From Chloroflexus aggregans DSM 9485 (GTDB lineage Bacteria > Chloroflexota > Chloroflexia > Chloroflexales > Chloroflexaceae), in the NCBI RefSeq assembly GCF_000021945.1, contig NC_011831.1, forward strand, positions 1,212,001 through 1,276,000: a stretch of 64,000 nucleotides of DNA. The letters run 5' to 3'. The notes beneath the pieces are model-generated. The model was not told the origin of the DNA, did no database searches, and was given only the letters and a program-made list of their open reading frames with translations. Every line of letters begins with the position of its first letter. Within the stretch, counting starts at the first letter, position 1. Positions 1-64,000 of this stretch are shown piece by piece. The position numbers and the translations under genes were made by a program.

Positions 1-600
1 CGAGCAGTTGAAAAGTTTGATTATAAGAAGGGCCATAAGTTCAGTACTTACGCAACGTGGTGGATCCGACAGGCCATTACCCGTGCCATTGCCGACCAGA
101 GCCGCACGATCCGCTTGCCGGTTCATATGGGTGAAGCGATCAGCCAGGTGAAACGTACTTCCCATCGCCTCCAGCAGACGATGCAGCGTGAACCAACACC
201 TGAAGAGATCGCCGATGCAATGGGCATTTCGGCGGGTAAAGTACGCCGCACGCTCGAGGCAAGCATGCACCCGCTCTCACTTGAGATGCCGGTCGGTCAA
301 GAGGGCGAAGGGCGCATGGGTGATTTCATCGAGGATGATCGCATCTCGACACCGGCCGAGGCCGCAGCAGCTTCATTGCTGCGCGAACAACTCGAAGAGG
401 TGTTGATGAAATTGCCTGAGCGCGAACGGAAGATTATTCAGTTGCGCTATGGTTTGAAAGATGGCCGCTACCGCACCCTCGAAGAGGTGGGGATTGAGTT
501 TGGGATTACCCGCGAACGGATTCGCCAAATCGAAGCAGTCGCGCTGCGGAAGCTGCGTCATCCCCATTTGGGGAAGAAGCTGCGCGGTTATCTCGATTAA
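1..600 (+). CDS. RNA polymerase sigma-70 family factor, 5' end outside the window
   Basis: C-terminal 199 residues of a primary-type sigma factor, open from base 1, so the start lies to the left. The visible part begins in region 2.3/2.4 ([17 protein letters not shown], the -10 melting and recognition helix). It continues through region 3 (residues about 40-115) and ends with region 4.2 ([21 protein letters not shown]), the helix-turn-helix that reads the -35 box. The spacing and the well-kept WWIRQAI and RERIRQIE motifs fit group 1 or group 2 sigma factors and exclude ECF types. Chloroflexota often encode several RpoD-like paralogues, so I cannot say which this is. A bidirectional hairpin follows at once and separates it from the convergent kinase. 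Confidence 0.93.
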
Positions 601-617
601 CTGCTACCTCCGTTACC

Positions 618-642
618 AGGGGCGGGTTCGTATCCCGCCCCT
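618..642. terminator. Bidirectional hairpin terminator between sigma factor and kinase
   Basis: Perfect 9-bp stem AGGGGCGGG (618-626) / CCCGCCCCT (634-642) with a 7-nt loop, 17 bases after the sigma-factor stop. It overlaps the last codon of the convergent kinase. There is no long T tract, so termination is inferred from position and stem strength. Confidence 0.6.
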
Positions 643-2818
643 ACTCTTCAAGCGCCCCCTCAACCCGCTGTACCGTCCAGATTGGTAACGTAAACGAAAA
701 ACTACTCCCCACCCCAACCGTACTCTGCACCCAAATTCGACCTCCGTGCAATTCCACCAATAAACGGGTGATGTATAACCCTAGCCCAACCCCACTCTTT
801 TGGCGAGTATTGCTGTTGTCCACGCGGTGAAACCGCTCAAACAGACGTGCCTGATCTTCCGGCTCGATCCCAATACCTTGGTCTTGCACGGTAATCAACA
901 TCCATTGACCGGCTGGATGACCGGCTGGAAGATCGCTCGCTTCGGCCTGGCGAACGATTAACTGGATTTCGGTCCCTTCGGGACTGTACTTTATCGCGTT
1001 ACTCAATAGATTGACAATAATCTGCTTGACTTTGTCGCGATCGGCGAAGACCGGTGGCAACGGTGTGCGCATATCGATCAGGAGCTTATGCTGTACGAGT
1101 TGCGTATGGAGCTGAAGGGTTAGCTCTTCGATGACCTGCCACAACCCCACCGCCCAGCGGTTGAGTTTGACAACACCGGCCTCCAATCGCGAGACATCAA
1201 GCAGATCTTTGACCATTTTATGCAAGCGATCGGCCTCGTTCGAGACCGTCAGGAGAAATTCGCGCTGGCTCTCGCTATCCAAATCTTGCCGATTGAGCAG
1301 AATCTCGGTATAACCGAGAATAGAGGTGAGCGGTGTACGTAATTCGTGCGAGACAATCCCGATAAACTCGTCTTTCAAACGGTCAGACTCACGCTCACGG
1401 GTGCGATCACTCACCACCCACAGCCGCCCCGTCAGTTGGTGATGACTATCGCGCGTTGGTACCGAGAGCACGTGCAATTCTTGGTAGGGTTGGCGCAGTT
1501 GCAAATTGATTTCAAAGACTTGGTCGGGTGAACGCTGACCGAGATCGCAAAATTCGCTGAGCCGAAATGGATCGCTGAGTCGGGTGAGGAGATGCTCGAC
1601 TAGGTCGATCCCAACGTAAAACGACGATCGTTGCGGTTGTTCGGGTAAACGCCATACCTGATGCCACGCCGGATTGGCTCGGATCACTCGCCCGTTCAGA
1701 TCAAGCAGGGCTAATCCGATCGGCAAGCTACTAAACACCTGCCCCAAATGGTACGAGGTTTCATAGGCAACCTGGTAGGCCATTGCCCGGGCCAATGGCA
1801 ATCCGGCGCGCTCACGAAGGGCATCGATAAATGCCAATACCTCTTCGGTGAAGGTATTGGCCCGCCGACTGTGCAGGATGAGCACGGCTAGCACTCGCTC
1901 ATCAGTACTAATCGGCGCAGCCAGCTCGGCAAGAAACGGCATCCCGTTGGGAAGGCCCGGTTCACGGCCGGCATCACGCACTAACAGCGGCCGACGCACC
2001 TGCACCGCTTGCCCGGCCAAACCGATGTCCCAGCCCCAACGTTGGCGTGGCATTTTCGGTAACGCTGCGCCGGCTTGCTCGCTCGCATAGCCCTCGTACA
2101 GGTGTAACACCAGTTCGCGCCGTTCGTGATCGACCAACGCAATCGCACCGGCCTCCGCACCGCTACCCTCCAACGCTCGTCGCAACACGATCCCTAACAA
2201 CTCGTGGAGATCGAGTGTCTGTTCGAGCTGGTCATTCAGTGCAATGATCTTTTGACGCAAGGAAGGGGTGAGGGTAATGCCCAGTGGTGTTTCACCGGCA
2301 AATCGCGGTGCCGGTAGTCGTGATGACTGTACTCCCTCTTGCGCAATTGCAGCCGCGAGCAACGGTTTTAACGACTCAACCAACTCAGTTGTGCGGTGCG
2401 CAAAGTGACTCTGATCATCGCTACGCAGTTCAAATACGCCCCACAGTCGCCCTCCCCAAAAGATCGGCATTCCCAGATAGCTGGCCGAAATTAACGGTAA
2501 TCCATCACCCGGTTGGTTTGGATCACCAAGCGCAATTGTTTTGATAATCAATTGCCCTCCCAACGCCACCGACCGAGTGAGCCGATCATCCCACGGGTAG
2601 GGCCACGATTCGGGTGAATAGACCTGCTGACGGGTTGCTCCCGGTCGTGCCGATTGCAGCCAGCATGTAATGCGACCATCGCGGTAGCGGATTGCCAGCC
2701 GGAGGAGACTAAAGAGACGATGAAGACGCTGCACAAACGGTCGTTCCTCGTGTAATACCCGCGAAACAGCCGCCAACAGATTTAACAGACTAGTTGTGGG
2801 ATCATCGTTGTGCGTCAT
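641..2818 (-). CDS. GAF-GAF-PAS sensor histidine kinase
   Basis: A 725-residue cytosolic kinase with no membrane segment. Two GAF-type regions (about 15-165 and 190-345) are followed by a PAS-like domain (about 355-475). HisKA carries SHELRTP at 490-496, with His491 as the predicted phosphorylation site. The HATPase_c domain has an N box near 603 (NLLSNAIKY), G1 DQGIGI at 646-651 and G2 GVGLGL at 676-681. All catalytic boxes are intact, so it should autophosphorylate. No response regulator lies next to it, so it is an orphan kinase and its partner and signal are unknown. The ATG at 2818 lies only a few bases below a strong promoter (2828-2855), suggesting a leaderless or nearly leaderless mRNA. 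Confidence 0.92.
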   Translation of the reverse strand: MTHNDDPTTSLLNLLAAVSRVLHEERPFVQRLHRLFSLLRLAIRYRDGRITCWLQSARPGATRQQVYSPESWPYPWDDRLTRSVALGGQLIIKTIALGDPNQPGDGLPLISASYLGMPIFWGGRLWGVFELRSDDQSHFAHRTTELVESLKPLLAAAIAQEGVQSSRLPAPRFAGETPLGITLTPSLRQKIIALNDQLEQTLDLHELLGIVLRRALEGSGAEAGAIALVDHERRELVLHLYEGYASEQAGAALPKMPRQRWGWDIGLAGQAVQVRRPLLVRDAGREPGLPNGMPFLAELAAPISTDERVLAVLILHSRRANTFTEEVLAFIDALRERAGLPLARAMAYQVAYETSYHLGQVFSSLPIGLALLDLNGRVIRANPAWHQVWRLPEQPQRSSFYVGIDLVEHLLTRLSDPFRLSEFCDLGQRSPDQVFEINLQLRQPYQELHVLSVPTRDSHHQLTGRLWVVSDRTRERESDRLKDEFIGIVSHELRTPLTSILGYTEILLNRQDLDSESQREFLLTVSNEADRLHKMVKDLLDVSRLEAGVVKLNRWAVGLWQVIEELTLQLHTQLVQHKLLIDMRTPLPPVFADRDKVKQIIVNLLSNAIKYSPEGTEIQLIVRQAEASDLPAGHPAGQWMLITVQDQGIGIEPEDQARLFERFHRVDNSNTRQKSGVGLGLYITRLLVELHGGRIWVQSTVGVGSSFSFTLPIWTVQRVEGALEE

Positions 2819-2827
2819 TTGCCGTTC

Positions 2828-2855
2828 ATTGTAGTCAACCTATAATAGCTGTCAA
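2828..2855 (-). promoter_or_regulatory. Promoter of the GAF/PAS kinase
   Basis: Read on the minus strand: TTGACA (2855-2850), a 16-base spacer, then TACAAT (2833-2828), matching 6/6 and 5/6 of the sigma-70 consensus. The expected start of transcription, about 2821, is 3 bases before the ATG. Confidence 0.6.
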
Positions 2856-2927
2856 TTATCTCGTTACAGCTCTATGATATGATATGCTATGTCCATCGAT
2901 TCACCGATGGAAGTAAAGGAGTGAGCA

Positions 2928-3347
2928 ATGTTTACTGCGGTCGATCATATTGGACTGGTGGTAGCCGATCTGGAATCGGCCATCGACTTTTATCGCACCG
3001 CCTTTGATGTCACCGAATGGGAGCGCATCGAGCTGCCAGAGCGTCACGCTGCGATCGGTGTCGCTCGGTTTGGCGATACCCTGATCGAACTGATCGCCCC
3101 AACCAGTGATCAGGCAAGTTTTGCTCGCTTCCTGCGCGAAAAGGGGCCGGGCATGCACCATATCGCTTACCGTGTTGATGACATTCATGCCGCACTCGCC
3201 ACGCTGCAAGAGCGCGGCCTCCCCCTCATCGATCGTGAGCCTCGCCCAGGTATTCACGATACGCTCGTCGCATTTGTTCATCCCAAAGCCGGCGGGCAGG
3301 GAGTGCTTATCGAACTTGTGCAACACCGCACACCACATCACGCCTGA
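2928..3347 (+). CDS. mce: Methylmalonyl-CoA epimerase
   Basis: A 139-residue VOC-fold protein that interconverts (R)- and (S)-methylmalonyl-CoA. The paired beta-alpha-beta-beta-beta modules are clear: VDHIGLVVADLESAIDFY at the N-terminus and MHHIAYRVDDIHAAL in the second half. Metal ligands expected for the family are present: His in VDHIG, His in MHHIAY and Glu in VLIELVQ. Length matches the family (130-150). A good ribosome site, AAAGGAG, lies 6 bases before the ATG. In Chloroflexus this step belongs to the 3-hydroxypropionate bicycle and propionyl-CoA metabolism. Here the gene stands alone, but a methylmalonyl-CoA-decarboxylase-like cluster lies at 17.6-21.2 kb. Confidence 0.93.
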   Translation: MFTAVDHIGLVVADLESAIDFYRTAFDVTEWERIELPERHAAIGVARFGDTLIELIAPTSDQASFARFLREKGPGMHHIAYRVDDIHAALATLQERGLPLIDREPRPGIHDTLVAFVHPKAGGQGVLIELVQHRTPHHA

Positions 3348-3364
3348 TCGTTTGGTGCGCGTAA

Positions 3365-3383
3365 GGCGGTGCTCGTCACCGCC
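3365..3383 (+). terminator. Hairpin after methylmalonyl-CoA epimerase
   Basis: GGCGGTG (3365-3371) / CACCGCC (3377-3383) with a 5-nt loop, starting 18 bases after the epimerase stop. No T run follows. Confidence 0.45.
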
Positions 3384-3393
3384 CTTGCTAACC

Positions 3394-3421
3394 CTTACAC
3401 CGAATCCAACGAACCTATAAT
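3394..3421 (+). promoter_or_regulatory. Promoter of the zinc-ribbon/DinB gene
   Basis: CTTACA (3394-3399), a 16-base spacer, then TATAAT (3416-3421). The predicted transcript starts near 3428, which favours the ATG at 3455 over the one at 3431. Confidence 0.5.
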
Positions 3422-3454
3422 GACACTACCATGATGATAACGGGAGCAGAAGGT

Positions 3455-4435
3455 ATGACAACCAACGACGCAGAAGATAGACGCCTGTTGGTAAGTATGA
3501 GTGTCGGACAAACAGCGTATGCCGTTTGGGCCAAACAGGCACGGCGCGAGCGCTTCTTCAACATTGCGCGCTTACTCGAAGCTTCAGCCGCAGTCAAGCG
3601 AGTGCGCGCCGAACAAGCAATGCGTCGTTTGGGAGAAGTGTCGCAGACGCAAACCAACATCAATCACGCACTTGCCGGTCTCGAACCAGAAACGGTGACG
3701 ACCGGGCCGGTTACCGGAACAAGTGCTTTTCAACGCGAGCTGCTCGAACGTGCAGCCAAAGCTCTTGCCGCCGGTCGTGATCTCACCTACCGTGAGCTGG
3801 GTGATCTGTTCGTGTGCAGTACCTGTGGTCACCTTGTTGAAGGTGAAGTACCACAATTTTGCCCACAATGTGGAACGGTGCGCGAAGGCTTCCTCGATTT
3901 TCGGATTGTTGATGGGATGGGAACGCTTAGTTCGTACACCATCGTTCGCCGGCTAGAGCAGGGGCTGAAAACGGTACCGGCATTGGTTGAAGGATTGAGT
4001 GAAGATCAATTGGCAATGCCTGTTAATGGGTTTCCAGCTTTCAAAGATCTGATCGGTCATCTCACCGATATGGATATTGTCTTTCGCGAGCGCGCATGGC
4101 TGATTCTCGAGACCGATCAACCTAAATTGTCGACGGCCCACCCCCCAACCTTACGGCATGCGGTCAAGTATCGTACCGTCCCTATCGACGAATTACTCGA
4201 ACGGTACACTACTAGCCGTCAGCAAACACTAAACCTGTTGCGCGGCCTAACCCAAGCGGCATGGCAGCGCATTGGTCACCACGAAATTTACGGGCCAGTC
4301 CCCCTTCTGCACCAAGGAAACTGGGTGGTATCCCACGAACAGGGGCATCTGATCGAATTGGCGCAAATGCGACACAACATCTTGTATGGCGAAAACCACG
4401 CCCTCGATATTGTGCAGGAACTATTGCATCCGTAA
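3455..4435 (+). CDS. Rubrerythrin-like/zinc-ribbon/DinB-fold fusion protein
   Basis: A 326-residue protein with three parts. Residues about 1-110 are helical and recall rubrerythrin (ERFFNIARLLEASAAVKRV), but the E-x-x-H iron ligands are not evident. Residues 121-139 form a rubredoxin-like zinc ribbon, CSTCG and CPQCG with 11 residues between. Residues about 155-320 resemble the DinB four-helix bundle: LIGHLTDMD, then SHEQGHLIELAQM with an H-x3-H pair that could hold a metal. The start at 3455 is preferred because GGGAG lies 9 bases before it; ATGs at 3431 and 3434 are in frame. DinB-fold enzymes include thiol-dependent transferases and hydrolases; the substrate cannot be told. Confidence 0.75.
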   Translation: MTTNDAEDRRLLVSMSVGQTAYAVWAKQARRERFFNIARLLEASAAVKRVRAEQAMRRLGEVSQTQTNINHALAGLEPETVTTGPVTGTSAFQRELLERAAKALAAGRDLTYRELGDLFVCSTCGHLVEGEVPQFCPQCGTVREGFLDFRIVDGMGTLSSYTIVRRLEQGLKTVPALVEGLSEDQLAMPVNGFPAFKDLIGHLTDMDIVFRERAWLILETDQPKLSTAHPPTLRHAVKYRTVPIDELLERYTTSRQQTLNLLRGLTQAAWQRIGHHEIYGPVPLLHQGNWVVSHEQGHLIELAQMRHNILYGENHALDIVQELLHP

Positions 4436-4553
4436 TTAGGGGCGCACGGTGAGACAATCCTAACAAATCTGCTCAGCCGGGCAAGTGCAAAAAAAATTGT
4501 GCGGTAGGATCGGTCAATCACTGTTCCCACCGCACAAACAATTAGTAGACGAA

Positions 4554-5564
4554 TTACGGTAAATCCAATCCGCTCAAGCTATCGTACAGGACGTCGAGAT
4601 TTTCAAGCGCCAAACCGGTCCCAATTGCCACACACGAAGCCGGTTGATCGGCAACATAGCAGGGCACCCCGGTCACTTGGGTCAGGAGATCGTTGATCCG
4701 ACGCAACATTGACCCGCCACCGGTCATGACCATACCCTTATCGATAATATCTGAACTCAACTCAGGTGGCGTCTCGACCAAGACCGCCCGGACCGCGTTA
4801 ATAATCGCTTCCAACGGCTCTTGAATGGCTTCGGTAATCTCGTTACTATCCACCTGAATCGTGCGCGGTAGACCGGTCACCTGATCGCGTCCACGAACTT
4901 GCGTTACCAGTGGCTTATCGAGTGGCAACGCTGAGCCAATCTCAATCTTCACCGCTTCGGCCGTTCGCTCACCAATCAGCACGTTGTATTTACGCTTGAT
5001 ATACGCAGCAATCGCTTCATCAAACCGATTCCCGCCAACCCGCACCGATGTACTCACTACAATGTCGTTGAGTGAGATGACAGCCACCTCAGTGGTACCA
5101 CCGCCAATATCAATCACCAGGTTCCCCGATGGCTGGGCAATCGGGATATTCGCCCCAATCGCTGCTGCCAGCGGCTCGCGGATGAGATACGCCTTTCCGG
5201 CACCGGCCTCCAGCGCCGCATAACGCACAGCGCGCATCTCAACACTCGTTACACCGGCGGGAATACAGATCATCACTTCGGGGCGCGAAAAGCGAAACCA
5301 CCCAGCAGCGCGCCCGATAAAGTGGCGCAGCATCTCTTCAGTAACGACGTAATCGGCGATCACGCCATTCCGCATTGGCCGCACCACTTCGATACTTTCC
5401 GGTTCACGGCCCAACATCGCCATCGCCTCGGCGCCAACCGCACGCACTCGCCCGTCGCGCGTACTGAGTGCCACCGCCGACGGCTCAGAAAGCACGATAC
5501 CTTTGCCTTTGACGTAAACTAAGACATTGGCAGTTCCCAAATCAATCCCGATTTTGCGGGCCAT
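4554..5564 (-). CDS. mreB: MreB/Mbl rod-shape-determining actin homologue
   Basis: A 336-residue bacterial actin that forms membrane-bound filaments guiding cell-wall synthesis. The phosphate-1 motif ([14 protein letters not shown], residues 5-18), phosphate-2 motif ([17 protein letters not shown]) and adenosine motif ([10 protein letters not shown]) are intact, as is the E-P-L-A-A-A-I-G helix. The ATG at 5564 gives the usual MreB length and N-terminus; the longer open frame upstream is noncoding. No mreC or mreD follows, unlike the classic cluster. An extended -10 box lies 68 bases before the start. Confidence 0.95.
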
Positions 5565-5631
5565 AGTCGTTCCTGTTACTTGCGAAGTGTATCTGAGCAG
5601 CAATGAGTTGCATCTTACATAATCGCGGCGT

Positions 5632-5640
5632 ATTATAGCA
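5632..5640 (-). promoter_or_regulatory. Extended -10 promoter element of mreB
   Basis: The minus strand reads TGCTATAAT from 5640 to 5632, a full TGn extended -10 box, 68 bases before the mreB ATG. No clear -35 box is seen, as is usual for extended -10 promoters. Confidence 0.5.
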
Positions 5641-5786
5641 AATGATGAGACAAAATGGCAATGAGCAAGTAGGTTACGACGAACAGCCAGGCTGCATGGT
5701 CGGATGAGGGTTGGCGAGCGGTAGCGCCTGGCAGAGGGTAACGGACGACTACCGGCATTCCATAAAAACACTTCCAAACCCATACA

Positions 5787-5813
5787 GAGAGGCGGGTCAT
5801 AAACCCGCCTCTC
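5787..5813 (-). terminator. Terminator of the atp operon
   Basis: Perfect 11-bp stem GAGAGGCGGGT (5787-5797) / ACCCGCCTCTC (5803-5813) with a 5-base loop, 27 bases past the atpC stop. The same arms recur at 42585-42610. Confidence 0.65.
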
Positions 5814-5840
5814 CTCCTGATGATCGTAATACCCATGGTG

Positions 5841-6260
5841 CTACGACTGACGTCGCTTGATCTTGTGCAACTGCGCGACACGCAACCGCACCATCTCCTT
5901 CCGCAGCTTCGCTTCGGCCAGCGCCATATCGTGCTCACTTTGGGCCTCACGTCGCCGGGCTTCAGCTTCAGCCCGCGCTTGTTCGGCCCGTGCTTCATCG
6001 ATCTCATCGGCCCGCTCAACCGTATCGGCCAGAATCGTGACGCGGTGCGGCAGCACCTCCATAAACCCGCCCGACACGGCAAACGGCGTGCGCTCACCAT
6101 TTTTAATAATATCGAGTTCACCCGGTTCGAGGATCGTCATCAGCGGAGCGTGGCGCGGGAGAATACCAACACGACCATCTTTCGTCGGCACGCTGATCAT
6201 ATCAACATCGTCCGACAAAATAACCCGCTCGGCGGTGACAATCTCTAGATGGATGGGCAT
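5841..6260 (-). CDS. atpC: ATP synthase F1 subunit epsilon
   Basis: A 139-residue subunit of the F1 central stalk that couples rotation to catalysis and can inhibit ATP hydrolysis. The N-terminal beta-sandwich is clear (MPIHLEIVTAERVILSDDVD, GRVGILPRHAPLMTIL), with the conserved G-x-L-P-x-H-A-P segment. The C-terminus is a charged helical hairpin (ARAEAEARRREAQ), the usual inhibitory region. It is the last gene of the operon. AAGGAG lies just before the ATG, and a strong hairpin follows the stop. Confidence 0.96.
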   Translation of the reverse strand: MPIHLEIVTAERVILSDDVDMISVPTKDGRVGILPRHAPLMTILEPGELDIIKNGERTPFAVSGGFMEVLPHRVTILADTVERADEIDEARAEQARAEAEARRREAQSEHDMALAEAKLRKEMVRLRVAQLHKIKRRQS

Positions 6261-6329
6261 GGATTGCTCCTTCTGCCTGCCACAGACTATCGCCGGTGGT
6301 GTAACCCAACGGCTACCACCGGCTCAAGC

Positions 6330-7763
<1,434 letters not shown>

Positions 7764-8636
7764 TTAACTGATGAGAGCAGCAGCACCTGAAGCGATTTCG
7801 CTGACCTCTTTCGTGATAGCGGCCTGCCGCGCCTTATTGAACGAGAGTGTCAGATCACGCACGAGATCTTTGGCATTATTGGTCGCATTGCGCATTGCAA
7901 CCATTCGTGCACTATGTTCACTAGCGATACTTTCGAGCACCGCCTGATAAATCTGCGTTTCGACGTAACGCGGCAGAATGCTGTTCAGGACATCTTCTTC
8001 GCTCGGTTCGTAGGTATAATCGACATTAATGGTGGTAGAAATATCAGGGCTTTCCACCGGCAACAACTGCTTAATCGCCGGTCGCTGCACGAGCGTATTG
8101 ATGAACTCGCTGTAGATAATGTACAGTTCATCGTACTTACCCGACTGGAAGCCACTGATTGCGCTAATCGCCACCCCGAGGATCGCCTCAAGCTTTGGTG
8201 CATCACCGAGGCGAATAGCCTCTCCCGCCGGTGCGAAGCCGGTGCGCAAGAAGAAGTCACGTCCCTTACGACCAAAGGTATACACATCAACGGTGCGCCC
8301 CATCGCTCGTTGCTCGGTAATAAAACGTCCGGCACGGCGTAGCACATTCGCGACGAGGCTACCGCAAAGACCGCGGTCGGGGGTCACTACCAGGAGCGCT
8401 ACGCTCTTCACCGTCTCGCGTTTTTCGAGCAACGTACCACGGCGCGCTGCACCGACCACACGCGCAGTCAGATTGGCCATTACCTCTCGCATCCGGTCGG
8501 CATATGGCCGGGTTGCCAACACATTCCGTTGTGCGCGCCGCATCTTCGAGGCTGACACCATCTCCATCGCCCGGGTAATCTGAGCGACGTTTTTGACAGA
8601 GCGGATGCGGCGCTTAATCTCACGACTACTCGCCAT
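7764..8636 (-). CDS. atpG: ATP synthase F1 subunit gamma
   Basis: The 290-residue central shaft. The N-terminal helix ([34 protein letters not shown]) and the C-terminal helix ([36 protein letters not shown]) that form the rotating coiled coil are both typical, with a Rossmann-like middle ([15 protein letters not shown]). Length is normal. A GC hairpin in the 62-base gap to atpA could tune the relative amounts of alpha and gamma. Confidence 0.97.
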
Positions 8637-8667
8637 AACGAACCCTTTGCAGTCAAGAGACCGGCGA

Positions 8668-8684
8668 GCGGGCGCGCGGCCCGC
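8668..8684 (-). other. Intercistronic GC hairpin between atpA and atpG
   Basis: GCGGGC (8668-8673) / GCCCGC (8679-8684) with a 5-nt loop; flanking CCGG blocks can extend the stem. It sits in the 62 bases between atpA and atpG. A partial attenuator or mRNA-stability element is possible, but this rests on sequence alone. Confidence 0.35.
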
Positions 8685-8698
8685 CTACCGGAAACCTG

Positions 8699-10267
8699 CT
8701 AGCTATAGTTACTGGTCGCCTTAAACTCCTTAATCGCCGCCTCCAACGCTTCCTTAACCTCAGGCGTGGGGAACTTGCGATCAAGGCGATTGTCGTAGAT
8801 CAGCTTCCGCACTTCTGGATGGGCGGTGCGCAGGAAGGCCAGAAAATCATCGCGCCACTTCGTGATCATTGCCACCGGCACATCGTCGAGGTAGTTGTTG
8901 GTGGCTGCGTACAACACGGCCACTTGATCTTCGACGGCCAACGGCTGGAACTGCGGCTGTTTGAGCAGCTCTTGCAGCCGCTGACCACGCTCGATCTGAG
9001 CCTTCGTTGTGGCATCGAGATCACTGGCAAACTGGGCAAAAGCGGCAAGGTCGCGGAACTGAGCCAGCTCACCCTTCAGCTTACCGGCGACGGCACGCAT
9101 CGCTCGCGTTTGCGCTGCACTACCGACACGCGACACTGAAATACCGACGTTGAGCGCCGGACGCTGACCGGCGTTAAACAAGTCAGCCTCCAGATAGATC
9201 TGACCATCGGTAATCGAAATAACGTTTGTCGGAATATAGGCCGAAACATCGTTAGCTTGCGTCTCAATCACGGGCAAGGCTGTCAGCGAACCACCACCGT
9301 ATTCCTCGTTCAGACGGGCAGCACGTTCGAGCAACCGTGAATGCAGATAGAAGACATCACCGGGGTACGCCTCACGACCGGGCGGACGGCGCAACAACAG
9401 TGACACTTGGCGATAAGCGACTGCGTGCTTGCTCAAGTCATCGTAGACGATCAAAGCGTCCTTGACCAATTGCCCGTTGAGCATCACGCCGTTCTCCATG
9501 ATCTCTTCGCCCATCGCACAACCGGCGTAAGGCGCGATATACTGGAGTGCAGCGCTTTCCGAAGCGGTGGCCGAAACCACGATGGTATACTCCATCGCCC
9601 CATACTTCTCGAGCGTACCGACCACCTGCGCCACCTGCGCCCGGCGCTGACCGATGGCGACGTAGATACACACCATCCCTTGACCCTTCTGGTTAATGAT
9701 GGTATCAATCGCCACTGCCGTCTTACCAGTTTGGCGGTCACCGATGATCAACTCACGCTGACCACGACCGATCGGGATCAGGGCATCAATCGCGATAATC
9801 CCGGTTTGCACCGGTGTATCGACCGACTTACGGGTAATCACACCGGGGGCAATCCGCTCAATTGGGCGCATCTTCTCATACTGGATCGGCCCCTTGCCAT
9901 CGATCGGCTGACCGAGCGGATTAACCACCCGGCCCAGCAGACCCTGACCAACGGGCACTGAAATCACGCGGCCAGTCGAAGTTACCAGATCCCCTTCCTC
10001 AATACTTTCATCGTCACCGAGAATGATCGCAGCGACGCTATCCTGCTCGAGGTTCAGGGCAATACCATAAATCGACTCATTCCGGCCGGCCTTAGGCGGG
10101 AACTCAACGATCTCAGAGGCAACGACCTGATCAAGGCCGGACAGCCGCGCGACGCCGTCACCGACGGCAATCACCGTACCGACATTGACCTGACGCGGCT
10201 GAAGGTCGACGCCGCTGATGATCCCCTGCTTCAGCCGGGCGATCAATTCCTCAGTAATCGTCGTCAT
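8699..10267 (-). CDS. atpA: ATP synthase F1 subunit alpha
   Basis: The 522-residue non-catalytic nucleotide-binding subunit. Walker A is GDRQTGKT (near 171-178), [12 protein letters not shown] is the Walker B region, and the alpha signature [16 protein letters not shown] is present. The N-terminal crown ([28 protein letters not shown]) and the C-terminal helical domain are complete. The ATG at 10267 gives the usual [14 protein letters not shown] start, the helix that binds delta. Confidence 0.98.
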
Positions 10268-10326
10268 GCTCTACTCCGTCGCGCTGGTTGCCGGCAACAC
10301 CGGGCCAGCGAGTTGAAGGCTGAAAA

Positions 10327-10800
10327 TCAACTTGCCTGTAATGCACGCTGAACAGCGCTCAGGCGGGCGCGCAGGCTATTATCGAGCACCTGATCGCCAA
10401 CCCGAATAATCAAACCGCCGATCAGCGTTGGATCCACATGGTAGGTTACATGGACATCGCCGTAGCGCCGACGCAACTCACTCGTAATCCGTTCTTGCTG
10501 TTCGCTGCTCAGTTCAATCGCACTGGTTACACTGGCGTCGATCACACGACGACCGGTTTCCAGATAGGTCTGGAGCGCTTCGGCCACTGCATTCAACTCG
10601 CCGCTTAATCCCTCTTTTACCATGGTCAGCAGGAAATTGCGCACCTGTGGCAGGAGGTCGGCGGGCAGCACTGCTGCTGCATCGCTTGCCGGAAGACCGG
10701 CGATCCGCGGCGCAGCGGCTCGAATCTGCTCAGCAGCCGTACTCAGCAGAGCTTCCACCAATGGAGCGGCCAGCGCCCGTGCGTCAATGGTTGTTGCCAT
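10327..10800 (-). CDS. atpH: ATP synthase F1 subunit delta
   Basis: A 157-residue peripheral-stalk subunit that joins the b dimer to the top of F1. It is somewhat shorter than E. coli delta (177). The conserved C-terminal part, a two-strand segment with [32 protein letters not shown], is diagnostic. The N-terminal helical domain is weakly conserved, as usual. It lies between atpF and atpA as expected. Confidence 0.93.
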
Positions 10801-10844
10801 ACTCTCTGTTCCTCACGCAGACTGGGGGCGCCAGTCGTGCAACG

Positions 10845-11339
10845 CTAGTTCCGGCGATCGAGCGCCGCCAGCGACTCGGCAATCAACGCATCATGGCCGC
10901 GGGCCTGCAACTCGGCGCCGAGCACGCGACTCGCCGTCAACGTTACCAGATCGGCAATCTGGCTCTTTGCCTCGCTCAGCAAACGAGCACGCTCTTGCTC
11001 AGCTTGCACGCGAGCCTCCTCCTTCAAGCGTTCGGCCTCACGACGCGCCTGCGCAATAATCTCAGCTTCCTGCTGCTTTGCCCGCTCTTGCGCTTGCGCC
11101 ACAATCCTGGCTGCCTCCTGACGCGCTTTGGCCAGTTCAGCCTCGTAATCGCGCTTGGCATTTGCCAACTGCTCACGCACCTTCTCTGCATCTCGCACAC
11201 TCTCTTCGATACGCTTGGTGCGCTCGTTGAGCAAATTCATCACCGGACGATACAGCAGCGCGCGCAGAATGAAGATAAGCAGTAGAAAGTTGACCAGTTG
11301 CGCGAGAAATAGGTTTAGGTTAATGCCTAATGCTTCCAC
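10845..11339 (-). CDS. atpF: ATP synthase Fo subunit b
   Basis: A 164-residue stator subunit: one N-terminal membrane helix (residues about 8-28, [20 protein letters not shown]), then a long charged coiled coil (about 35-135). The start codon is GTG at 11339, giving [17 protein letters not shown] lies just upstream and no ATG fits. There is one b gene and no b' paralogue, so a homodimeric stalk is expected, unlike the b/b' pair of many oxygenic phototrophs. Confidence 0.94.
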
Positions 11340-11369
11340 CCTTTTCGCCTCCCGTAACGTGTCATGATT

Positions 11370-11600
11370 CTACTGCAACACGCCGAAACCGATCAAGAAT
11401 GCAATCACCAAACCGAAGATGGCAAGCGCTTCGGTAAAGGCGATACCGATAAACATGTAGGTCACAACACGATTTTCAATTTCAGGATTGCGGCCGATCG
11501 CTTGCACCGCACCCGAGACAATGATACCGATGCCGACACCCGGCCCAATGGCGCCCAAACCTACAGCGAGCGCGGTTGCGACGAGATTCAAACCCTCCAT
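11370..11600 (-). CDS. atpE: ATP synthase Fo subunit c
   Basis: A 76-residue helical hairpin forming the rotor ring. Helix 1 carries GLGAIGPGVGIGIIVSGAV; the polar loop has the R-N-P motif (GRNPE, 36-40). Helix 2 has the ion-binding Glu57 in FTEALAIFG. The residues after Glu57 are Ala-Leu, not the Ser/Thr seen in Na+-binding rings, so the ring is predicted to be proton-driven. AAGGAGG lies 9 bases before the ATG, in line with the high copy number needed. Confidence 0.96.
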   Translation of the reverse strand: MEGLNLVATALAVGLGAIGPGVGIGIIVSGAVQAIGRNPEIENRVVTYMFIGIAFTEALAIFGLVIAFLIGFGVLQ

Positions 11601-11681
11601 GATTGAAATGCCTCCTTAAAAGCAGACTCTGCGACGATCCCTTATCACAACAAGCGCGGTGTGTACCGCGTGAACCCTAAC

Positions 11682-12608
11682 TTAATGTGCATGCTCCTCG
11701 TCGTGGCCGGTCACGGCGATATTGAGGAAGGCGTAGGTCAGCAGTGCAAAGATAACCGCCTGAATAAATCCGACAAACACCTCAAAGCCGTAGAACGGCA
11801 ACGGTAACAGCAACGGCAAGAGGAACGCCATCACGACTAACAGCACTTCGCCGGCAAAGATGTTACCAAAAAGACGGAAGGCCAGCGCGAAGGGCTTCAC
11901 CAGTTCGGAGATGAACTCGATGATGCCGACAAACGACATGATACCGTTCAGATTAAAGAACTTCTTCAGATAGCCGGGACCAAGTGCCCGGAACCCCCAA
12001 TACTCGATAAAAACGAATGAAATAGCCGCAATTGCGAAGGTAAAGTTCAGATCGGCAGCCGGCGCACGGAAAAGCGGTACCAGCTTCTTACCCTGTGCAG
12101 CGCAGGTGTCGTGTACCTCTTCACTTTCGGCGGCAAGCACACTCGCCGGGCCGGTCAACGCCAACCGCTGATCGACCACACCATGCATATCTTTCTTTTC
12201 ATGGCAGACGCCGATCGAACCAACCCCTGGCAAGAGACCAAACCAGTTACCCAGCAGCACAAACAGGAAGATCGTTGTTACCAGCGGAAAAGCGGTTGCC
12301 ACGTACTTCGCGTTGATGTTGCGGAACAGGTTGTAGAGTGCATCAAGGGCAAACTCCATCACGTTCTGCAAACCACGCGGCACCATCTGCAGGTTGCGTG
12401 TTGCCGCAAAGGCTATAGCAATCAACAGAATGTCAACAATAATGGTGACAATGAACGAGTTGGTAATGGGGAAACCCGGAATGCCATCGAAAATAACTTC
12501 GGCAGCAACTTCGACGTGAGGTGGACCGGTGTAGAGGAAAAAGCGACTGACAATTGAGATAACCAGTGCCCCTACGATGATCAGAATAGTTCTAGTCCGC
12601 GTTGACAA
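11682..12608 (-). CDS. atpB: ATP synthase Fo subunit a, with loop insertion
   Basis: A 308-residue membrane stator subunit forming the proton half-channels. Essential Arg245 is in FALAFRLFGNIFAGE; NWFGLLPGVGS and the C-terminal helices are normal. Residues about 135-175 are an extra hydrophilic loop, with Cys135 and Cys169, between the LLPGVGSIG segment and ADLNFTFA. The start codon is TTG at 12608, supported by AGGAGGT 5 bases upstream; no in-frame ATG exists before residue 75. First gene of the operon; no atpI or atpZ precedes it. Confidence 0.95.
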   Translation of the reverse strand: MSTRTRTILIIVGALVISIVSRFFLYTGPPHVEVAAEVIFDGIPGFPITNSFIVTIIVDILLIAIAFAATRNLQMVPRGLQNVMEFALDALYNLFRNINAKYVATAFPLVTTIFLFVLLGNWFGLLPGVGSIGVCHEKKDMHGVVDQRLALTGPASVLAAESEEVHDTCAAQGKKLVPLFRAPAADLNFTFAIAAISFVFIEYWGFRALGPGYLKKFFNLNGIMSFVGIIEFISELVKPFALAFRLFGNIFAGEVLLVVMAFLLPLLLPLPFYGFEVFVGFIQAVIFALLTYAFLNIAVTGHDEEHAH

Positions 12609-12974
12609 CGCCTACCTCCTGCTCGACAATGTCGGGCATTGCTCAGCGTCTGCTCCTGGGAACGCTGCCGCCCTAAACACGAACGATCACTTTTTTTGTT
12701 CAGTCTTTCACAATCAGTATAACGTACTTCGCAAAATTTCGCAAACAACCGCTCGGTTGTGGTGCGTATCGATAGGTTTTGCGAAGCCGCCGCGAGTATA
12801 CCATAGCTGCGCAGGATGGGCAAACAGCGGCGGCGGTTGTCGTCAGGAAGCAACGGGCACACGAAGGGTGAAGTGTGATAGCGTCGGAGGTAGAGGTATC
12901 GAGGAGTCACACGGGGATGGTTCGGATGTCGTGAGCGACATCGGGTGGGGGTAGAGGCATAGGATTCTATGCCC
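12609..12974. other. Intergenic region upstream of the atp operon
   Basis: 366 bases without a supported gene. It holds the atp promoter at 12716-12744, the atpB ribosome site next to 12608, and at its right end the hairpin of the roadblock gene. The middle is ordinary GC-rich sequence in which I see nothing more. Confidence 0.6.
12716..12744 (-). promoter_or_regulatory. Candidate promoter of the atp operon
   Basis: On the minus strand TTGCGA (12744-12739), 17 bases, then TATACT (12721-12716). Matches to consensus are 4/6 and 5/6. It would give a leader of about 100 bases before the atpB TTG start. Confidence 0.5.
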
Positions 12975-12978
12975 CTAC
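12951..12978 (-). terminator. Hairpin terminator of the roadblock gene
   Basis: Arms GTAGAGGCATAG (12951-12962) and CTATGCCCCTAC (12967-12978) pair with one mismatch around a 4-base loop. The stem overlaps the stop codon at 12975. Confidence 0.5.
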
Positions 12979-14147
12979 GACGACTTCGCTAACACCTCGC
13001 GCAATTCACGGATAGCACGTTTCGCATTCACCCACACCGCACCGATTTTTGAACTTGCCACCCGCTTATTGAAGACCAAAACCAGCAAGAAGCGCTGAGC
13101 AACATCGAAGCAATACAGATCGATATTCACGCCTTCGTGAATATAGACACTGGTCGCATCTTCCTCACGTAACTGGCGGGCGACCTCACCGGTCGTTGAG
13201 AAACCGGTCGACAGGAGAGGCAACACCACCATCAACGGCAAGTTACCCTTATCGCCGGTTTCGACCAAAATCATCCCGGCGCGGTCGGTCAGCATAATAC
13301 TCTGCGTACCGAGATCTTGGCCCAATTGGCCCATAATACTGCGGATTGCCGCAATATTTTGCTCGGTCACGATAAGGTTCCGACCATCACTCCGCCAACC
13401 GATAGGCGGTTCGGCAGCCGATGACGATGCGGCCGATGAACCAGCACGACGTTCGACTGCTGCCCGTGAACGAGCAGCCAAACTGCTTTTAGCGGTAGAC
13501 GCCTCTCGCTCGGCAGCTTCTCGTTCGGCAGCCTCCCGTTCGGCGGCTTCCCGAGCGGCACGTTCGGCGGCTTCTCGTTCGGCACGTGAGGGTAAGACAA
13601 TGCGCGCCGGCGTAAAATCACGCCGAGCAGTCGGCTCAGGTGCCGGTGAGGTTTCTTTGGCGACCGGTGGTTCACGGTGAGTCGATTCACGCATACTCGA
13701 TTTGGTTGACGGAGCAGGCGGTTCACGGCGCGTCGGCTCGCTCGCAACGGGAGCGGGTGACGGAGTCGGTGGTGTTGACTCATGGTGGGTAGCCTGAAGC
13801 GCGGTGCTCACGGCAGCACGCACTGCATCGAGGCTTACATCACCACTTAGCACGGTACTAACCCCGGCGGCCTTGGCACGGGCACGATCGGCCGCAGTAA
13901 TGCCGGACCCCCACAGTACCACTCGTGTATTCGGATCGAAGTTCGGCACAATCTCGGCCAGATCGAGACCACTCATCTCGTCGAGTTCTAGTTCGCTGAG
14001 CACGAGATCGGGTGGTTCGGTACTAATTGACCAGAGAGCTTCATTGGCCGAATCGAAGATTTGCACAGTAGCGTCGCCAGCCAACGCCTCAGGAAGACTG
14101 CGTAATACCGGATTAGCACGGGCGACCACGACAATGCGATACGTCAT
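12975..14147 (-). CDS. Pseudo-receiver/roadblock (LC7) regulatory protein
   Basis: A 390-residue protein. Residues 1-118 have the receiver fold (MTYRIVVVARANPVL, PDLVLSELELDEMSGLDL), but the acidic pair is absent, Glu replaces the phospho-acceptor Asp, and the conserved Lys is missing, so it should not be phosphorylated. Residues about 120-255 are a low-complexity Pro/Ser/Glu linker with repeated AAEREAAERE units. Residues about 265-390 form a roadblock/LC7 domain (NIAAIRSIMGQLGQDLGTQSI, GMILVETGD), which in bacteria regulates Ras-like GTPases such as MglA. No GTPase is adjacent. The ATG at 14147 has GAGAG 7 bases upstream; an in-frame TTG lies at 14162. Confidence 0.8.
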   Translation of the reverse strand: MTYRIVVVARANPVLRSLPEALAGDATVQIFDSANEALWSISTEPPDLVLSELELDEMSGLDLAEIVPNFDPNTRVVLWGSGITAADRARAKAAGVSTVLSGDVSLDAVRAAVSTALQATHHESTPPTPSPAPVASEPTRREPPAPSTKSSMRESTHREPPVAKETSPAPEPTARRDFTPARIVLPSRAEREAAERAAREAAEREAAEREAAEREASTAKSSLAARSRAAVERRAGSSAASSSAAEPPIGWRSDGRNLIVTEQNIAAIRSIMGQLGQDLGTQSIMLTDRAGMILVETGDKGNLPLMVVLPLLSTGFSTTGEVARQLREEDATSVYIHEGVNIDLYCFDVAQRFLLVLVFNKRVASSKIGAVWVNAKRAIRELREVLAKSS

Positions 14148-14260
14148 TGGATTCTCTCGCAATTGTGCTTACCATGAAACGGTCTTCATTTACTACTGCT
14201 CACTAGTATACTCGAAGTCGCTACGATTTGCAGTAGTGATTTTGATCCACACAGGTTTGG

Positions 14261-15397
14261 TTATGCAATCACTTCGACACAACTGCGCGGCAACCAGATC
14301 GCCTCACCGGTTTCGAGGAGCACTTCGACGGCAGCAGTACGCACACCAGAAGGTAGCCGTTGAGGGAACACCGGCAAGCTACGGATCTGACCAAGATGAC
14401 CGAGGTGGTCGTGGCTGAGGAGACGCACACGCGCACCAACACGCAGTGGTGGACGAGGCGGTTCGAGTGCAGTACTGCTACTCCGTGAAAGCGGGATGAT
14501 CACGCGCGGTCGGCGATGTGGCCGACGCAAACCGGCGCTACTCTCGATGAAGACTTCGCGTCGATCGTAGGTAGCGAGTAGTTTAAACAATGGCGCAGCC
14601 ATCGGAGCATTACCGATCCCTTCGGTAATGACGATAGTCAGTGGCGATTCGATCAGACCGGACCACTGCCAATTGCGCACACCGATGGTCCACGGCAACC
14701 GTTTTTTTGACAATCGAAAAAAGTCCCGTAACTCGCTCTCGGCAATGCTACCGACAATTACGCCACGTACCTGATGCTCAACTGCTTTGCGTAACGCAGC
14801 AGCACTGATCCCACTACCACCAATAACCACCGCATACATGCTTTGCGCATCGATCATCGCTTCGGTGATCGGCTCAGCGGGATCGAGCGTGAGCAAGCGC
14901 GTAACTCCATTACAATCGGGGCCAAAACTACCAACGCCGTACAATTGTGCGGCGGGAGTTTCGATCACAACCCGTTGATTATTGACGATCTCCATGACAA
15001 TCCCGCGGATGCCGGCGGTAAGAGTGATCTGACGTGGTTCCGGCACGACAAACGCATAGCCGGTAGCTTCATCAACCATCGTTAAGGTGCCGTTGACAGG
15101 ACTAAGCACACGCCGACCGGTTAAACCACGCCGACGGGCTATGACCGCACCGGCGTTGATCGGTTGCCCAATCGGGGCCACGACGGCACGCGCCGCTTGC
15201 GCCGGTGGCAAACCGAGGTCACGAGCGAGATTGATGAGATATGGTTGCGGCTGACTTAGCCCGCGGGCAATAACGTCATCGGGTTCGACCTGACCGCCTT
15301 GCCGAACCAGTATGTCTCCGGGTTGGGGCAGACAACGTTCGAGTCGAGCAACGGAGCTTGCGACAAGGGGTAGCACACCATCTGGTACATACAGCAT
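14261..15397 (-). CDS. Conserved protein of unknown function with barrel-type N-terminus
   Basis: 378 residues that I cannot assign. The N-terminal half has beta-rich segments like a lipoyl/RnfC barrel-sandwich (PQPGDILVRQGGQVEPDDVIARG; RVLSPVNGTLTMVDEATGYAFVV). The middle contains an alpha/beta stretch (MYAVVIGGSGISAAALRKAVEHQVRGVIVGSI). The C-terminus has an SH3/KOW-like module (RVGARVRLLSHDHLGHLGQIR). There is no signal peptide or membrane helix. The ATG at 15397 is chosen because the open frame upstream overlaps the transpeptidase and is not protein-like. An extended -10 box lies 35 bases upstream. Its co-directional neighbours are the transpeptidase and the roadblock protein. Confidence 0.72.
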   Translation of the reverse strand: MLYVPDGVLPLVASSVARLERCLPQPGDILVRQGGQVEPDDVIARGLSQPQPYLINLARDLGLPPAQAARAVVAPIGQPINAGAVIARRRGLTGRRVLSPVNGTLTMVDEATGYAFVVPEPRQITLTAGIRGIVMEIVNNQRVVIETPAAQLYGVGSFGPDCNGVTRLLTLDPAEPITEAMIDAQSMYAVVIGGSGISAAALRKAVEHQVRGVIVGSIAESELRDFFRLSKKRLPWTIGVRNWQWSGLIESPLTIVITEGIGNAPMAAPLFKLLATYDRREVFIESSAGLRRPHRRPRVIIPLSRSSSTALEPPRPPLRVGARVRLLSHDHLGHLGQIRSLPVFPQRLPSGVRTAAVEVLLETGEAIWLPRSCVEVIA

Positions 15398-15431
15398 AGT
15401 GAATATCCGTTTACGCTGGGTCACTGGTGCT

Positions 15432-15440
15432 ATTATAGCA
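15432..15440 (-). promoter_or_regulatory. Extended -10 element upstream of the unassigned protein
   Basis: TGCTATAAT read on the minus strand (15440-15432), 35 bases before the ATG at 15397. It overlaps the spacer after the transpeptidase gene, so the unassigned gene probably has its own promoter. Confidence 0.5.
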
Positions 15441-15479
15441 TGTGCCAGCAGATAGCCGACATTTTCCGGCAAATGGCTG

Positions 15480-16604
15480 TTAATACACCCGCACCGGGAC
15501 TCCCAGATCGGCCCACGCATACAACCACTGCGCATCATCGATCCGTAAGTTGATGCAGCCATGCGACATACGCACGCCGGTTCCGTGCGCATTGTGCCAG
15601 TACGTACCGTGGAGGGCGACGCCACCAACCACATACTGCACCCACGGAATATTCGGCACATACCAACACTCACCACCGAGACAATCGGCCATCGTTTGTT
15701 CGGGTAAGCGATAGTAGATCGCAAACTCACCTCGTGGCGTATTGAAGCCATCGCGACCGGTCGCGACCGGTGCGGTAAAGACGAGGAGATCATCTTCGTA
15801 GGCAAAGAGACGCTGACGGGTCAAATCAACTTCGATCCGCCGTTGCCACAGCGCCGGACTCCAATCGGGTGCGCCGGGCAAGCGGGCGACCGGCGCCGTA
15901 CTGAGGCCAAGCTGTTCCGCCACGCGCCGACCAAGATCATCGATCTGAACTTCGTCAAGGGTATCGAGATCGAAGCCGTAGATAAGCTGCTGCTGACGGA
16001 GAAACGGCGAGAGCGCTTCCGGCCGGTACCGCAACCAGGCTCGCTCAAAGTATTGGGTCATGACACCGTTATCATTGAAAGTTTCGCTAATCGGGAAGCC
16101 AAATACCGGTAAACCACCATGACGCTCCCAGAATTCTAGAAACTCGCCACTCACCCAATACCCGGTTTCGGCAAAGAATGCACCTTCGCCGGCAGATGCG
16201 GGCGGCATCACCAGACCCTGCCGGTCGAGCCATTCCCGTCCGAGCAGGCCCAATTGCACTTGCTGTGGCGTTCCGGCATATTCAGGATGGTACTCAAATC
16301 TGGCGCGCTCGAAATATTGCACAATACGACCATCAACCACTAATTCTTCAGTAATCGGCATGCCAAAAGTGTGAAGCTGACCATTGGCACGCCAAAAATC
16401 GAGAAAACCGACCCGATTGGAAAGATGATGGCCGGTTGCCGGGAAGTAGACGGTACGCACAACCGGTAAACGACTGCGAGCGGCTGTGGGATGCGCAATA
16501 ACCGGATGAAACCAGTACAACCATCCGAGAATGCTTATCGCAAGGAGGCTCAGCGTGGTCGTTATGTGACGATGATGGGTTGTCGGTAGGATGGGGTATG
16601 ACAT
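15480..16604 (-). CDS. Secreted L,D-transpeptidase (YkuD fold)
   Basis: 374 residues. A membrane anchor or signal peptide lies at about 15-37 (TTLSLLAISILGWLYWF). Two repeated modules follow, each with F-x2-G-x-x-L/W...F-x-x-P-I-(S/T)-E and QYFERA-(R/W)-x-x-Y (about 60-115 and 150-200). The C-terminal catalytic domain carries GGVALHGTYWHN and MSHGCINL, with Cys350 as nucleophile. The family makes 3-3 cross-links in peptidoglycan or attaches proteins to it. An unusual pair of cysteines (DCLGGECW) sits before the active site. A promoter lies at 16640-16666. Confidence 0.92.
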   Translation of the reverse strand: MSYPILPTTHHRHITTTLSLLAISILGWLYWFHPVIAHPTAARSRLPVVRTVYFPATGHHLSNRVGFLDFWRANGQLHTFGMPITEELVVDGRIVQYFERARFEYHPEYAGTPQQVQLGLLGREWLDRQGLVMPPASAGEGAFFAETGYWVSGEFLEFWERHGGLPVFGFPISETFNDNGVMTQYFERAWLRYRPEALSPFLRQQQLIYGFDLDTLDEVQIDDLGRRVAEQLGLSTAPVARLPGAPDWSPALWQRRIEVDLTRQRLFAYEDDLLVFTAPVATGRDGFNTPRGEFAIYYRLPEQTMADCLGGECWYVPNIPWVQYVVGGVALHGTYWHNAHGTGVRMSHGCINLRIDDAQWLYAWADLGVPVRVY

Positions 16605-16639
16605 TGTAAGACGATAACAACAGAAACACCTTTTCGATC

Positions 16640-16666
16640 ATTATAGCAGGTCCATTACTACGTCAA
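16640..16666 (-). promoter_or_regulatory. Promoter of the L,D-transpeptidase
   Basis: Minus strand: TTGACG (16666-16661), 15-base spacer, TATAAT (16645-16640) preceded by TGC, giving the extended -10 TGCTATAAT. Confidence 0.55.
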
Positions 16667-16694
16667 CATATCAATAGTATTACTTTTCAGCTTG

Positions 16695-16724
16695 TTGCAG
16701 AGAAGCGAAATCTTTAGCTATACT
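16695..16724 (+). promoter_or_regulatory. Candidate promoter of the OYE-like gene
   Basis: TTGCAG (16695-16700), 18 bases, TATACT (16719-16724), 33 bases before the ATG at 16757. The -35 match is weak (3/6). Confidence 0.35.
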
Positions 16725-16756
16725 ACGGTAAGTAACGGAAATACGGCGAGCGTCAT

Positions 16757-17662
16757 ATGGCAGATCTGTTTACCCCGATCCAAGTGGCAGGCCGGCAAAT
16801 AGCTAATCGAATCGTGATGGCGCCAGCGCCGAGTGGTCTCGCCGGGACCGACGGATTTTGCCATGGAGCGCTCACCAGTTTCTACGAACGACGGGCACAA
16901 GCCGGTGTTGGTTTGATTATCGGCGAACCAATGCTTATCTATGCGCCACCCACTCCGATCCCACATCTTGGGATATGGCACGATTGCTTTCTGCCGGGTC
17001 TCCGACGGTTAGTAGCGGCAGCCCATGCGTTTGGGAGTCGAATTGCCTTCTTGCTCGAGGCGCCAGCCATCGCCCAAATACCTACGACGCTGGTTGATGA
17101 TTACGTCCAAGCGGCGTGGCGTGCATTGGCCACCGGGGCAGACGGCGTCTTCATCTCCATTGCCGATGACGGTATGCTTACTCGGCTTGTCTCACCAAGT
17201 CGTGCCACCGACAATGGGATAGGACCGGTAGTGAACGAACGGATTCTGCCGGTGTTGACTGTTCTTGAGCAGATGCGCCACCTCTTCGGTCGTCGCTTGT
17301 GGATCGGGCTACGGATGCCGGCAGCCGAATTGATTCCCAACGGTCTCAGTCATCAAGATGCCCGCCTCATTGCCCGGCGGGCCGTAGCTGCCGGAGCGCA
17401 ACTGCTTGATGTCACATTGACGCGCTACACTGCCGACGTAGCTCGTTTTCCGGGCTGGACGCTGCCATTGGTGGCCGGGATACGCCGGATCGCCAATGAA
17501 GCAGTCGTGATCGGGTCTGGGCAATTGAGCGACCCATGGTTGGCCGATGCTGCCGTCCAAGACGGCAGCGTTGATTTGGTCATGCTGTGTACTGCTCTCC
17601 GCTGTATGCCCGAATGGCCAAAACTAGCAAAGCGCCTGTTGCTACCGGTTAGCGTAAGATAA
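16757..17662 (+). CDS. Old Yellow Enzyme-like TIM-barrel protein
   Basis: A 301-residue protein related to NADH:flavin oxidoreductases. The first strand (FTPIQVAGRQIANRIVMAPAP) and the region aligning with the family's FLSP-x-x-N-x-R-x-D-x-YGG motif (LVSPSRATDNGIG) are recognisable, as are late barrel segments (IGLRMPAAELIPNGLSHQDA). It is shorter than typical family members (about 360). The substrate-binding H-x-x-H/N pair is replaced (ADGVFISIADDG), and QLWHAGR is replaced by FLLEAPA. FMN binding may remain, but the classical active site is lost. The last 14 bases overlap the convergent OadB-like gene. Confidence 0.78.
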   Translation: MADLFTPIQVAGRQIANRIVMAPAPSGLAGTDGFCHGALTSFYERRAQAGVGLIIGEPMLIYAPPTPIPHLGIWHDCFLPGLRRLVAAAHAFGSRIAFLLEAPAIAQIPTTLVDDYVQAAWRALATGADGVFISIADDGMLTRLVSPSRATDNGIGPVVNERILPVLTVLEQMRHLFGRRLWIGLRMPAAELIPNGLSHQDARLIARRAVAAGAQLLDVTLTRYTADVARFPGWTLPLVAGIRRIANEAVVIGSGQLSDPWLADAAVQDGSVDLVMLCTALRCMPEWPKLAKRLLLPVSVR

Positions 17663-18815
17663 CCAACAACACCCCCGCGGCCACGGCAGAGCCGATCACC
17701 CCGGCTACATTCGGGCACATCGCCTGCCAGATCAAGTAATTCTGGCGATCTTCTTCTTGAGCGAGGGTATGGGCGACGCGAGCAGACATTGGTACGGCCG
17801 ACACCCCGGCTGCACCGATCAGTGGGTTAACCTTATTGTTCGTGAAAAGATTGTAGAACTTGGCAAACAACACACCACCGGCAGTCGAGATGGCAAAGGC
17901 ACACGCACCGAGTGCGAAAATAGCAATGGAGCGCGGGGTCAGAAAATTACCGGCTTGAGTGCTGGCACCAACGGTCAGACCGAGCATAATCGTCACGCTG
18001 TCGATCAAGGCGCTACGCGCAGTCTTGGCCAATCGCTCGGTGACACCACTTTCTTTCAGCAAGTTGCCGAAGAAGAGCATTCCCAACAGTGGTAGCGTAT
18101 CGGGGACAATCAGGACACAGACGATCAAGCCGATAATTGGGAAGAGGATGCGCTGGGTGCGGTCGACTTCCGGCGGTGGTGGCATGCGAATGAGGCGTTC
18201 TTGGCGGGTGGTGAGCAACCGCATAATCGGCGGCTGAATGACCGGTACCAGTGCCATGTACGAATAGGCCGAGACGGCAATTGCGCCGAGCAGATCGGGA
18301 GCAAGTCGCGACGCAATGAAGATCGCCGTTGGTCCATCGGCGCCGCCGATAATGCCGATCGCTGCCGCAGCTCGCAAGAGGCGCAGTGGATCATCACCGG
18401 CGAGATCGAGGAAGGGAAGGCGTGAACCGAGGAAGATCGCCATCAGGAGGGTGAAAAAGATGCCGAGTTGCGCAGCAGCACCCAACAAGATAAGACGAGG
18501 CTGCGCAATCAGGGCTGAAAAGTCGGTCATTGCGCCAATACCGAGAAAGATCAGCGGCGGGAAGATACCGGTAATCACACCAAAGTAGATATAGCTCAGC
18601 ACACTCCCCTGATCGTAGACGCCTTGCCCCATCCCCGGCTCGAACGGCATATTGCCAAGGATAATGCCAAACCCGATTGGCACCAGCAGCAACGGCTCGA
18701 AACCGCGAGCAATCGCCAGGTAGACAAACACGCAGCCGACAACGATCATGAGCAGGTTACCCCATGCCAGATGGGCTAACCCACTTGCCTCGAAAAAGCC
18801 AATGAGCCATTCCAT
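17649..18815 (-). CDS. Sodium-pumping biotin-dependent decarboxylase, beta subunit
   Basis: A 388-residue polytopic membrane protein of the OadB/MmdB/GcdB family, which decarboxylates carboxybiotin and exports Na+. The conserved sodium-site segment GIIGGADGPTAIFIASRLAP is intact, including the Asp, and LTVGASTQAGNFLTP and NPLIGAAGVSAVPMSARV are typical. About nine hydrophobic segments are seen. The ATG overlaps the TGA of the biotin carrier gene, so translation is coupled. It closes the four-gene operon. Confidence 0.93.
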   Translation of the reverse strand: MEWLIGFFEASGLAHLAWGNLLMIVVGCVFVYLAIARGFEPLLLVPIGFGIILGNMPFEPGMGQGVYDQGSVLSYIYFGVITGIFPPLIFLGIGAMTDFSALIAQPRLILLGAAAQLGIFFTLLMAIFLGSRLPFLDLAGDDPLRLLRAAAAIGIIGGADGPTAIFIASRLAPDLLGAIAVSAYSYMALVPVIQPPIMRLLTTRQERLIRMPPPPEVDRTQRILFPIIGLIVCVLIVPDTLPLLGMLFFGNLLKESGVTERLAKTARSALIDSVTIMLGLTVGASTQAGNFLTPRSIAIFALGACAFAISTAGGVLFAKFYNLFTNNKVNPLIGAAGVSAVPMSARVAHTLAQEEDRQNYLIWQAMCPNVAGVIGSAVAAGVLLVILR

Positions 18816-19210
18816 CAGGCAAACTCCAGTAATGGTTGACCTTGCCGCACCGAATCACCGACTTTGACATTGATAGCGCGAATCGTTCCGGCAACCGGCG
18901 AACTCACATTGGAGTTCATCTTCATCGCTTCGATCACAACGAGGGGATCATTTTCCTTCACCTGATCGCCGACATTGACCTTAATTTCGGCGACAATACC
19001 GGCAATCGGCGAGACAAGCACCCCCGGCCCACTCTGATGGGTGTTCGGTGTTGTGGTTGATGACGATACAGCGGGTGGTACAGCCGATCTGGCCGGTGGC
19101 GGTGCTGCAAAGCTCGTTGGTGCAGCGACAACCGCCTCATCGTCATCGGACAGCACCTCAACTTCGACCTCGTACACCATTCCGTTGACGGTAATCCGTA
19201 AGCGTTTCAT
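18815..19210 (-). CDS. Biotin carboxyl carrier subunit of the decarboxylase
   Basis: 131 residues. A short N-terminal domain (MKRLRITVNGMVYEVEVEVL) is joined by an Ala/Pro/Ser/Thr linker (about 28-62) to a biotinyl domain with EAMKMN; Lys97 is the biotinylation site. The domain ends 34 residues after Lys97, as usual. It shuttles the carboxyl group from the soluble carboxyltransferase to the membrane beta subunit. No biotin carboxylase is in the window, fitting a decarboxylase rather than an ATP-driven carboxylase. Confidence 0.94.
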   Translation of the reverse strand: MKRLRITVNGMVYEVEVEVLSDDDEAVVAAPTSFAAPPPARSAVPPAVSSSTTTPNTHQSGPGVLVSPIAGIVAEIKVNVGDQVKENDPLVVIEAMKMNSNVSSPVAGTIRAINVKVGDSVRQGQPLLEFA

Positions 19211-19274
19211 ACGAACTCCACACTGTATCTGATAGCGGTCAGCGCGCGCCGAACGGTAGCCACTTCAATCGAAC

Positions 19275-19634
19275 CTAACGACGCAGTTGACGAGCAGCCA
19301 TCACGCTTACCCGACCTAGACGGGCCCACATCCCCGACATTTGGCGGTAATAACGCACCCGCACTATCCGCACCGGCTGACCGAGCGTAGCAAAGGCTGC
19401 TGCCGCCAAGACGGCCACCAATTGGGGATCGAGCCGGTCGGCAGGTGTAGGGGTAGACGGTGGTGAGGAGACAACCGGCTGCGATACCTTGGGCCGGCGA
19501 CGGAACAAATGCTGACTAGCGCGCAAAGCGCTCAGCGCAAACGCGATAATCGTCAGTACGACAAAGACGATGCTCATCCCTGTCAGCGCGATCTGCACAC
19601 CGACAATGAGTGGGTCGGCAGTCGGGTCAATCAT
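19275..19634 (-). CDS. OadG-like gamma/delta subunit of the decarboxylase
   Basis: A 119-residue small membrane protein. One N-terminal helix (about 10-37, GVQIALTGMSIVFVVLTIIAFALSAL) has the family's G-M-x-x-V-F motif, followed by a Pro-rich linker and a basic C-terminal segment. These subunits assemble the soluble alpha subunit onto the beta subunit. It lies between the alpha subunit and biotin carrier genes. The C-terminal tail (PVRIVRVRYYRQMSGMWARLGR) is typical of delta subunits of methylmalonyl-CoA and related decarboxylases. Confidence 0.85.
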   Translation of the reverse strand: MIDPTADPLIVGVQIALTGMSIVFVVLTIIAFALSALRASQHLFRRRPKVSQPVVSSPPSTPTPADRLDPQLVAVLAAAAFATLGQPVRIVRVRYYRQMSGMWARLGRVSVMAARQLRR

Positions 19635-19661
19635 ACGATCTCCTTAAGCAAACAGGCCCTG

Positions 19662-21245
19662 TCACAATGGCACCAAACCATGCTTCTTTTGCGGACGGAA
19701 CTCGCGCTTGGTACGGAGCGAAGCCAACGCAAGACTCAGGTAGCGACGGGTTTCACTCGGTGCGATAATGCTGTCGATCAAGTTACGTGACGCACCAACG
19801 TAAGGTGAAGCGAACTCGGCACGATAGAGACGAACAAACTCAGCACGGGCGGCTGCCGGGTCGGCAGCCTGTTTAATCTGCTCACGATAAATAATATTGA
19901 CCGCGCCTTCCGGCCCCATCACCGCAATCTCACTACTCGGCCAAGCCGCGACACGGTCTGCCCCGAGATCTTTGCCACACATCGCCAGATAGGCGCCACC
20001 GTAGGCTTTCCGCAAAATCACCGTAATCTTGGGTGTCGTCGCTGCCGAGTACGCAAACAACATCTTGGCACCGTGGCGAATAATGCCACCACGTTCTTGC
20101 GCGACACCGGGCAGGAAACCGGGAACATCGACGAAGGTAATGAGCGGAATGTTAAACGCATTGCAGAAGCGAACGAAACGCGCGATCTTGTCTGAGGCAT
20201 CGATATCGAGCACCCCGGCCATCACCATCGGCTGGTTGGCGACAATTCCCACCGTATTACCATCGATGCGGGCAAAGCCGATCACAGCGTTATCGGCGAA
20301 TCCACGCTGCACTTCCATAAAGTCGCCATCGTCGACCAGCCGCTTGATAATGGGTATCACATCATACGGCTCGCGCGGATCGTCGGGAATAATCGTATCG
20401 AGGGCGGGATCGGAAAAGATACGCAACTCACCATCACCCCGATCAGGCGGGTCTTCGAGATTATTCGATGGCAAGAAGCTGAGCAAGCGCTTGCAGATAG
20501 CAATCGCTTCTTGATCATTCTCGGCGATAAAGTGTGCGACACCGCTGCGAACTTGGGCTTCCGGCCCACCTAACTCCTCACCGGTCACATGCTCACCGGT
20601 AACCTGCTTGAGCACTTCGGGGCCGGTAATAAACATCTCACTGCCACGCACCATAATGATAAAATCCATCAATGCCGGCGAGTAGGCAGCACCACCGGCG
20701 CAGGGGCCGGCGATAATCGCGATCTGAGGTACGACACCAGACAGCAGCACATTGCGGTAGAAGATACGTCCGTAACCGCTCAGTGCATCGATACCCTCTT
20801 GGATCCGCGCGCCACCGCTATCGTTGATGGTGATAAACGGCGAACCGCACTTGAGGGCGAGATCCATGGTTTGGCAAATCTTATCGGCGTGCATCTCACC
20901 TACCGAGCCACCGGCAACGGTAAAATCTTGGGCGGCGACGAACACTTGCCGGCCATCGACACTGCCACAGCCGGTAATTACGCCCTCGCCGGGCATCTCT
21001 TTATCTGCCATTCCGAAGGCAGTACAGCGATGGCGGGCAAACAGATACAATTCCTGAAACGTATCGTGATCGATGAGCAGATGAATCCGCTCGCGGGCAG
21101 TCAATTTGCCGGCTTGATGCTGGCGAGCGATCCGGTCGGGGCCGCCGCCCTGTTCGAGCTGGTGACGCTGCTGGCGGAGCGCCTCGATCCGGGCTCGGAG
21201 GGTTAATGGAGCGGCAGCGGATGATTCCGTATCGCGCTGAGTCAT
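19662..21245 (-). CDS. mmdA: Acyl-CoA carboxyltransferase (methylmalonyl-CoA decarboxylase alpha type)
   Basis: 527 residues of the crotonase-fold carboxyltransferase family (PccB/MmdA). Both halves are complete: GGSVGEMHADKICQTMDLALKCGSP, INDSGGARIQEG and IAGPCAGGAAYSPALMDF in the N half; VDVPGFLPGVAQERGGIIRHGAKMLFAYSAATTPK and KAYGGAYLAMCGKDLGAD in the C half. It moves the carboxyl group from an acyl-CoA to biotin on the carrier protein. GGGAGGAAAG just before the ATG at 21245 fixes the start; the longer frame upstream is not coding. Methylmalonyl-CoA is the likeliest substrate by similarity; malonyl-CoA or glutaconyl-CoA cannot be excluded. Confidence 0.92.
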   Translation of the reverse strand: MTQRDTESSAAAPLTLRARIEALRQQRHQLEQGGGPDRIARQHQAGKLTARERIHLLIDHDTFQELYLFARHRCTAFGMADKEMPGEGVITGCGSVDGRQVFVAAQDFTVAGGSVGEMHADKICQTMDLALKCGSPFITINDSGGARIQEGIDALSGYGRIFYRNVLLSGVVPQIAIIAGPCAGGAAYSPALMDFIIMVRGSEMFITGPEVLKQVTGEHVTGEELGGPEAQVRSGVAHFIAENDQEAIAICKRLLSFLPSNNLEDPPDRGDGELRIFSDPALDTIIPDDPREPYDVIPIIKRLVDDGDFMEVQRGFADNAVIGFARIDGNTVGIVANQPMVMAGVLDIDASDKIARFVRFCNAFNIPLITFVDVPGFLPGVAQERGGIIRHGAKMLFAYSAATTPKITVILRKAYGGAYLAMCGKDLGADRVAAWPSSEIAVMGPEGAVNIIYREQIKQAADPAAARAEFVRLYRAEFASPYVGASRNLIDSIIAPSETRRYLSLALASLRTKREFRPQKKHGLVPL

Positions 21246-21363
21246 GGTCTTTCCTCCCTGTGAACGAATAGCCACGATCGCTTGCGGCATAATCACTCGC
21301 AGAGCGGCGTCGTGGGTAGTGGGTGGATCGATTGATAGATCGCTTTGGGTATGTACAGATGTT

Positions 21364-21372
21364 AGTATAGCA
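21364..21372 (-). promoter_or_regulatory. Extended -10 promoter of the decarboxylase operon
   Basis: Minus strand TGCTATACT (21372-21364), giving a leader of about 110 bases before the carboxyltransferase ATG. No good -35 box. Confidence 0.45.
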
Positions 21373-21450
21373 TGTGCAATAGTTGCGTGCAGTAAAATAG
21401 GGTCATTCTTTGGCAACCGTGTATTGTCGTTTGGTTGACGGAGTAAACGC

Positions 21451-22673
21451 ATGACAACCATCCCCGCGCAGCCGGCCCGCCTATGGTTGGTCATCCTTTG
21501 GATGGCGCTAGCGGTGTTGCTGGCGAAAGGTACGTGGTTTTCCGCTTCAGCGGTGGTGCCGGCATTGACCGCCGAGGGGGGTTAGACGATACGGTGCGGG
21601 CGTGGTTAACGATGTCGGTGCAACTGGGCTTTGCCGTGGGTGCGTTTGCTTTAGCGGCGCTGGGGTTAGCCGACCGCTGGCCCACCCACTGGTTCTTTGC
21701 TGGGGCGGCGGCGCTAGCGGCCCTCTGCACGGCATTGATCGCGTTGTTTACCGAGGGGCCGAGGTTAGCGTTACCGTTGCGGTTTTTGACCGGCATGGCG
21801 CTGGCGGGGTGTATCCGGTCGGGATGAAGATCATGGCAACGTGGACGCAGCGCGGGCGTGGGTTGGCGATCGGGATGTTGGTCGGTGCGCTGACGATCGG
21901 TTCAGCTTCGCCGCACTTGCTCAATGTGTTGGGCGGGATTAGCGATTGGCGGCGCACGCTGTTGCTGGCTGCCGGGTTGGCAGCGCTGGGGGGCGTGATG
22001 GTGGCGGCGGCGGTGCGAGAAGGGCCGCTGCGGGCGACTACGCCGCGCTTTAGCTGGACGCAGGTGGTTGACGTGGCGCGCGAGCGGCCAGTGTTGTTAG
22101 TTAATCTCGGTTATCTCGGCCACATGTGGGAATTGTACGCGGCGTGGGCATGGCTGCCGTTCTTTCTGTTGGCCAGCTTCGAGGCTAGTGGCGTAGCAAC
22201 GCATTGAGCCGGTGTGGCTGCCTTTGCCGCAATTGCGATGGGCGGCCTCGGCAGTGTCGTGGCTGGCGCGCTCGCCGACCGGCTGAGCCGCACCACAATT
22301 ACGATCGCGGCGATGGCCATCAGCGGCGGTTGTGCGCTGGTGATCAGGCTAGCGTTCGGCGGTAAGCCGTGGCTGGTCACCGGTTTGGACTTGCTCTGGG
22401 GCTTGACCGTCGTCGCCGATTCAGCCCAATTCTCGGCAGCGGTAAGCGAACTCTCGCCCCCCCGGACGCACCGGCACCGCTTTGACCTTGCAAACCAGCT
22501 TGGGCTTTCTACTTACCCTGATCACGATCTGGCTGGTGCCGCCGCTGGTGGCTTGGGGTGGCTAGCGGTGGGCCTTTGCTGGGCTGGCGCTTGGGCCGGC
22601 GATTGGCATCTGGGCGATGGCGACGCTCCGGCGATCGCCGGCGGCGGCGCGCTTGGCCGGCGGGCGGGGGTGA
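21451..22673 (+). pseudogene. MFS transporter, decayed by frameshifts and stops
   Basis: The remnant of a 12-helix major facilitator protein. The frame begins at the ATG at 21451 (MTTIPAQPARLWLVILWMAL) and breaks at 21583 (TAG) after a G run. It continues in a second frame (LDDTVRAWLTMSVQLGFAVGAF) to about 21815, then in a third (VYPVGMKIMATWTQRGRGLAIG). There is an in-frame TGA at 22205, another shift at the C run near 22455, and a further in-frame TAG at about 22562. The RGRGLAIG and VVAGALADRLSRTT loops identify the family. At least three frameshifts and two nonsense codons make it nonfunctional. The substrate is unknown. Confidence 0.88.
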
Positions 22674-22693
22674 GTGCGGCGGGCCGGTAAGTG

Positions 22694-22702
22694 TGATACA
22701 AT
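22694..22702 (+). promoter_or_regulatory. Candidate extended -10 promoter of the tandem membrane genes
   Basis: TGATACAAT (TG-n-TACAAT) 47 bases before the ATG at 22749. Confidence 0.4.
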
Positions 22703-22748
22703 GGGGCGAGTATGTCCGCAGGGTTGTTGCAGGTAGGCGACAGGACTA

Positions 22749-25493
22749 ATGACAGCAGAGAATAGGTTGCGATTGCCGTACTGGTGGCGCGTGAGTTGGC
22801 CCTTCCTCTGGTTTTTGGTCTTGACGATTCTCTGGACGTGGCCGCTAGCGATGGAGATGACCACCGCCTTGCCCGGCAGCGGGGCTGATCCGTTGTTGCA
22901 GACGTGGATACTGGCGTGGGATGGCCACGCGCTGTTGCACCATCCGGCAAGCGTCTGGGATGCGCCAATCTTTTTTCCGTATCCGCGCACGTTGACGTAC
23001 AATGACCACCATCTGCTCTGGGCAGTGGTGATGTTGCCGGTCTTGGCGTTCGGCCAGCCGGTGGCGGCGTACAACGCGCTGTTGTTGCTGAGTTTTGCCC
23101 TCAGCGGCTGGGCGGTCTGTCTGCTCACCCATGATATCCTCGCTGAGCACACCGAAGAACCGGCGGCGACCATCGGCGCGTTGCTGGCCGGTGGTTTGTT
23201 TGCCTTCAGTACCTACCGGATGGCGCATTTGGCGCATCTCAACTTGCTCCAAACGGCGTGGTTGCCATTGGCGTTGTACTGGCTGCGCCAGATGGCGGTG
23301 CGGTCGGGCGGGGCGTTTTGGCGAGCGGCGGCGTTGACCGGCGTGTTTGCCGGTGTGCAAGCGGTGACAGCGGTCTACTACGCGCCGATGGCGGCGCTGG
23401 CGGTGGGGGTAGCGGCTTTCGTGTGGTTGTGGCCGGCGCGCTGGCGGTCGCCATTGGCACGACGGGCGGTGGGGCGCAGCATTGGTGGATTGGCGCTCGC
23501 CGGCGCGGTGGCAGTGCTGATCGCGCTGCCGTTTCTGCTGCCCTATATGATGGTCTATGCCTATCTCGGCATTGTGCGTTCGCCGGGGGAGCTGGTGCGG
23601 TGGTCGGCGCCGCTGACGGCGTATCTGTCGGTGCCGGCGGGGAATGTGCTGTATGGTGCCGGGTTGACGCCGGTGCAGCCGGGCAGCGAGCAGGAGCTGC
23701 TGCTGTTTCCGGGGGCGCTGGCGGTGGTGTTGGCCGGGATCGGCGGCTGGCGGTGGTGGCGCGCGGCGCGGCGTGACGGGTTGGCGCTGCTGTTGATCGG
23801 GGCGGCGGGCGTGGTGTTGTCGCTGGGGGTGGCGTTGCGGGTGCGCAGCGATGAGGCGGGCGTGGTGGCGGCGTTGCCGTATGGCTGGTTGTACGAGCGA
23901 GTGCCGGGGTTTAACGCGCTGCGGGTGCCGGCACGGTGGTGGATGCTTGGCAGCTTGGCGGTCGCGGTGCTGGCGGGGATGGGGGCGGCGTGGCTGTGGC
24001 GGGGATGGGGGCGCTGGCTCGTGCCGGTGGTGGGGGTGTTGGCGCTGCTTGAACATCTGGTATGGCCCATCCCGCGGATCGAGCTGCCCGCGCCGCCGCC
24101 GGTCTATCAATGGCTAGCGCAATCGTCGCCGTCTGCTCATCGCGTTGTGCTAGAATTGCCAGCGGAAGCAGCCGAAGAGGCGACCCCGGTGCGCGCGTGG
24201 TACCAGTTCTTTCAAATCACGCACTGGCGCACGTTAGTCAACGGTTATAGTGGGTTGACCCCGGCAGGATCGCTTGATGTCGTGCGGCGATTGCGCCGGT
24301 TGCCGGATGATGATACGGTGCGATATATAGCCCGCTTGGGCGTCGATACACTGATTATTCATCGTGATCGATACGATGAACCAGCCAAGTTGGCACATCT
24401 CTTGCAGTGGGCACAGGCCACGCCGTGGCTTGAACCGCAGGGTGTCTTTGCCGATGCTATCGTTTATGCGATCAAACCCGATCCGTCGTTAGAAACGCTG
24501 GTGTCAGCCGGTGATCGCATCTATATCGACAACAATGATCGCATTCCGGGTATGGTAGCGCTCACCTTAGCCCACCGCTGGCAGACAGCGGGCGCAATGG
24601 TTTACGGGCTGAAACGGTTGCGCTACTACCCAGCGCTTGCCACCCCACCGGATGGGCAGTTGTTTGATTACGTTGTCTTAGCACGCGGGACGGATCCGCG
24701 TCCGTTTGGCACAATGCCGGCGCTAGTGCGGTGGCAAGAGGAGGGGGTGGCGGTCTATGCCGTTCCTGCTGAGCTGTTGGCAACGCAGGAGTTAGGCGCG
24801 CCGGATATCGGCCAATTTCACCCGCGCCATCCGGCGACGTTGACGGTGCGGTTGCGTGGTGATAGCGTGGAAGTTGGCCGGAGCCGGATCGCCTTGCCTA
24901 CCGTGGTGGAAGCCGCGACCCTGCTGCTTGATGTGGCGAGTCTGACCGAGCAAGAGGTGCAGGTGGGCGAGACGAAGCAGCGGTTGGCTGCCGGCGGGCA
25001 GACGTTGACTGTGCCGATCAGCCGTGATCAACCGGTAACGATCAGTGGCGACGCGGCGACGTTCAGCATCGTGCGTGTGCAGCTCTGGCGGGGAATGCCG
25101 GCGCTGGATGCAGTGGGTGGCGTGGCGTTGACGGTTGAGAGCGCGTTTGCTGGCTCGCAGTTACAGTTGCTGGCGCGCTTGAGCAGGGCGACTGAAGTGA
25201 CCCTTGAAATATACGGTTCAACACCGTGGTATGAAAAACCGGTGCATTTGTTGACCGGCAAGCTGACAACGACTGATAGTACAGAGCCGTCAACCCTGAC
25301 CGTTGATTTGATTCAGCCATCGGCGCCATGGCTTGAATATGCGGTGCCAGCGGTAGATGGCCGCTACATCGCTTATCTACGGATTGCCGGTCAAGCCAGC
25401 ACGGACGGATTGCCGGTTGCTAAGTTTACCGTGCGCAATGGGCAAGTGGTTGATGCGCAGCCGTTGCCGGCCCCATTGACGATTGTGCGCTGA
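22749..25493 (+). CDS. Large polytopic membrane protein, GT-C glycosyltransferase-like, copy 1
   Basis: 914 residues. The N-terminal half (about 15-445) has roughly ten to twelve membrane helices, with a first loop of the GT-C kind (LPGSGADPLLQTWILAWDGHALL) and a conserved GFNALRVPARWWML segment. The C-terminal half (about 450-914) is soluble, probably extracytoplasmic, beginning VYQWLAQSSPSAHRVVLELP. Such proteins resemble YfhO/GT-C-type membrane enzymes that use lipid-linked sugars, but I cannot name a substrate. It is followed directly by a paralogue sharing long, nearly identical blocks. G+C is visibly higher than in neighbouring housekeeping genes. Confidence 0.82.
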   Translation: MTAENRLRLPYWWRVSWPFLWFLVLTILWTWPLAMEMTTALPGSGADPLLQTWILAWDGHALLHHPASVWDAPIFFPYPRTLTYNDHHLLWAVVMLPVLAFGQPVAAYNALLLLSFALSGWAVCLLTHDILAEHTEEPAATIGALLAGGLFAFSTYRMAHLAHLNLLQTAWLPLALYWLRQMAVRSGGAFWRAAALTGVFAGVQAVTAVYYAPMAALAVGVAAFVWLWPARWRSPLARRAVGRSIGGLALAGAVAVLIALPFLLPYMMVYAYLGIVRSPGELVRWSAPLTAYLSVPAGNVLYGAGLTPVQPGSEQELLLFPGALAVVLAGIGGWRWWRAARRDGLALLLIGAAGVVLSLGVALRVRSDEAGVVAALPYGWLYERVPGFNALRVPARWWMLGSLAVAVLAGMGAAWLWRGWGRWLVPVVGVLALLEHLVWPIPRIELPAPPPVYQWLAQSSPSAHRVVLELPAEAAEEATPVRAWYQFFQITHWRTLVNGYSGLTPAGSLDVVRRLRRLPDDDTVRYIARLGVDTLIIHRDRYDEPAKLAHLLQWAQATPWLEPQGVFADAIVYAIKPDPSLETLVSAGDRIYIDNNDRIPGMVALTLAHRWQTAGAMVYGLKRLRYYPALATPPDGQLFDYVVLARGTDPRPFGTMPALVRWQEEGVAVYAVPAELLATQELGAPDIGQFHPRHPATLTVRLRGDSVEVGRSRIALPTVVEAATLLLDVASLTEQEVQVGETKQRLAAGGQTLTVPISRDQPVTISGDAATFSIVRVQLWRGMPALDAVGGVALTVESAFAGSQLQLLARLSRATEVTLEIYGSTPWYEKPVHLLTGKLTTTDSTEPSTLTVDLIQPSAPWLEYAVPAVDGRYIAYLRIAGQASTDGLPVAKFTVRNGQVVDAQPLPAPLTIVR

Positions 25494-28242
25494 TGTTGGT
25501 GAAGTCAAACGTATGCAAGATCAGTTTGTTCGCTGGATGCGCGTGAGTTGGCCCTTCCTCTGGTTTTTGGTCTTGACCATACTCTGGACGTGGCCGCTAG
25601 CGATGCAGATGACTACCGTCTTGCCCGGCAGCGGCAGCGATCCGCTCTTTCAAGTCTGGACGTTGGCGTGGGATGGACATGCGTTGTTGACCAATCCGGC
25701 CCGGATTTGGGATGCGCCGATCTTTTTTCCGTATCCTACAACACTGGCCTATAGCGATCATCATATTGTGCTGGCGCTGTTGATGTTGCCAGTCTTGGCG
25801 TTCGGCCAGCCGGTGGCGGCGTACAACGCGCTGCTGTTGCTGAGTTTTGCCCTCAGCGGCTGGGCGGTCTGTCTGCTCACCCATGATATCCTCGCTGAGC
25901 ACACCGAAGAACCGGCGGCGACCATCGGCGCGTTGCTGGCCGGTAGCTTGTTCGCCTTCAGCACCTACCGGATGGCCCACCTCAGCCATTTGCAGATGCT
26001 CCAAACGGCGTGGTTGCCATTGGCGTTGTACTGGCTGCGCCAGATGGCGGTGCGGTCGGGCGGGGCGTTTTGGCGAGCGGCGGCGTTGACCGGCGTGTTT
26101 GCCGGTGTGCAAGCGGTGACAGCGGTCTACTACGCGCCGATGGCGGCGCTGGCGGTGGGGGTGGCGGCTTTCGTGTGGTTGTGGCCGGCGCGCTGGCGGT
26201 CGCCATTGGCACGACGGGCGGTGGGGCGCAGCATTGGTGGATTGGCGCTCGCCGGCGCAGTGGCAGTGCTGATCGCGCTGCCGTTTCTGCTGCCCTATAT
26301 GATGGTCTATGCCTATCTCGGCATTGTGCGTTCGCCGGGGGAGCTGGTGCGGTGGTCGGCGCCGCTGACGGCGTATCTGTCGGTGCCGGCGGGGAATGTG
26401 CTGTATGGTGCCGGGTTGACGCCGGTGCAGCCGGGCAGCGAGCAGGAGCTGCTGCTGTTTCCGGGGGCGCTGGCGGTGGTGTTGGCCGGGATCGGCGGCT
26501 GGCGGTGGTGGCGCGCGGCGCGGCGTGACGGGTTGGCGCTGCTGTTGATCGGGGCGGCGGGCGTGGTGTTGTCGCTGGGGGTGGCGTTGCGGGTGCGCAG
26601 CGATGAGGCGGGCGTGGTGGCGGCGTTACCGTATGGCTGGTTGTACGAGCGAGTGCCGGGGTTTAACGCGCTGCGGGTGCCGGCACGGTGGTGGATGCTT
26701 GGCAGCTTGGCGGTCGCGGTGCTGGCGGGGATGGGGGCGGCGTGGCTGTGGCGGGGATGGGGGCGCTGGCTCGTGCCGGTGGTGGGGGTGTTGGCGCTGC
26801 TTGAACATCTGGTATGGCCCATCCCGCGGCTCGAGCTGCCCGCGCCGCCGCCGGTCTATCAATGGCTAGCGCAATCGTCGCCGTCTGCTCATCGCGTTGT
26901 GCTGGAATTGCCGCTTGATACGAAACTGAGCGGGATCTTCTCGGAGCGCGTTGCTTGGCGCCAATTTTACCAAATTCAACACTGGCGCACGCTAGTAATC
27001 GGGTACAGCGGGTTGATTCCGGCAGGAACGTATAATCTCTTACTGCGCTTGCAGCAGTTACCGGACGATGCCACTATTCGCTATCTGGCGCGACTCGGGA
27101 TTGACACGCTTATTATTCATCGCAATGAATTTAATGATCAAGCGCAGCTTGCTAATCTAATGGCATGGGCAGATCGCACGAACGTTCTTCAACGACTGGC
27201 CGAAACAGGTGATGCGGTAGTCTATGCTCTGCAGCCGGATCGCACTCTTGCGACGCTCGTTACGCCGGCCAGCACTATCTTCCTTTCCGGGGATGTGCTT
27301 ATCCCCGATCTGGTAGCGCTCGCCTTGCAGCGACGCTGGCAAGCGGCAGGGGCGGTTGTCTACGGACCGGGGAGAGAGCAATATTATCCAGCCTTGGCTA
27401 CCCCCCAATCCGGTCAGCGCTTCGATTACGTGGCGCTGGCGCCACGCGCAGATCCGCGTCCGTTTGGCACAATGCCGGCGCTAGTGCGGTGGCAAGAGGA
27501 GGGGGTGGCGGTCTATGCCGTTCCTGCTGAGCTGTTGGCAACGCAGGAGTTAGGCGCGCCGGATATCGGCCAATTTCACCCGCGCCATCCGGCGACGTTG
27601 ACGGTGCGGTTGCGTGGTGATAGCGTGGAAGTTGGCCGGAGCCGGATCGCCTTGCCTACCGTGGTGGAAGCCGCGACCCTGCTGCTTGATGTGGCGAGTC
27701 TGACCGAGCAAGAGGTGCAGGTGGGCGAGACGAAGCAGCGGTTGGCTGCCGGCGGGCAGACGTTGACTGTGCCGATCAGCCGTGATCAACCGGTAACGAT
27801 CAGTGGCGACGCGGCGACGTTCAGCATCGTGCGTGTGCAGCTCTGGCGGGGAATGCCGGCGCTGGATGCAGTGGGTGGCGTGGCGTTGACGGTTGAGAGC
27901 GCGTTTGCTGGCTCGCGGCTGCGGATTGCTGCGCAGTATAGCGGGAATACCCCCCTGCTGCTTGAAATTCATGGCGCGGAAGCGGGAACTGAACGGCCCG
28001 TGATGTTGGCGCGCGGAACGCTGCCAGTATCAGCGGCAGGAGCGGTGGACGTGACAATTGACGCGCGCCAGCCGCAGGCGGCGTGGTTGAGCCAATCACC
28101 GGCAGCGGTGGATGGCCGGTACATCGCGTACGTGAAGCTCAGTCCTGACACCGATGGCATTCCGATTGCTCAATTTCAGGTGCGCAACGGCGAGGTGGTA
28201 GCTGCGCAACCGGTGCCGCTGCCGTTGACGATCTTGCGGTGA
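23049..28242 (+). repeat. Tandem gene duplication with homogenised blocks
   Basis: Two direct repeats about 2.75 kb apart. Block A is 23049-24153 versus 25801-26905, with a diverged patch at about 23188-23250 and only a handful of single-base differences after it. Block B is 24693-25158 versus 27451-27916, 466 bases without a difference that I can see. Flanking parts of the same genes differ far more. Confidence 0.85.
25513..28242 (+). CDS. Large polytopic membrane protein, GT-C glycosyltransferase-like, copy 2
   Basis: 909 residues from the ATG at 25513; an in-frame TTG at 25483 lies inside copy 1 and is less likely. Same architecture as copy 1: membrane half to about 440, then a soluble half. 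DNA is nearly identical to copy 1 at 25801-26905 (offset 2752) and identical by eye at 27451-27916 (offset 2758). The segment between (about 26906-27450) and the last 110 residues are clearly different. The second gene starts 19 bases after the first stop, so they are probably co-transcribed. The divergent segments may set different substrates. Confidence 0.82.
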   Translation: MQDQFVRWMRVSWPFLWFLVLTILWTWPLAMQMTTVLPGSGSDPLFQVWTLAWDGHALLTNPARIWDAPIFFPYPTTLAYSDHHIVLALLMLPVLAFGQPVAAYNALLLLSFALSGWAVCLLTHDILAEHTEEPAATIGALLAGSLFAFSTYRMAHLSHLQMLQTAWLPLALYWLRQMAVRSGGAFWRAAALTGVFAGVQAVTAVYYAPMAALAVGVAAFVWLWPARWRSPLARRAVGRSIGGLALAGAVAVLIALPFLLPYMMVYAYLGIVRSPGELVRWSAPLTAYLSVPAGNVLYGAGLTPVQPGSEQELLLFPGALAVVLAGIGGWRWWRAARRDGLALLLIGAAGVVLSLGVALRVRSDEAGVVAALPYGWLYERVPGFNALRVPARWWMLGSLAVAVLAGMGAAWLWRGWGRWLVPVVGVLALLEHLVWPIPRLELPAPPPVYQWLAQSSPSAHRVVLELPLDTKLSGIFSERVAWRQFYQIQHWRTLVIGYSGLIPAGTYNLLLRLQQLPDDATIRYLARLGIDTLIIHRNEFNDQAQLANLMAWADRTNVLQRLAETGDAVVYALQPDRTLATLVTPASTIFLSGDVLIPDLVALALQRRWQAAGAVVYGPGREQYYPALATPQSGQRFDYVALAPRADPRPFGTMPALVRWQEEGVAVYAVPAELLATQELGAPDIGQFHPRHPATLTVRLRGDSVEVGRSRIALPTVVEAATLLLDVASLTEQEVQVGETKQRLAAGGQTLTVPISRDQPVTISGDAATFSIVRVQLWRGMPALDAVGGVALTVESAFAGSRLRIAAQYSGNTPLLLEIHGAEAGTERPVMLARGTLPVSAAGAVDVTIDARQPQAAWLSQSPAAVDGRYIAYVKLSPDTDGIPIAQFQVRNGEVVAAQPVPLPLTILR

Positions 28243-28271
28243 AGCCACTCTCTTACGACTGGTGCATTAAT

Positions 28272-28298
28272 GGGGGGCACAACGTAGGTGTGCCCCCC
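28272..28298 (+). terminator. Terminator of the tandem membrane-protein genes
   Basis: GGGGGGCAC (28272-28280) / GTGCCCCCC (28290-28298), extendable by one A-T pair, with a 7-base loop; 30 bases after the copy 2 stop. Confidence 0.6.
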
Positions 28299-28854
28299 GC
28301 TTCGTCGAGCGAGTGGAATGCGCCGGGAGCGCATCGGTGGATGGCGCACGGGTATTGTGAACAGTGCAGAACCGTGAGTGGCAATGATTGCCCCTAGGGG
28401 CCAGCAAAGCGTGGTCTCGTGAAGGAGGGGTATGATAGGCGGTGTTAATGAGCGAGTTAAATGTTAGCTGTATTTTGCCGTAATGTTTGATGCTGATGAT
28501 TAAATCATATATTAACTTGTTTTGAATGTTTTTAACTAGATTTTTAACGGTTAGAAAAATGCAAAATGCAAAAACAAGTTATGTATATTCATGGAGAGCA
28601 CACGACAAATCTGATCCTCTTTCACAAATCACGCACTTGTATCTCAGCGCACGGTTACGGTCGAGCTGACCGGTAGTTGTGCGATCCCGTACTGGTATTA
28701 CTGGTATTACTCCAGTGGCGTCATTGCTCTCTCCGCAGTCAGGTAAGAGCGGGGGCCGGGGGATGCAGCGGTCAACGCTAAGCCACCAAGCGACTCACAG
28801 GCGAGAAGCACGCCGAGGGTGCAAAGGGGTTGCGGGGAAGAGCCGCTCGCACTT

Positions 28855-28977
28855 GTCATTGCGAGCCGCCAACGGCGGCGAAGCAATCCCCTACTTCAGC
28901 GAGAGGGAATGCCTCAACGCGATTGGTTTGCATCTCAGCAGAAGATGGCTGCGGGCGCGCAGCGCTCTCGCAATGAC
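28855..28977. repeat. MITE-like element with 11-bp terminal inverted repeats
   Basis: Ends GTCATTGCGAG (28855-28865) and CTCGCAATGAC (28967-28977) are perfect inverted repeats around 101 bases. The inside has a GCCGCC-aac-GGCGGC hairpin next to GAAGCAATCCC. The sequence type (ATTGCGAG...GAAGCAATC) is a known dispersed intergenic repeat in several bacterial phyla. It encodes no transposase. Confidence 0.6.
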
Positions 28978-29036
28978 TTACAGCTCTTTCCCTTTGTTCC
29001 TCTCCCGCTGGGGGAGGGGAACGTGCCCTACACCCC

Positions 29037-29129
29037 CAGCCCCTCTCCCACTGGTGCGGGAGAGGGGCTGACTGCCTGCATTACTGCCAGTTTCCGCATC
29101 ACCTTCTCCAACTGGTGCGGGAGAGGGGC
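29037..29129. repeat. Repeated GC-rich hairpin unit
   Basis: A 13-bp perfect stem, CAGCCCCTCTCCC (29037-29049) / GGGAGAGGGGCTG (29058-29070), loop ACTGGTGC. The loop and right arm recur as a direct repeat at 29111-29129 (ACTGGTGCGGGAGAGGGGC). A related CCTCTCCC/GGGGAGGGG hairpin lies near 29000-29020. Confidence 0.55.
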
Positions 29130-29272
29130 ACTGCTGCGTTTTGCCGCGTAGACCGACCCTTTAGGGCCGGGTTCTTTTCACAGCAGTAATTTCATCAGCC
29201 AGTGCCGGCAAATCCTATTCATTCACGCTACAATATCTGTAATCAATCTAGGCGGGACAACCGGAGCATTGC

Positions 29273-32133
29273 ATGACGGTCGATCTGTTAACCTTATCCA
29301 TCGCCCTCAACCTTGCAAATGTCTTGCAATGCGCCGCCTTAATCGGCTTGGCGCTGGCTAATCGCGGGCGGGCTGGCCCAGTGTGGTGGGCTGCAGGAAT
29401 GGGGGTGTTAGCGTTTGGCTTGATCATCACCACCTTGCGCGATGTTACCGAAGTGCCGCTCGTATTGCATGCCGTAAGTCATGCAATGGTGGGTGGCGGT
29501 ATGCTGTTGCTCTACCACGGTGTGAAGCGATTTTTCGGCGATCGAGGCCATCTGCGCCGCTTGCTGCTGATTTGGCTCCTTATTCTGATTGCCAATCTGT
29601 TGTTAGCGTCAACCGGCGATATGCCGCCGTTGCGTCGCATCCTCTTTTCAGTCGTGGTAGCGATCTGCTCGCTTTTGATTGGCTTGCGTTTCTTGCGCGA
29701 ATCGCGCCCCGATTTCCACTCGCTGGTGTTGTTTCTTGCGATCGTCTTCTTTGCCAATGGGGTGTTTTTGCCCTGCGCGGTATTGCCTCGACGACCGAAG
29801 TCAACTGGCTGGTTGTCTCGCCGCCATGGCAGACCGCTACCTATCTCATCTCAATCGCAACAACTACTCTCTGGACGTTTGGCCTGATCTTGTTGGTCAA
29901 TCGCGAGCTAGTCATCGGGCAACGCGATGCGCTGCAACAACTGGAACACGTCTTTGGCGCGCAACCGGATGCCGTCTTGCTGTCGCGCTTGACCGATGGC
30001 GTGTTTGTGAAAGTCAATCGCAGCTTTACGACGATCAGCGGATATTCGGCGGAAGAGGTCTTGGGCAAAGATGGGCTAACGCTCAATATCTGGCGTTCGC
30101 CGGAAGATCGGCGGCACTGGGCGGAGTTGATGCGGCGTGATGGGTATTGCGTTGGGCTTGAATTCCAATTCCGCCGGCGCAATGGCGAGCTGCGCACATG
30201 CTTACTCTCTTCGCAGACCGTGATGATTCGCGGGGTGCCGCATGCGATCAGCATCATTCACGACATTACCGAACGTAAACAGATCGAGGCAGAACTACAG
30301 CGAAGTGAGGCCCGTTACCGACTAATTGCCGAAAACGCTACCGACGTGATCTGGCTGTTCGATCCTGTACGGATGCGCTTCACCTTCTTCAGCCCGTCAA
30401 TTCACAAGCTGATCGGCTACTCGGCAGCAGAAGCGCAGGAGATGTCGTTTGCCGATTTCTTGACTGTCGAGTCGGCCCAGCACGTACATTCGGCCTTACA
30501 GTACATGCTCAACCATTGGGAAGGTGATCTGACAACCGCTCCACCGTGGGTTGCGGAGATTGACCTGATCCACCGCGACGGCCATGTGGTACAGGCCGAA
30601 ATCATTACCTCGTTCGTCCGTGATGAAGAGCAGCGGTTAATAGTACTCGGTGTAGCCCGTGATATTACTGCCCGCAAGCAAGCCGAAGTAGCATTACGAA
30701 TCGCTCGCCAGCAGGCTGAAGCCGCCAACCGGGCCAAGAGCGCCTTTTTGGCGAATGTTAGCCACGAATTACGAACGCCATTGCACGCCGTATTAGGGTT
30801 TGCCCAGTTGTTGGCAAACGACAACAACTTAACACCCACCCAACAGGAGTATCTAGCGATTATCAATCGCAGTGGTGAGCACTTACTACGCCTGATTAAT
30901 GAAGTCCTCGACCTGGCTAAGATCGAAGCCGGACGATACACCTATAATGCGGCACCGCTGAATGTGCGCCAACTCATCGAAGATGTCCAACTTCTCTTTC
31001 GCAACCGCGCCGAAGCCAAGCAATTACACTTAAACGTGACGTGTGCCGGGAATGTACCAACGCTCATCATCAGCGATGAGGCAAAGTTACGTCAGATTCT
31101 GATCAACCTACTGAGCAACGCGATCAAGTTTACCGATGTCGGCTCCGTTCATTTGCACGTTATACGTGAGGAGCAACGCTTGCTCTTTACTGTAGAAGAT
31201 ACCGGGATCGGCATTCCACCGTTGGATCAGCAAAAGCTCTTCCGGCCCTTCTTCCAAGGTCAGCAAACGGGGGAATATAACTCGAGCGTCGGCGTCGGCC
31301 TTGGTCTAAGTATTAGCTACGAACTCGCCCGACTGATCGGCGGTGATCTGAGTGTGTACAGTGAGGGAAGAGGTTGTGGTTCCCGCTTTACCCTGGTAAT
31401 TCCGTTACAAACACCGATCACCACACCGCTAACCCCGCCCGTTGAAACAGAACAGCGACACGCCATCCGCTTACGCAACGACCAACCGGTGTATCGTATG
31501 CTGGTAGCCGATGACCAACCAACGAATGCGTTGTTCCTCGTCGCGCTCCTGCACCGGCTCGGCTTTGCCGTCCAATCGGTTGCCGATGGTCAAACGGCAA
31601 TCGAGGTTTGGCGCTCGTGGCAACCACATATCATCTGGATCGATGTCCGTATGCCAAAACTCAATGGCTTTACCGTTACCCGGCAGATTCGGGAAATCTG
31701 CGCACGCGAACCGGGAATGTTACGCCCTTTTATTGTGGCGTTATCGGCCCATGTGTTTGATGACACCCCGAAACTCGTCACCGATGCCGGATGCGACCAT
31801 TTCATTGCGAAGCCGTTTCGTGAACATGACATTGTGCAGACGATTGAACAACTCTTGCACGTGGAGTTCGAATACTCGATACCGATCGCTGACCAATTAC
31901 CGACTACAATAGTGAGCGATAACGGCTACCATCCTGCATGGTGTAACGCATTGCAACAAGCAGCCCAAGAGGCCAACTTTCGCCGCTTGCAAGAATTGGT
32001 CCAGCGCATTGAACGTGAACGGCCTGCCGACGCCACTCGCTTACGACAATGGATTGAAACGTTTGATTATCAATCAGTATTATCATGGGTTGCGGATGTC
32101 ACACCATCACAAGCCGCAAATCCTATTGTATAG
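29273..32133 (+). CDS. Hybrid histidine kinase, interrupted by one frameshift
   Basis: Restored length is about 953 residues. A six- to seven-helix membrane sensor (1-165) is read from the ATG at 29273. After the T run 29765-29769 the frame moves by one base; adding one T joins it to GCC CTG CGC and a continuous frame to 32133. That part has two PAS domains with PAC motifs (DITERK, DITARK), HisKA (SHELRTPLHAVLGF), HATPase_c (NLLSNAIKF, DTGIGI, GVGLGL), a receiver (VADDQPTNALFL, phospho-Asp in WIDVRMPKLNG, Lys in KPF) and a C-terminal helical segment. This is either a recent one-base deletion, a sequencing slip or slippage control. The REC-GGDEF gene next to it is a plausible partner. Confidence 0.85.
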
Positions 32134-32184
32134 TAGAGCTGATGTCGGAATAATATACAGGTATATGTTGAGACAGTTACCTTC

Positions 32185-33123
32185 ATGCCAGATAATCGAA
32201 CACCTACCATCCTGATTGTTGACGATACTCCGGCAAACCTTCTCCTATTGACCCAACTATTGGTTGGTCAGTCGTATGACGTGCGCCCGGTGACCCAAGG
32301 CAGGCAGGCAATAGCGGCAGTTCGCGCAATTCGCCCTGATTTGATATTACTTGACATCCGTATGCCCGATATGGACGGTTATACGGTATGTCAAACCTTA
32401 AAAGCCGATCCGGAAACCAACCAGATACCGATCATCTTCATCAGTGCGCTCGATGACACTGAAGACAAAGTGCGTGCCTTTGAATGTGGAGGTGTCGATT
32501 ACATTACGAAACCATTTCAACCGGCCGAAGTATTAGCGCGTGTACGCACGCACCTCGCTTTGGCTCAGGCCCGGATTGCGCTTGAGACGGCAAACCGCGA
32601 ACTGCAACGAGCACTTGCACGTGAAGCGGAACTCGCTCGAATTGACTGGTTGACCGGTGTCTACAATCGTAGCCATTTTTACGAGCTGGCAACCTACGAA
32701 TTTGCGATTGCCACCCGTTACGATCAACCACTGGCGATCTGCATGTTCGATGTCGACCACTTCAAACACATCAATGACCAATACGGTCACCTGATCGGCG
32801 ATCAAGTGCTGCGGACCATTGCCCAAACAGCCGCCCGTCAGATTCGCACTGCTGACTGTATCGGTCGTTTTGGCGGTGAAGAGTTTATCCTGCTGTTACC
32901 GAATACGACGATGGAGGCCGGACTGAACCTCGCCGAGCGCCTACGAGTCGCCGTCGCCGCGTTAGAGATACATACCGAGAAGGGCACCATCACAGCTACG
33001 ATCAGTCTAGGCGTAGCCGGGCGCCAACCGGCCGATACGATGATCGAACGGATCATCGATCGCGCCGATCAAGCCCTCTACGCGGCTAAGCGGCAGGGGC
33101 GCAATTGTGTGGTGGGGGTGTGA
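32185..33123 (+). CDS. Response regulator with GGDEF diguanylate cyclase output
   Basis: 312 residues. The receiver domain (8-125) has the acidic pair in LIVDDTPANLLLL, phospho-acceptor Asp in LILLDIRMPDMDG, and Lys in YITKPFQP. A short coiled linker (EtANRELQRALAREAEL) leads to a GGDEF domain (about 150-312): LTGVYNRSHFYE, FDVDHFKHINDQYGH, and the active-site loop GRFGGEEF. The A-site is intact, so it should make cyclic di-GMP when phosphorylated. R-x-x-D of an inhibitory site is not evident. It lies 51 bases after the frameshifted hybrid kinase, its likely phosphodonor. Confidence 0.93.
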   Translation: MPDNRTPTILIVDDTPANLLLLTQLLVGQSYDVRPVTQGRQAIAAVRAIRPDLILLDIRMPDMDGYTVCQTLKADPETNQIPIIFISALDDTEDKVRAFECGGVDYITKPFQPAEVLARVRTHLALAQARIALETANRELQRALAREAELARIDWLTGVYNRSHFYELATYEFAIATRYDQPLAICMFDVDHFKHINDQYGHLIGDQVLRTIAQTAARQIRTADCIGRFGGEEFILLLPNTTMEAGLNLAERLRVAVAALEIHTEKGTITATISLGVAGRQPADTMIERIIDRADQALYAAKRQGRNCVVGV

Positions 33124-33218
33124 AATGGTCATTATCTCCGGGGGCCAGAGCATTTGTCGAACGATGATCGTGCGGTGCGCAAGGCGTGAGTTGGTATGGG
33201 AGCGACGAGGATCTTGGC

Positions 33219-34127
33219 ATGGCGACGCCGGTGATCGAATTGCGTGACCTGACCGTCTACTACGGCCAGCGGCGCGGGGTTGAAGACCTCAATCTGACCG
33301 TTGAACCCGGCGAGGTGTTCGGTTTTCTTGGCCCCAATGGCGCTGGCAAGACGACGACGCTGCGGGTGTTGCTGGATATTATCCGGCCTACCCGTGGGCA
33401 GGCCTTGATCTTTGGCAAGGATTGCCGGCACGAGGGGCCGCAGATTCGCCGGCAGGTCGGGTATCTGCCCGGCGAGCTGAGTTTACCCGGCCAATCTGAC
33501 AGCGCGTCAGTATCTCGCTATGCTCGATGCTGCCCGTGGCCGCGTTGTTGAAGCCGCCTATCTTGCCCGGCTGTGCGACCGGCTTGATTTCGACCTCGAC
33601 AGGCCAATGCGTACCTATTCGCGGGGCAACAAACAGAAAGTGGTCCTGATCGCGGCCTTCATGTTTCGCCCACAATTGCTCATCCTCGATGAGCCGACCG
33701 GCGGTCTCGACCGCTCGTCCAGCAGACGGTGCTCGAATTGGTGCGCGCGGCCCGCGCCGAGGGGGGCACCGTCTTCTTTTCGTCGCATATCTTGCCTGAA
33801 GTGCAGGCAATCTGTGACCGGGTCGGGATTATTCGCGCCGGCAGGCTGGCAGCAATTGAGCGGGTTGATGCGTTGTTGCAGCGCCAGCAGGTGCATCGCT
33901 TGCGCTTGCGTTTTGCCCAGCCGATCCCGCCGGCGGCCTTTGCCCTCCCCGGTGTGACCGAGCTAGCCCACGGCGAGGGTGAGGTGATGCTGGAGGTGCG
34001 TGAGAACCTGGCGCACGTGCTGCGGATTGCCGGTGATTTGGGAGCGATTGCGCTCGAGACTATGCCGCTTACGCTCGAAGAGGTGTTTTTGGCCTACTAT
34101 GGCGCCCAAGGGGGGAACCATGCTTAG
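33219..34127 (+). pseudogene. ABC transporter ATPase with two compensating frameshifts
   Basis: An ABC-type ATPase of the antibiotic/drug-export (CcmA/NatA) class. Walker A GPNGAGKTTT is in the first frame. Near 33488 the frame must shift to read NLTARQYLAMLDAARGR, the signature-like YSRGNKQKVVLIAAF and Walker B LLILDEPTGGLD. Near 33712 one base (a C in CCGCTCGTCCAG) is missing, and the frame returns for the H-loop (FFSSHILPEVQAICDRV) and the C-terminal extension. The two changes restore phase, but the segment between is out of frame. Translated as is, the protein would lack its catalytic core. It overlaps the permease start by 8 bases. Confidence 0.88.
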
Positions 34128-34941
34128 CCTGTGTTGGCATGAATTGCGCGCCCGGCGCGGCCTCATTATCGGCTGGGGAGCGGGGTTGGTCATCTTTTTT
34201 GACGTCTATCTCGCGTTTTACCCGGCGCTGCCGGCTGAAATGCGTAACCTCGATTTGTAGGCAATTGAACTCTATCGCGCGTTCGGCAATCTGACCATCG
34301 CCACCTTTGAAGGCTATATCGGCTCGACGATCTTTTTTAGCATATTGCTGGCGGTTTTGGCCATTGTGACCGGAACCGGCATGCTGGCCGGCGAGGAGGA
34401 GGCCGGCACGCTCGAGTTGCAATTGGCGCTACCATTGGCGCGCCGGCAATTGGTGACGGCGAAGACGCTCGAATTGGCGGCAATCGGTTTCATCGTATTG
34501 GTGGTCGCCGGCCTGGCCGCGACGGGGATCTTTCTCGCCATTCGTGATCGGCTTACCACGTCGCTCGATGCCGGCGATCTCTTCCGGGCCACGATCGCGC
34601 ACTGGCCGCCGGTGTGGCTGTTTCAAACCTTGAGCCTGTGGCTCGGTACGGTCACGCCGTCGCGCCGGATCGCGCTCGCGATCGCCACTGTGCTCCTCAT
34701 CGTGAGCTTCCCCGGCTACAATCTGGTTGGGATGTCACCCGATCTTGAATGGCTGCGTCCATTCTCACCGTTCCACTATCTCCCCGTCACGCCGGAGACG
34801 CTCAATGATGGGCCGGCGTTGGGTGACCTCGCCATCTTGACGGTGATGGCGCCGGTCTGGTATGGCCTTGCCGTCATGAGCTTCGACCGGCGTGATGTGA
34901 CGGTGGGGGCTTGGCCGTGGGTGCGATGGATGAGCCGCTGA
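34120..34941 (+). pseudogene. ABC-2 type permease with in-frame amber codon
   Basis: A membrane subunit partner of the preceding ATPase. MLSLCWHELRARRGLIIGWGAGLVIF begins a first helix; TAG at 34258-34260 interrupts the frame after 46 residues. The same frame then continues to 34941 with several more helices (TIFFSILLAVLAIVTGTGMLAGEEEAGTLEL, the last part being the typical E-E-x-x-G-T-L-E-L loop of ABC-2 exporters). No frameshift is needed. With its ATPase also broken, the exporter is most likely dead. Confidence 0.85.
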
Positions 34942-34964
34942 TGATGCCGGCGTGACCGCGGCTA

Positions 34965-34973
34965 TGGTATACT
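34965..34973 (+). promoter_or_regulatory. Extended -10 promoter of lepA
   Basis: TGGTATACT (TG-n-TATACT), 53 bases before the lepA ATG at 35027. Confidence 0.45.
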
Positions 34974-35026
34974 TCCATTCAGAGACAACGGCACATGCGA
35001 GGTCTTGTCACCGAATTGAACCATAC

Positions 35027-36850
35027 ATGTCAGATCAACTACACATCCGCAATTTCAGCATTATTGCCCACGTCGATCACGGAAAAACGACATTAAGTGA
35101 TCGGCTGCTCGAAGCCACGCGCACGATTACCGAACGCGAGCAGCGTGAGCAACTCCTCGATTCGCTTGATCTGGAGCGCGAAAAAGGCATTACCATCAAA
35201 CTCAAACCGGTACGGATGGAGTACCGTGCAGCCGATGGTCAGCTCTACCAACTCAACCTAATCGATACGCCCGGCCATGTCGATTTTAGCTATGAGGTCA
35301 ACCGATCGCTGGCCGCCTGTGAAGGTGCGCTTTTGGTTGTCGATGCTTCGCAAGGTATCGAGGCGCAAACGCTGGCGAATACCTATTTGGCTCTTGAAAA
35401 CGATCTGGTGATCATTCCCGTTATCAACAAGATCGATCTGCCCGGCGCACACCCTGAAGAGGTCGCGCAGGAGATCGAGTCGGTGATCGGTATTCCTGCT
35501 GAAGAGGCCATCTTTGCCTCGGCCAAAGAGGGCATTGGTGTGCCGGAGATTCTCGAAGCGATTGTCAAGCGTATCCCGCCACCACGCGGCCAGCGCCAGC
35601 AACCGGCACGTGCATTGATCTTCGACTCGCATTATGACCCGTACAAAGGGGTGATCGCCTATGTGCGGGTAGTTGATGGTGTCTTTACTGCCCGCGATCG
35701 GGTCCGGTTTATGGGCACCGGCGCCCAAGCCGAAACCCTCGAACTCGGCATCTTTCGCCCGGCGATGACTCCCCTGAACGAGCTGGTTGCCGGTGAGGTA
35801 GGTTATATCGCAACCGGTCTTAAGAGTGTCGCCGATTGTCAGGTTGGTGATACCATTACCCTGGTCGATGCCCCGGCCGGTGAACCGCTACCCGGCTATC
35901 GCCCGGCCAAACCGATGGTCTTCGCCGGTCTCTACCCGATCGACTCGAACGCCTACCCCGAACTGCGCGAGGCACTCGAACGGCTCAAGCTAAACGACGC
36001 TGCGCTCTCATTCCAGCCCGAAAGCTCGGCTGCACTTGGGTTCGGTTTTCGCTGTGGCTTCCTCGGCCTACTCCATATGGAGATTGTGCGCGAGCGGCTT
36101 GAACGCGAATACAAACTTGAACTGTTGATCACAGCACCGTCGGTAGAGTATCAGGTATTGCTTTCAGATGGTGAGATCGTGACGGTCGCTAACCCATCCG
36201 AGATGCCAGATCTGTCACGGATCGAAGCCATCGAAGAGCCGGTGGTCGAGATTAGTGTTATTACGCCGGTACGCTATATCGGTACCATTATGGATTTGGT
36301 GACGAACCGGCGTGGTGTCTTTATCAGTATGGATTATCTCGACCCGACGCGCGTGCTGCTGAAGTACCGAATGCCGTTGGCCGAAATTGTGATCGATTTT
36401 TACGATCAGCTCAAGAGTCGCACGCAGGGCTATGCCTCGCTCGACTATCATCTGGCGGGTTATCAAGAGGCCGATCTGGTCAAGCTCGATATTTTGGTCA
36501 ACGGTCAGCCGGTTGATGCGTTGTCGCTGATCGTCCATCGTGATTTTGCTTACCAGCGTGGGCGGGACTTGGTTGAACGACTACGCCAACTGATCCCACG
36601 CCAAATGTTTGAAGTACCGATTCAGGCAGCCATCGGCTCGAAGATCATTGCTCGCGAAACGATTCGAGCGTTGCGGAAAGATGTGTTGGCGAAGTGCTAC
36701 GGCGGCGACGTAACCCGTAAGCGTAAACTGCTCGAAAAACAGAAAGAGGGTAAGAAGCGCATGAAGATGGTCGGCAGCGTCGAGATTCCGCAAGAAGCAT
36801 TTATGGCCATTCTATCGCTCAACGAGTCGGGGAATGAGCGGGAACGATAG
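35027..36850 (+). CDS. lepA: Elongation factor 4 (LepA)
   Basis: A 607-residue translational GTPase that acts on stalled or mis-translocated ribosomes. G1 [11 protein letters not shown]2 near KGITIK, G3 DTPGHVDF, G4 NKIDLPGA and G5 ASAKEG are intact. It has the EF4-specific C-terminal domain ([50 protein letters not shown]). The ATG at 35027 gives the standard start ([20 protein letters not shown]). Upstream extension in the same frame is not conserved sequence. It heads a run with a PpiC lipoprotein, mazG and DUF951. Confidence 0.97.
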
Positions 36851-36876
36851 TGCATTGAAATGTGGAGATAGGTAGT

Positions 36877-37785
36877 ATGCGTCGCTTGATCTGGCTGCTC
36901 ACCCTGTTCCTCCTGGCCGGTTGCCAGAGCGTGGTGAATGGCCGTCAATGGATTGAGACCGATTCGCCGGTAGCCTTTCGTTTGGGCACGCAGGTTTACA
37001 CCGTTGCCGATGTCAATAATGAAATAAAACGTGCCATCGGCGATGGGATAGCCAACGCATTGGCTTCCGGCCAGACCCGTGAGCAGATCGAGCAAATTGT
37101 GGTCGAGAACGATTTGCGCCGACAGATCTTTGAGCAGATGATCCAAAATGAACTGCTGCTGTACTACGCCCGTCAGCATGGGATTGGTGTCGATCCGGTG
37201 GCGCTTGATGCGGTGGTGTTCAACCGGATATCGAACGACGCCTCGCCGGCAGAAGTTCTCGATCAGCGCAGCGTGTTAGCGCGTGAGCAGATCGTGTTGG
37301 AAATCATTGCCCGCAATACCCGCGCCGATATGGCACATGCGCGCCATATTCTGGTTGATGATGAAGCTTCGGCGCAGGCGATCCTCGCCGATCTGCAAGG
37401 TGGAGCCAATTTTGCTACGCTCGCGGCGACTCGTTCGCGCGATACAGCTTCGGCAGCGAACGGTGGTGACTTGGGTTGGGCCACGCGGGGCGATTTTGTA
37501 CCGGCGTTTGAAGAAGCTATCTTTACCCTGCCGCTCAATACACCACAGATTGTGAAAACCGATTTTGGTTTTCACGTCGTCGAGGTATTGGAGCGCGAAC
37601 TCCAACGCCCCTTCGACACGTTTGAACAATTGCGGGTTCGTCAGAATGCCGGTCAGTTTTACCAGGAAACCTTTGTACCGTGGTACGAGGAGTTGCGCCG
37701 TCAGTTTGAATTGAGTGGGGAACTACAGATCGCCGATGGCTTTGATCCGAACGCTTTACCGATCCCGTTCCCTGAGACGCCATGA
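36877..37785 (+). CDS. PpiC-type peptidyl-prolyl isomerase lipoprotein (PrsA/SurA-like)
   Basis: 302 residues. A lipoprotein signal peptide, RRLIWLLTLFLLAGC, puts the acylated Cys near residue 15. A SurA-N-like helical domain follows (about 40-140), then a parvulin domain (about 150-250: MAHARHILVDDEASAQAIL, GGDLGWATRGDFVPAFEEAIFTLP, VKTDFGFHVVEVLE). It should act as a folding helper at the outer face of the membrane. The ATG at 36877 is chosen over an in-frame start at 36862 because it begins the signal peptide. Its stop overlaps the mazG ATG by 4 bases (ATGA). Confidence 0.92.
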   Translation: MRRLIWLLTLFLLAGCQSVVNGRQWIETDSPVAFRLGTQVYTVADVNNEIKRAIGDGIANALASGQTREQIEQIVVENDLRRQIFEQMIQNELLLYYARQHGIGVDPVALDAVVFNRISNDASPAEVLDQRSVLAREQIVLEIIARNTRADMAHARHILVDDEASAQAILADLQGGANFATLAATRSRDTASAANGGDLGWATRGDFVPAFEEAIFTLPLNTPQIVKTDFGFHVVEVLERELQRPFDTFEQLRVRQNAGQFYQETFVPWYEELRRQFELSGELQIADGFDPNALPIPFPETP

Positions 37786-39008
37786 GTACCACACTCCATA
37801 CTGTGCTTCATCTTGCGGTGAATCAGGACCTGATCGACCCAGCAGCATTACAGGTGTGGTCGGTTGAACGGTTGCTTCAACCATCACCCCGGCCAACAGC
37901 AACCAGGGTGTTACCATGGGTAGAACAGCAAGGTTTGGGTAGCTATCAACCGGTACGATTGCCATACCCCCTGGCAACACATACCCCGGCTCTGATCTGG
38001 GGTGAACCGGCTACTCTCAATCTGACCGCACTGGCTACCCTTTTGGCTGAACGTTACCCGACCAACCATCGGTTGTTTGTGTTGACCGCACCGGAGGGGA
38101 GTACGATACCGTTGACCGTGGCCGAACTCGCTACGGCAATCCTGCCACCAGATGAAGTGATCGGGATCGTTGTTCCGGCATTGTCGCTTGCCGAAGACCA
38201 ACGGAGCCTTGATCGATTGCGGTGGGTGATCGGTCGTCTGTGCGGGCCAGACGGCTGCCCATGGGATGTACGCCAAACCCATCAGAGCCTGCGGAGAACG
38301 TTCCTCGAAGAGGTGTATGAAGCGCTGGAAGCAATCGATACCGGCGACATGCGTCACCTCTGTGAAGAGCTTGGTGATGTGCTGATGCAAGTATTCGTGC
38401 ATAGTGAAATGGCCCGCCAGGCCGGCTATTTTACCCTCGAATCGGTCGTTCAGCACGTCGCCGATAAACTGATCTTTCGCCATCCGCACGTCTTCGGCAC
38501 AACCAGTGTGACCGACACCGGTGAAGTTCTCCAAAACTGGGAGGCGTTGAAGGCGCAAGAATTGGCTACTAAAGGCCAGGTACGTAGCAGCGCGCTCGAT
38601 GGTATTCCGTCAGCATTGCCAGCATTGGCCACTGCCCAGACGCTGGCGCGTAAGGCAATCCAAGCCGGGTTTACGTGGACGACAATTGAGCAAGTTTGGG
38701 CCAAAATTGCCGAAGAACTGGCCGAGTTACGCGAAGCTGATGATAGTGCGGCCCAGAAGCGGGAACTCGGTGATCTGCTGTTCGCGCTGACCATACTGGC
38801 CCATTGGCTCCAACTCGATGCAGAATCGGCCCTGCGTGAAGCAAATCTGCGGTTTAAACAACGGTTTCAACAGGTCGAACAGATGGCTGCTCGTTCTGGA
38901 CGGAACCTGCGCGATTGCACACTCGATGAACTGATCGCATGGTGGACGGCAGCGAAGATGATGAGGAACGAACACACCGATGGCACCACCAATTCCGCTG
39001 TACCGTAA
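37782..39008 (+). CDS. mazG: MazG nucleoside triphosphate pyrophosphohydrolase with N-terminal extension
   Basis: 408 residues. The first 145 residues are an unassigned N-terminal domain, perhaps a worn remnant of the tetrapyrrole-methylase domain fused to MazG in YabN-type proteins. Two MazG modules follow: [28 protein letters not shown] with EELGDVL (about 155-215), and AEELAELRE with [10 protein letters not shown] (about 310-335). Both have the E-E-x-x-E...E-x-x-D metal-binding pattern. It removes noncanonical or excess NTPs. It starts inside the stop of the PpiC gene, so it is translationally coupled. Confidence 0.92.
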
Positions 39009-39183
39009 CGATATTGTCCAGTTACGCAAACCGCATGCTTGCGGTGGTGACACGTGGCGCATTGTGCGGCTAGGAGCCGACATTGGCTTACGCTGCGAGA
39101 CATGTGGACGGCGAGTATTGTTGCCGAGAGCCGAACTCGAACGACGGATCAAACGCTTCGTAGCACGTGGTGCTGATGAATAA
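38980..39183 (+). CDS. DUF951 small zinc-finger-like protein
   Basis: A 67-residue protein with a DUF951-type sequence: [36 protein letters not shown]. Three cysteines and a histidine (H-A-C-G-G...C-x-x-C) suggest a zinc-binding or nucleic-acid-binding role. It overlaps the 3' end of mazG by 29 bases in another frame. Such genes often lie near translation or replication genes; no function is proven. Length matches the family. Confidence 0.88.
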
Positions 39184-39303
39184 CGATACCTTTGGCGGGA
39201 CGAGAGATCGTCTTGTGATAGGATCATAGCCGCTCAACATCCCATCAGTACTTCCTTCCTGCACAGTGATAGAACTAGTCAGTTGCATAGTATGCAAGGT
39301 CGC

Positions 39304-40671
39304 ATGGTTCAACATCGGTTATCTCCATACCCGACCCCTCAATGGCGGTCGGTGTGGCGATACTTCATCATCGGATTGCTCTGGTCGGTATTAGTCACCG
39401 GTATAGCAGCACAGTCAACTCAGCCAGTCTACGTTGCCGAATACGAGGGAGTACTGAGCACGTATGCCGCCGGATATTTGCGGCGTGCCTTGCACGAAGC
39501 TGAGGCTGCGAATGCTCAGGTACTAGTGATGCAACTGACGCCACACGGTGCCGTTCTCGAAGAGGTGCGCAAACTTGCAAACGATATTGCCAACGCACGT
39601 GTACCGGTAGTCGTGTACATCGGTCCATCCGGCCACGATGCCGGGGCAGCCGGTTCGTGGCTGTTGCCGGCAGCGCACATCGCGGCGATGGCACCGGATA
39701 GTCGGTTTGGCATTGCCACTCCCCTCTTCGTACCGACAATGGGTATGAGCAATGACACCCAAGAATTGTTGTTAAACGAGCAGTTACAGCAATTCGAGGT
39801 GTGGGGCCAGGCCCACAACCGCAATGTTGATTGGGCCGATACCGCCTTACGGAGCGGTTTTATTGCAACAGCAGCCCAAGCCATCGAGGCACAACCGCCG
39901 ATTATCGATCTGGTGGCCCGTGACCGTACCGAATTGTTGCAACGCCTTGAAGGCCGGGTCGTGACATTGGCCGACGGACGGCAGATCACATTGGCAACAC
40001 TCGGCGCCCGCCCCTTTGTCGTCGAAGTCAATCTCCTCGAAGCCTTCCTGATCGTACTCGCCAATCCGACCGTTGTCTTCTTGTTATTGATCATGGCAGG
40101 GCTTGCCTTCTACGCCGAGTTTCTCAGCCCAACTGTCGGTATCTTGGCCGGTCTTGGTGTGCTATTGCTTATTGGCGCAATTATCGGTATGATCGCATTG
40201 CCGGTGCAATGGCTCAGCGTGTTAGGCATTCTCATCGCATTTGGCCTGATTGCAGCCGATCTCTTCGTGCCATCGCATGGCACGCTGACAGTCATTGGGG
40301 TGGGCATTATGATCGCCAGCGCATTAACGCTGTTCGACGCGACCCAAGCCCCGGGTGTGGTCGTGGCACTGTGGGTGATCATCTTAGTTGCGATGATCAT
40401 TGCAATCTTCGCCGTAACCGGGGTGTGGCTGGCACTTCGGTCGCGCAACCGACCGGTTACGACCGGGCAGGAAGGGTTAATCGGACGACTGGCTGAGGTA
40501 CGGCAGCGCCTCGACCCAGAAGGGATGGTATTCGTTGAGGGTGCATTGTGGCGAGCGGTATGCGAGAATGGTACCGCAGAAGCAGGTGAGTGGGTACGAG
40601 TGACCGGAATCTATGCCTTGCGCTTAACGGTGCGGCGGCTTGAACCATCTGAATTATCGTCGCCCTCGTAG
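39304..40671 (+). CDS. NfeD-family membrane protein with degenerate ClpP-like protease domain
   Basis: 455 residues. Signal/anchor helix (about 20-38), ClpP-like domain (about 45-215), four membrane helices (about 240-370), and a C-terminal NfeD OB-fold (about 385-450, GLIGRLAEVRQRLDPEGMVFVEGALWRA). In the protease domain, AASAG of active relatives is replaced (HDAGAAGSWL), removing the nucleophilic Ser. The general-base Lys is replaced by Thr (DWADTALRSG). It is paired with the slipin gene 71 bases downstream, the standard NfeD-SPFH partnership in membrane quality control. Starts at 39292 and 39283 are also in frame. Confidence 0.88.
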   Translation: MVQHRLSPYPTPQWRSVWRYFIIGLLWSVLVTGIAAQSTQPVYVAEYEGVLSTYAAGYLRRALHEAEAANAQVLVMQLTPHGAVLEEVRKLANDIANARVPVVVYIGPSGHDAGAAGSWLLPAAHIAAMAPDSRFGIATPLFVPTMGMSNDTQELLLNEQLQQFEVWGQAHNRNVDWADTALRSGFIATAAQAIEAQPPIIDLVARDRTELLQRLEGRVVTLADGRQITLATLGARPFVVEVNLLEAFLIVLANPTVVFLLLIMAGLAFYAEFLSPTVGILAGLGVLLLIGAIIGMIALPVQWLSVLGILIAFGLIAADLFVPSHGTLTVIGVGIMIASALTLFDATQAPGVVVALWVIILVAMIIAIFAVTGVWLALRSRNRPVTTGQEGLIGRLAEVRQRLDPEGMVFVEGALWRAVCENGTAEAGEWVRVTGIYALRLTVRRLEPSELSSPS

Positions 40672-40742
40672 GAACAACGGTTGGGGTTGGAAGCCGGCAT
40701 CCAACATCCAACATAGTGGTTGCATAACAGAAAGGGAGGGAT

Positions 40743-41540
40743 ATGAACGGATTCACCTTTTTCCTGCTCGCTTGTCTGGCAGTCTTAGCCTTTATTGCCT
40801 TAATGATCCTGCTCTCGGCGATCAAGATCGTTCCCGAATACGAGCGTGGAGTTATCTTTCGATTGGGTCGGCTAATGGGGCCACGCGGGCCGGGCATCTT
40901 TTTTGTGATCCCGATCTTCGAGCGTATGGTGCGGGTCGATATGCGCGTCATTACAATGGACGTGCCGGTACAAGAGGTGATTACGCTCGATAACGTGACC
41001 ATTAAGGTCAATGCCGTCCTCTATTTTCAAGTGATCAATCCGAATTGGGCGGTCACGAAAGTGATGGACTACATCCGCGCCACGATGCAAATCGCCCAAA
41101 CAACCTTGCGCAGCGTCGTTGGTCAGGTCGAGCTTGATGAACTGCTGGCGCAACGCGAGAAGATCAACCAAAAACTTCAGCAGATCATCGACGAACAGAC
41201 CGAGCCGTGGGGGATCAAGGTAACGATTGTCGAAGTAAAAGACGTTGAGTTACCACAGAATATGCAACGGGCAATGGCACGCCAAGCCGAAGCCGAACGT
41301 GAAAAGCGTGCCAAGCTGATCCACGCTGATGGCGAATTGCAGGCGTCGCGTACCCTGGCCGAAGCTGCGCGCGTGTTAGCCAGCGAGCCGGTCACGTTGC
41401 AACTACGGTATCTGCAAACCTTGACCGAAATCGCCACCGAGAAGAACAGCACGATTATCTTCCCGCTCCCGATTGAGCTGCTCAAGACCTTTTTGGCTCC
41501 GCAGTCGGTCAACAATGATGTAGTACGCTCATCAGATTAG
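40743..41540 (+). CDS. Slipin (SPFH/band 7 membrane protein)
   Basis: 265 residues. One N-terminal membrane helix (about 5-27), then the SPFH domain ([42 protein letters not shown]) to about 190, and a helical oligomerisation region ([36 protein letters not shown]). Slipins form large rings or cages in the membrane with NfeD partners. GGGAGG lies directly before the ATG. A strong bidirectional hairpin follows. Confidence 0.95.
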
Positions 41541-41596
41541 GGTGGGTAGCACGATGCTCATGGTATGGTAGCACGCACGAGCATCGTACAGTAGTT

Positions 41597-41624
41597 GTGG
41601 GGCAGAGGTTGTAATCTGCCCCAC
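41597..41624. terminator. Bidirectional terminator between slipin and EamA genes
   Basis: Perfect 10-bp stem GTGGGGCAGA (41597-41606) / TCTGCCCCAC (41615-41624), 8-nt loop, between two convergent genes. Confidence 0.65.
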
Positions 41625-41636
41625 ACCATACACCGG

Positions 41637-42530
41637 CTATCGCCGAGCGATGATCGCAATACTCGCAACAAGCAACACCGCACCAACAATACCGGTAGCG
41701 GTAAAGCGCTCGCCTAGCAAGATCATCGCCAACAACGCCGAGCCGAGCGGCTCGAGTAGCGAAATAGTGGCTGCCGTCGTCGCCCGCACCGTGCGCATAC
41801 CACGTACATAGAGCGCATACGCCAAAGCGGTCGGGACTACGCTCAGGTAGCCCAACACCAACCAGCCCAATGGCGGATAATCAATCGCCAAACCGGTAGA
41901 CAGGGCAACGGGCAGTAACAACAACGCTCCAAGGGTAAACGACAACGCAACCGGCACGACCGGATGGTAATCGGCAGCGACCAGCCGTGCGCCCAACACC
42001 ACCAGACTGTACGAAAAGCCGGCGGTCAGTGCCAACGCAGCCCCTACCAGCAAATCGTTCGTGGACTGTACCTGTGGCGCACCGCCGGCCAACAGACCTG
42101 CGCCAATCACCGCACCGCCAATAGCCAGCCCGGTACTCGGTCGCAACCGCTCGCCGAGAAAAGCCCGGGCAAGCAGCGCAGTGAAGATCGGCGCACTACA
42201 GATATTGATCAAGACGGCGGCTGCCACGCCGAGATACGGAATTGCGGCAAAGTAGGCCACCTGATAACCGGCGAACGCACTACCGATTAGTGCCAGCACC
42301 CAACGATGGCGGGGTTTGATGCGAAAGGCCTGTGGCCCGGCAAGCATACGTGCAGTGATTAACAACACCGGCGCCGACAGCAGCAAACGAAGGAAACCTA
42401 TCGAAAGCGAATTGGTTTCGGTCAGGCGATAGAGCCACCCAACCGCCACACCGATGGTCCCCCACGATAACGCAGCGATAACTACCATCGCAATATCGAA
42501 GGGACGTTGGGCTTCATTAAGCGTAGACAT
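41637..42530 (-). CDS. EamA/DMT-family transporter
   Basis: 297 residues with ten predicted membrane helices in two homologous EamA halves. The first half reads ALSWGTIGVAVGWLYRL...PYLGVAAAVLINICSAPIFTALLARAFLGERL; the second starts GAALALTAGFSYSLVVLGARLV and ends LLEPLGSALLAMILLGERFTATGIVGAVLLV. The repeated P-x-x-x-A-L-L-(A)-x-x-x-L-G-E-R motif is typical. Such carriers move metabolites or amino acids; the substrate cannot be predicted. The ATG at 42530 matches family length; the frame is open 51 bases further upstream. Confidence 0.9.
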   Translation of the reverse strand: MSTLNEAQRPFDIAMVVIAALSWGTIGVAVGWLYRLTETNSLSIGFLRLLLSAPVLLITARMLAGPQAFRIKPRHRWVLALIGSAFAGYQVAYFAAIPYLGVAAAVLINICSAPIFTALLARAFLGERLRPSTGLAIGGAVIGAGLLAGGAPQVQSTNDLLVGAALALTAGFSYSLVVLGARLVAADYHPVVPVALSFTLGALLLLPVALSTGLAIDYPPLGWLVLGYLSVVPTALAYALYVRGMRTVRATTAATISLLEPLGSALLAMILLGERFTATGIVGAVLLVASIAIIARR

Positions 42531-42584
42531 AGCATTCTGATTTCTTGCAGAAAACCGTTCAACGGCGTATGTCCGTGACAATCG

Positions 42585-42610
42585 GAGAGGCGGGTTGCAA
42601 CCCGCCTCTC
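42585..42610 (-). terminator. Terminator of pepA, a perfect 26-base palindrome
   Basis: Left arm GAGAGGCGGGTTG and right arm CAACCCGCCTCTC are perfect complements with no loop between them. It lies 49 bases after the pepA stop on the minus strand. The outer 11 bases equal those of the atpC terminator at 5787. Confidence 0.6.
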
Positions 42611-42658
42611 ACCGGACGCAACAGATGTCACTCACAGCGAGCGACTCATTTCGTCAGA

Positions 42659-44107
42659 TCAACTCACATATCCCTGTAACAGCTCAACCAACAACCGTAC
42701 ACCAACCCCGGTCGCCCCACGTGATTGATAAGCGCGCGACGGCTTCTCAACCCACGCAGTACCGGCAATATCGAGGTGCGCCCACGGATAATCACCGACA
42801 AAAGCGGCCAGAAAACCGGCAGCCGTAATCGCGCCGCCGTAACGCCCACCGGTATTTTTGAGATCGGCAATGTCACTCTTCATCGCATCACGGTACTCCT
42901 CCCAGAGCGGCAACTGCCAAACGCGCTCGGCAGTCGCTTCACCGGCAGTAATGAGCCGATTTGCCAATTCCTGGTTGTTCCCCATTAAACCGATCGCATG
43001 CGAACCAAGGGCCACCATGATCGCACCGGTCAGGGTTGCCAAATCAACAATCGCCGCCGGCTGATAGCGTTGTGCGTAAAAGAGGCCGTCTGCCAACACG
43101 ATCCGACCTTCAGCATCGGTATTAAGCACCTCAACCGTCTTACCACTGAGGGTGCGAATAATGTCGCCGGGACGATAAGCGGTACCGCTCGGCATATTCT
43201 CGGCAGCACAGACAATACCAACCACGTGCAACGGTAACTGCAATTCGGCTACCGCTTGCATAGCTCCGAAAACTGCCGCCGCACCACTCATATCCATCTT
43301 CATATCGTCCATCTTCTCGGCCGGTTTGATACTGATACCTCCGGTATCGAAGGTTATACCCTTACCGACGAGACAAATGGTTGGACCGCGCCCGGCAGTA
43401 CCATATTCCATCACGATAAAGCGTGGTTCGTTGGCCGATCCTTGCCCAACGGCGAGAATACCGCCAAAACCTTGTTCGATCAATTGTGCTTTATCCAGCA
43501 CGGTGACCTGCAAACCAAGGCGAGCACCCATCTCAACAGCAGTCTGACCTAGAAATGCCGGTGTCACCTCATTACCGGGACCGTTCGCGAGATCGCGGGC
43601 AAACGTCGTCGCCTGCGCCAGTATCTGACCACGCCGTACCCCCTCAACGGCTTCCGGCGCATCAGAACCAGCTTGCAAGATGGCCGTAATCTCCGGCGTC
43701 TCCTCCCGGTCACTCTTATAGCGTGTATATCGGTACGACCCCAAGATGCTACCCTCGGCAAAAGCTACACCAAATTGTTGTGGTGTCAATGGCAGATGAC
43801 CATTATAGCCCAGATGATACCTCGACACCTTCAATTCTTGCGCCCGTTGGGCCGCAATTGCTGCCGCTTGCCGCACTGTATCGGCAGTAATACCCGAACG
43901 CTTCCCCATCCCGATCAGCAACAACCGTCGCGCCGGCAACGCTCCGCGTGGGTAGAGTAACGTTTGCTGCTTCCAGCGTCCGTTGGCATCGTTAGGTTCG
44001 CACAACGCAGTAACTTCCGCAGGTAATGTTTCGTCCTCGGCGTACAGCAAAACGGCTAACTCCGTCTCGGTAGCCAACAGTTCACCGCTCTGAACTTCGC
44101 ATTGCAT
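42659..44107 (-). CDS. pepA: Cytosolic leucyl aminopeptidase (M17)
   Basis: 482 residues. The N-terminal domain (1-160) is variable. The catalytic domain has the M17 metal and active-site motifs: VGKGITFDTGGISIKP (Lys and Asp), DMKMDMSGAAAV and the signature NTDAEGRIVLADGL, with Arg of the bicarbonate site. It removes N-terminal residues in peptide turnover; some PepA also bind DNA. It forms a single-gene unit bounded by the 42585 hairpin and the divergent homoserine dehydrogenase gene. Confidence 0.95.
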   Translation of the reverse strand: MQCEVQSGELLATETELAVLLYAEDETLPAEVTALCEPNDANGRWKQQTLLYPRGALPARRLLLIGMGKRSGITADTVRQAAAIAAQRAQELKVSRYHLGYNGHLPLTPQQFGVAFAEGSILGSYRYTRYKSDREETPEITAILQAGSDAPEAVEGVRRGQILAQATTFARDLANGPGNEVTPAFLGQTAVEMGARLGLQVTVLDKAQLIEQGFGGILAVGQGSANEPRFIVMEYGTAGRGPTICLVGKGITFDTGGISIKPAEKMDDMKMDMSGAAAVFGAMQAVAELQLPLHVVGIVCAAENMPSGTAYRPGDIIRTLSGKTVEVLNTDAEGRIVLADGLFYAQRYQPAAIVDLATLTGAIMVALGSHAIGLMGNNQELANRLITAGEATAERVWQLPLWEEYRDAMKSDIADLKNTGGRYGGAITAAGFLAAFVGDYPWAHLDIAGTAWVEKPSRAYQSRGATGVGVRLLVELLQGYVS

Positions 44108-44247
44108 AAGAACCTCGGAATAACTGATGTGTCATATTTTGCAGGACTTTTATTGTACGTTCAAGCCAGCAGACCGTCAAATCCGACCGCATACTCAGGA
44201 AATAACGCGCCTTGCGTTTCACATCCGTAGGGTTGTCATCTGCACTA

Positions 44248-44256
44248 TGGTACAAT
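44248..44256 (+). promoter_or_regulatory. Extended -10 promoter of homoserine dehydrogenase
   Basis: TGGTACAAT (TG-n-TACAAT), 35 bases before the ATG at 44291. Confidence 0.45.
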
Positions 44257-44290
44257 AGCCGCATTTAGGAAAGCTGTGTAGGGGGCCATC

Positions 44291-45352
44291 ATGACACCCA
44301 TTATCCAACTTGGCATCGGTGGCGTCGGACGAGCTTTAGCACGACAAATAGTAGCCGTCGCGCCTGCCATTCGCCGACGCTATGGCATAGATCTACGCTA
44401 CATAGCGATTGCTGATAGTCGCGGTATCATTGCCGGTGATCCGACGGTGAGTGAAGAACAAGTACATCAAATCCTCGCCGTAAAAGAAGCCGGTCATGGG
44501 CTTGATAGTATGACTAATGCGATCACCGATCGGCACTGGATAGAGTTACTCCCTGCGACAATAGCAATCGTTGTTGATGTCACGGCAACGAGTGAACATA
44601 CCGCGCCATTGGCCGCAGCCGTCTCGGCAGGTCATCGCGTTGTATTGGCCAATAAACGCCCGCTATGTGATGAGTACGATCTGTTTACCGCGCTCACCGA
44701 ACGTGGTGCAACCCGCTACGAAGCGACGGTTGGGGCCGGTTTGCCGGTTATTGGGGTATTACAGGGCTTGCTCGACACCGGTGATGAAGTACTGCGGATC
44801 GAAGCGGCCTTGAGTGGTACGCTCGGCTTTCTGATGAGCGCGTTAGAAGAGGGTAGCAGTTTTGCCGAAGCGGTATGGAAAGCGCACGCACTCGGCTACA
44901 CCGAGCCGGATCCGCGAGATGACCTGAGCGGAGCTGATGTGGCGCGTAAGGCGCTGATTTTGGCCCGTACCTGTGGTATCCCCGTACCGGCTGACGCGGT
45001 GAGTGCTGAATCGCTCTTCCCACCCCAGCTCGCAACGGTCAGTGTGGCAGAGTTCTTGCAACGCTTGCCCGAAGCCGAGGAATCTGTTATGGAACGCTTT
45101 GCCGCGGCCCGTGCCGCCGGCAACGTCTTGCGGTATATCACATGCATCACGCCGGACAACATCGAGGTGGGGTTGCGCGAGTTGCCCGCCGATCATCCGC
45201 TCGCCGGTCTGCGTGGCCCCGACAATATGATCAGCTTCACCACCCGACGTTACCACGACCGACCAATGGTGATCCGTGGGCCAGGTGCAGGGGTTGAAGT
45301 GACGGCAACCGGTGTGTTGAGCGATATTATTGCGACAGCACGAGAACTGTGA
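44291..45352 (+). CDS. hom: Homoserine dehydrogenase
   Basis: 353 residues. The NAD(P)-binding Rossmann motif is GIGGVGRALARQI (residues 8-20). The catalytic core has VDVTATSEHTAPLAAAVSAGHRVVLANKRPL, YEATVGAGLPVI and LSGTLGFLMSALEEGSSFAEAVWKAHALGYTEPDPRDDLSGADVARKAL, including the catalytic Asp and Lys region (EPDPRDDLSG-D-A-K). It reduces aspartate semialdehyde to homoserine for threonine, methionine and isoleucine. It lacks a C-terminal ACT domain, so threonine feedback through this protein is not expected. GGGGG lies 4-8 bases before the ATG. Single gene. Confidence 0.94.
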   Translation: MTPIIQLGIGGVGRALARQIVAVAPAIRRRYGIDLRYIAIADSRGIIAGDPTVSEEQVHQILAVKEAGHGLDSMTNAITDRHWIELLPATIAIVVDVTATSEHTAPLAAAVSAGHRVVLANKRPLCDEYDLFTALTERGATRYEATVGAGLPVIGVLQGLLDTGDEVLRIEAALSGTLGFLMSALEEGSSFAEAVWKAHALGYTEPDPRDDLSGADVARKALILARTCGIPVPADAVSAESLFPPQLATVSVAEFLQRLPEAEESVMERFAAARAAGNVLRYITCITPDNIEVGLRELPADHPLAGLRGPDNMISFTTRRYHDRPMVIRGPGAGVEVTATGVLSDIIATAREL

Positions 45353-45910
45353 TAGCGTAAACTGTCGTCTTGGTTTTAGTTATCCGCGATGCACCACCAG
45401 TCGGTCGGTATCACCACCTCAACGGCAACGCACCACCGATCAATGTTCTCGATAGAGCCTGTACTACGGTCGAGGGGCTACAATGTACAGATTCACGGGA
45501 TGATGGTGGCGCGTGCCTTATCTAAGCCGATTTGTGTTAATGAAGATGGCATGACGCAGATTGCGAAAAGATACGGTGAAATGCTGTGCGCACTGCGATT
45601 GCGCTCATGAGGAAGGGACATCTGCATCGATCTGCCCCACAACGAAGGACAAACTTGCTTGGCAAACGTAGAACGACGGGTAATGGTCTACACTCGTCGA
45701 GTAGTTACCAAACGGCGCACCTGTTTGGCATGTACTATCGAGATCGGCAAATAGTGTCACGATCCATTGCCTTCACCGATAACTCTGTTAGCGCCGAACT
45801 ATCGGTCAAAACATCATGTCACATCTCTTGAGTTTTATGACGCAGCGTGTTACACTTATAACGCATAGCGGCATGCAACTCGCTCCCCACCAAATGTAAG
45901 GAGTCTTGCG
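45353..45910. other. Gene-free stretch before the aldehyde dehydrogenase
   Basis: 558 bases. Two short open frames (45389-45610 and 45586-45831) lack ribosome sites and recognisable sequence, and I do not support them. The right end holds a possible -10 (TATAAC, 45857-45862) and the AAGGAG ribosome site of the next gene. Nothing else is seen. Confidence 0.55.
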
Positions 45911-47443
45911 ATGAGGCACGAACACTCCCCGGCAGGGTTACCTCACTATGATCTGTACATCAACGGTGCATGGCAGCCGGCGAGCAGTAAACAGACCTTT
46001 ACCGTCTTCGATCCGGCCAACGGCCAACCACTAGCAACCTGCGCTAGTGCCAGCCCCACCGATGTTGATCGGGCCATCGCCGCTGCCCGATCGGCATTTG
46101 ACCACGGCCCGTGGCCGCACACCAGCCCAGCGCGTCGGGCCGAGATTTTGCATGCGTTGGCCGACGCACTCGAAGCGCGTAATTTTGAATTAGCCGAGAT
46201 TGAATCTCGCAACGCCGGTGTGCCACTCCGCAAAACGACGTACAACGATATTACCCTTGGTATCGAGATTTTGCGTGGCTGTGCCGAGATGGCTCGCAAG
46301 CATCCCTACGAACCGTTACCGTGGAACGACTTGCCGAGTGTTTCGTGGAATTTTGTCTGGCGTGAACCGATCGGTGTCTGTGCCCAGATTATTCCATGGA
46401 ACTATGCCTTCTGTATGGCGGCGTGGAAACTCGGGCCGGCATTGGCCACCGGCAATACGGTTGTCTTTAAGCCGTCGTCGCTCGCACCGTTAAGTACATT
46501 GGCAATTATTCAAGCGATCCACGAGCTGAACCTTCTGCCGAAAGGGGTAGTCAATCTCGTCCTCGGTCCCGGCGGTGAAGTTGGTGAGTATCTGGTCGCT
46601 CACCCAGATGTCGATAAGGTCGCGTTTACCGGTAGCACTGAAGTCGGGCGCAAAATTATGGCACTTGCCGCTCCTCACATCAAGCGGGTGACACTTGAAT
46701 TAGGTGGCAAGAACGCCATGATCATTCTCCCCGATGCCGATCTTGATCTGGTCGTCGATGGTGTGCTATGGGGTGCGTTTTATCACAGTGGTCAATTGTG
46801 CGAAGCCGGTTCGCGTCTGCTCGTTCCCCACGCCCTCCACGATACGCTCGTCTCCCGCTTGGTAGAACGAGTGCGCACTATGCGGATCGGTGACCCGATG
46901 GATCTTGAAACTGACATCGGCCCACTGATCAGCGAACAACAGCGTGCGAAGGTCGAGCGCTATATCGCCATCGGTCGCGAAGAAGGAGCAACGGTGGTCA
47001 TTGGCGGTAGGAGACCGCCGGACGAAGCACGCGCCAAGGGGTATTATGTCGAGCCAACTATCTTCACCGGTGTGCGGCCAGAGATGCGAATTGCGCGAGA
47101 AGAGATCTTCGGGCCGGTGTTGGCCGTCATAGCGTATGAAGAGGTTAGTGAAGCGATCAAGATTGCCAACGACAGCATCTACGGTCTCGCCGCCTCGGTG
47201 TGGTCACGCGATCTCCAACAGGCCCTGGCCGTAGCCAAACGCATTCGCGCCGGCACGGTCTGGATCAACGAACATCACGTCCTCAACCCTCAGGCGCCGT
47301 TTGGCGGGTACCGTCAGAGCGGGTTTGGCCGCGAGATGGGGCGTTACGGCCTCGATGAGTATACTGAAGTCAAGCATATTCATGTTGACCTGATGCAGCG
47401 CCGACAGGGCAGGTTATGGTGGGATACCCTCTTGCCTGAATAG
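45911..47443 (+). CDS. NAD(P)-dependent aldehyde dehydrogenase
   Basis: 510 residues of the betaine-aldehyde-dehydrogenase-like group. The family motifs are complete: PIGVCAQIIPWNYAFCMAAWKLGPAL, VAFTGSTEVGRKIM, the general-base Glu in VTLELGGKNAMI, and catalytic Cys297 in SGQLCEAGSRLLV. The C-terminal EEIFGPVLAVI and PFGGYRQSGFGREMG are typical. It oxidises an aldehyde to the acid; the substrate cannot be fixed. The ATG at 45911 has AAGGAG 8 bases upstream. It is monocistronic, followed by a nested inverted repeat. Confidence 0.95.
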   Translation: MRHEHSPAGLPHYDLYINGAWQPASSKQTFTVFDPANGQPLATCASASPTDVDRAIAAARSAFDHGPWPHTSPARRAEILHALADALEARNFELAEIESRNAGVPLRKTTYNDITLGIEILRGCAEMARKHPYEPLPWNDLPSVSWNFVWREPIGVCAQIIPWNYAFCMAAWKLGPALATGNTVVFKPSSLAPLSTLAIIQAIHELNLLPKGVVNLVLGPGGEVGEYLVAHPDVDKVAFTGSTEVGRKIMALAAPHIKRVTLELGGKNAMIILPDADLDLVVDGVLWGAFYHSGQLCEAGSRLLVPHALHDTLVSRLVERVRTMRIGDPMDLETDIGPLISEQQRAKVERYIAIGREEGATVVIGGRRPPDEARAKGYYVEPTIFTGVRPEMRIAREEIFGPVLAVIAYEEVSEAIKIANDSIYGLAASVWSRDLQQALAVAKRIRAGTVWINEHHVLNPQAPFGGYRQSGFGREMGRYGLDEYTEVKHIHVDLMQRRQGRLWWDTLLPE

Positions 47444-47459
47444 TAGTTGACGATGGCCT

Positions 47460-47519
47460 GGTGCAAAGATGCTCAGGGTGAGCGTACCATCCTGCTGTCT
47501 TTCCTCACATCTTTGCACC
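47460..47519. other. Nested inverted repeat between aldehyde dehydrogenase and radical SAM genes
   Basis: Outer arms GGTGCAAAGATG (47460-47471) and CATCTTTGCACC (47508-47519) are perfect over 12 bases. The space between includes a small hairpin GCTCA-GGG-TGAGC starting at 47471. It may serve as a terminator of the dehydrogenase gene or be a regulatory leader of the next gene, 26 bases on. No T tract. Confidence 0.5.
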
Positions 47520-47544
47520 GGTTATCCAGAAGCCATCGACTGTT

Positions 47545-48717
47545 ATGACAACCGATATTACGATCAGTCTTCAACCACACCATCTCACGCTTGCCGAGGC
47601 GATGCGCACGATTATCGCCTTCGACGGTGAGGGACGGCCAATTGTCGCGTTTCGCAACGGTACGAATTACGTGCGTGGGCTTAGTGGTGATGTGCTGCTG
47701 AAACGGACGATCGCTCCCGGGCAGAAGGAACGACGCAAACTGTCCGCTGACGAGCGACAGGCCATCCTCGCCGAGATATTGCACGATGCTCATCGGATGA
47801 TCGAGCAGATAGCGGCAACAGTACCACCGGAAGCGCATGACTGGTTCAAGCGCATCCAACGGTGGGATGTAGCCGGCTTGGAAGAGGAACGAGAACGATT
47901 CCGTACTATCTACAAACCGATCAGTATTGTGCCGCCCGACCAATACCGTGCGCTTGTCTTGCAGGCTACCGAGGGATGTAGTTGGAATCGCTGCCATTTT
48001 TGCACGTTCTACCGTGATCGACCATTCCGTATTCACACACCAACCACATTTCGCGAACATATTCGACAGGTGAAAGCATTTGTTGGCGCCGGTCTTGGCT
48101 TGCGGATGGCCATTTTTCTCGGTGATGCTAATGCACTGATTATTCCTCAGCCGCGGCTACGTTCGTTACTCCAGGTGATTCATGAGGAGTTCCCGATTGG
48201 ACCAACAGCCCCTCTGAAAGGTATCTACTCCTTCCTCGACATTTTTGGGGCCGAACGGAAGACTCTTACCGATTACCGTGAATTGGCCGGCGCTGGTGTA
48301 CGCCGGATCTATCTTGGTCTTGAAAGTGGTGATGATACCGTATTCCATCAGCTTAACAAGCCCGGCTCACCGGCTGAAGCTATTGAGGTTGTGCAAACGA
48401 TCAAAGCTGCCGGGATTGCGGTCGGCGTGATCCTCCTCGCCGGGGCCGGGGGCAGTCGCTTCGCTGCCGATCATGTCCAACACTCCATCGATGTTATTGC
48501 CGCGATGAACCTCGGCCCAGACGATATTGTCTACCTCTCACCATTGATCGTTGGCCCTGATAGCCCTTATCTTGATCGGTTACGCGAGTCTGCTAGCCAA
48601 CCACTTGATACAGCGGAGATGATGGCCCAAGTACAGACGCTCAAGCAGAGCTTGCGCACGGTTGTTGCCCCCGGCACGAAGGTAGTGCTCTATCATATCG
48701 AAGAGTTTGTGTATTAG
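47545..48717 (+). CDS. Radical SAM protein of unknown substrate
   Basis: 390 residues. The cluster motif is CSWNRCHFC (C-x4-C-x2-C, in ATEGCSWNRCHFC), spacing seen in a COG1032-like subgroup rather than the common C-x3-C. It continues as a TIM barrel (IFLGDANALIIPQPRL, GVRRIYLGLESGDDTVF, AGIAVGVILLAGAGG). The N-terminal 135 residues are an unassigned domain, and there is no SPASM or cobalamin-binding domain. Without a characterised relative the reaction cannot be named. The gene lies 135 bases upstream of the cyclase-like gene and on the same strand, but that gene has its own strong promoter. Confidence 0.88.
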   Translation: MTTDITISLQPHHLTLAEAMRTIIAFDGEGRPIVAFRNGTNYVRGLSGDVLLKRTIAPGQKERRKLSADERQAILAEILHDAHRMIEQIAATVPPEAHDWFKRIQRWDVAGLEEERERFRTIYKPISIVPPDQYRALVLQATEGCSWNRCHFCTFYRDRPFRIHTPTTFREHIRQVKAFVGAGLGLRMAIFLGDANALIIPQPRLRSLLQVIHEEFPIGPTAPLKGIYSFLDIFGAERKTLTDYRELAGAGVRRIYLGLESGDDTVFHQLNKPGSPAEAIEVVQTIKAAGIAVGVILLAGAGGSRFAADHVQHSIDVIAAMNLGPDDIVYLSPLIVGPDSPYLDRLRESASQPLDTAEMMAQVQTLKQSLRTVVAPGTKVVLYHIEEFVY

Positions 48718-48764
48718 CGCGGTAACCCAACTCACGATGCCGTACAATTTTATCTAATCTCAAT

Positions 48765-48793
48765 CTGTCAGATAGGCACTACTCTGCTATAAT
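48765..48793 (+). promoter_or_regulatory. Promoter of the adenylyl-cyclase-like gene
   Basis: CTGTCA (48765-48770), 17 bases, TATAAT (48788-48793) with TGC before it. It has both a -35 (4/6) and a full extended -10, the best promoter in the window. The transcript should start near 48800. Confidence 0.65.
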
Positions 48794-48852
48794 TGAGATC
48801 GAATGCCGTGCTACATTGATAATCTGTGCCATTCGACAGGAGCGGCAGCTTG

Positions 48853-51800
48853 ATGTCTGACCAAGTATTTTCTCAGCTCGATCACGATCGGATCAAGAGC
48901 TACCTTGGGGCATCTCAAGCCGATGCCTTGTTGCGTGGTACGATACGACCGCATGAACTCTATGCGGTTTGTGCGCGGCTCGCAAACATCCAATACGCGC
49001 TTAGTACCTATCTACCACACCGATTAGTAGCACACCGTCTCGCCACGAACGATAACCGGCCATGGTTAGAATGGGTAGAAGGCACCTTGCTCTTTGCCGA
49101 CGTTAGCGGTTCTACCGCACTAGCCGAACGACTCAGCAGCCTTGGCCGCGAAGGTGTGGAAATCGTCACCGAGACACTCAACACCTATTTTGGCAGCTTA
49201 ATTCGCCGTATCCAACAAGCCGGCGGCGATCTTATCACCTTCGGTGGAGATGCCTTATTGGTGCTCTTTACCGACGACGATCATGCCTACACCGCAACCA
49301 TTGTTGCCCATGATATGTTGCACGCACAAGCCGGCTTTACCCGCGAAGTTCCGGGCATTGGCGTCTTCCCCCTCACGATGCACATCGGTATCGAGAGTGG
49401 TCGGGTGGCACTGGTCAACGCCGGTCGAGACGAAACCATGCGGTATAGTGCAATGGGATCGTGTGTCGAGCGAGTGGCCCGGGCCGAAGAGTTGAGTAGC
49501 AGTGGCGAAATCGTCATCGGGCCGCAGGCGTGGCAACGGCTGGCCGGGCGCGCCCAAGGTGAGCCAATCACCGATGGTTACATCAAATTAGCAGCCATCA
49601 GCGGAACTGCGGTGTCCGTCGCCTTACCACCCTACGACGTGCCGCCACCTTCCCGCGACACCGCTCTCCGTCTGCTGAGGAATATCGAACGGCTACGACC
49701 ATATCTACCACCGGTTTTGGTGGATCGGATCATTGCCCAACCCCGTCAGCCCCACCTCGAAGCCGATCTCAGACCGGTGTCAATCCTGTTTGCGCAAATT
49801 GATGGACTAGCCAAACTGATCGAAACCCTACCGGCAGAAAGCGCAGCGCACGTTATTGATACGGTCTGGCGTGTCGGATTCACGGCTGTGGAGCAGTATG
49901 GTGGCTACGTCAATAAGATCGATGTCTCGACCGAAGGGATTAAGCTCCTCGTCATCTTTGGTGCGCCGGTGGCCCAAGAAGATCATAGCGAGCGCGCGGC
50001 ACGGTCTGCCCTCGAACTTCGACGTGCATTTACAGCCCTCACCCAAGCGCATCCGGCCGGTATCTCGCTTGATCATCTCCGCTTACGAATTGGCTTAAAC
50101 AGCGGGATTGTGTTTGCCGGCAACGTGGGCGATATCGACCGCAAGGAATATACGGTGATGGGCGATTCCGTCAACGTAGCGGCACGTGTTATGGCTCACA
50201 GTGACTGGGGTGAAATTCGTGCGACCACACCGTTCGCCGTTGCTACCGGTACGGTTATGGTCTTCACCGATGCGCGCACGGTGAGTGTACGTGGCAAACG
50301 CGCACCGCTTGAATTACTCAGGCTCGAGGATGTCCGACACATACCAACCTCAGAAGTCCGGCGGCCAATAGTGGGACGGCGCCACGAGTTGGCATGGCTA
50401 CGTGAGCGGCTCGAATTGGCGTTAATCGGTCTTGGCCGGGTGGTGCGCATCAGCGGCGATGCCGGAATTGGTAAAACCCGGCTGGTCGCCGAACTGCTGG
50501 TCAGCGGCGTTCCGCGCGAAACCCGGATCGTGACGGTGCGCTGCCTATCATACCAGCAAAGTAAACCGTATGCACCGTGGAGTGATGCGCTGCAAGCGTT
50601 GTGTACGATCCCGGCGGACGCCGATCAGGCAACCCGTGCCGCTCGGTTGCGTCAGGCGTTGGCCGCTGCCGGTATTGCCGACGATTGGACACCAATTGTC
50701 GCCGATCTGGTTAAGCTCGATGTTGACGACAATGTGATCACGGGTGCGCTCGATCCGCAGCAACGGCAAGAGCGGCGGTTTGAAGTGATCCGGGCTATCA
50801 TTCACGCACAAGCTGCACCACGCGGTCTGATCCTCGTCTTCGACAATTTACAGTGGGCCGACCGAATTTCGCTTGATCTGTGGCGGTTTCTGGCCAGTTC
50901 GATTGCTCAGGTCCCCATTTTGCTCCTCGGTTTACATCGCGACTCATTAGAATGGAACGGCGATCCACTCGCAGACGGCGCGGAAGTTCTCACCCTAACC
51001 GAGCTACCGGCCGCCGATAGTGCCGCGTTGATTGCCGCCATTCCGGCAAGCGCGCGCATCGATCCAGATCTGCAAGCCCAGATTATCGCTCGTGCCGCCG
51101 GTAACCCACTCTTTATCGAAGAGCTGGTACGTACCGTGCAACAAGGTAACGCTAACCTCGATGAACTACCCGACAGCCTCAATGGTCTGTTACTGGCCCG
51201 CCTCGACCAGCTTGATGAACGATCCCGCTCCTTGCTCCGCGTAGCGGCAGTCGTTGGTCAACGTTTTCCCTTACCCGTTGTCCAATCGGTATATGGTGAA
51301 GATACTCAACAACTCATCGAGTGCATCAATCAGCTTGATGCGCAAGAGCTGACCCTGCTCGAGCATGAAACACCAGAACGGGTACACATTTTCCGGCACG
51401 CTCTGTTACACGAAGTAACATACCAGAGTATGCTCTTCTCGCGCCGACGTGAATTGCACCGTCAGATTGGCGAGTATCTTGAAAAACGGTACGCCCGTGA
51501 ACTGAGTCGGTTACGCCAAGAGTTTGCGGCCACCCGCCAGTATCGATATGTTCAGATCGGCCGTAATGGAATGTTTATGTCACGGGCCGCACGTGCGATT
51601 ATCGGCCCGATTTTCCTCCTCGCCCACCACTACCGACTAAGTGATACCCCCGACCGCGCGGTCCAGTATTTACTCATGGCCGGTCATCTATCCCGCGATG
51701 AGTATGCTAATGAACAAGCAATGACGTACTACCGTTGGGCCATCGACATTCTGGGCGATCGCGGTGATGATGCACGGCTCTGGGAAGCGATGGAAGCCCT

Positions 51801-53178
51801 CGGTGACATCCAAGCGGCGATTGGGCAATATGATGAGGCGCAACAGACCTATCAACACCTGCTCACGATCGGTGGTGAGCACTTACCGCCCGTTGTACAA
51901 GCCGAGGTTTTGCGATCGTGGGGAGCAGCGCTAGAGAAACAGGGGCGCTATCATGAAGCACTCGAACATCTACGTAAGGCCGAGGCAATCGCGAGTGCGG
52001 CTATTAATCATACGCCACCCCTTCTCTTAGCCGCAATTGCAGCCGACATCGCCCAAACATTTACCCGTCTTGCGCTGTTCGACGAAGCATTGGCAATGTG
52101 TGAGTCCGGCTTAGCACGTATCCGCAACGATCAACGGAGCGTCGAAGACGAACGGATTACCGCCGAACTGCAACAGCAATTAGGTATGATTTACGGCATG
52201 CGCGGCCATTACGATCTAGCTCGCTACCACTTCTTGAATGCATTGAGCGTACAAGAGACCATCGATGACCTCTACGGCTGCGCACGTACCCACAATAACC
52301 TCGGTTATCTGGCGCAGTTGCAGAGCGATTATGTTGCAGCAGTTAATCATTACCAACGAGCAGAGGAGTTGGCGCGAAAGGTTAGCGCGAAATATGCCCT
52401 TTCCAGCGTGTTGCTAAATGAGGCATATGCCTACTACCGTTTAGCCAGGTTCGATTCGGCCGAAGAAGCCTGTCGTAATGCGCTCGCGTTATGCGAAGAG
52501 ATGGGTGACCGATTAGGGGTGGCACAAGCCAGTGATACGTTGGGCATCATCAGTTATGCGCGCGGCAACTATCAGCATGCGCTCCACGTGTATCAGCAAG
52601 CCCTTACGATCTATACCGAACAACAAAGTACCTACCAATACGGTAACACGCTCGCGTTAGCGGCTGTGGCCGCCACTGCCAACGGTGATCCAGACCAAGG
52701 ACTAGCGTATGCGCAAGAAGCCTACCAGATCGGTGAACAGATTCAGGTACCACAGCTCATTGTCGAGGCACGCTGTGCGATGGCTGAGGCGCTATTAGCA
52801 CAAGCTCGCCGGCGCCACGACAGCGATATGCGCATAGCACTCTTGCATCAAGCTGCCGATCACGCCGACCACGCTGCAATCCTGGCCGAGCAGATCGGCA
52901 GTCGGCTCGATCAGGCAATGGCACTGCGCTTACGCGGCGAAATCGCCGCCGAACGCGACGAACCGTTTAGCGACTATTTCCACCGCGCACTCGACATCTT
53001 TAGCGCGATAAACTCCCGCTTTGAGCATGCGTGTACTACGGCCCGCTTTGGACTGGCACTGAATCACCGAAACTTTGCCGAAGCTGCTACGTATCTAGAA
53101 TATGCCAACAGAGAATTGGCCCTTATCGGCGCCAACGGTGAACTCCACCGACTGGCTACGCAACTTGGAGAGGTGTAA
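48853..53178 (+). CDS. Soluble-adenylyl-cyclase-like protein: two cyclase domains, AAA ATPase, TPRs
   Basis: 1441 residues from the ATG at 48853 (AGGAG 11 bases upstream; a GTG at 48826 is also in frame). Cyclase domain 1 (about 70-250) has both metal Asp residues, Asp83 (FADVSGST) and Asp133 (FGGDALLVLF), but Glu206 replaces the transition-state Asn. Domain 2 (about 305-480) has lost the first Asp (Gln315 in LFAQIDG) but keeps Thr434, Asn441 and Arg445 (EYTVMGDSVNVAAR). Together they could form one composite site. An AAA/STAND ATPase follows (Walker A GDAGIGKT, 535-542; Walker B LILVFDNLQWAD), then about 600 residues of TPR-like helices. It is the order of mammalian soluble adenylyl cyclase. 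The next gene starts one base after the stop. Confidence 0.88.
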   Translation: MSDQVFSQLDHDRIKSYLGASQADALLRGTIRPHELYAVCARLANIQYALSTYLPHRLVAHRLATNDNRPWLEWVEGTLLFADVSGSTALAERLSSLGREGVEIVTETLNTYFGSLIRRIQQAGGDLITFGGDALLVLFTDDDHAYTATIVAHDMLHAQAGFTREVPGIGVFPLTMHIGIESGRVALVNAGRDETMRYSAMGSCVERVARAEELSSSGEIVIGPQAWQRLAGRAQGEPITDGYIKLAAISGTAVSVALPPYDVPPPSRDTALRLLRNIERLRPYLPPVLVDRIIAQPRQPHLEADLRPVSILFAQIDGLAKLIETLPAESAAHVIDTVWRVGFTAVEQYGGYVNKIDVSTEGIKLLVIFGAPVAQEDHSERAARSALELRRAFTALTQAHPAGISLDHLRLRIGLNSGIVFAGNVGDIDRKEYTVMGDSVNVAARVMAHSDWGEIRATTPFAVATGTVMVFTDARTVSVRGKRAPLELLRLEDVRHIPTSEVRRPIVGRRHELAWLRERLELALIGLGRVVRISGDAGIGKTRLVAELLVSGVPRETRIVTVRCLSYQQSKPYAPWSDALQALCTIPADADQATRAARLRQALAAAGIADDWTPIVADLVKLDVDDNVITGALDPQQRQERRFEVIRAIIHAQAAPRGLILVFDNLQWADRISLDLWRFLASSIAQVPILLLGLHRDSLEWNGDPLADGAEVLTLTELPAADSAALIAAIPASARIDPDLQAQIIARAAGNPLFIEELVRTVQQGNANLDELPDSLNGLLLARLDQLDERSRSLLRVAAVVGQRFPLPVVQSVYGEDTQQLIECINQLDAQELTLLEHETPERVHIFRHALLHEVTYQSMLFSRRRELHRQIGEYLEKRYARELSRLRQEFAATRQYRYVQIGRNGMFMSRAARAIIGPIFLLAHHYRLSDTPDRAVQYLLMAGHLSRDEYANEQAMTYYRWAIDILGDRGDDARLWEAMEALGDIQAAIGQYDEAQQTYQHLLTIGGEHLPPVVQAEVLRSWGAALEKQGRYHEALEHLRKAEAIASAAINHTPPLLLAAIAADIAQTFTRLALFDEALAMCESGLARIRNDQRSVEDERITAELQQQLGMIYGMRGHYDLARYHFLNALSVQETIDDLYGCARTHNNLGYLAQLQSDYVAAVNHYQRAEELARKVSAKYALSSVLLNEAYAYYRLARFDSAEEACRNALALCEEMGDRLGVAQASDTLGIISYARGNYQHALHVYQQALTIYTEQQSTYQYGNTLALAAVAATANGDPDQGLAYAQEAYQIGEQIQVPQLIVEARCAMAEALLAQARRRHDSDMRIALLHQAADHADHAAILAEQIGSRLDQAMALRLRGEIAAERDEPFSDYFHRALDIFSAINSRFEHACTTARFGLALNHRNFAEAATYLEYANRELALIGANGELHRLATQLGEV

Positions 53179-53179
53179 C

Positions 53180-53398
53180 ATGTCACAAGCAGCCGTTGAG
53201 CAGATCATTGGTCGGGCCGTCGTTGATCCTGCGTTTCGCGAACAGCTTATCGCTGATGCACGGACTGCGTGCGCAGATTATGATCTGACCGAAGAGGAGT
53301 TGGAGGCACTTGAGAAGCTTGATACCGAGAGCTTGCAAGCCTTCGCCGGAAAGCTCGATCCACGCCTGACCAAGAGTGCCGGTCGTGGCTTCTTCTAA
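53180..53398 (+). CDS. 72-residue NHLP-clan (Os1348/Franean1_4349-like) protein, possible RiPP precursor
   Basis: Starts one base after the cyclase stop, with GGAGAGG upstream, so translation is probably coupled. The sequence begins MSQAAVEQIIGRAVVDPAFR, then EQLIADARTACADYDLTEEELEAL. This matches in style the short nitrile-hydratase-leader-like proteins: an A-V-x-D-P-x-F-R-x-x-L-x-x-D core, a Y-x-L-T-x-E-E turn and a final helix, AFAGKLDPRL. The tail is TKSAGRGFF. NHLP-clan proteins include leader peptides of modified peptides, but many have no known product, and no modifying enzyme is evident here. Only one Cys (in TACADY) and a few Ser/Thr are available for modification. A stable small signalling partner is an equally good reading. 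Confidence 0.8.
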   Translation: MSQAAVEQIIGRAVVDPAFREQLIADARTACADYDLTEEELEALEKLDTESLQAFAGKLDPRLTKSAGRGFF

Positions 53399-53677
53399 AG
53401 TAGGTGATGCGGTCGGAGCGTCTTCGGGTGGAACGCAGGTAGTGGGCAGGGCGTTGGCACAAGCAATACGAGCCTCATAGCCTCGGGAACGGTTAGAGGT
53501 GCGGGAATGTAGACCATCCTCTCGTGAAACAGGGCGCTGAGGCCTACAATACCCCCACCCGCACTTCAGCATCCTACCCCCGAACGCCATCCACCGTACC
53601 GATTGCGACTCATGTATGTCATATCGATCCGAACCAAACGACCATTCCCAGCACATCGCTTTCGGTAGGAACACACT

Positions 53678-56600
53678 ATGCAAGAACGGAGCGCCGATCG
53701 TCCTGAGATGACCTTCGTACCTCGCGCGCTCCGCGATCTCTTTTTGCCACGCCGTATACCGCGCGAGGTTCGTACTGCGGTTGAACAATGGCTTGAGAGT
53801 GAACCAATTACTCGCTTGCTACCGGTAGCGCTTGAGCTACCGTTGGGTCTTGATCTCGATCTAGCGAAGCTGATGAGCGAGCCGCATCACATCGCACTCA
53901 TCGGGCCGCCGGCCAGTGGTCGTAGCCTCGCGCTTGCCCAAATCGCCCGCCGTTGGCTCGATCAGCAACCGGCGATGCCGTTGGTGCGTTTATTGCTCGG
54001 CGAACTCGACTCACCGAGTCTGACCCCACGCGCGATCGTTGCTCGTGCATTGGCGAGGCGAAACCTCGCGCCGAACCCACTCGAACACAACCTCCCTTGC
54101 CTTCTGTTGATCGACGACTGGGAGGAGTTGCCACTCGCCCGTCGAGCCGTCTGGCAGCGGTTTCTCATCCGTCTACCCGAACGCTGGTCGCGGGCATGCA
54201 CGGTCGTCGCGTTACCCACGGGAGAATTGTGGCCGGGATTTCGTCATCATGCCATTGCACCGTTATCTGCCGAACATCTGGCAGAATGGGTACAGCGCCT
54301 CTTCACCTTTACCGATCGCCAAGAAGGATTGGACCTCTTTGAGCGTGATCCACTCGTGCTCCTGCGCGAGCGCCCGGCAGAGATTTTGATGCTGGCCCTG
54401 ACCCACCCACTCAGTGGATGGCCGATTTCGCGCGCCGCGCTGTACGAACGTACCGCTGCCTTCGTCGCACCGATTATCGTTGCTACGGATGAACAGGCTG
54501 GTTGGCGGATTGGGCTAACTGCATACCGGTTGTATCGGCAAGCAATAGAATTGGCCGCACAAACGACACCTCATCCGGCAACCATCCGTCAAGCTACGCC
54601 ACACTGGCGTGGGTTGTGTATCCCGCTGGCCTTCGGCGCCGCTCCTGACCCGCGTCCGCTGATCGATGCGCTTGCAGATGCTACACTCCCTTCTCACGAA
54701 CGCCTGTCGCTGCTGGCACGTTCGCTTCGTGAACGTCCTCGACTCGATCCGGCACTTAGCCGGCCCATTCTCGACGAAATTTGTCGCTCGCGGGGTGAGG
54801 CACTCGCTACCCTCGTCCCGGTGTTACCGGTTATTTTGACCGATATTGGCCGTACCCAATCAGGCCAGCTTAACGAGTTGTTAGAACGGATTACCGAACT
54901 TTTGCCGCCAGAGACGAGCACGACCCTCCTGATTACCATCCTCGACACCGGCGATGCTCCGCCTGTATTACGCTGGCAGGCAATTGATTTGCTGTGCCGG
55001 CAACGCATATTGCCGCCGCCGTTACCGACCTACGCCGATCTGATCAGTCAAGCAGGGCGTTGCCTCCTCGCAGTGGTCCATCCCGACACAATCCATCACC
55101 TCGCCGAACCGGCCTTACAGCTTGGCCTACGTTTACTGCTCAGCGGTGCAGCCGGTACAAACCGGCAATATTTGATTGCCCATCACCTCTTGGCCCACAC
55201 CACATTACCGGCCAGTGTCCGCGCGCTCGCACCGGCAGCCCTTCCGCCTGCCGAAGTCGGGCAAGCGATTGTCGATCCGATGCCCGAAGTACGGCAAGCA
55301 GCGCGTAAGGTATGGATCCGCACCGGTCATATTGATCAACTCGCCCGCTTTGTCACCCAAACCGACAAACCATGGTCGGCCCGTGATGAAGCGTTGACCG
55401 ATCTTGCAACGACAGCCGACGGCCAAACCTTTATCGCGGCTTTTGCAATTGGCAATCGCCTCCCGCTCGATCTGCGGCTGCGGGCGATTCGACTGCTCAG
55501 CCGACTACCAAATGGGACCGAGCTTCTCAAACGTCTCCTTTACGCCGAGCACGAACCCGAAATTATTCGCGCGGCTGCGGTACGCAGTCTCAGCCACAAC
55601 TTCCACGTCATCACCCACCTCGGCCCACTACTCGACCGCAGGCATCCACCGCTCATTCGCCGTACCACCGTGCATGTGCTCAGTGCAATTGCCCGTCTTC
55701 ATCAATCGGCGGCACTCACTGCACGAACCAGCTTACTCACGGTACTGAACCAACCTGATCTAGATGCAGCACTGACGACAACCATCATTGAAACACTCGG
55801 CAAGCACGGTGGAAAGCAAGCATTAGCAGCACTCGGTCACACCCTGGCACCGACCTACGGTGTCACCCTGCTCGAAACATGGATCACCTCGTTTCCGGCA
55901 TTGATCGGGCCGAGTGAACAGTGGATCGATCAAGCCGACAACCCAACTGTTCGGGCACTACTAGCCGATCTGATGGTCGCGATTGCCAACCATCCGAACC
56001 TCATCGGAGTCGAGCTTGACCGGCCATCGGCATTGATTGCCGGTCACGTCATGATATTGAGCAGCGCCACCGCACGTACACTCGGCACTATTGGTCAACA
56101 TCAACCGACATTGATGCCGGCAGTTCGCGCCTTGATCGGTGTCGCGCTGTATGACACCAGTACGCTTCGACCGCTCAGCGAACTACTAAACGCCGACCCA
56201 ACGTGTGACTTAGTAGCAATTGTCCGCAATACCGAACACGACCCGCCATTGCGTTATACCGCCTTGCATGCGCTCGCGCAACAGCCTAACGGTGCAGAAG
56301 CACTCTTGTACCTCGCCAAACACGCAGACAGCGATTTGGCATGTACTGCACTCGATCGGCTCCAACCGCCATTACCACCAACGCTCAACGAGCAACTGCT
56401 ACAATTGGTCAACACTGCTACCGACGAAGCGGTGCGACTTGCCGGATTACGGGCACTGGGCCGCAATGCAGACCCTGCTGCGGTACCCGCGCTCCTCGAG
56501 ATTGCGCTGAACAATGAAGAGACTACTGCGATCCGTGCCGCAGCCCTCGATGCGATTGTCGAGGCACCGGTTGCGCCGCTCACCGAGTTAATTACCTCAC

Positions 56601-57346
56601 AACCAGAACCGATCCGTAGTGCTGCTCTGCGTGCGCTGAGTCGTAGTCCGCAACCGGGCCCGGCCCCTATCTTACACCGCCTTGCCTTCGACCCCGACCG
56701 AACCTGTGCGCTCGCTGCGGTAAGCGCGCTCGCCGCCCATCCCGAAACCCATACGCCGATCCTGGCCCGCTTGATCCGCAGCCATCCCGATCTGGCTGTA
56801 CGCCTCGCAGCAGCGGCAGCCTTTGATGCGTCGGCAGCCGACGAGACCATACCGGTCTTTGTGGAAGCATTGCTCTCGCCGTATCCGGCACTCCAAACCC
56901 AAGCCTTCCGGCTCCTCGCTGCCATCGACCCGTATCATGCAGCATTACGTCAACCACTAACCGATCCGCAGCAGACGGTTGTCCTCCGCTTTCAAGCGTT
57001 GCACCATCTCAGCACATACGCACCGAACGATCCGCTCATTCGCCAAGTGGCGAATGATCCGACGGCACCTGAACAATTACGCTGCCACGCCATTGCCGTA
57101 TTGGGTCGGCAAGCCGATGCAACTGTCGTCGACGTATTACTTCGGCTTGCCGGTGATGCTACGCAACCACCGGCAGTGAAGCATGCAGCAATCGCTGCTC
57201 TCGACCGGCAATGGACTGAAGTTGGGCACGAGGCGGCGCTCACCGCACTGATTACCCTTGTCACATCACCGATTCCCGAAGTAGTGCTGTGGGCCGGCAC
57301 GGTACTGCTTGACCGGCTGGTACCGATCGAGATCGGTGAACCGTAA
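53678..57346 (+). CDS. P-loop NTPase-like/HEAT-repeat protein
   Basis: 1222 residues. The N-terminal part (about 45-280) resembles a STAND/AAA module: Walker A-like GPPASGRS at 76-83, where Arg82 stands for the usual Lys, and Walker B-like LLLIDDWEE at 143-151. The remainder (about 330-1210) is a long array of HEAT/ARM-like helical pairs (PEIIRAAAVRSLSHNF; EEtTAIRAAALDAIVEAPV; PAVKHAAIAALDRQW). There is no signal peptide or membrane helix, so it is probably a cytosolic scaffold with weak or no ATPase activity. TAGGA lies 8 bases before the ATG. It is separated from the NHLP gene by 279 bases without a clear promoter or terminator. Confidence 0.82.
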   Translation: MQERSADRPEMTFVPRALRDLFLPRRIPREVRTAVEQWLESEPITRLLPVALELPLGLDLDLAKLMSEPHHIALIGPPASGRSLALAQIARRWLDQQPAMPLVRLLLGELDSPSLTPRAIVARALARRNLAPNPLEHNLPCLLLIDDWEELPLARRAVWQRFLIRLPERWSRACTVVALPTGELWPGFRHHAIAPLSAEHLAEWVQRLFTFTDRQEGLDLFERDPLVLLRERPAEILMLALTHPLSGWPISRAALYERTAAFVAPIIVATDEQAGWRIGLTAYRLYRQAIELAAQTTPHPATIRQATPHWRGLCIPLAFGAAPDPRPLIDALADATLPSHERLSLLARSLRERPRLDPALSRPILDEICRSRGEALATLVPVLPVILTDIGRTQSGQLNELLERITELLPPETSTTLLITILDTGDAPPVLRWQAIDLLCRQRILPPPLPTYADLISQAGRCLLAVVHPDTIHHLAEPALQLGLRLLLSGAAGTNRQYLIAHHLLAHTTLPASVRALAPAALPPAEVGQAIVDPMPEVRQAARKVWIRTGHIDQLARFVTQTDKPWSARDEALTDLATTADGQTFIAAFAIGNRLPLDLRLRAIRLLSRLPNGTELLKRLLYAEHEPEIIRAAAVRSLSHNFHVITHLGPLLDRRHPPLIRRTTVHVLSAIARLHQSAALTARTSLLTVLNQPDLDAALTTTIIETLGKHGGKQALAALGHTLAPTYGVTLLETWITSFPALIGPSEQWIDQADNPTVRALLADLMVAIANHPNLIGVELDRPSALIAGHVMILSSATARTLGTIGQHQPTLMPAVRALIGVALYDTSTLRPLSELLNADPTCDLVAIVRNTEHDPPLRYTALHALAQQPNGAEALLYLAKHADSDLACTALDRLQPPLPPTLNEQLLQLVNTATDEAVRLAGLRALGRNADPAAVPALLEIALNNEETTAIRAAALDAIVEAPVAPLTELITSQPEPIRSAALRALSRSPQPGPAPILHRLAFDPDRTCALAAVSALAAHPETHTPILARLIRSHPDLAVRLAAAAAFDASAADETIPVFVEALLSPYPALQTQAFRLLAAIDPYHAALRQPLTDPQQTVVLRFQALHHLSTYAPNDPLIRQVANDPTAPEQLRCHAIAVLGRQADATVVDVLLRLAGDATQPPAVKHAAIAALDRQWTEVGHEAALTALITLVTSPIPEVVLWAGTVLLDRLVPIEIGEP

Positions 57347-57400
57347 GCAATCGCTAACAAGCTGCTTTGCCGGCCACTAGTTCAGTGAAAGGAGTAAGGA

Positions 57401-58294
57401 ATGTCCCACACCAATTTCGTCACGACGAGCCGTGGCTTACGTCGCAACAGCCCACCAATGCGTCTGTTTGAGAAAGCAAAACAGTTTGGCATCTGGAACC
57501 CCTCACTGCTCGATTTCAGCCGTGACATTGACGATTGGAATCGGCTGAGTGACGAAGAACGCGATTTATTACTACGTCTGACGGCCCTCTTTCAGGCCGG
57601 CGAAGAAGCTGTTACCCTCGACTTGTTACCTCTGATCAAAGCCATTGCGCACGATGGACGGCTAGAGGAGGAGCTATTTCTCACCACGTTCTTGTTTGAA
57701 GAAGCCAAGCATACCGATTTCTTTGCCCGCTTCATCAGCGAAGTAGCCCGCGTCGACCCCGACCTCAGTCGCTACCATACGCCTAGCTATCGGGCACTGA
57801 TTTACGACGCGCTTCCGCGTGCAATGCAACGTCTAGAGCACGATCCGTCACCGTTCAACCTCGCCGAAGCGTCGCTCACGTACAATATGATCGTTGAAGG
57901 GGTACTCGCCGAGACCGGATACCACGGCTACTTCACAATTCTCGACACTCACAATCTGATGCCCGGTGTACGTGAGGGGATTCGGCTGCTCAAACAAGAC
58001 GAGTCGCGTCACATTGCGTATGGCATCTACCTCCTATCACGCCTGATCGCTGCCGACCGGCAGATTTGGGATCATATCGTTGAGCGGATGAACGAGCTTG
58101 TCATACACGCTTTAGGCGTCATCGATGAGATCTTTACCAGTTATGATACAATGCCGTTTGGCTTGCAAATCGAGACCTTCAGCACCTTCGCCCTAAACCA
58201 ATTCCAACGCCGTCTTAATCGGCTGGAACTGGCGTGTCAGCAGAGCCTCGCCGAGATTGAAGGACTGGCGACCGATGATGAGGAAGCCGCATGA
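57401..58294 (+). CDS. R2-like ligand-binding oxidase (Mn/Fe R2lox)
   Basis: 297 residues of the ferritin-like ribonucleotide-reductase-R2 relatives. All six metal ligands of R2lox are present: Glu68, Glu101, His104, Glu166, Glu201 and His204. The residues of the Tyr-Val ether cross-link, Val71 (GEEAV) and Tyr161 (YNMIVEG), sit at the exact spacing. No R1-interacting C-terminal tail or radical-transfer Tyr pair is seen, so it is not a class I reductase. R2lox proteins bind a fatty-acid-like ligand and perform two-electron oxidation; the natural reaction is unknown. AAAGGAG lies before the ATG, and its stop overlaps the SDR start. Confidence 0.92.
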   Translation: MSHTNFVTTSRGLRRNSPPMRLFEKAKQFGIWNPSLLDFSRDIDDWNRLSDEERDLLLRLTALFQAGEEAVTLDLLPLIKAIAHDGRLEEELFLTTFLFEEAKHTDFFARFISEVARVDPDLSRYHTPSYRALIYDALPRAMQRLEHDPSPFNLAEASLTYNMIVEGVLAETGYHGYFTILDTHNLMPGVREGIRLLKQDESRHIAYGIYLLSRLIAADRQIWDHIVERMNELVIHALGVIDEIFTSYDTMPFGLQIETFSTFALNQFQRRLNRLELACQQSLAEIEGLATDDEEAA

Positions 58295-59076
58295 GTACGT
58301 TCTTGCGACGGGTTGTCTTACTAACCGGTGCCGGTGGCGGATTGGGACGCGAGTTTGCTCACCAACTGTTAGCTGCCGGCGCCGACCTTATCCTGAGCAG
58401 TCACCATCCACATCGGCTGACTGCCGCTGCCGAGTTTGCGGCCCACCACCAGACGAGTCCGCATCCCGGTCGCATTCGGGCTTTACTACCGGCAGACTTG
58501 AGCGATCCGGCTAGTTGTGACCGGCTGGCCCAACAGGTGATGCATGTAGCCCCCGATCTCGATCTGATTATTCACAACGCCGGCGTCGGTCTGTATGGCC
58601 CACTCAATGTTATCCCGCCGGCTGCCATCGAACGTCTCTTACAGATTAATCTCCACGCCCCGATCCGACTCACCGCCGCACTCTTACCGATGTTGCGCCA
58701 TCGTCCTAACGGACAGATCGTCTTCATCTCGTCGATCCTTGGTCGCGCCGCACTACCCAATATTAGCGTCTACAGTGCGGCGAAGTTCGGCCTGCGCGGC
58801 TTTGCCAGTGGTCTCGCTGCCGACGGCTATTGCGTCAGTACGGTTTATCCTTTTTTCACCCAAACCGACATCCTCGATGCACCACAGTATGGCGAAGGCC
58901 CGCCACGGCGTGTCCCGCGCTGGTTGGTCGATCAGCCGCGCCCGGTGGTCCGAGCGAGCCTTGCCGGGATCGCTGCCCGTCGCCGACATATCTTTCCTGG
59001 TTGGAAAGCAAAACTGTTCGCAGTTGTTGCTGCGGTTGCGCCTGATCTCCTACCACCGTTTAGCCGGCTGGTGTAG
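58291..59076 (+). CDS. Short-chain dehydrogenase/reductase
   Basis: 261 residues of the classical SDR fold. Nucleotide site TGAGGGLGREF (residues 12-22), D of PADLSDP, NAG of IIHNAGVGLYG, catalytic Ser in FISSILG, and Y-x-x-x-K in VYSAAKFGL. The His-rich SHHPHR loop after the second strand may favour NADP. The ATG overlaps the R2lox stop (ATGA), so the two are made together; an R2lox product (alcohol or ketone) is a natural guess for its substrate. The C-terminal hydrophobic helix (AKLFAVVAAVAPDLLPPF) may touch the membrane. Confidence 0.92.
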   Translation: MSTFLRRVVLLTGAGGGLGREFAHQLLAAGADLILSSHHPHRLTAAAEFAAHHQTSPHPGRIRALLPADLSDPASCDRLAQQVMHVAPDLDLIIHNAGVGLYGPLNVIPPAAIERLLQINLHAPIRLTAALLPMLRHRPNGQIVFISSILGRAALPNISVYSAAKFGLRGFASGLAADGYCVSTVYPFFTQTDILDAPQYGEGPPRRVPRWLVDQPRPVVRASLAGIAARRRHIFPGWKAKLFAVVAAVAPDLLPPFSRLV

Positions 59077-59161
59077 CGACATCCTCACCGGCTACGCACG
59101 TACCACTGCCACCTCGCCCGTTGCGCCCCTATCGTTCATGTGTAGCGACATACCCCGGCTG

Positions 59162-59170
59162 TGGTACACT
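59162..59170 (+). promoter_or_regulatory. Candidate extended -10 promoter of the M20 peptidase gene
   Basis: TGGTACACT (TG-n-TACACT), 96 bases before the ATG at 59266, in the 189-base gap after the SDR gene. Confidence 0.35.
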
Positions 59171-59265
59171 ACAGACAGCGTTAAGCGAGCACGACGCAGA
59201 ACCGCACAGGCCACACCTTTATCGGTGCTCTGCGCCTCCGTGCTTTGATGTCGTAGGATGTACAT

Positions 59266-60354
59266 ATGAGCGAACTTGCCGAGGAACTGACCCGTCTGAC
59301 CTGTGATCTCATCCGATTTGAGACGATTGCCGACCGACCTGACCAGTTGCAGGCTGCAATTGATTATGTTGCCGCATACGTGGCCGATCTACCGTCGTTG
59401 CACATTGAACGGAGTAGCGCAGGCGGTAAACCGGCCCTCGTGATGACCTTACGACCTACGCGATCACCACGGCTCATACTCAACGGCCACCTTGATGTCG
59501 TCGTAGGGCAACCACATCAATTTACACCAGAGATACGCAACGGCCGCATTTACGGGCGTGGTAGCCAGGATATGAAAGGTAGTATTGCGGTCATGCTCCG
59601 CCTGATCCGCGATTTGGCAACCCAACCCAACCCACCCGATGTTGGTTTTCAGTTTGTGACCGATGAGGAGATCGGCGGCCGTCACGGCACCGGTCGGCTG
59701 CGCGACGAAGGCTGGAGCTGCGAGTTCATGCTCTGCCTCGAACCAACCGATCTCGGCATTTTGTTCGAGCACAAAGGTGGGATGTGGGCCAAACTGCGCT
59801 TACCCGGTCGTGCTGCTCACGGTTCACGACCATGGGAAGGTGATAATCCAATCTATCGGCTGGCCCGTGGGATCAATGCGCTGGCCGAACGCTACCCACC
59901 ACCCACCGGCCCCCACGAATGGCGCACCTCGGTAACACCAACGGAAATTCACGCCGGTGCCGGTTCACGCAACCAAGTACCGGCAGAGGTGTTCGTTACG
60001 TTCGATATTCGTTGGACGCCGGATACAACCCCAGAAGCGATTCAGGCCGATCTCGCTGCTGTCTTCCCCGATAGTGAGTTTGTAAGTGTGATGGCCAGCG
60101 CCGGTCTCCGCACCGATCCTGAACATCACGAAGTTGAACGGATCGCAAACCTGATCGAACGTCATACCGGCCAACCACCACGCTTCTACCGCGAACATTT
60201 CGCCACCGATGCGCGTTACTACTCTCACCTTGGCATTCCGGCCATCTGTCTCGGTCCGGTGGGAGCCGGGTTACATTCGGCTGAAGAGTGGGTGGAGATT
60301 GCCAGTCTGGTCACGCTCTACCACATCATTAACGACTACGTCAAAAGTATTTAG
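59266..60354 (+). CDS. M20-family metallopeptidase/deacylase (ArgE/DapE/CPG2 type)
   Basis: 362 residues. The two-zinc site is complete: His in NGHLDVV, bridging Asp in GRGSQDMKGS, catalytic Glu pair in TDEEIGG, and His in LHSAEEW near the C-terminus. A dimerisation domain is inserted at about 175-285 (RLPGRAAHGSRPWEGDNPI). Substrates of the family include N-acetylornithine, succinyl-diaminopimelate and peptides; I cannot pick one from sequence. AGGA lies 7 bases before the ATG. The methyltransferase gene begins 17 bases after the stop. Confidence 0.92.
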   Translation: MSELAEELTRLTCDLIRFETIADRPDQLQAAIDYVAAYVADLPSLHIERSSAGGKPALVMTLRPTRSPRLILNGHLDVVVGQPHQFTPEIRNGRIYGRGSQDMKGSIAVMLRLIRDLATQPNPPDVGFQFVTDEEIGGRHGTGRLRDEGWSCEFMLCLEPTDLGILFEHKGGMWAKLRLPGRAAHGSRPWEGDNPIYRLARGINALAERYPPPTGPHEWRTSVTPTEIHAGAGSRNQVPAEVFVTFDIRWTPDTTPEAIQADLAAVFPDSEFVSVMASAGLRTDPEHHEVERIANLIERHTGQPPRFYREHFATDARYYSHLGIPAICLGPVGAGLHSAEEWVEIASLVTLYHIINDYVKSI

Positions 60355-60371
60355 CAGTTCTAAATAATACT

Positions 60372-61511
60372 ATGCTCTACCTCCTCCAAACCTTACCCGG
60401 CCTCGCCGCGCTCACATGGCGTGAAGTTGAACAAAAAATCCATACCGACGAACGGACTGCGCCACGCCAGGTTGGGGTGCGTAACGTACCGGGCCGCAAC
60501 GATCTTATCCTCCTTGATTACCAAGGCTCACCGCGCCGATTACTGGAACTGCGTACCATCGAAGATGTCTTCGTTGTCGCGACACGTGGCTTCAAAATCG
60601 CACCTGACGAGCGCGGATTACGCCAGATTCATGCCGCAACCCGTAATGAGGAAGTCGTCAAACCGGCACTCACGTTGTGGCAACGGCTCAATGGAGGCAA
60701 ACGGAACGGCAGCTTTCGCGTCGTTGCGCGGATGGTCGGCAAACACCGCTTCCAGCGCTACGAGCTAGGGCGGGCTGTCAGTGACGCGATCCGCGATGGC
60801 TGGCCAGGCCGTTGGCAGCCGGTAAACGAAGAAGCCGATTTAGAGGTGTGGGCCACCCTGATCGAACAAGAACTGATCGTCGCGATCCGGCTTTCCGATG
60901 CGTCGTTGCGTATTCGTGGCAAAATTGCCCACTTACCGGCCTCACTGCGTCCGGCCCTTGCCGCGACAATGGTGATGCTGACCCAGCCGGCGGCTGATGA
61001 CATTTTTCTCGACCCAATGGCCGGCGTCGGTACGATCTTGCTAGAACGGGCTGCCGCCGGACCATTTACCGCGCTCTACGGCGGTGATATTAGCCCGGCT
61101 GCGGTGACGGCCATGCAAGCCAATCTCCGTGGTATCCACGGTCAGATCACAGTACGCCGCTGGAACGCGACCAAACTACCGTTGCCCGACGCCAGCGTGA
61201 CCAAGGTTGCCGTTAATTTGCCGTTCGGCACCCAGATCGGCGAAGGTGAAGACCTCGAAGAGCTATACCACGACGTGTTGCGCCAGATCGCGCGTGTGCT
61301 CAAACCGGGTGGACGGCTGGTGACCCTCGTTGCCAATCAACAACTGCTCGACCGGGCCAGAACACATGCAGCACCGGTCTTACGTGCCACGGCTCGCCAC
61401 CGTGTACTGGTACTCGGTCATCGGGCAACAATCTGTGAACATATTCGGGTTCCTGATACGGCAGCAGCACCACCGCCACCCATACCTGCCGAAGATGACG
61501 ATTGGGAGTAA
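60372..61511 (+). CDS. THUMP-type RNA guanine-N2 methyltransferase (Trm14/TrmN-like)
   Basis: 379 residues. The N-terminal ferredoxin-like/THUMP region (about 1-170) ends with GSFRVVARMVGKHRFQRYELGRAV. The methyltransferase domain (about 195-350) has SAM motif I DPMAGVGTILLERA and the catalytic motif reads VNLPFG, as in Trm14/TrmN (N/D-x-P-F/Y). These enzymes make m2G in tRNA; an rRNA substrate (RlmL-like) is less likely. A Pro-rich, acidic tail ends the protein. Confidence 0.88.
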   Translation: MLYLLQTLPGLAALTWREVEQKIHTDERTAPRQVGVRNVPGRNDLILLDYQGSPRRLLELRTIEDVFVVATRGFKIAPDERGLRQIHAATRNEEVVKPALTLWQRLNGGKRNGSFRVVARMVGKHRFQRYELGRAVSDAIRDGWPGRWQPVNEEADLEVWATLIEQELIVAIRLSDASLRIRGKIAHLPASLRPALAATMVMLTQPAADDIFLDPMAGVGTILLERAAAGPFTALYGGDISPAAVTAMQANLRGIHGQITVRRWNATKLPLPDASVTKVAVNLPFGTQIGEGEDLEELYHDVLRQIARVLKPGGRLVTLVANQQLLDRARTHAAPVLRATARHRVLVLGHRATICEHIRVPDTAAAPPPPIPAEDDDWE

Positions 61512-61514
61512 GTT

Positions 61515-61703
61515 GTGCCACGCCAACTCCGTTCACTCATCAGGATGCTGATCGTCGTGTTTGTCTTGTGGCTGATCTGGTCACGGCTCCATATCGTGAT
61601 CTGGGTACCGATGCCGTGGTGGGGATTGGTGTTACTGGTAGTGGGTAGCTATCTCGTGATCGAATACGCTATCGATCGGTTGCTCGGTCAGCGAAGACGG
61701 TAA
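61515..61703 (+). CDS. Small two-helix membrane protein
   Basis: 62 residues from a GTG at 61515, 3 bases after the methyltransferase stop. Two hydrophobic helices (about 9-29, LIRMLIVVFVLWLIWSRLHIV, and 36-52, WGLVLLVVGSYLVIEYA) are flanked by Arg-rich ends, so both termini are probably cytoplasmic. No family is recognised. Position, coding look and the terminator right after it support a real gene. Confidence 0.65.
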   Translation: MPRQLRSLIRMLIVVFVLWLIWSRLHIVIWVPMPWWGLVLLVVGSYLVIEYAIDRLLGQRRR

Positions 61704-61707
61704 GTGG

Positions 61708-61733
61708 AAGGGAGGTACCCTCACACCTCCCTT
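61708..61733. terminator. Terminator after the small membrane protein
   Basis: AAGGGAGGT (61708-61716) / ACCTCCCTT (61725-61733), 8-base loop, starting 5 bases after the stop. It can also serve the convergent ybeY operon. Confidence 0.6.
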
Positions 61734-61760
61734 TCACCGGTCATACGCCAAACGACGTAC

Positions 61761-62222
61761 TCAGCGTGGCAAACCTAGGGCAGTCATCACCGCCTCTTCA
61801 CGCGCACGCATAAGGGCCTCATCGGCGGGACCGCGCTCGTGGTCATACCCCAGCAGATGTAACATCCCGTGTACGGTTAAGTAGGCCAACTCACGGGCTG
61901 GGCTATGGCCGTATTCCGCCGCTTGCACCAACACCCGATCGTAGGAGATAGCAATATCACCGAGGTATCGCGGAAGGTTTGGCGCGGTCACAAACTGACT
62001 ACTATTACCATCATCGGCAAACGAGAGAACATCGGTTGGCGCATCAACCCCTCGAAAATCGCGGTTGAGCCGGTGTAATTCGGCATCTGTCGTAATACGG
62101 ATGCAAACCTCACAACCGGCGGGAACCTGCTCGGCGGTTAACACTGCCTGAGCTGCTCGTTCAACCAAGGCCGCGTCAACCGCCAAATCGTCATCGACCA
62201 ATACTTCAACGGTATATGTCAT
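61761..62222 (-). CDS. ybeY: Endoribonuclease YbeY
   Basis: 153 residues. The zinc-binding signature H-G-x-L-H-L-x-G-Y-D-H is intact (HGMLHLLGYDH near 115-125), as are the RDFRGVDAPTDVLSF and GDIAIS segments. It acts in 16S rRNA 3'-end maturation and ribosome quality control. The ATG at 62222 overlaps the stop of the nudix gene (ATGA), which supports this start over the longer frame. Confidence 0.95.
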   Translation of the reverse strand: MTYTVEVLVDDDLAVDAALVERAAQAVLTAEQVPAGCEVCIRITTDAELHRLNRDFRGVDAPTDVLSFADDGNSSQFVTAPNLPRYLGDIAISYDRVLVQAAEYGHSPARELAYLTVHGMLHLLGYDHERGPADEALMRAREEAVMTALGLPR

Positions 62223-62674
62223 GGTGGTGAGTCTCGAACACCGCACAAGATTTGCCGCGCCAGGAGCAAAACATCCCTTTCCCGCTCAAATGAGACCCGC
62301 TGCAGAGCTTCATCGAGCGTGAACCAACGCGCATCGTCAACCTCGCCGGCCTGAGGACGAATCTCACCGTGCTCGTAGCGCAGCAAAAAGAGATCGACGT
62401 ACTTATGGACCCGGCCCGATCCCGAACGGAACCAATACTCGATGGTTGCCAAATGCCGCTCGACCACACCGAACAACCCGGTTTCTTCCGCAACTTCACG
62501 CACGGCTGCGGCCTCAGCGGTCTCACCACGATTGACGTGACCCTTGGGCAATCCCCAGCGTTCCCCACGATCGGTGGCAATTAACGCCACTTCGATCTGT
62601 GGGGCGACGATCCGGTAGATAACACCGCCGGCCGAATAGGCTGTACGGTGCGACAATGAACGGCGTGAAGTCAT
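62219..62674 (-). CDS. Nudix hydrolase
   Basis: 151 residues. The nudix box G-x5-E-x7-R-E-x2-E-E-x-G is complete from GHVNRGE to EETG (about 46-66). The pattern SAGGVIYRI...VALIATDRGERWGLPKGHV resembles diadenosine polyphosphate or NTP pyrophosphatases. The start at 62674 gives a normal nudix N-terminus; upstream sequence belongs to ppa. It lies 10 bases after the pyrophosphatase stop and is coupled to ybeY. Confidence 0.92.
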   Translation of the reverse strand: MTSRRSLSHRTAYSAGGVIYRIVAPQIEVALIATDRGERWGLPKGHVNRGETAEAAAVREVAEETGLFGVVERHLATIEYWFRSGSGRVHKYVDLFLLRYEHGEIRPQAGEVDDARWFTLDEALQRVSFERERDVLLLARQILCGVRDSPP

Positions 62675-62684
62675 GGGTGTTCGT

Positions 62685-63236
62685 TCAGGCACGCTTGAGC
62701 ACCCGACCGGCACGCATATCCCAATAGCGGTCAATCGAGTACTGGATCCGCTCGCGAGCGACATCCGCCGACTCCCAGCCGACCGGCTCGACCCGTGAGC
62801 CTTCAAGGTCTTTATACACGGTAAAGAAGTGCTCAACCTCACGCAAATAATGCGCCGGCAGAGCAGTGTAATTGTGATAATCGGCGAAGAAGGGATCGTA
62901 CTGCAACACTGCCAGTACTTTGTCGTCCGGCTCACCCTTGTCGAGCATTCGGAATAAACCCAATGGCCGTGCCTCGACAATACAGCCGGGGAAGGTTGGT
63001 AAGTTGGTCATCACCAACACATCGAGCGGATCGCCGTCGTCATAGTATGTCTGCGGCATAAAGCCATAGTCGCCAGGGTATTGAACGGCTGAATAGAGCA
63101 CACGGTCGAGACGAAAGGCACCGATCCGCTTGTCAAATTCATACTTGTTACGTGAACCTTTCGGAATCTCAACAACAACATGAATGACGTTCGGAACGTC
63201 TGGACCGGGCTCCAGATCGTGCCATAGGTTCTGCAT
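62685..63236 (-). CDS. ppa: Inorganic pyrophosphatase, soluble family I
   Basis: 183 residues. The metal-binding signature D-x-D-P-L-D-V-L-V is present (DDGDPLDVLVMTN), with EIPKGSRNKYEFDK, YPGDYGFMPQTYYDDG and the later DDKVLAV and HFFTVYKDLEG segments. It hydrolyses pyrophosphate from biosynthesis. The ATG at 63236 is favoured, with GAGG 6 bases upstream; an in-frame GTG at 63248 is the alternative. First gene of ppa-nudix-ybeY. Confidence 0.95.
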   Translation of the reverse strand: MQNLWHDLEPGPDVPNVIHVVVEIPKGSRNKYEFDKRIGAFRLDRVLYSAVQYPGDYGFMPQTYYDDGDPLDVLVMTNLPTFPGCIVEARPLGLFRMLDKGEPDDKVLAVLQYDPFFADYHNYTALPAHYLREVEHFFTVYKDLEGSRVEPVGWESADVARERIQYSIDRYWDMRAGRVLKRA

Positions 63237-63337
63237 TGGCTGCCTCACTTACACGTATTATCTAACCTAACCTATTACCGCAAGATTATAACACGTAATG
63301 GTAGCAGTGTTCGTCAGGCACCGATTACCAACGATGA

Positions 63338-63386
63338 CACCTCGCGATGCCGGCGACGCTTGGAGCGAGACCGGCATCGCGAGGTG
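63338..63386 (-). terminator. Strong hairpin after the right-edge gene
   Basis: A perfect 16-bp stem: CACCTCGCGATGCCGG (63338-63353) / CCGGCATCGCGAGGTG (63371-63386), 17-base loop that holds a small CGCT/AGCG hairpin. It is 49 bases past the stop of the gene at 63435, upstream of ppa. It is the longest perfect hairpin in the window after the palindrome at 42585. Confidence 0.6.
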
Positions 63387-63434
63387 GTAGTACACAACGT
63401 TTGCCTTTTCCTATACCGGAAGGAAAAGACTCAC

Positions 63435-64000
63435 TTATTGGGCCGCAAACGCCAGCCCAATGCCAAATGCCCGCTCGTTCGGCCATGCCGACGCCGACGC
63501 ATAACTGATGATGATCGTGGTCGTATCGAACCGAGCAGCTCCGCCGATCGAACTTCCATCAGCCGCTTGGCCGGTGAAGGTGGCGAGATAGCTCCCGTCA
63601 GGCATTTGGTACGGTTGGTTCGCTTGGGTCACCGACACCCAATCGGAGACCGTTTGCATCCACGTCGATCCGTTCAGCAAAGCCGGATTAGCGACGGTAC
63701 GTCGCCCAATGAATCGCCCATTCCCGGTTGCAACCAACTCACCGTTGTTCGTAACCGGCGAGAGTTGCCAATTGGCAGGGTAACGGATCATTGCCGATCC
63801 CATCTGCGCAGTCACGAGACCTTCATAAGCCCAGATGAGCGGACTAGCATAGTCAACGTTACTGTTCACCGTTTGCTGTGGCTGACCGCCTGACGAGAGG
63901 AGCCACAGCTCACCGGGTGTTGTGAAACTATAGAGTGGGTCATTCGGATTGTCTGTTGGATTCCAATTCGCAGGAGCGAGTACTACCAGATTATTGCCGT
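63435..64000 (-). CDS. Unassigned secreted or surface-type protein, start beyond the right edge
   Basis: The minus-strand frame is open from the stop at 63435 to the window end (188 codons visible). The visible C-terminal part reads NNLVVLAPANWNPTDNPND, then STNVDYASPLIWAYEGL-like segments without any known motif. It is rich in Asn, Thr, Ser, Gly and aromatic residues and has few charges, as in exported beta-rich proteins. No membrane helix is seen at the C-terminus. The GTG at 63869 is internal, not a start, since the frame continues with similar composition. Confidence 0.7.
   Translation of the reverse strand, partial: GNNLVVLAPANWNPTDNPNDPLYSFTTPGELWLLSSGGQPQQTVNSNVDYASPLIWAYEGLVTAQMGSAMIRYPANWQLSPVTNNGELVATGNGRFIGRRTVANPALLNGSTWMQTVSDWVSVTQANQPYQMPDGSYLATFTGQAADGSSIGGAARFDTTTIIISYASASAWPNERAFGIGLAFAAQ

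What the first reader, a model, noticed from the sequence alone, without database searches (positions are those of the whole stretch)
53180..53398. 72-residue NHLP-clan protein fused in expression to a giant cyclase/ATPase
The small gene starts one base after the cyclase stop. It resembles the Os1348/Franean1_4349 type of nitrile-hydratase-leader-like proteins, a clan that includes RiPP precursors. No lanthionine synthetase, YcaO or maturase is next to it. The tight coupling suggests the peptide works with the signalling protein, either as substrate, regulator or signal.
Basis: partly seen in the sequence, partly recalled or inferred. Interest (0 to 1): 0.72.

Follow-up and report, generated by a model that had tools for sequence, protein, structure and literature searches.

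The report
Small partner protein of bacterial cyclase
A 72-residue helical protein from a family usually filed under natural-product precursors is inherited together with a giant cAMP-making sensor enzyme across an order of largely photosynthetic bacteria, with none of the tested modifying enzymes in this genome, so it more likely controls that enzyme than becomes an antibiotic.

Summary
ORF 53180-53398 starts one base after the cyclase stop and passes NCBIfam NF038399 (85.7 bits, cut-off 40) and PF14407 (88.7, cut-off 48). The cyclase is built like mammalian soluble adenylyl cyclase; catalytic residues are invariant in 27 of 27 aligned orthologues.

The pair is old and tight. Of 82 genomes of the order, 41 have the orthologous TPR region, 41 the small protein, 37 both, always as neighbours on one strand. 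In Chloroploca two genomes lack the cyclase; the small gene is intact in one and carries stops in the other. The small protein has lower dN than the cyclase in 16 of 16 pairs, and the genome has no YcaO, LanC-like, MNIO, SPASM or PqqD match. That argues against a RiPP precursor.

Elsewhere in Chloroflexota, related small proteins adjoin other signalling proteins: BTAD-STAND-TPR regulators (13 of 76 loci) and SpoIIE-type proteins (17 of 115 loci). Best reading: a dedicated intracellular partner, probably read by the NTPase/TPR half of the cyclase. Binding is not shown.

The parts
53180..53398 (+). Os1348-type NHLP-clan small protein, 72 aa; helices predicted at residues 3-15, 17-32, 38-58, 61-69; conserved tail L59-D60-x-R62-[LI]-[ST]-K65-x-x-G68-x-G70-[FL] (D60 and [ST]64 each differ in 1 of 23), residues 65-72 modelled with pLDDT under 50
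48826..53178 (+). sAC-like adenylyl cyclase, up to 1450 aa (GTG start listed; an in-frame ATG at codon 10, 48853, is possible because residues 1-50 are poorly conserved)
49093..49575 (+). cyclase C1-type domain (about residues 90-250); D92 and D142 invariant in 27 of 27 aligned sequences (window included)
49771..50301 (+). cyclase C2-type domain (Guanylate_cyc, residues 316-492); K364, N450, R454 invariant in 27 of 27
50368..50925 (+). AAA_16 / STAND-like NTPase (residues 515-700; Walker A-like motif at 544-551)
51787..53064 (+). TPR region (about residues 988-1413), the proposed reader of the small protein (inferred)
53167..53173 (+). GGAGAGG ribosome-binding-like stretch 6 nt before the small ORF, inside the cyclase coding sequence
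   Evidence: read directly

Best explanation
The two genes form a dedicated two-protein signalling module. The large protein is an adenylyl cyclase built like mammalian soluble adenylyl cyclase: a paired C1/C2 catalytic site followed by a STAND-type NTPase and a TPR region (shown by sequence). The 72-residue protein is its co-expressed, helical, probably unmodified cytoplasmic partner (co-inheritance shown; binding inferred). I propose that the helical body and the conserved, apparently flexible C-terminal tail dock on the NTPase/TPR half and set the cyclase's off/on state, so that the amount or state of the small protein is converted into cAMP. Shown: gene coupling, near-exclusivity, conservation, intact catalytic residues, absence of five tested RiPP enzyme families. 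Inferred: physical binding, direction of regulation, which half of the cyclase is contacted, the stimulus.
For: Co-inheritance: 41 and 41 of 82 genomes, 37 with both (Fisher p 5e-14, not corrected for phylogeny), all 37 neighbours on one strand; the distance between the aligned cyclase end and the small ORF is 4-92 nt in 35 and 230 and 518 nt in two. The flanking genes differ between groups of genera. Six other cyclase/NTPase relatives in the same genome have no such partner, because the genome holds a single copy of the small gene. Chloroploca: compared with G260, G222 and G253 lack the cyclase between otherwise matching flanks; the small gene is intact in G222 and carries stops in G253. dN of the small protein is below the cyclase's in 16 of 16 pairs, and omega is lower in 10 of the 12 pairs where both could be computed. 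The cyclase is sAC-like over residues 61-458 (ADCY10, E 6e-29), catalytic residues invariant. No YcaO, LanC-like, MNIO, PqqD or SPASM match in the genome. Related small proteins in other Chloroflexota adjoin a second type of cyclase-AAA-TPR (L081), BTAD-STAND-TPR regulators (13 of 76 loci) and SpoIIE-type proteins (17 of 115 loci). The helix-3 region of STAND-adjacent ones resembles the cyclase-linked one more than that of others does (one-sided Mann-Whitney p 0.001; 0.002 after removing the broken L175 and five nitrile hydratase hits).
Against: No binding data; co-inheritance would also fit a substrate or a processed signal. G428 has the cyclase and no small protein in a genome listed as 93% complete, and G222 keeps an intact small gene without the cyclase. 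Omega of the small protein is not lower than the cyclase's in 2 of 12 pairs (window-L095, window-L105). The AlphaFold model is only moderate (mean pLDDT 68, pTM 0.39) and Foldseek found no PDB match, not even 6lk7. Other members of the same Pfam family sit in RiPP-like clusters (L088 with an MNIO enzyme, L071 with a B12-radical SAM and an M3 peptidase). The BTAD genes lie 141-948 nt upstream, not tightly coupled. The two small proteins beside the second cyclase (L081) do not share the helix-3 signature (scores -6.9 and -10.2).
Confidence: 0.55

Rival explanations
1. Precursor of a RiPP: the NHLP-like body is a leader and the C-terminal stretch after the conserved D-x-R-x-[ST]-K motif is a core, modified by enzymes encoded elsewhere; the cyclase only regulates production.
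For: The family models are named for RiPP precursors. Relatives lie beside an MNIO enzyme (L088), and a B12-radical SAM plus M3 peptidase (L071). A D-x-R-x-[ST]-K-like motif, often followed by a glycine- or aromatic-rich tail, recurs in 20 of 80 distant hits (shuffle mean 0.7, maximum 4 in 500 shuffles; relatedness not corrected). A radical-SAM gene lies directly upstream of the cyclase in the window.
Against: No YcaO, LanC-like, MNIO, PqqD/RRE or SPASM match in this genome, one contig. The radical SAM is within 1.3 kb upstream of the cyclase in 5 of 6 fetched Chloroflexus loci (the sixth is at a contig end) and in 0 of 20 other cyclase-bearing loci, of which only the first 1.6 kb or so upstream was in view and at least two end inside the cyclase. 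The tail has no cysteine and is about as conserved as the body (mean majority share 0.75 against 0.80).
Confidence: 0.13
2. Peptide pheromone of RRNPP type: the body carries a short C-terminal signal that is released, exported and re-imported, and the TPR region of the cyclase is its receptor, as in Rap-Phr or AimR-AimP.
For: Receptor gene directly followed by its small gene, TPR receptor, short tail after a basic motif. RRNPP layout recalled from general knowledge.
Against: No hydrophobic signal sequence is visible at the N terminus (inspection; no predictor was available). The whole body, not only the tail, is conserved.
Confidence: 0.13
3. The small protein is not a partner of the cyclase but an independent helical protein that uses the operon only for its expression.
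For: Intact copy without the cyclase in G222 and a cyclase without it in G428; the Os1348 founder protein works in a different gene context (PMC7726476).
Against: 37 of 37 adjacency while flanks differ, stops in G253 where the cyclase is missing, recurrence beside a second cyclase-AAA-TPR and beside STAND-TPR regulators.
Confidence: 0.14

Closest known systems
Os1348 of Pseudomonas sp. Os17 (family NF038399; I take PDB 6lk7, 85 aa, to be it)
   Same: Same small-protein family; a profile of the cyclase-linked proteins matches chain 6lk7_A at E 5e-6 over residues 2-55. Os1348 is an all-helical protein crystallised as a dimer, with its six C-terminal residues not seen in the density map (PMC7726476, abstract and three sections read).
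   Different: Os1348 is followed by acetyltransferase, putative peptidase and SagB-type dehydrogenase genes and affects antibiotic activity; here the fixed neighbour is a cyclase.
Mammalian soluble adenylyl cyclase ADCY10 and Chloroflexus cyclases of that type
   Same: C1-C2 arrangement with split catalytic residues, followed by NTPase and TPR regions (ADCY10's own NTPase and TPR parts recalled). A review states that bicarbonate activation was shown for cyclases from Chloroflexus bacteria (PMC11006738, one passage seen).
   Different: No partner of this small-protein family was named in the papers found; whether this cyclase is bicarbonate-activated is unknown.
TOMM kinase/cyclase fusion protein (TIGR03903) and HaaT TPR protein (NF041717)
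   Same: Large signalling or TPR proteins named after RiPP systems; the cyclase scores 191 and 75 bits against them. PMC2887384 mentions a large Ser/Thr kinase beside the NHLP-Burk precursors (passage).
   Different: Far under both cut-offs (705.75 and 1125), no kinase domain found by Pfam, none of the tested RiPP enzymes in the genome.
RRNPP receptor-peptide pairs (recalled)
   Same: TPR receptor gene followed by a small cognate gene.
   Different: Here the small protein is a conserved helical domain without a visible signal sequence, and the receptor is a cyclase-NTPase.

Membership tests
Os1348 family NHLP clan protein (NF038399) / Frankia_peptide (PF14407) | Score above curated cut-off | tested here: met
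   85.7 bits against 40; 88.7 bits against 48
NHLP leader RiPP precursor (TIGR03793) | Score above curated cut-off | tested here: not met
   16 bits against 50.9
RiPP precursor | Cognate modification enzyme in the cluster or genome | tested here: not met
   No YcaO, LANC_like, MNIO, PqqD or SPASM match in the genome at E 0.001; other enzyme classes, ATP-grasp among them, were not searched genome-wide, and a radical-SAM gene without SPASM lies upstream of the cyclase
RiPP precursor | Conserved leader, variable core | tested here: not met
   Tail residues 59-72 mean majority share 0.75, body 0.80; L59, R62, K65, G68, G70 invariant in 23 of 23 aligned proteins, i.e. the window and 22 of the 30 loci
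RiPP precursor | Modified mature product | not testable with these tools
   needs mass spectrometry
Soluble adenylyl cyclase type (ADCY10-like) | C1 with both metal aspartates, C2 with Lys, Asn and Arg | tested here: met
   D92, D142, K364, N450, R454 in 27 of 27; aligned to ADCY10 over 61-458; roles of residues recalled
Soluble adenylyl cyclase type (ADCY10-like) | Bicarbonate activation | not testable with these tools
   needs enzyme assay
TOMM kinase/cyclase (TIGR03903) | Score above equivalog cut-off | tested here: not met
   191 bits against 705.75
RRNPP-type pheromone | N-terminal secretion signal in the pro-peptide | tested here: inconclusive
   None visible by inspection of the N terminus; no signal-peptide predictor was available

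The most novel reading that the evidence does not exclude
Os1348-type NHLP-clan small proteins are, in Chloroflexota, a general class of dedicated partners for STAND-NTPase/TPR switches whose output domain is exchangeable: adenylyl cyclase here, BTAD transcription activator elsewhere, and in a second branch SpoIIE-type phosphatases. The RiPP precursors of the clan would then be one specialised use of an older signalling module, in which the leader is the part recognised by a partner protein.
Probability: 0.3. Interest if true: 0.84.

Novelty: new variant of a known kind. Interest (0 to 1): 0.63.

Why it matters
The curated models name such genes after RiPP-type peptides. This pair suggests that at least one branch of the family regulates cAMP synthesis instead. 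It would give bacterial sAC-like and STAND-TPR signalling proteins, whose inputs are mostly unknown (general knowledge), a genetically encoded candidate ligand that can be tested in one experiment, and it offers a possible reason why kinase/cyclase and TPR signalling proteins also turn up as named parts of some RiPP systems.

Tried and rejected
Radical SAM gene 47545-48717 as maturase: weak family matches only (best TIGR04479, 37 bits against 600) and seen near the pair only in Chloroflexus. HEAT-repeat gene 53678-57346 as a third member: present in 6 of 6 fetched Chloroflexus loci and 0 of 20 other cyclase-bearing loci. The roughly 500-aa genes upstream of the cyclase in other genera: of 11 compared, they form two mutually unrelated groups and two singletons, so no common partner. 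Nitroreductase next to the small gene: seen in Chloroploca only. Plasmids: no match of the small protein at E 0.01; 578 records match the cyclase, none over 80% of the query and all under 60% identity. Viral contigs: 137 pattern matches, none encodes a relative. Foldseek against PDB: no match with the moderate model. Promoter/terminator scan 53300-53720 and Rfam 47000-58500: nothing. Literature: the searches returned no paper whose listing, title or abstract start describes this pair; two searches listed only 15 of 386 and 15 of 330 papers, so this negative is weak.

Rows and caveats. One search covers all 121 PF14407 hits outside the window's own genome (92 genomes, 115 loci). In one search the 13 BTAD-type neighbours include L091 (29.5 bits, a 309-aa TPR protein) and L169 (a 309-aa piece). 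One search used 1.5 kb and so also counts L072, L178 and the cyclase locus L081. One search found BTAD in 13 and TPR_12 in 13 of the 14 proteins given, one of which, L082, has its BTAD gene downstream and was not among the 13. Only 2 of the 17 SpoIIE-type proteins were tested with Pfam (L033, L070); the others were matched to the L033 protein by phmmer. Some weak PF14407 hits look like nitrile hydratase alpha subunits (VCTLCSC motif in L157, L161, L163, L165, L179; motif recalled), so the 76-locus denominator holds non-partners. The motif pattern was chosen after looking at the sequences; the matrix came from cyclase-linked proteins only. The tests ignore phylogeny. The loci and the G genomes overlap (for example L114 and L065 are the same contig by length), so they are not independent.

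Full report
What is there. The ORF at 53180-53398 on the + strand encodes 72 residues and begins one base after the stop of a 1450-codon cyclase ORF (48826-53178); a GGAGAGG stretch lies 6 nt before its ATG, inside the cyclase's last codons. The small protein passes the curated cut-offs of NF038399 (Os1348 family NHLP clan) and PF14407 (Franean1_4349 prototype), but not that of the NHLP leader family TIGR03793. A profile of 17 related proteins matches chain 6lk7_A, 85 residues and named 'nitrile hydratase, alpha chain', at E 5e-6; I take this to be Os1348 from its length and name.

The partner. The cyclase has two class III cyclase domains, an AAA_16/STAND-like NTPase and a TPR region. Its catalytic half aligns with ADCY10 over residues 61-458 at E 6e-29. 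The metal aspartates D92 and D142 lie in the first domain and K364, N450 and R454 in the second, all invariant in 27 of 27 aligned sequences; so it is most likely an active enzyme with one composite site, as in ADCY10 (roles of residues recalled).

Linkage. In the phylum sample 93 of 400 genomes have a PF14407 hit at E 1e-4 or better, 30 of 400 over the cut-off. Of the 39 loci fetched first (L032-L070), 26 have the cyclase upstream of the small gene, 11 have a SpoIIE-type protein downstream, one (L065) lacks the cyclase and one (L042) has neither. A pattern-based scan of the named genome collection returned 30 loci, all titled as Chloroflexota members; 28 have a cyclase match upstream, L098 shows by eye the cyclase's end at a contig edge, and L114 (Candidatus Chloroploca asiatica) lacks it. 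This set overlaps the first. In the 82 genomes returned for the order (100 asked), the TPR region of the orthologue occurs in 41 and the small protein in 41, both in 37, and in all 37 they are neighbours on one strand. Of the four with the cyclase only, three end at a contig edge (G401, G415, G432) and one is a real exception (G428). Of the four with the small protein only, G400 is at a contig edge with a cyclase-like end, G222 and G253 lack the cyclase, and G102 is a different member beside a B12-radical SAM and an M3 peptidase.

A natural deletion. In Chloroploca, G260 has transporter - cyclase - small gene - nitroreductase. In G222 and G253 the DNA on both sides aligns at about 91-93% identity and the roughly 5 kb with the cyclase is missing, with no cyclase remnant found by tblastn at meaningful E-values. 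That it is a loss and not a gain elsewhere follows from the wide presence of the pair (inference). The small gene is intact in G222 and carries two in-frame stops in G253. This is what a gene that depends on the cyclase should do, but it is one genus only, and omega between G260 and the cyclase-less G222 (0.155) is the highest of the 16 values computed, from few substitutions.

Selection. dN of the small protein is below the cyclase's, and its identity above it, in 16 of 16 pairs; omega is lower in 10 of 12 pairs where both could be computed and not in window-L095 and window-L105. Twenty-three residues are invariant in 23 proteins, 18 in residues 1-58 and 5 in the tail; the tail (59-72) is about as conserved as the body, 0.75 against 0.80 mean majority share, although the model gives residues 65-72 pLDDT under 50. 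A conserved flexible end on a helical body would suit a docking element (inference). RiPP cores usually vary more than leaders (general knowledge).

No maturation machinery found. The own genome, one contig, has no match to YcaO, LANC_like, MNIO, PqqD or SPASM at E 0.001, while each search rings in some of its 14 control genomes. The radical-SAM neighbour was seen near the pair only in Chloroflexus.

The wider pattern. The remaining 80 hits lie in 76 loci. BTAD-STAND-TPR regulators lie on the same strand within 1 kb upstream in 13 of 76 loci; by gene position, 13 of 68 against 10 of 611 elsewhere in the same loci (Fisher p 1.7e-8; among genes of at least 600 aa, 10 of 20 against 6 of 56, p 6e-4). 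Pfam finds BTAD in 13 and TPR_12 in 13 of the 14 proteins given. L081 has a different cyclase-AAA-TPR (one cyclase domain, zinc-ribbon-like start) followed by two small genes. SpoIIE-type genes follow the small gene in 17 of 115 loci, 11 in the first group and 6 in this one. Proteins matching a cNMP-binding/M50 reference are among the two nearest genes on a side in 13 of 115 loci, some perhaps through the M50 part. A CRP-type regulator lies beside one (L075). RiPP-like settings also occur (L088 with MNIO, L071), and many loci show none of these partners. The helix-3 region of the STAND-adjacent small proteins scores higher against a matrix from the cyclase-linked ones than that of the others (17 against 63 hits, p 0.001; p 0.002 without the broken L175 and five nitrile hydratase hits), but the two beside the L081 cyclase do not share it.

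Mechanism. I favour a dedicated partner that docks on the NTPase/TPR half and sets cyclase activity. Gene coupling, constraint and intact catalytic residues are shown; contact, direction and stimulus are inferred. The main rivals are a RiPP precursor modified by unknown enzymes and a released C-terminal signal; both are testable by mass spectrometry.

Literature. PMC7726476 (Os1348): abstract and three sections read. PMC2887384 (NHLP) and PMC8939145 (graspetides): passages only. PMC11006738 (sAC review): abstract start and one passage. All other papers: search listings only.

Noticed in passing
L033, L038, L040, L041, L043, L054 (same-genus genomes): A second Os1348-type small protein (ending in W, WS or WN) lies 23-359 nt before a SpoIIE-type gene in all six same-genus genomes; the window's own genome has no such copy.
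   Followed up: partly
L063: Three tandem small Os1348-type genes in front of a SpoIIE-type gene in one genome of a sister family.
   Followed up: no
L078, L080, L083, L084, L085, L131: Os1348-type domain followed by long, repetitive, low-complexity sequence, with a shared D-Q-R-M-S-K motif, near proteins matching a cNMP-binding/M50 reference.
   Followed up: no
L086 and L090: Os1348-type domain as the N-terminal part of proteins that by inspection look like single-pass membrane proteins with a long outer segment.
   Followed up: no
L073: Two tandem small proteins with tails very rich in tryptophan after a D-x-R-D-S-K motif; they look more like RiPP or membrane-active cores than the window protein does.
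   Followed up: no
window 47545-48717: Radical-SAM protein with a CX4CX2C-type motif (inspection), upstream of the cyclase only in Chloroflexus among the loci seen; no confident family.
   Followed up: partly
window 53678-57346: 1222-aa HEAT-repeat protein, next to the pair only in Chloroflexus; its N-terminal part has a P-loop-like stretch by inspection.
   Followed up: no
L157, L161, L163, L165, L179: PF14407 also picks up what look like nitrile hydratase alpha subunits, in line with the known clan link.
   Followed up: no
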